10,200 nt of DNA, taken from NCBI GenBank assembly GCA_021812745.1, contig JAKAMS010000065.1:1-10200 (forward strand). The letters run 5' to 3'. Under the pieces are notes generated by a model that was not told the DNA's origin, searched no databases, and saw only the letters and a list, made by a program, of their open reading frames with translations. Position 1 is the first letter of the stretch. Each line of letters starts with the position of its first letter. Origin of the DNA: Bacteroidota bacterium. Its GTDB lineage: Bacteria > Bacteroidota > Ignavibacteria > Ignavibacteriales > Melioribacteraceae. Positions 1 to 10,200 of this stretch are shown piece by piece. Position numbers and translations under genes: made by a program.

Positions 1-1082
1 ACATTCTTGATCGTTTCGTCAGTAATGTTTCCCTCAAAATCTAGATAGAACATTTCTTCCCAAGGATTTCCAATGATTGGACGCGATTCTAACTTTGTGA
101 GGTTTACATTGTATTTGCGAAATACATTCAACGCCTCAACTAATGAACCGGCAGTATGAGATGTTGCCATAACTATTGATGTTTTACACGGTATGCGCGA
201 ATCAACTTCCTCCGGCTTGCGGGATGCAACAATAAAACGTGTAAAATTTTCTGGCTGGTTTGCAATATCCCTCTGCAAAATTTTTAGATTAAAAAGTGTA
301 GCGGCTTCTTCACTCGCAATTGCCGCAAATGATGAATTTCCAACTTCTTTTATTTTCTGAACAGACATTGCAGTATCAACAAAATATTCAACACCAACAT
401 TCGTAATTGATTCTAAGAATTTGCTGCATTGTGCGGCTGCTTGATGGTGAGCTAAAACTTTTTTGATTTTTCTTATAGGAACTTCTTCAAGTGCCACAAG
501 GCAATGCTTAACTTGAAATTTTTCTTCTCCTACAATTGAAAGAGTTGTATGAAGCAGTAAATCATAGACTTCATTAATTCCGCCGGAGGTTGTATTCTCA
601 ATCGGCAAAACTGCGTAATCGGCTTCTCCTTTTTCAACTGAATCAATTACTTCATCGAATAATTTCAAGAATACAAAATTAAGTTCATAATTGAAGTGAG
701 TAAAATATTTCTGCGTTGCCAAGTAACTATAAGAACCTTCAATCCCTTGTATTGCAATTTTTATTGCTTTCTTCTTTTCACTTTTTGTATTCAGTTTTGT
801 CTGAACAAAATTTTGCTGCAGCCGGACTGAGTCTTCAATAATTTCATAAAATACTTTGGATAGAAAATGAGAATCCAATCCTTCTTTTTTCCCAGCTTTA
901 ATCAAACGGTTGAGTAGTTCCGCTTCCCTTTGCTGATCACGAATTGGTTTATTAGAATTCTCCTTTACAACAATAACTTCTTTACTCAACTTTCTTCTTT
1001 GGGCAAGCAGTTTAATTAAGCCGGAGTCCAGTTGATTAATTTTATCCCTCAGCAAAGTAATATCTTGTTTCTTCTTAGCCAT
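1..1082 (-). CDS. pheA: Bifunctional chorismate mutase/prephenate dehydratase (P-protein), 3' end missing
   Basis: Converts chorismate to prephenate and then to phenylpyruvate in cytoplasmic phenylalanine synthesis. The frame is open from ATG at 1082-1080 to the window edge: 360 codons, against about 386 in E. coli PheA, so only the C-terminal tail is missing. Residues 1-95 are an AroQ-type mutase with the expected active-site set R12, R29, K40, D49, R52 and Q89. The dehydratase follows from about residue 106: IAIQGIEGSYSYLA, then PIENTTSGGINEVYDLL, then the catalytic TRF at 281-283. The C-terminal ACT domain shows GSLV (312-315) and ESRP (332-335), the phenylalanine-binding motifs of feedback-inhibited P-proteins; their spacing equals that in E. 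coli. Allosteric inhibition by phenylalanine is therefore expected. There is no clear Shine-Dalgarno before the start, only A-rich sequence. The gene is divergent from the electron-transfer cluster and functionally unrelated to it. The assignment is secure. Confidence 0.95.
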   Translation of the reverse strand, partial: MAKKKQDITLLRDKINQLDSGLIKLLAQRRKLSKEVIVVKENSNKPIRDQQREAELLNRLIKAGKKEGLDSHFLSKVFYEIIEDSVRLQQNFVQTKLNTKSEKKKAIKIAIQGIEGSYSYLATQKYFTHFNYELNFVFLKLFDEVIDSVEKGEADYAVLPIENTTSGGINEVYDLLLHTTLSIVGEEKFQVKHCLVALEEVPIRKIKKVLAHHQAAAQCSKFLESITNVGVEYFVDTAMSVQKIKEVGNSSFAAIASEEAATLFNLKILQRDIANQPENFTRFIVASRKPEEVDSRIPCKTSIVMATSHTAGSLVEALNVFRKYNVNLTKLESRPIIGNPWEEMFYLDFEGNITDETIKN

Positions 1083-1281
1083 TTCTATTTGTTCTATTTT
1101 CTATTGAATTGATGAATGAAACTAAAGATTTTTTAATGATAAAAAAAGTCTATTGAGGGATTCTAAACTCATTTTGTTGATTAGAAATCTAATTGTTAGT
1201 AAGTTTGAAAAGGACATAAATCTCCATTATTCTATAATTAATGGAATCTCACTAAAAGAAGATTCATTTCAGGAGGTTAAG
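1083..1281. promoter_or_regulatory. Divergent intergenic region with candidate promoter for the plus-strand cluster
   Basis: This 199-bp, very AT-rich gap separates two divergent genes and must contain both promoters. On the plus strand a perfect TATAAT lies at 1233-1238, about 44 bases before the ATG at 1282, but no good -35 sits 16-18 bases upstream; the nearest, TTGAAA at 1205-1210, is 22 bases away. An activator-dependent or non-canonical promoter is possible. I saw no sigma54 -24/-12 pair and no convincing inverted repeat. An open frame extends upstream from the first plus-strand gene to 1153, but it has no coding character and is better read as leader. Confidence 0.35.
1271..1276 (+). 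promoter_or_regulatory. Shine-Dalgarno that fixes the start of the ferredoxin gene
   Basis: A perfect AGGAGG ends five bases before ATG at 1282. The Tat motif begins four codons after that ATG. This places the true start 129 bases downstream of the longest in-frame ATG (1153), which has no ribosome-binding site. Confidence 0.85.
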
Positions 1282-2187
1282 ATGGCAAATTATTCCCGCC
1301 GCGACTTCTTAAAAACAGCCGCCATTGCTGGAACAGCAGTAACAGGATTATCATCAAAAACTAAAGCAGCGCCTAAGAATATTTTATCGGAAGATAGGAT
1401 GGGTGTATTAGTAGATACGACAGTTTGTATAGGATGCAGAAAATGTGAATGGGCTTGCAAGACTGCCCACAATTTAGAAACTACCTCTATAGACACTTAT
1501 GACGACAAAAGCGTATTTAACAAAATGAGAAGACCCGATGAAAAAGCATTAACGGTGGTCAATCAATATAGCAATGAAGATCAGGATAAATTCCCGATCA
1601 ACGTAAAAGTACAATGTATGCATTGCGATCATCCGGCATGTGTTTCTGCATGCATTGTCGGAGCTTTTTCCAAACAAGAAAACGGTTCTGTAATATGGGA
1701 CACCGACAAGTGCATCGGATGCCGATATTGTATGGTTGCTTGTCCATTTCAGGTTCCGGCATTTGAATTTAGTAAAGCACTAAAACCGGATATCAAAAAA
1801 TGTGATTTTTGTATTGAACGAACAAAAGAGAGTAAACTTCCCGCTTGTACAGAAATTTGCCCAGTCGAAGCTATCACTTACGGCCGCCGTGAAGATTTAG
1901 TAAAAGCCGCTCATCAAAAAATTAAAAATTATCCAAACCGTTACATTAACCGTGTCTATGGTGAATATGAAGTTGGCGGAACTTCATGGATATATTTGGC
2001 AAGTAATGAATTCGAGAAATTAGATTTTCCGAAACTCGGTAAAGATCCCGCCCCGGGAGTAAGCGAAGCTATTCAACATGGAATCTTTGCTTACTTTGTT
2101 CCCCCCGTTGCGCTATACGCACTGCTGGGTGGAGTAATGTGGATCAATAAAAATAAAAAGAAAACCGAGAATGAGACGGAGATATAA
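1282..2187 (+). CDS. Tat-exported HybA-like 4x[4Fe-4S] ferredoxin with C-terminal membrane anchor
   Basis: Electron-transfer subunit on the periplasmic face of the membrane, carrying electrons between an NrfD-type quinone subunit and periplasmic partners. The protein is 301 aa from the SD-supported ATG. Its N-terminus has a twin-arginine signal (SRRDFLK, residues 5-11) and a short hydrophobic stretch, implying folded export with clusters inserted. Sixteen cysteines form four sets: C49/52/55/59, C112/115/120/124, C144/147/150/154 and C174/177/189/193, the arrangement of HybA/HmcB/DmsB-type subunits. Residues about 266-288 are a single membrane helix followed by a lysine-rich tail, as in HybA. 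Two bases separate it from the NrfD-like gene. No hydrogenase or molybdopterin catalytic subunit is visible, so I do not call it hybA; the neighbouring 13-heme cytochrome makes an Hmc- or Cbc-like quinone:cytochrome complex more likely. The family is certain; the physiological partner is inferred. Confidence 0.93.
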   Translation: MANYSRRDFLKTAAIAGTAVTGLSSKTKAAPKNILSEDRMGVLVDTTVCIGCRKCEWACKTAHNLETTSIDTYDDKSVFNKMRRPDEKALTVVNQYSNEDQDKFPINVKVQCMHCDHPACVSACIVGAFSKQENGSVIWDTDKCIGCRYCMVACPFQVPAFEFSKALKPDIKKCDFCIERTKESKLPACTEICPVEAITYGRREDLVKAAHQKIKNYPNRYINRVYGEYEVGGTSWIYLASNEFEKLDFPKLGKDPAPGVSEAIQHGIFAYFVPPVALYALLGGVMWINKNKKKTENETEI

Positions 2188-2189
2188 TT

Positions 2190-3428
2190 ATGGAAGAATT
2201 CAAACCAACACCAATGAAGAAAAAATATTTTACGCCGGTAGTTATTGGCTTAGCCGTACTTGCACTCAATGGAATGATATTTTTACTAGCAAGATTTGTA
2301 TTTGGAATAGGCGCCGTTACCAACTTAGATAATCAACACCCTTGGGGAATATGGATTGGTCTTGATGTTGCAGCCGGCGTTGCGCTTGCTGCCGGAGGTT
2401 TTACGACTGCGGCATTAGGTCATATTATGCACAAAGACCAATACCACGCAATTATTCGTCCAGCACTTTTAACTGCCGCTCTTGGATATACTTTTGTTGC
2501 CGTGAGTGTAATGATTGACCTTGGTCGTCCTTATTTTATTTGGCATCCTTTAATAATGTGGAACGGAAGTTCAGTTCTGTTCGAAGTTGGTATTTGTGTA
2601 ATGATTTATCTCACAGTTCTGTACATAGAATTTTTACCAATAGTCTGCGAGAGATTTATTGGAAGAGTAAATCTTCCAGGAACGTTGAAACGTTTTAACA
2701 ATTCACTCGAAAAATTATTACGCCTTCTAGATAAAGGATTAGAGAAGACAATGTTCATCTTCATTATTGCGGGTGTTGTATTGTCTTGTTTACATCAATC
2801 ATCTCTGGGAACACTAATGGTAATTGCAGGACCCAAAATGCATCCGCTCTGGCAAACTCCTATTCTTCCCCTTCTCTTTTTAATGTCTGCAATCTCTGTT
2901 GGATTTCCGATGGTTATATTCGAATCGGTAATTACTTCACGTTCATTTGGATTAAAGCCAGAGACACATATTCTTTCTAATTTGGGAAGTATGGTGGCTC
3001 CTTTGTTAGGTATTTATCTGGCATTCAAAATTGGTGATATGATGATTCGTGGAACATTTGTTTACCTTACAACAATAACTTCTGCTAGCGTGATGTTTAC
3101 TATTGAATTATTATTTGGAGTTATAATTCCTTTGAGAATGTTTATGTCTAGGCAGATAGCAAAATCACCTACTGGACTTTTAATTGCATCATTCCTTGTA
3201 ATCTTTGGAGTATTTTTAAACCGTTTGAATAATTTTTTAGTTGCATACACACCGCCATATGAAGTTCATTCTTACTTCCCTTCAATAGGCGAAATTTCCG
3301 TAACTGTGGGCTTTATAGCATTAGAAGTTCTTCTCTTCAGAATAGCGGTAATGATTTTCCCAATTGTAAGTGTGCCTGATATGTCGCCGCAAAGAACAAA
3401 ATATTCAGTTAGAGGAGGTATACGATGA
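2190..3428 (+). CDS. NrfD/HybB-family quinone-interacting integral membrane protein
   Basis: Membrane subunit expected to oxidise or reduce menaquinone and exchange electrons with the ferredoxin encoded just upstream; the family itself carries no heme or metal. The protein is 412 aa, slightly longer than E. coli HybB, and almost wholly hydrophobic, with about ten predicted helices. Family signatures include HPWGIWIGLDV (50-60) followed by the glycine-rich ALAAGGF, DLGRPYFIW (110-118), the FEVGICVMIY helix (131-140), HQSSLGTLM (202-210), MHPLWQTP (217-224) and the C-terminal NRLNNFLVAY (344-353). The start is supported by GGAG at 2178-2181, eight bases upstream. The end overlaps the cytochrome gene by four bases (ATGA at 3425-3428), and the last codons contain that gene's strong Shine-Dalgarno, so translation is coupled. 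The family is clear. Electron direction (quinol oxidation or quinone reduction) cannot be told from the sequence. Confidence 0.93.
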   Translation: MEEFKPTPMKKKYFTPVVIGLAVLALNGMIFLLARFVFGIGAVTNLDNQHPWGIWIGLDVAAGVALAAGGFTTAALGHIMHKDQYHAIIRPALLTAALGYTFVAVSVMIDLGRPYFIWHPLIMWNGSSVLFEVGICVMIYLTVLYIEFLPIVCERFIGRVNLPGTLKRFNNSLEKLLRLLDKGLEKTMFIFIIAGVVLSCLHQSSLGTLMVIAGPKMHPLWQTPILPLLFLMSAISVGFPMVIFESVITSRSFGLKPETHILSNLGSMVAPLLGIYLAFKIGDMMIRGTFVYLTTITSASVMFTIELLFGVIIPLRMFMSRQIAKSPTGLLIASFLVIFGVFLNRLNNFLVAYTPPYEVHSYFPSIGEISVTVGFIALEVLLFRIAVMIFPIVSVPDMSPQRTKYSVRGGIR

Positions 3429-4555
3429 AGACGAAAATTTTTATTACACTTTTCTTTTGTTCGTTATTTGTAAATGCTCAGACTCAAAAGCAGGTGCATC
3501 CAAATCTTAACGGAATTACATGCAAGACTTGCCACTCTTGCGATATTCCCACAAAAGAAAATCCATGTATTCTTCCTTGTCCGCGAGAAAAGATGGTATC
3601 TATTGATCAATCTCCGGAAGACGGACCTGCCGTTATAACAATAGACAAATTCAAAAAGCAGTCGGATATTTACGCGCCCGTAGTTTTTTCTCACCGCCTT
3701 CACGCAGAGATGAGCGGAATGGCTGGCGGATGCAAAATGTGTCACCACTATAATCCACCGGGACAGGTAATTGGCTGTTCTGATTGTCATGAATTAACTC
3801 GAAAACGGGTTGATGTAAGTAAACCGGATTTGAAAGGGGCTTATCACCGTCTTTGTATGACATGTCATCGTTCATGGAGCGGTAAAACTGATTGTACAGA
3901 ATGCCATCAACAAAACGGCGCTGCCAATAAAACGCAGACCCAATCACTTGAAGATAAAAGCGCAAAACGTGTTCATCCAAAAATTATTACACCTACAACA
4001 ATTAAGTTCGATACGCCAAAGGCATCTGGAAAAATGGTAACTTTTTATCACTCTCAGCATATTGATTTATTCGGATTGGAATGCCAGAGTTGTCACTCAA
4101 ATGAAAGTTGCATGAAGTGTCATACAAAAACTCAAACAGCATCGCTCAAAATTAAAACTACAGATCAAAAACATCTTCTCTGTGCAAATTGTCATAATAC
4201 AAAGACCAACTGCAGCAGTTGTCATTCAAACACTGTGAAAGAAGGATTTAATCATAAAGAAGCAACCGGATTTGATATTACAAAATTTCACTCGAAAATT
4301 TCTTGTAATGTATGTCACCATGAAAAGGGAAAGTTCACCGGTCTTAATAAAGAATGTATCAATTGTCACGGCAAATGGACTCAAGCGAACTTCCAGCATA
4401 AAGTTACCGGCGTTGTACTTGATGAAACTCACTCAGCTTTAGAATGCAGCGACTGTCATCAAGAAAAAAATTACGCTAATCCAGTTTGCTCAAATTGTCA
4501 CGAGGACAAGTCGTATCCTAAGAATATTCCGGGTAAACTTGTTAAGAAGAACTGA
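3425..4555 (+). CDS. Exported 13-heme cytochrome c (cytochrome c3/c7-like repeats)
   Basis: Periplasmic electron carrier, most likely the cytochrome partner of the ferredoxin/NrfD pair. It is 376 aa. Residues 1-18 are a Sec signal peptide ending VNA, with no lipobox. Thirteen CXXCH motifs start at C33, 103, 118, 144, 157, 220, 229, 253, 263, 294, 311, 341 and 355. From residue 87 they fall into three four-heme groups, each introduced by F-x-H or F-x-x-H (FSHRLH, FYHSQH, FNHKEA), the distal-histidine style of cytochrome c3/c7. The first heme stands apart and is followed by extra cysteines: C39, C48 and C52, in a short segment ending CPRE. The start has an excellent SD (GGAGG at 3413-3417) inside the upstream gene. 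Its stop TGA overlaps the kinase ATG by one base. A heme count of 13 assumes every motif is filled. The exact subfamily is not recognised; operon position supports a Hmc/Cbc-like role. Confidence 0.92.
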   Translation: MKTKIFITLFFCSLFVNAQTQKQVHPNLNGITCKTCHSCDIPTKENPCILPCPREKMVSIDQSPEDGPAVITIDKFKKQSDIYAPVVFSHRLHAEMSGMAGGCKMCHHYNPPGQVIGCSDCHELTRKRVDVSKPDLKGAYHRLCMTCHRSWSGKTDCTECHQQNGAANKTQTQSLEDKSAKRVHPKIITPTTIKFDTPKASGKMVTFYHSQHIDLFGLECQSCHSNESCMKCHTKTQTASLKIKTTDQKHLLCANCHNTKTNCSSCHSNTVKEGFNHKEATGFDITKFHSKISCNVCHHEKGKFTGLNKECINCHGKWTQANFQHKVTGVVLDETHSALECSDCHQEKNYANPVCSNCHEDKSYPKNIPGKLVKKN

Positions 4556-6450
4556 TGAAACGGGTAAAGAAATTATTTAGCAAGATCAGTTTAAAACTGA
4601 TTTGGGTTGTAAGCATCACTGCGATTTTGATAATTGGAGTTTATTCATACTTCAATGTAAAATCGCAAAGCGATGTTTTAATTTCTGAGGTTAAGCGTCA
4701 TTCAGATCAACTTAGCGAATCGGTGAAGAATGCAACAAGAAATGTTATGCTTCTTAACTCGCGCGATCTGGTCCAGGAAATAATAGATAGAATTGGAAAG
4801 GATCCGGCAATTAATAACGTCCGGATTCTTAACAAAGAAGGAACCATAATATATTCGGCTCATAAAGATGATATAGGAAAGATGCTTGATAAACGCGCAG
4901 AAAGTTGTTACGCTTGTCATGCAGAAAACAAAGCTCTGGAAAAATTATCTATAAAAGACCGGACAAGAATTTTCAAACTAAATCCAGATTCTAGCCGTAT
5001 CCTTGGAATTATTAATCCGATCTATAACGAAAAATCTTGCTCTGAAGCGGATTGTCATGCCCATTCTTCCAAGGCAAAAGTATTAGGCGTTCTCGATATA
5101 ACTATTTCGCTGGCAGAAGTTGATGAACAAATCCGCCAAAATGAAATTAGAGAATTGCTTTTTGCAATCATTGCAATTACGGCGATTGGTTTAATAATTG
5201 GATTATTTGTAAAACGCTGGGTTGATTACCCAGTAAAGGAATTGATTAAAGCGACAGATCAGGTTGCTGACGGAAATTTGAATTATGTCATCAAGGATTT
5301 GAGTAAGGACGAATTAGGAACACTTAGTAAATCGTTCAATAATATGATAAAAAAACTTGATGAGACAAGCCAACAATTGTATCAATCAACAAAGATGGCA
5401 TCTCTTGGTCAACTAGCTGCCGGTGTTGCTCACGAAATTAATAATCCGCTTACAGGCGTTCTTACATATAGCAGTTTCCTTTTGAAGAGAACCAAAGATA
5501 ATCCTCAAATGCAGGAAGACCTTAATGTAATTGTAAGAGAAACAATCCGAAGCCGGGAAATTGTTAAAGGTCTGCTGGATTTTGCGCGCCAGTCAACTCC
5601 AAAGAAAAGTTTGATTGACGTAAATGAGATTATCAACAGAGCTGATGCTGTTATTAAGAATCAATTAAAGATAAACCGTATTACTCTTAAAAAAGATTTT
5701 GACAGCACTCTCCCCAAAATCACCGTTGATGCAAACCAAATTCAGCAAGTCTTCCTTAACCTATTTGTGAACGCAATTGACTCAATAGGAAATAGCAATG
5801 GATCAATTACAGTTACTACTTCGCAAATAAGCTTGTCTCCTAAAGGAATAACACAAATAAAAAATGCCGTTTGCGCTAAGAACCACACTTTGATTGATAC
5901 CGAGCATAAAATTGGCGGAATGTCTTCGCTGAAGATAAAAATTAAATCCGGGACCAATGAGGGATTTATTCACCTTGATCCGATATATGGGAATCATCAT
6001 CATTACTTTGGTATCTCGTATGACAAAAACAGCGCAATAAATCTTTCATGCCCAATTTGTGATTTTACTTTTATAGACAAAAACAGCAAATGCCCAAAAT
6101 GCGGTGGTCCGGTTTACAAAATTCAAATTCCTAATCAAGGATTTCTTGAAGGCTGCGCTTCATTTAAAGATGACTGGCAGAAATGGGATTTGATAGACCG
6201 AGCCGGCGAAAGAAAATTTATTCAGATTGAAATCAAAGATACAGGATGCGGAATTCCGCCAGAGAACATTTCAAAAATTTTTGAACCGTTTTTTACTACA
6301 AAAGGTCAGCGCGGAACCGGACTTGGGCTTTCTGTTATCTGGGGAATAATTGATAATCATAATGGATCCATTTCCGTTCAGAGTGAAGTTGGAAAGGGTT
6401 CAACATTTTCTATCCGGCTTCCTCAGGGAGATCCAATTAGAAGTATCTAA
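4555..6450 (+). CDS. Membrane histidine kinase with di-heme-type periplasmic sensor and zinc-ribbon insert in the ATPase domain
   Basis: Probable redox or ligand sensor that phosphorylates the two regulators downstream. It is 631 aa. Order: TM1 (about 12-31), periplasmic Cache/PAS-like sensor (about 34-198), TM2 (about 199-219), HAMP (about 220-272), HisKA with phospho-acceptor H293 in VAHEINNPL, then HATPase. The sensor carries CYACH (118-122) and a CX4CH motif (162-168), both c-type heme attachment patterns, the latter known from cytochrome c3. The ATPase N-box is at N402/N406; the G1 box DTGCGIP (562-568), F-box FEPFFTTK (576-583) and G2 GTGLGL (587-592) appear only after a roughly 130-residue insert (about 424-553). 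That insert has CPIC (499-502) and CPKC (513-516), a zinc-ribbon pattern, plus C440, H444, H481-483 and C534. All catalytic motifs are intact, so it should be active. It overlaps its neighbours by one base on both sides (TGATG, TAATG). Kinase assignment is certain; heme and metal binding are inferred from motifs. Confidence 0.93.
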   Translation: MKRVKKLFSKISLKLIWVVSITAILIIGVYSYFNVKSQSDVLISEVKRHSDQLSESVKNATRNVMLLNSRDLVQEIIDRIGKDPAINNVRILNKEGTIIYSAHKDDIGKMLDKRAESCYACHAENKALEKLSIKDRTRIFKLNPDSSRILGIINPIYNEKSCSEADCHAHSSKAKVLGVLDITISLAEVDEQIRQNEIRELLFAIIAITAIGLIIGLFVKRWVDYPVKELIKATDQVADGNLNYVIKDLSKDELGTLSKSFNNMIKKLDETSQQLYQSTKMASLGQLAAGVAHEINNPLTGVLTYSSFLLKRTKDNPQMQEDLNVIVRETIRSREIVKGLLDFARQSTPKKSLIDVNEIINRADAVIKNQLKINRITLKKDFDSTLPKITVDANQIQQVFLNLFVNAIDSIGNSNGSITVTTSQISLSPKGITQIKNAVCAKNHTLIDTEHKIGGMSSLKIKIKSGTNEGFIHLDPIYGNHHHYFGISYDKNSAINLSCPICDFTFIDKNSKCPKCGGPVYKIQIPNQGFLEGCASFKDDWQKWDLIDRAGERKFIQIEIKDTGCGIPPENISKIFEPFFTTKGQRGTGLGLSVIWGIIDNHNGSISVQSEVGKGSTFSIRLPQGDPIRSI

Positions 6451-7241
6451 TGAAAGAACACAAAAACATATTGATCATTGATGACGAACAAGTTGTAATT
6501 GATTCGATATCAAAAATTGCTCATCTGGAAAATTACTCTTACAGTTCTGTGCTTGATGCTAAATCTGGGTTTGAAAAGATCAATAATGAAGATTTTGATC
6601 TTATCATCTGCGATATTATGCTTCCGTGTATGGACGGTTTTCAATTTTTATCAGAACTTGAAACAAATAGAATTGAGATACCTGTTATAATGACAACAGG
6701 GTTTTCGACTATTGAAAACGCGGTTAAATCATTATATACCGGCGCAATTGAATTTATTCCAAAGCCGTTTTCTATTGATGAAATGGTGAGCGTTATTCGC
6801 CGCGGAATGAAATATAGCTCCATTGTTAGATCAAGAAAATCAGATAGTAATTCTCTTCAGCCTGTCCCTTGTCCGGCAAAATATTATCGTCTAGGTTACT
6901 CTAGCTGGATGAATAAAGATTATGATGGTTCGGTTTTAATTGGAGCTACAGATTTTTTTATAAAAACGATCGAGCAGATCAACATGATAGAACTTCTAGA
7001 TGCAAACGAAGTTTTATTACAAGCGTCACCGGCAGTTAAATTTTTTACCGAAGACGGATTAATTCACCAGCTTTATTCGGTAATTAGCGGAACAATCATA
7101 GCAAAGAATGAGAGATTATTAAAAGAACCTGAGCTCTTAGAGAAAGACCCTTATTTTGAAGGTTGGATTTATAGAATTATTCCAACTGAACTCGATTATG
7201 AGATGAAATTATTAATTCCATGCAGTTCAGATAGAACATAA
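6450..7241 (+). CDS. Response regulator: receiver fused to a degenerate GcvH-like (lipoyl/H-protein) domain
   Basis: Likely phospho-acceptor for the adjacent kinase. It is 263 aa. Residues 5-120 are a standard receiver: acidic pair D11/D12, phospho-acceptor D55 (IICDIMLP), T82/T83 and K105 in the IPKPF motif. There is no helix-turn-helix or AAA+ output. Residues about 145-255 instead resemble the glycine cleavage H protein: LYSVISG (208-214) matches the lipoyl-hairpin YAPVSG, and KDPYFEGWIYRIIP (232-245) matches the H-protein segment ending GEGWLFKIKP. Counting back from VISG, the position of the lipoyl lysine is G203, so lipoylation looks impossible. The start is set by TAATG overlap with the kinase. 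The receiver is certain; the H-like fold is a motif-based call made firmer by the better-preserved copy in the next gene. The output mechanism is unknown, possibly protein-protein contact. Confidence 0.87.
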   Translation: MKEHKNILIIDDEQVVIDSISKIAHLENYSYSSVLDAKSGFEKINNEDFDLIICDIMLPCMDGFQFLSELETNRIEIPVIMTTGFSTIENAVKSLYTGAIEFIPKPFSIDEMVSVIRRGMKYSSIVRSRKSDSNSLQPVPCPAKYYRLGYSSWMNKDYDGSVLIGATDFFIKTIEQINMIELLDANEVLLQASPAVKFFTEDGLIHQLYSVISGTIIAKNERLLKEPELLEKDPYFEGWIYRIIPTELDYEMKLLIPCSSDRT

Positions 7242-7277
7242 GTGTAAAAAAGTTTATTAATTCAAGGAGAAATAATT

Positions 7278-8432
7278 ATGCCGCTTTTTATTCTAGCAGT
7301 TATAGTTTTTATAGTCGCTGATATTATTATCAGATTCGCAATCAAAACAGTAAACGAGAAGAAAATCCGTAAAGAACGAGAGACTATATTAGATGAAAGT
7401 GTTACACTTGATTTGAGCCAGGAAGCAGTATCACTTAAACGTGCCGAAGTGCCAAATCCAAAAGCAAAAATTTTATGTGTTGATGATGAAGATATTATTC
7501 TAGATAGTTTTAGAAAAATTCTCGTACTCGACGGCTATTCGGTTGATACTGTTACCTCCGGCTTTCATGCACTTAATTTAATTAAGTCGCATCATTACGA
7601 TTTTGTTTTCACAGATTTAAAAATGCCCGAAATGGATGGAGTTGAAGTAACCAAAAAAGTGAAATTCCTGCGCCCCGATATTGATGTTATAATTATAACA
7701 GGATACGCGACTGTTGAAACCGCCGTTGATTGTATGAAGTTCGGTGCAATGGATTATGTTCAGAAACCATTTACTGAAGATGAATTGCTGGCTTTTACAA
7801 AAAAATCTTTGTTGAAAAGACAGGATAGAATTCATAAACAGCTTAAACCGCGCGTGCATATTACTCATTTAAGTGAAGAAGATACATTAAATATTGGAGA
7901 GTTTTCCATTCCGGGCGGTGTCTTTATTTCTGAAGGACATTGCTGGGCAGCTATTGCACAAGACGGAACCGTTAGAGTTGGATTGGATGATTTTGCTAAA
8001 AAATTAATTGGCAAAATTGATGACATTGAGTTTCCAAATCTTGGTATGGGAATTACTCAAGGTCAACCTTTATTCATTATTAAGCAAGGAAAGAAATCCA
8101 TTCAATTTAATTCCCCTATAAGCGGACAGGTTGCTAAAGTTAACCAAGAACTAGCCGATAATCTTTCTGCGCTCGATTATTCCACTTACGAAAAGAATTG
8201 GATTTGCATTATTGACGCTGAAAAATTGGATACAGAATTATCTCAGCTCAAAATTGGAAAGAATGCCGTTAATTATTTTCAAGACGAAATTGAGAACTAC
8301 AATAAGCGAATTAAGGATTTTATCAAAAATGATGGAAATAAATCAGAAGGGTATGAAATGTACTGGGGACAACTTGAGAATCTTGAAGAGAAGGAATGGT
8401 ACATTATTACCGGAGAATTTTTCAAGAAATAA
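7278..8432 (+). CDS. Membrane-anchored response regulator with GcvH-like domain and conserved lipoyl-lysine position
   Basis: It is 384 aa. Residues 1-22 are a strongly hydrophobic helix followed by a basic stretch (KTVNEKKIRKER), so the rest should face the cytoplasm. The receiver spans about 63-180, with D69/D70, phospho-acceptor D113 (FTDLKMPEMDG), T141 and K163. Residues about 200-325 resemble glycine cleavage H protein: GHCWAAI (220-226), DGTVRVGLDDFAKKLIG (229-245), PLFIIKQGKKS (264-274), SPISG (279-283) and a tryptophan-containing NWICII strand. Aligning SPISG with APVSG of H protein puts K272 at the lipoyl-lysine site. A charged C-terminal extension (about 330-384) is of unknown fold. 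No DNA-binding or enzymatic output is seen. SD AAGGAG at 7264-7269 lies eight bases before the ATG; the gap from the previous regulator is 36 bases. This is the last gene before a strong terminator. Known biology of H proteins suggests carriage of lipoyl-bound groups; whether this one does is untested. Confidence 0.88.
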   Translation: MPLFILAVIVFIVADIIIRFAIKTVNEKKIRKERETILDESVTLDLSQEAVSLKRAEVPNPKAKILCVDDEDIILDSFRKILVLDGYSVDTVTSGFHALNLIKSHHYDFVFTDLKMPEMDGVEVTKKVKFLRPDIDVIIITGYATVETAVDCMKFGAMDYVQKPFTEDELLAFTKKSLLKRQDRIHKQLKPRVHITHLSEEDTLNIGEFSIPGGVFISEGHCWAAIAQDGTVRVGLDDFAKKLIGKIDDIEFPNLGMGITQGQPLFIIKQGKKSIQFNSPISGQVAKVNQELADNLSALDYSTYEKNWICIIDAEKLDTELSQLKIGKNAVNYFQDEIENYNKRIKDFIKNDGNKSEGYEMYWGQLENLEEKEWYIITGEFFKK

Positions 8433-8456
8433 TAAATATTGCTGTTGAATAACTAG

Positions 8457-8494
8457 AGGAGAAAGGAGAAATCCTTTCTCCTTTTTATTTTTTT
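8457..8494 (+). terminator. Intrinsic terminator of the six-gene cluster
   Basis: A perfect 11-bp stem (8457-8467 with 8472-8482) closed by a GAAA tetraloop is followed by a T-rich run to 8494. It begins 24 bases after the last stop codon, and it separates the cluster from the downstream cytochrome gene. Confidence 0.92.
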
Positions 8495-8499
8495 GAGCG

Positions 8500-8528
8500 T
8501 TGACAAAGTCATACTAACTGAATATTTT
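8500..8528 (+). promoter_or_regulatory. Candidate sigma70-type promoter for the downstream multiheme cytochrome
   Basis: TTGACA at 8500-8505 is a perfect -35 hexamer. TATTTT at 8523-8528 follows after exactly 17 bases and matches four of six -10 positions. It lies directly after the terminator and faces the cytochrome gene. If used, transcription would start near 8535, giving a leader of about 175 bases. In AT-rich DNA such matches can be chance, but the -35 and spacing are good. Confidence 0.5.
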
Positions 8529-8710
8529 AACTAGAGACATTAGAGTCTTTTATCTGATATTAGCAAGAAATATTTTGTTTTTTGCTGATTTTTGCAATTT
8601 AGCATGCAATTTTTCTCAACACTCTCTCTAAAGTTGAGGAAGGTTGGCTTTACGAGTAGTTACTGTACATGATTTTTGAACATTATTTATAAGTCCTATA
8701 AGAAAAATTT
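8529..8710 (+). promoter_or_regulatory. Long untranslated leader before the 16-heme-type cytochrome
   Basis: No gene is seen here. One weak hairpin is visible: CTCAAC (8615-8620) pairs with GTTGAG (8633-8638) around a 12-base loop. GCAATTT occurs twice close together around 8594 and 8606. A second possible promoter, TTGAAC at 8676-8681 with a TATAAG-like -10 near 8698, would give a very short leader. No Shine-Dalgarno precedes the ATG at 8711, only an A-rich stretch. No riboswitch class is recognised. Confidence 0.3.
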
Positions 8711-10200
8711 ATGGAAAAACTTGCTTCCCTAATATTCACATCAATTATATTTCTTTCTTCTGTAACCGCTCAGAGCAAGGATGATCAAGTTTGCCTTGAC
8801 TGCCACGGTGATAAAACATTTACAACAACACGTAATGGAAAAGAAATTTCGCTTTTTGTAAACGGAAAGTCATTTGCCGGATCGGTTCACGAAGAAGTAA
8901 GTTGTACCGGATGCCATAGTGATGTTGACCCAAACAATCTGCCCCATCCAGAAAAATTAAATAAAGTAGTATGTGCATCTTGCCATGAAACTGAAGCTTC
9001 ACATTACGATAGAAGTCTGCATGCCCAAGCTTTGAAAAAGGGATTATCGTTAGCGCCCACTTGCGCCTCTTGCCATACAAAACATGAAATTCTTTCTGCC
9101 AAAAATCCAAAATCAAGAACTTATGTGATGAACATTCCCGCTCTATGCGGTCAATGTCATAAAGAAGGAACTGCAGTTTCAGGAATGGTAAATCCGGAAG
9201 AACGAAAAGTTCTTAGCGATTATACGGAATCCATTCACGGCGAAGGTTTATTTAAACGTGGTTTAATAGTTACTGCGGTTTGTACCAGCTGCCACACTTC
9301 TCATGATATATTGCCACATACAAATCCGGAATCAACAATAAATCGTAATAACATAACAAAGACCTGCACTCAATGTCACAGACAAATTGAGCAAGTGCAT
9401 ACAAAAGTAATTAGAGGTGCTCTTTGGGAAAAAGAACCGCATAAAATTCCTGTTTGCATTGACTGCCACGCACCACATAAAGTCCGTAAAGTTTTTTATG
9501 ACGACAGTTTTCCTAACGATAAGTGCATGAAATGCCATTCACAAAAAGATCTTTCTAAAGTTGTTGATGGTAAAAAAGTTTCCCTATACGTAGATATAAA
9601 TCAATTTAATAACTCTGTTCACAAAGTCAATTCATGCGTTAAATGTCATACAAATATGAGCAATTCAAAAAATCCTGTTTGCCTAAACAGCGGAAAAGTT
9701 GATTGCTCTATTTGCCATACCGCTCAAGTTGATGATTATAACATTAGTTTACACGGACAAAAACACGCGGTTGGTGATAAATTAGCGCCATATTGCACAG
9801 ATTGTCACACAACTCATAATGTTCAATCGAAGAAGAATATTACCTCCCCAACTTTTGCACGTAATGTGCCGGAACTATGCGGAAGATGTCACCGAGAAGG
9901 AAAAAATATTGCTGTTGCATTAGATGAAAGCAAATTAGGAATTGTTGCCAACTATAGAGAAAGTATCCACGGAAAAGGATTATTACAAAGCGGATTGATG
10001 GTTACTGCAACATGCGTCAATTGTCATTCAAGCCACAGAGAGTTGCCAAAGAAAGACCCCCGTTCAACTGTAAATCCGAATAATATAGCTACAACTTGTG
10101 CACAATGTCATCTTGGTGTTTATGAAGAATTCAAGAAAAGCGTTCATAGCCCAGATGTTACGAAGACAGACAAAAAACTTCCCGTATGTAACGACTGCCA
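8711..10200 (+). CDS. Exported giant multiheme cytochrome c, at least 15 hemes, 3' end beyond window
   Basis: Exported electron carrier or reductase of the multiheme cytochrome c superfamily. The 496 complete codons are open to the edge. Residues 1-20 are a Sec signal peptide ending VTA, just before QSKDDQ. Fifteen complete CXXCH motifs start at bases 8792, 8903, 8972, 9062, 9146, 9281, 9365, 9455, 9524, 9635, 9704, 9794, 9878, 10013 and 10097. A sixteenth (CNDC followed by CA) starts at 10187 and is cut by the edge. Recurrent S-[VLI]-H and ESIHG-type histidines before heme motifs probably supply distal ligands. The protein is two eight-heme units in tandem. The ATG at 8711 is chosen because it directly precedes the signal peptide; it has no Shine-Dalgarno. 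It is separated from the upstream cluster by a terminator and has its own promoter candidate, so it is a related but separately transcribed gene. The full length, any C-terminal membrane or catalytic domain, and final heme count cannot be seen. Confidence 0.93.
   Translation, partial: MEKLASLIFTSIIFLSSVTAQSKDDQVCLDCHGDKTFTTTRNGKEISLFVNGKSFAGSVHEEVSCTGCHSDVDPNNLPHPEKLNKVVCASCHETEASHYDRSLHAQALKKGLSLAPTCASCHTKHEILSAKNPKSRTYVMNIPALCGQCHKEGTAVSGMVNPEERKVLSDYTESIHGEGLFKRGLIVTAVCTSCHTSHDILPHTNPESTINRNNITKTCTQCHRQIEQVHTKVIRGALWEKEPHKIPVCIDCHAPHKVRKVFYDDSFPNDKCMKCHSQKDLSKVVDGKKVSLYVDINQFNNSVHKVNSCVKCHTNMSNSKNPVCLNSGKVDCSICHTAQVDDYNISLHGQKHAVGDKLAPYCTDCHTTHNVQSKKNITSPTFARNVPELCGRCHREGKNIAVALDESKLGIVANYRESIHGKGLLQSGLMVTATCVNCHSSHRELPKKDPRSTVNPNNIATTCAQCHLGVYEEFKKSVHSPDVTKTDKKLPVCNDC
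8792..10200 (+). repeat. Tandem eight-heme coding duplication, period exactly 732 bp
   Basis: Unit 1 is 8792-9523 (residues 28-271) and unit 2 starts at 9524 (residue 272). Each of the eight heme motifs in unit 1 recurs exactly 732 bases (244 codons) later in unit 2, including the sixteenth at the window edge. The units are diverged at protein level. Over the segment around the sixth and seventh hemes I count about 32 identities in 53 residues by eye, and lower similarity elsewhere, so this is an old duplication kept in strict register. Confidence 0.9.

Follow-up and report, generated by a model that had tools for sequence, protein, structure and literature searches.

Response regulators with lysine-less GcvH-like domains encoded beside a HybA/NrfD/multihaem cytochrome operon: candidates for a redox-controlled docking switch

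The usual targets of response regulators are DNA, enzymes or motors. A stretch of 10,200 nucleotides from a Melioribacteraceae genome (contig JAKAMS010000065.1; hereafter the window) raises the question of what two of them, RR1 and RR2, might act on when their only output resembles the H protein of the glycine cleavage system. Six forward-strand genes (1282-8432) look like a single transcription unit, the first three of which (1282-4555) look like a quinone-to-cytochrome complex of HybA, NrfD and a 13-haem cytochrome. The HybA/HmcB-like 4Fe-4S subunit (1282-2187; start set at 1282 by reading, the called ORF starting at TTG 1153) is matched by the HmcB model (4.3e-97, 324.9 bits, under the cut-off of 420) and the HybA model (253.1 bits, under 263), and it carries a Tat-like signal (TAT_signal, 21.3 bits, under 22.7) and, at its C-terminus, a hydrophobic segment that by eye looks like a transmembrane tail. 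It is followed by an NrfD-family integral membrane subunit of the HybB/HmcC type (2190-3428; NrfD 4.5e-22; HybB model 351.4 bits, cut-off 450; HmcC model 275.6, cut-off 550) and a multihaem cytochrome c (3425-4555; Cytochrom_CIII 1.3e-17) with 13 CxxCH motifs counted by eye and an HmcA model score of 50.8 bits against a cut-off of 400. The cytochrome ORF overlaps NrfD by 4 nt, and the sensor histidine kinase gene behind it (4555-6450) overlaps each neighbour by 1 nt. At 22 nt past RR2, an intrinsic-terminator-like stem (8455-8484, 13 pairs followed by a T run) is likely the end of the transcript; ten such sites were found between 1000 and 9000, with 5.3 expected, and this one has the longest stem.

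The initial annotation had described both regulators as a complete receiver followed by an H-protein-like part, and the profile searches bear this out, with Response_reg and GCV_H above their cut-offs in each. RR1 (6450-7241, 263 aa) is soluble; its receiver (6468-6797; Response_reg 5.0e-26, residues 7-116) has the full residue set, with the acidic pair D11/D12, the phosphoacceptor D55, T83 and K105, of which D55 and K105 are invariant (each 50/50) and the others present in at least 90% of the RR1 alignment. Its GcvH-like domain spans 6900-7211 (GCV_H 4.3e-14, 52.9 bits, cut-off 22.2, residues 151-254). RR2 (7278-8432, 384 aa) is membrane-anchored by a predicted N-terminal helix (7281-7343), since residues 4-22 have a mean hydropathy of 2.83, with values above 1.6 in 68 of 69 family rows; D15 and R19 of this helix (67/69 each) would lie near its cytoplasmic end if the positive-inside rule holds. 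The RR2 receiver (7470-7793; Response_reg 3.2e-30, residues 65-172) keeps D69, D70, D113, T141 and K163 in 69/69 rows each, and the GcvH-like domain spans 7932-8285 (GCV_H 2.2e-18, 66.7 bits, residues 219-336). RR2 also gave lower-scoring hits to Biotin_lipoyl, NQRA_N and PDE8A_N, none of which reached its cut-off. Both receivers thus retain the acidic pair, phosphoacceptor Asp, Thr/Ser and Lys of two-component systems, so that phosphorylation of RR1 and RR2 is plausible. The RR1 (50-row) and RR2 (69-row) alignments include the window and exclude incomplete and off-length ORFs; one of the 69 RR2 rows, from L076, probably represents a hybrid kinase instead of an RR2, judging by its kin in L077.

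The predicted structures point the same way. PDB sequence matches to the C-terminal half were GcvH in 13/13 cases for RR1 and 13/17 for RR2, and AlphaFold2 models were built for both (RR1: 48 relatives aligned, pLDDT 94.2, pTM 0.90; RR2: 53 relatives, pLDDT 82.3, pTM 0.52). In Foldseek searches of the PDB, each model had 3a8i_E, the H protein of E. coli, as its top match (TM on target 0.88 in each case, and as high as 0.92 between RR2 and 3a7a_B), and receivers were among the matches that followed. The C-terminal halves therefore have the H-protein fold and belong to the GcvH family (PF01597), from which they differ in being fused to a receiver, in not keeping the lipoyl lysine and in being encoded in an electron-transfer operon. 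Neither regulator has a DNA-binding, AAA+ or enzymatic output domain in Pfam at E values up to 1, as had been proposed, and the best 50 Foldseek matches per model cover GcvH or receivers, with no winged helix or other DNA-binding fold among them; a DNA-binding output was accordingly rejected.

Is the domain then a lipoyl carrier? The initial annotation had suggested a lipoyl switch, in which the domains would hold a lipoyl-bound intermediate under the control of the receivers. The H-protein fold favours such a reading, as does the lysine that RR2 of the window has on the lipoyl column (K272, 8091-8093), but this residue is not kept across the family. A lysine occupies the column in 5/5 genuine GcvH proteins (five of seven fetched loci, the other two having failed a motif filter), yet only in 1/50 RR1, 10/69 RR2 and 1/48 receiver-less relatives, and RR1 of the window has a glycine (G203) there. 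Moreover, the ten lysine-bearing RR2 proteins have KQG, KQN, RQG or RVG before the lysine, where genuine GcvH has ESV or EAV, and seven of eight genomes tested encode a separate GcvH of normal score (none was found in G007). On these alignments the lipoyl switch is nearly refuted, and a carrier role for either GcvH-like domain was rejected on the lysine column. A lipoylated GcvH-like protein outside glycine cleavage is known in LbpA of the sHdr sulfur-oxidation system, which likewise stands beside an electron-transfer complex; RR1 and RR2 differ from it in lacking a conserved lysine.

What the regulators keep instead is their genomic neighbourhood, and the survey of receiver-GcvH fusions revealed a tie to HybA/NrfD operons far beyond chance. 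In 198 genomes, each of the 18 RR2 genes found has an NrfD gene on its own strand less than 6 kb away, and 17 of 20 window-type NrfD genes have RR2 at a distance of 3.8-3.95 kb (Fisher 1.3e-20, kinship not corrected for). NrfD genes are sparse, with 1-5 per genome of 3-6 Mb in eight RR2-bearing genomes. Other types of NrfD lack a neighbour of this sort, as by our reading only 8 of the 25 NrfD matches in these eight genomes have a GCV_H match within 10 kb. A set of 78 loci, drawn from the best 80 of 547 matches and leaning to Ignavibacteria, includes L010 of the cultured relative Stygiobacter electus; L075-L078 were left out of the counts. Of the 38 loci that extend at least 6 kb upstream and at least 3 kb downstream of RR2, 37 have NrfD together with HybA, and 37 have the kinase. 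The HybA linkage holds in two gene orders, RR2 after RR1 and RR2 alone before HybA, which form separate supported groups in a tree built without the L076 row and without an additional, genuine-looking RR2 at 11311 of L027. In L027 itself, read for 10 kb on both sides, the kinase, RR1 and RR2 are present and HybA/NrfD were not found. No RR1 turned up in 21 of the 74 loci counted, some of these 21 being short contigs. Conversely, G167 and G203 carry a window-type HybA-NrfD-cytochrome set, but kinase, RR1 and RR2 are all missing from the 19 kb covered, so the complex is able to exist independently of them. Proteobacterial copies look sporadic, as the only RR2 among 299 genomes in the phylum to which G004, a Burkholderiales MAG, belongs was the seed itself. 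A GCV_H census in the phylum of G206 listed, as its strongest matches, proteins that score like genuine GcvH. The proposal that the switch acts on the electron-transfer complex and not on a promoter thus gains from this linkage and from the lack of a promoter-type output, while its lipoyl part is lost and action on the complex is suggested by gene linkage. A point against such action is that HybA of the window seems to be Tat-exported, which would leave just NrfD or the HybA tail accessible to a GcvH-like domain in the cytoplasm.

The kinase (HisKA 7.2e-15, HATPase_c 2e-23, HAMP 3.8e-11) gives a hint to the signal. Its sensor region contains two haem-c motifs (4906-5058), CYACH (residues 118-122) and CSEADCH (162-168), both of which occur in 53/53 complete kinase ORFs of the loci (one of them from L076), marking it as a predicted diheme c-type sensor kinase. 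Additionally, an insert in the HATPase domain (5842-6210; C440, H444, C499, C502, C513, C516, C534) is found in 43 of 53 aligned kinases, the window included and all pre-selected for the haem motifs, with its Cys/His positions kept in 42-43 of these 43; it is probably a metal-binding ribbon, and its only PDB match was a weak one to rubrerythrin (E 0.12). A tight link between insert and RR1 was considered and rejected, as the insert occurs with no RR1 nearby (L051, L055, L056) and RR1 occurs with no insert (L039, L042, L044, L054). The insert, present in most relatives, the two haem motifs, the RR2 membrane helix and the absence of a conserved lipoyl lysine had all escaped the initial annotation.

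Cysteines are also frequent in RR1, where C141 (41/50), C195 (36/50) and C258 (40/50) accompany H206 (49/50), the four occurring jointly in 29/50. Together with the Cys-rich kinase insert, they could mean that a metal or redox cofactor is bound in the GcvH-like domain itself, which would then sense the cytoplasmic redox state, with the kinase sensing the periplasm. However, C195 is absent from RR1 of the window, and C141 and C258 are absent from RR1 of several loci, and we regard this reading as very improbable.

Building on the domains and their folds, the loss of the lysine, the layout and linkage of the operon and the receiver-less relatives observed here, we propose, at about an even chance of being right, that phosphorylation of RR1 and RR2 by the diheme kinase directly gates the quinone-cytochrome complex or drives its assembly. 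The kinase would read the periplasmic redox state via its two haems and phosphorylate the receivers of both regulators, of which RR2 would be fixed to the membrane and RR1 would be soluble in the cytoplasm. The GcvH-like domains would serve as protein-docking domains for the complex and not as lipoyl carriers, and phosphorylation would alter this docking, thereby gating the complex, either its activity or its assembly, without the involvement of a promoter.

Relatives with no receiver place this proposal in a wider context. A second type of NrfD has a membrane-anchored, receiver-less GcvH-like protein just upstream in 10/10 loci, and all 12 such proteins read from these ten loci have a hydrophobic N-terminal helix. 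Outside the receiver, the GcvH-like pair of L164/L165 is homologous to RR2 (hhalign probability 99.4%, E 7e-22); the soluble L164/L165 proteins gave no significant profile match to RR1 and no Pfam match, and those of L180 and L184 match the GcvH part of RR1 at 23-26% with GCV_H over its cut-off. Furthermore, GcvH-like genes accompany HybA-NrfD in 8/10 regions fetched from another phylum, with up to three copies beside one HybA-NrfD, and flank Qrc-type operons in 3/3 fetched (L186-L188), both sets having been chosen by a GcvH-like match. These three operons are related to that of the Qrc menaquinone reductase (QrcABCD), with QrcA and QrcD over cut-off in L188 and 71-72% identity of L186 and L187 to the L188 QrcD, and related regulators lie near them. 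The window differs in having no molybdopterin-like subunit and in its receivers, none of which was found on the GcvH-like proteins of L186-L188. In this light the receiver looks like an addition to a lysine-less GcvH-like protein that seems to accompany these complexes constantly.

Such a companion might be an assembly or maturation factor, comparable to the REMP chaperones of molybdoenzymes, with the receivers tying assembly to redox signalling. The same HybA/NrfD linkage is consistent with this, three copies beside one HybA-NrfD exceed the need of a simple subunit, and many receiver-less operons include an archaemetzincin-type gene. Nevertheless, the RR2 anchor with its conserved D15/R19 and the strong conservation of RR2 fit a lasting membrane partner equally well, and we know of no chaperone that resembles GcvH; we consider an assembly role rather unlikely.

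The receiver-less operons also bear on whether the output is transcriptional after all. An NtrC-type gene stands beside the kinase in 7/10 and 9/10 regions of two sets, and the window type would have receivers fused onto GcvH-like proteins in place of this usual pairing of a related kinase with an NtrC-type transcription factor. RR1 and RR2 might thus be phosphate sinks or relay steps whose transcriptional output is an NtrC-type regulator encoded elsewhere, the GcvH-like domain only localising them. Their receivers are intact, and 18 of 51 window-type loci of at least 12 kb have a sigma-54 activator motif, making a transcriptional branch possible. Yet no such motif was found in the DNA covered for the other 33 of these loci, and a conserved GcvH-like domain, fused to the receiver and tied to HybA-NrfD, is more than a sink would need, which makes this explanation unlikely in our judgement. 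Returning to direct control of the complex, we tentatively extend it, at less than even confidence, to the suggestion that lysine-less GcvH-like proteins are an unnoticed regular partner of HybA-HybB/HmcC-type and Qrc-type quinone complexes, turned in the window type, by its receivers, into a phosphorylation switch driven by a haem kinase that bypasses transcription.

Compared with known systems, the operon shares FeS and NrfD-type subunits with Hmc of Desulfovibrio and HybA/HybB of E. coli hydrogenase 2, and a multihaem cytochrome with Hmc. It differs in that its proteins fall under the NCBIfam cut-offs of HmcB, HmcC, HybA and HybB, in its 13-haem cytochrome (16 haems in HmcA) and in its receiver-GcvH regulators; hmc is regulated by Rrf1/Rrf2. 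With response regulators that have protein-binding outputs, RR1 and RR2 would share a non-DNA target, the differences being the lysine-less GcvH-like output and the membrane anchor of RR2. Titles and abstract beginnings of the open-licence literature, among the matches listed, contained no description of receiver-GcvH proteins or of GcvH with NrfD, and the available parts of PMC5492636 and PMC5701242 do not treat the window operon.

If the proposal is true, a regulator docking on a respiratory complex could adjust electron flow fast after a redox change, and the receiver-less relatives hint at a more general rule by which a class of quinone complexes has a GcvH-like partner. In operons of this kind, a gene annotated as 'glycine cleavage system protein H' or plain 'response regulator' probably encodes neither a lipoyl carrier nor a transcription factor. 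Finally, receivers are also fused to electron-transfer subunits: L075 and L078 each encode, close to another receiver-GcvH gene, a receiver joined to a NuoE-like 2Fe-2S domain, with GCV_H just under its cut-off in L078.

Both regulators contain a complete receiver and a GCV_H domain well above the Pfam cut-off. Their C-terminal parts have PDB sequence matches to H proteins, and in the AlphaFold models these parts match the E. coli H protein (3a8i_E) with a TM-score of 0.88, which bears out the H-protein-like outputs proposed in the initial annotation; for RR2 the overall arrangement of the model is less certain (pTM 0.52). According to hydropathy, RR2 starts with a transmembrane helix that RR1 lacks, and 68 of 69 RR2 rows, versus one of 50 RR1 rows, exceed a value of 1.6. 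Among the RR1 relatives, His206 is kept in 49 of 50, Cys141 in 41, Cys195 in 36 (the window protein carries Ala195) and Cys258 in 40, positions that could form a metal or redox site.

The same annotation had considered a lipoyl- or protein-interaction switch on the electron-transfer complex. In an alignment including genuine GcvH from genomes carrying the system, the lipoyl-lysine column held Lys in 5/5 genuine GcvH versus 1/50 RR1 and 10/69 RR2. The RR2 rows with this Lys, including that of the window, have KQG, KQN, RQG or RVG before it, never the ESV or EAV of genuine GcvH. Since both the lysine column and the preceding residues differ from GcvH, we rejected RR1 and RR2 as lipoyl carriers. 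A separate GcvH of normal score was present in seven of eight RR2-carrying genomes, the exception (G007) being possibly incomplete.

On the forward strand, the window encodes a HybA/HmcB-like FeS protein (1282-2187), NrfD (2190-3428), a multihaem cytochrome (3425-4555), a histidine kinase (4555-6450), RR1 (6450-7241) and RR2 (7278-8432). Neighbouring genes overlap by 4, 1 and 1 nt, and the longest terminator-like stem of the scanned region lies at 8455-8484, suggesting that the six genes (1282-8432) form a single transcript ending after RR2. Beyond this stem, the long frame of a second multihaem cytochrome (approximately 8702-10200, running off the window) apparently belongs to a separate transcript; a relative of it follows RR2 in several Ignavibacteria loci. 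RR2 has its nearest protein match (98%) in a Melioribacteraceae MAG.

The sensor region of the kinase contains the motifs CYACH and CSEADCH, both shared by all complete kinase ORFs from the loci (53 ORFs of ≥480 aa and ≥350 bits), which suggests that it binds haem. Furthermore, its ATPase domain carries a Cys-rich insert, roughly 120 residues long (window 5842-6210, kinase residues 430-552), found in 43 of 53 aligned rows including the window and missing from ten. The six Cys and one His of the insert are each kept in 42-43 of the 43 insert-bearing rows, and it probably binds metal; it gave no Pfam match over the cut-off and no convincing PDB match.

To follow the linkage, the best 80 of 547 RR2 matches were used, yielding 74 genome loci after exclusion of four distant ones. 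Their available DNA included the kinase in 66, RR1 in 53, NrfD in 60 and HybA in 57 loci; among the 38 loci with enough flank, kinase, NrfD and HybA were each found in 37 and RR1 in 28, the exceptions being L027 (without HybA and NrfD) and L063 (without the kinase). The tree built from 67 RR2 proteins contained a 40-row set (support 100/100) in which RR1 precedes every row and a 16-row set (support 100/99) in which it precedes none, 14 of the latter having HybA at most 1.9 kb downstream. By record title, the carriers include Ignavibacteria, Calditrichota, KSB1, Elusimicrobia, Acidobacteria and beta- and gammaproteobacteria. Two RR2 paralogues share a gene cluster in five loci: in L011, L017, L052 and L064 one stands ahead of HybA-NrfD and the other behind kinase-RR1, and in L027, which lacks HybA-NrfD, the two copies lie in tandem.

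A second set comprised 198 genomes from the phylum of Stygiobacter electus (G001, the genome of L010), in which RR2 (E ≤1e-60) occurred in 18 and window-type NrfD (>500 bits) in 20 genomes. All 18 RR2 genes lay within 6 kb of an NrfD gene on the same strand, 17 of them 3.8-3.95 kb from one of the 20 window-type NrfD and the eighteenth (G142) at 1.6 kb from a more divergent NrfD. As for the window-type NrfD genes without RR2, the contig of G055 ends inside the kinase, and G167 and G203 have HybA-NrfD-cytochrome alone within the 19 kb read. The two genes were associated in their presence (Fisher P 1.3e-20), a descriptive value because the genomes share ancestry. In eight RR2-bearing genomes, 8 of 25 NrfD matches, one per genome, had a GCV_H match within 10 kb; the link concerns one NrfD type.

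Ten further NrfD genes in the 198 genomes (216-268 bits) lack RR2, and all ten have a receiver-less GcvH-like gene 0.82-1.02 kb upstream on the same strand. Its product has the layout of RR2 minus the receiver, namely an N-terminal hydrophobic helix (in all 12 proteins read from the ten loci, hydropathy 2.1-3.2), a GcvH-like domain and a C-terminal tail, and the L164/L165 pair aligned with RR2 from residue 183 onward with an hhalign probability of 99.4%. The receiver looks like an add-on to a GcvH-like protein. Overall, one of 48 receiver-less rows has Lys at the lipoyl column. Of the ten regions inspected (L164, L165, L178-L185), nine contain a further GcvH-like or related gene for a soluble protein, eight a related kinase and seven an NtrC-type regulator; the soluble-slot proteins of L180, L184 and L185 matched GCV_H (2.2e-13, 2.6e-12 and 7.5e-15), and those of L164 and L165 had no Pfam match. 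Beside GcvH-like/NtrC operons there is repeatedly an archaemetzincin-type gene (L164 12693-13232; further copies in L165, L179, L180, L183-L186, L188-L191, L193, L194 and L196-L198), the copy in L183 being above the NCBIfam archaemetzincin cut-off.

A GcvH-like protein devoid of the lipoyl lysine, in many cases carrying a hydrophobic anchor, recurs together with a HybA-NrfD-type complex and mostly with a related kinase. This kinase adjoins NtrC in most receiver-less operons read, and RR1 and RR2 occupy the place after it in the window type. In the simplest reading, the GcvH-like proteins would dock on the HybA-NrfD-type complex and the fused receivers would put this docking under phosphorylation control, RR1 and RR2 being response regulators whose output is probably protein docking. 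HybA of the window appears to be exported, judging from a weak Tat match, whereas the receiver-less-type HybA of L164 and L165 begins without a visible signal; we therefore infer that NrfD is more likely than HybA to be the common contact. The receiver-GCV_H architecture is already present in database entries, labelled for example 'response regulator' or 'glycine cleavage system protein H', and our literature searches in an open-licence library brought up no description of it; the wider link between GcvH-like proteins and NrfD is the more novel part of the finding.

More distant GcvH-like matches led to Qrc-type menaquinone reductase operons in L186 (6690-13356), L187 (5888-12528) and L188 (1919-8386), with GcvH-like genes on both sides; GCV_H was above the cut-off in three of five flanking proteins scanned. 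In L188, QrcA and QrcD exceed the NCBIfam cut-offs and QrcB and QrcC fall below them; L186 and L187 match its QrcD at 72% and 71% identity and its remaining three subunits at 31-69%. Near these operons there is also archaemetzincin, together with a related kinase, NtrC or both. A relative of the Qrc-side GcvH-like protein occurred in 14 of 198 genomes from the phylum of a Syntrophobacteraceae MAG (G206). Ten fetched regions of this phylum contained at least two GcvH-like genes in nine, HybA together with NrfD in eight, a related kinase in nine, an NtrC-type regulator in nine and an archaemetzincin-like gene in eight; L192 stops short of any HybA/NrfD, and the 17 kb of L196 contain neither gene. 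As these regions and L186-L188 were picked by their GcvH-like match, the link they document is one-directional. Additionally, a receiver is fused to a NuoE-like 2Fe-2S domain in L075 (9841-10716) and L078 (10867-11736), near a receiver-GcvH gene and NuoE, NuoF and molybdopterin subunits (NuoF and molybdopterin genes of L078 assigned by cluster membership), a further case of a receiver grafted onto an electron-transfer complex.
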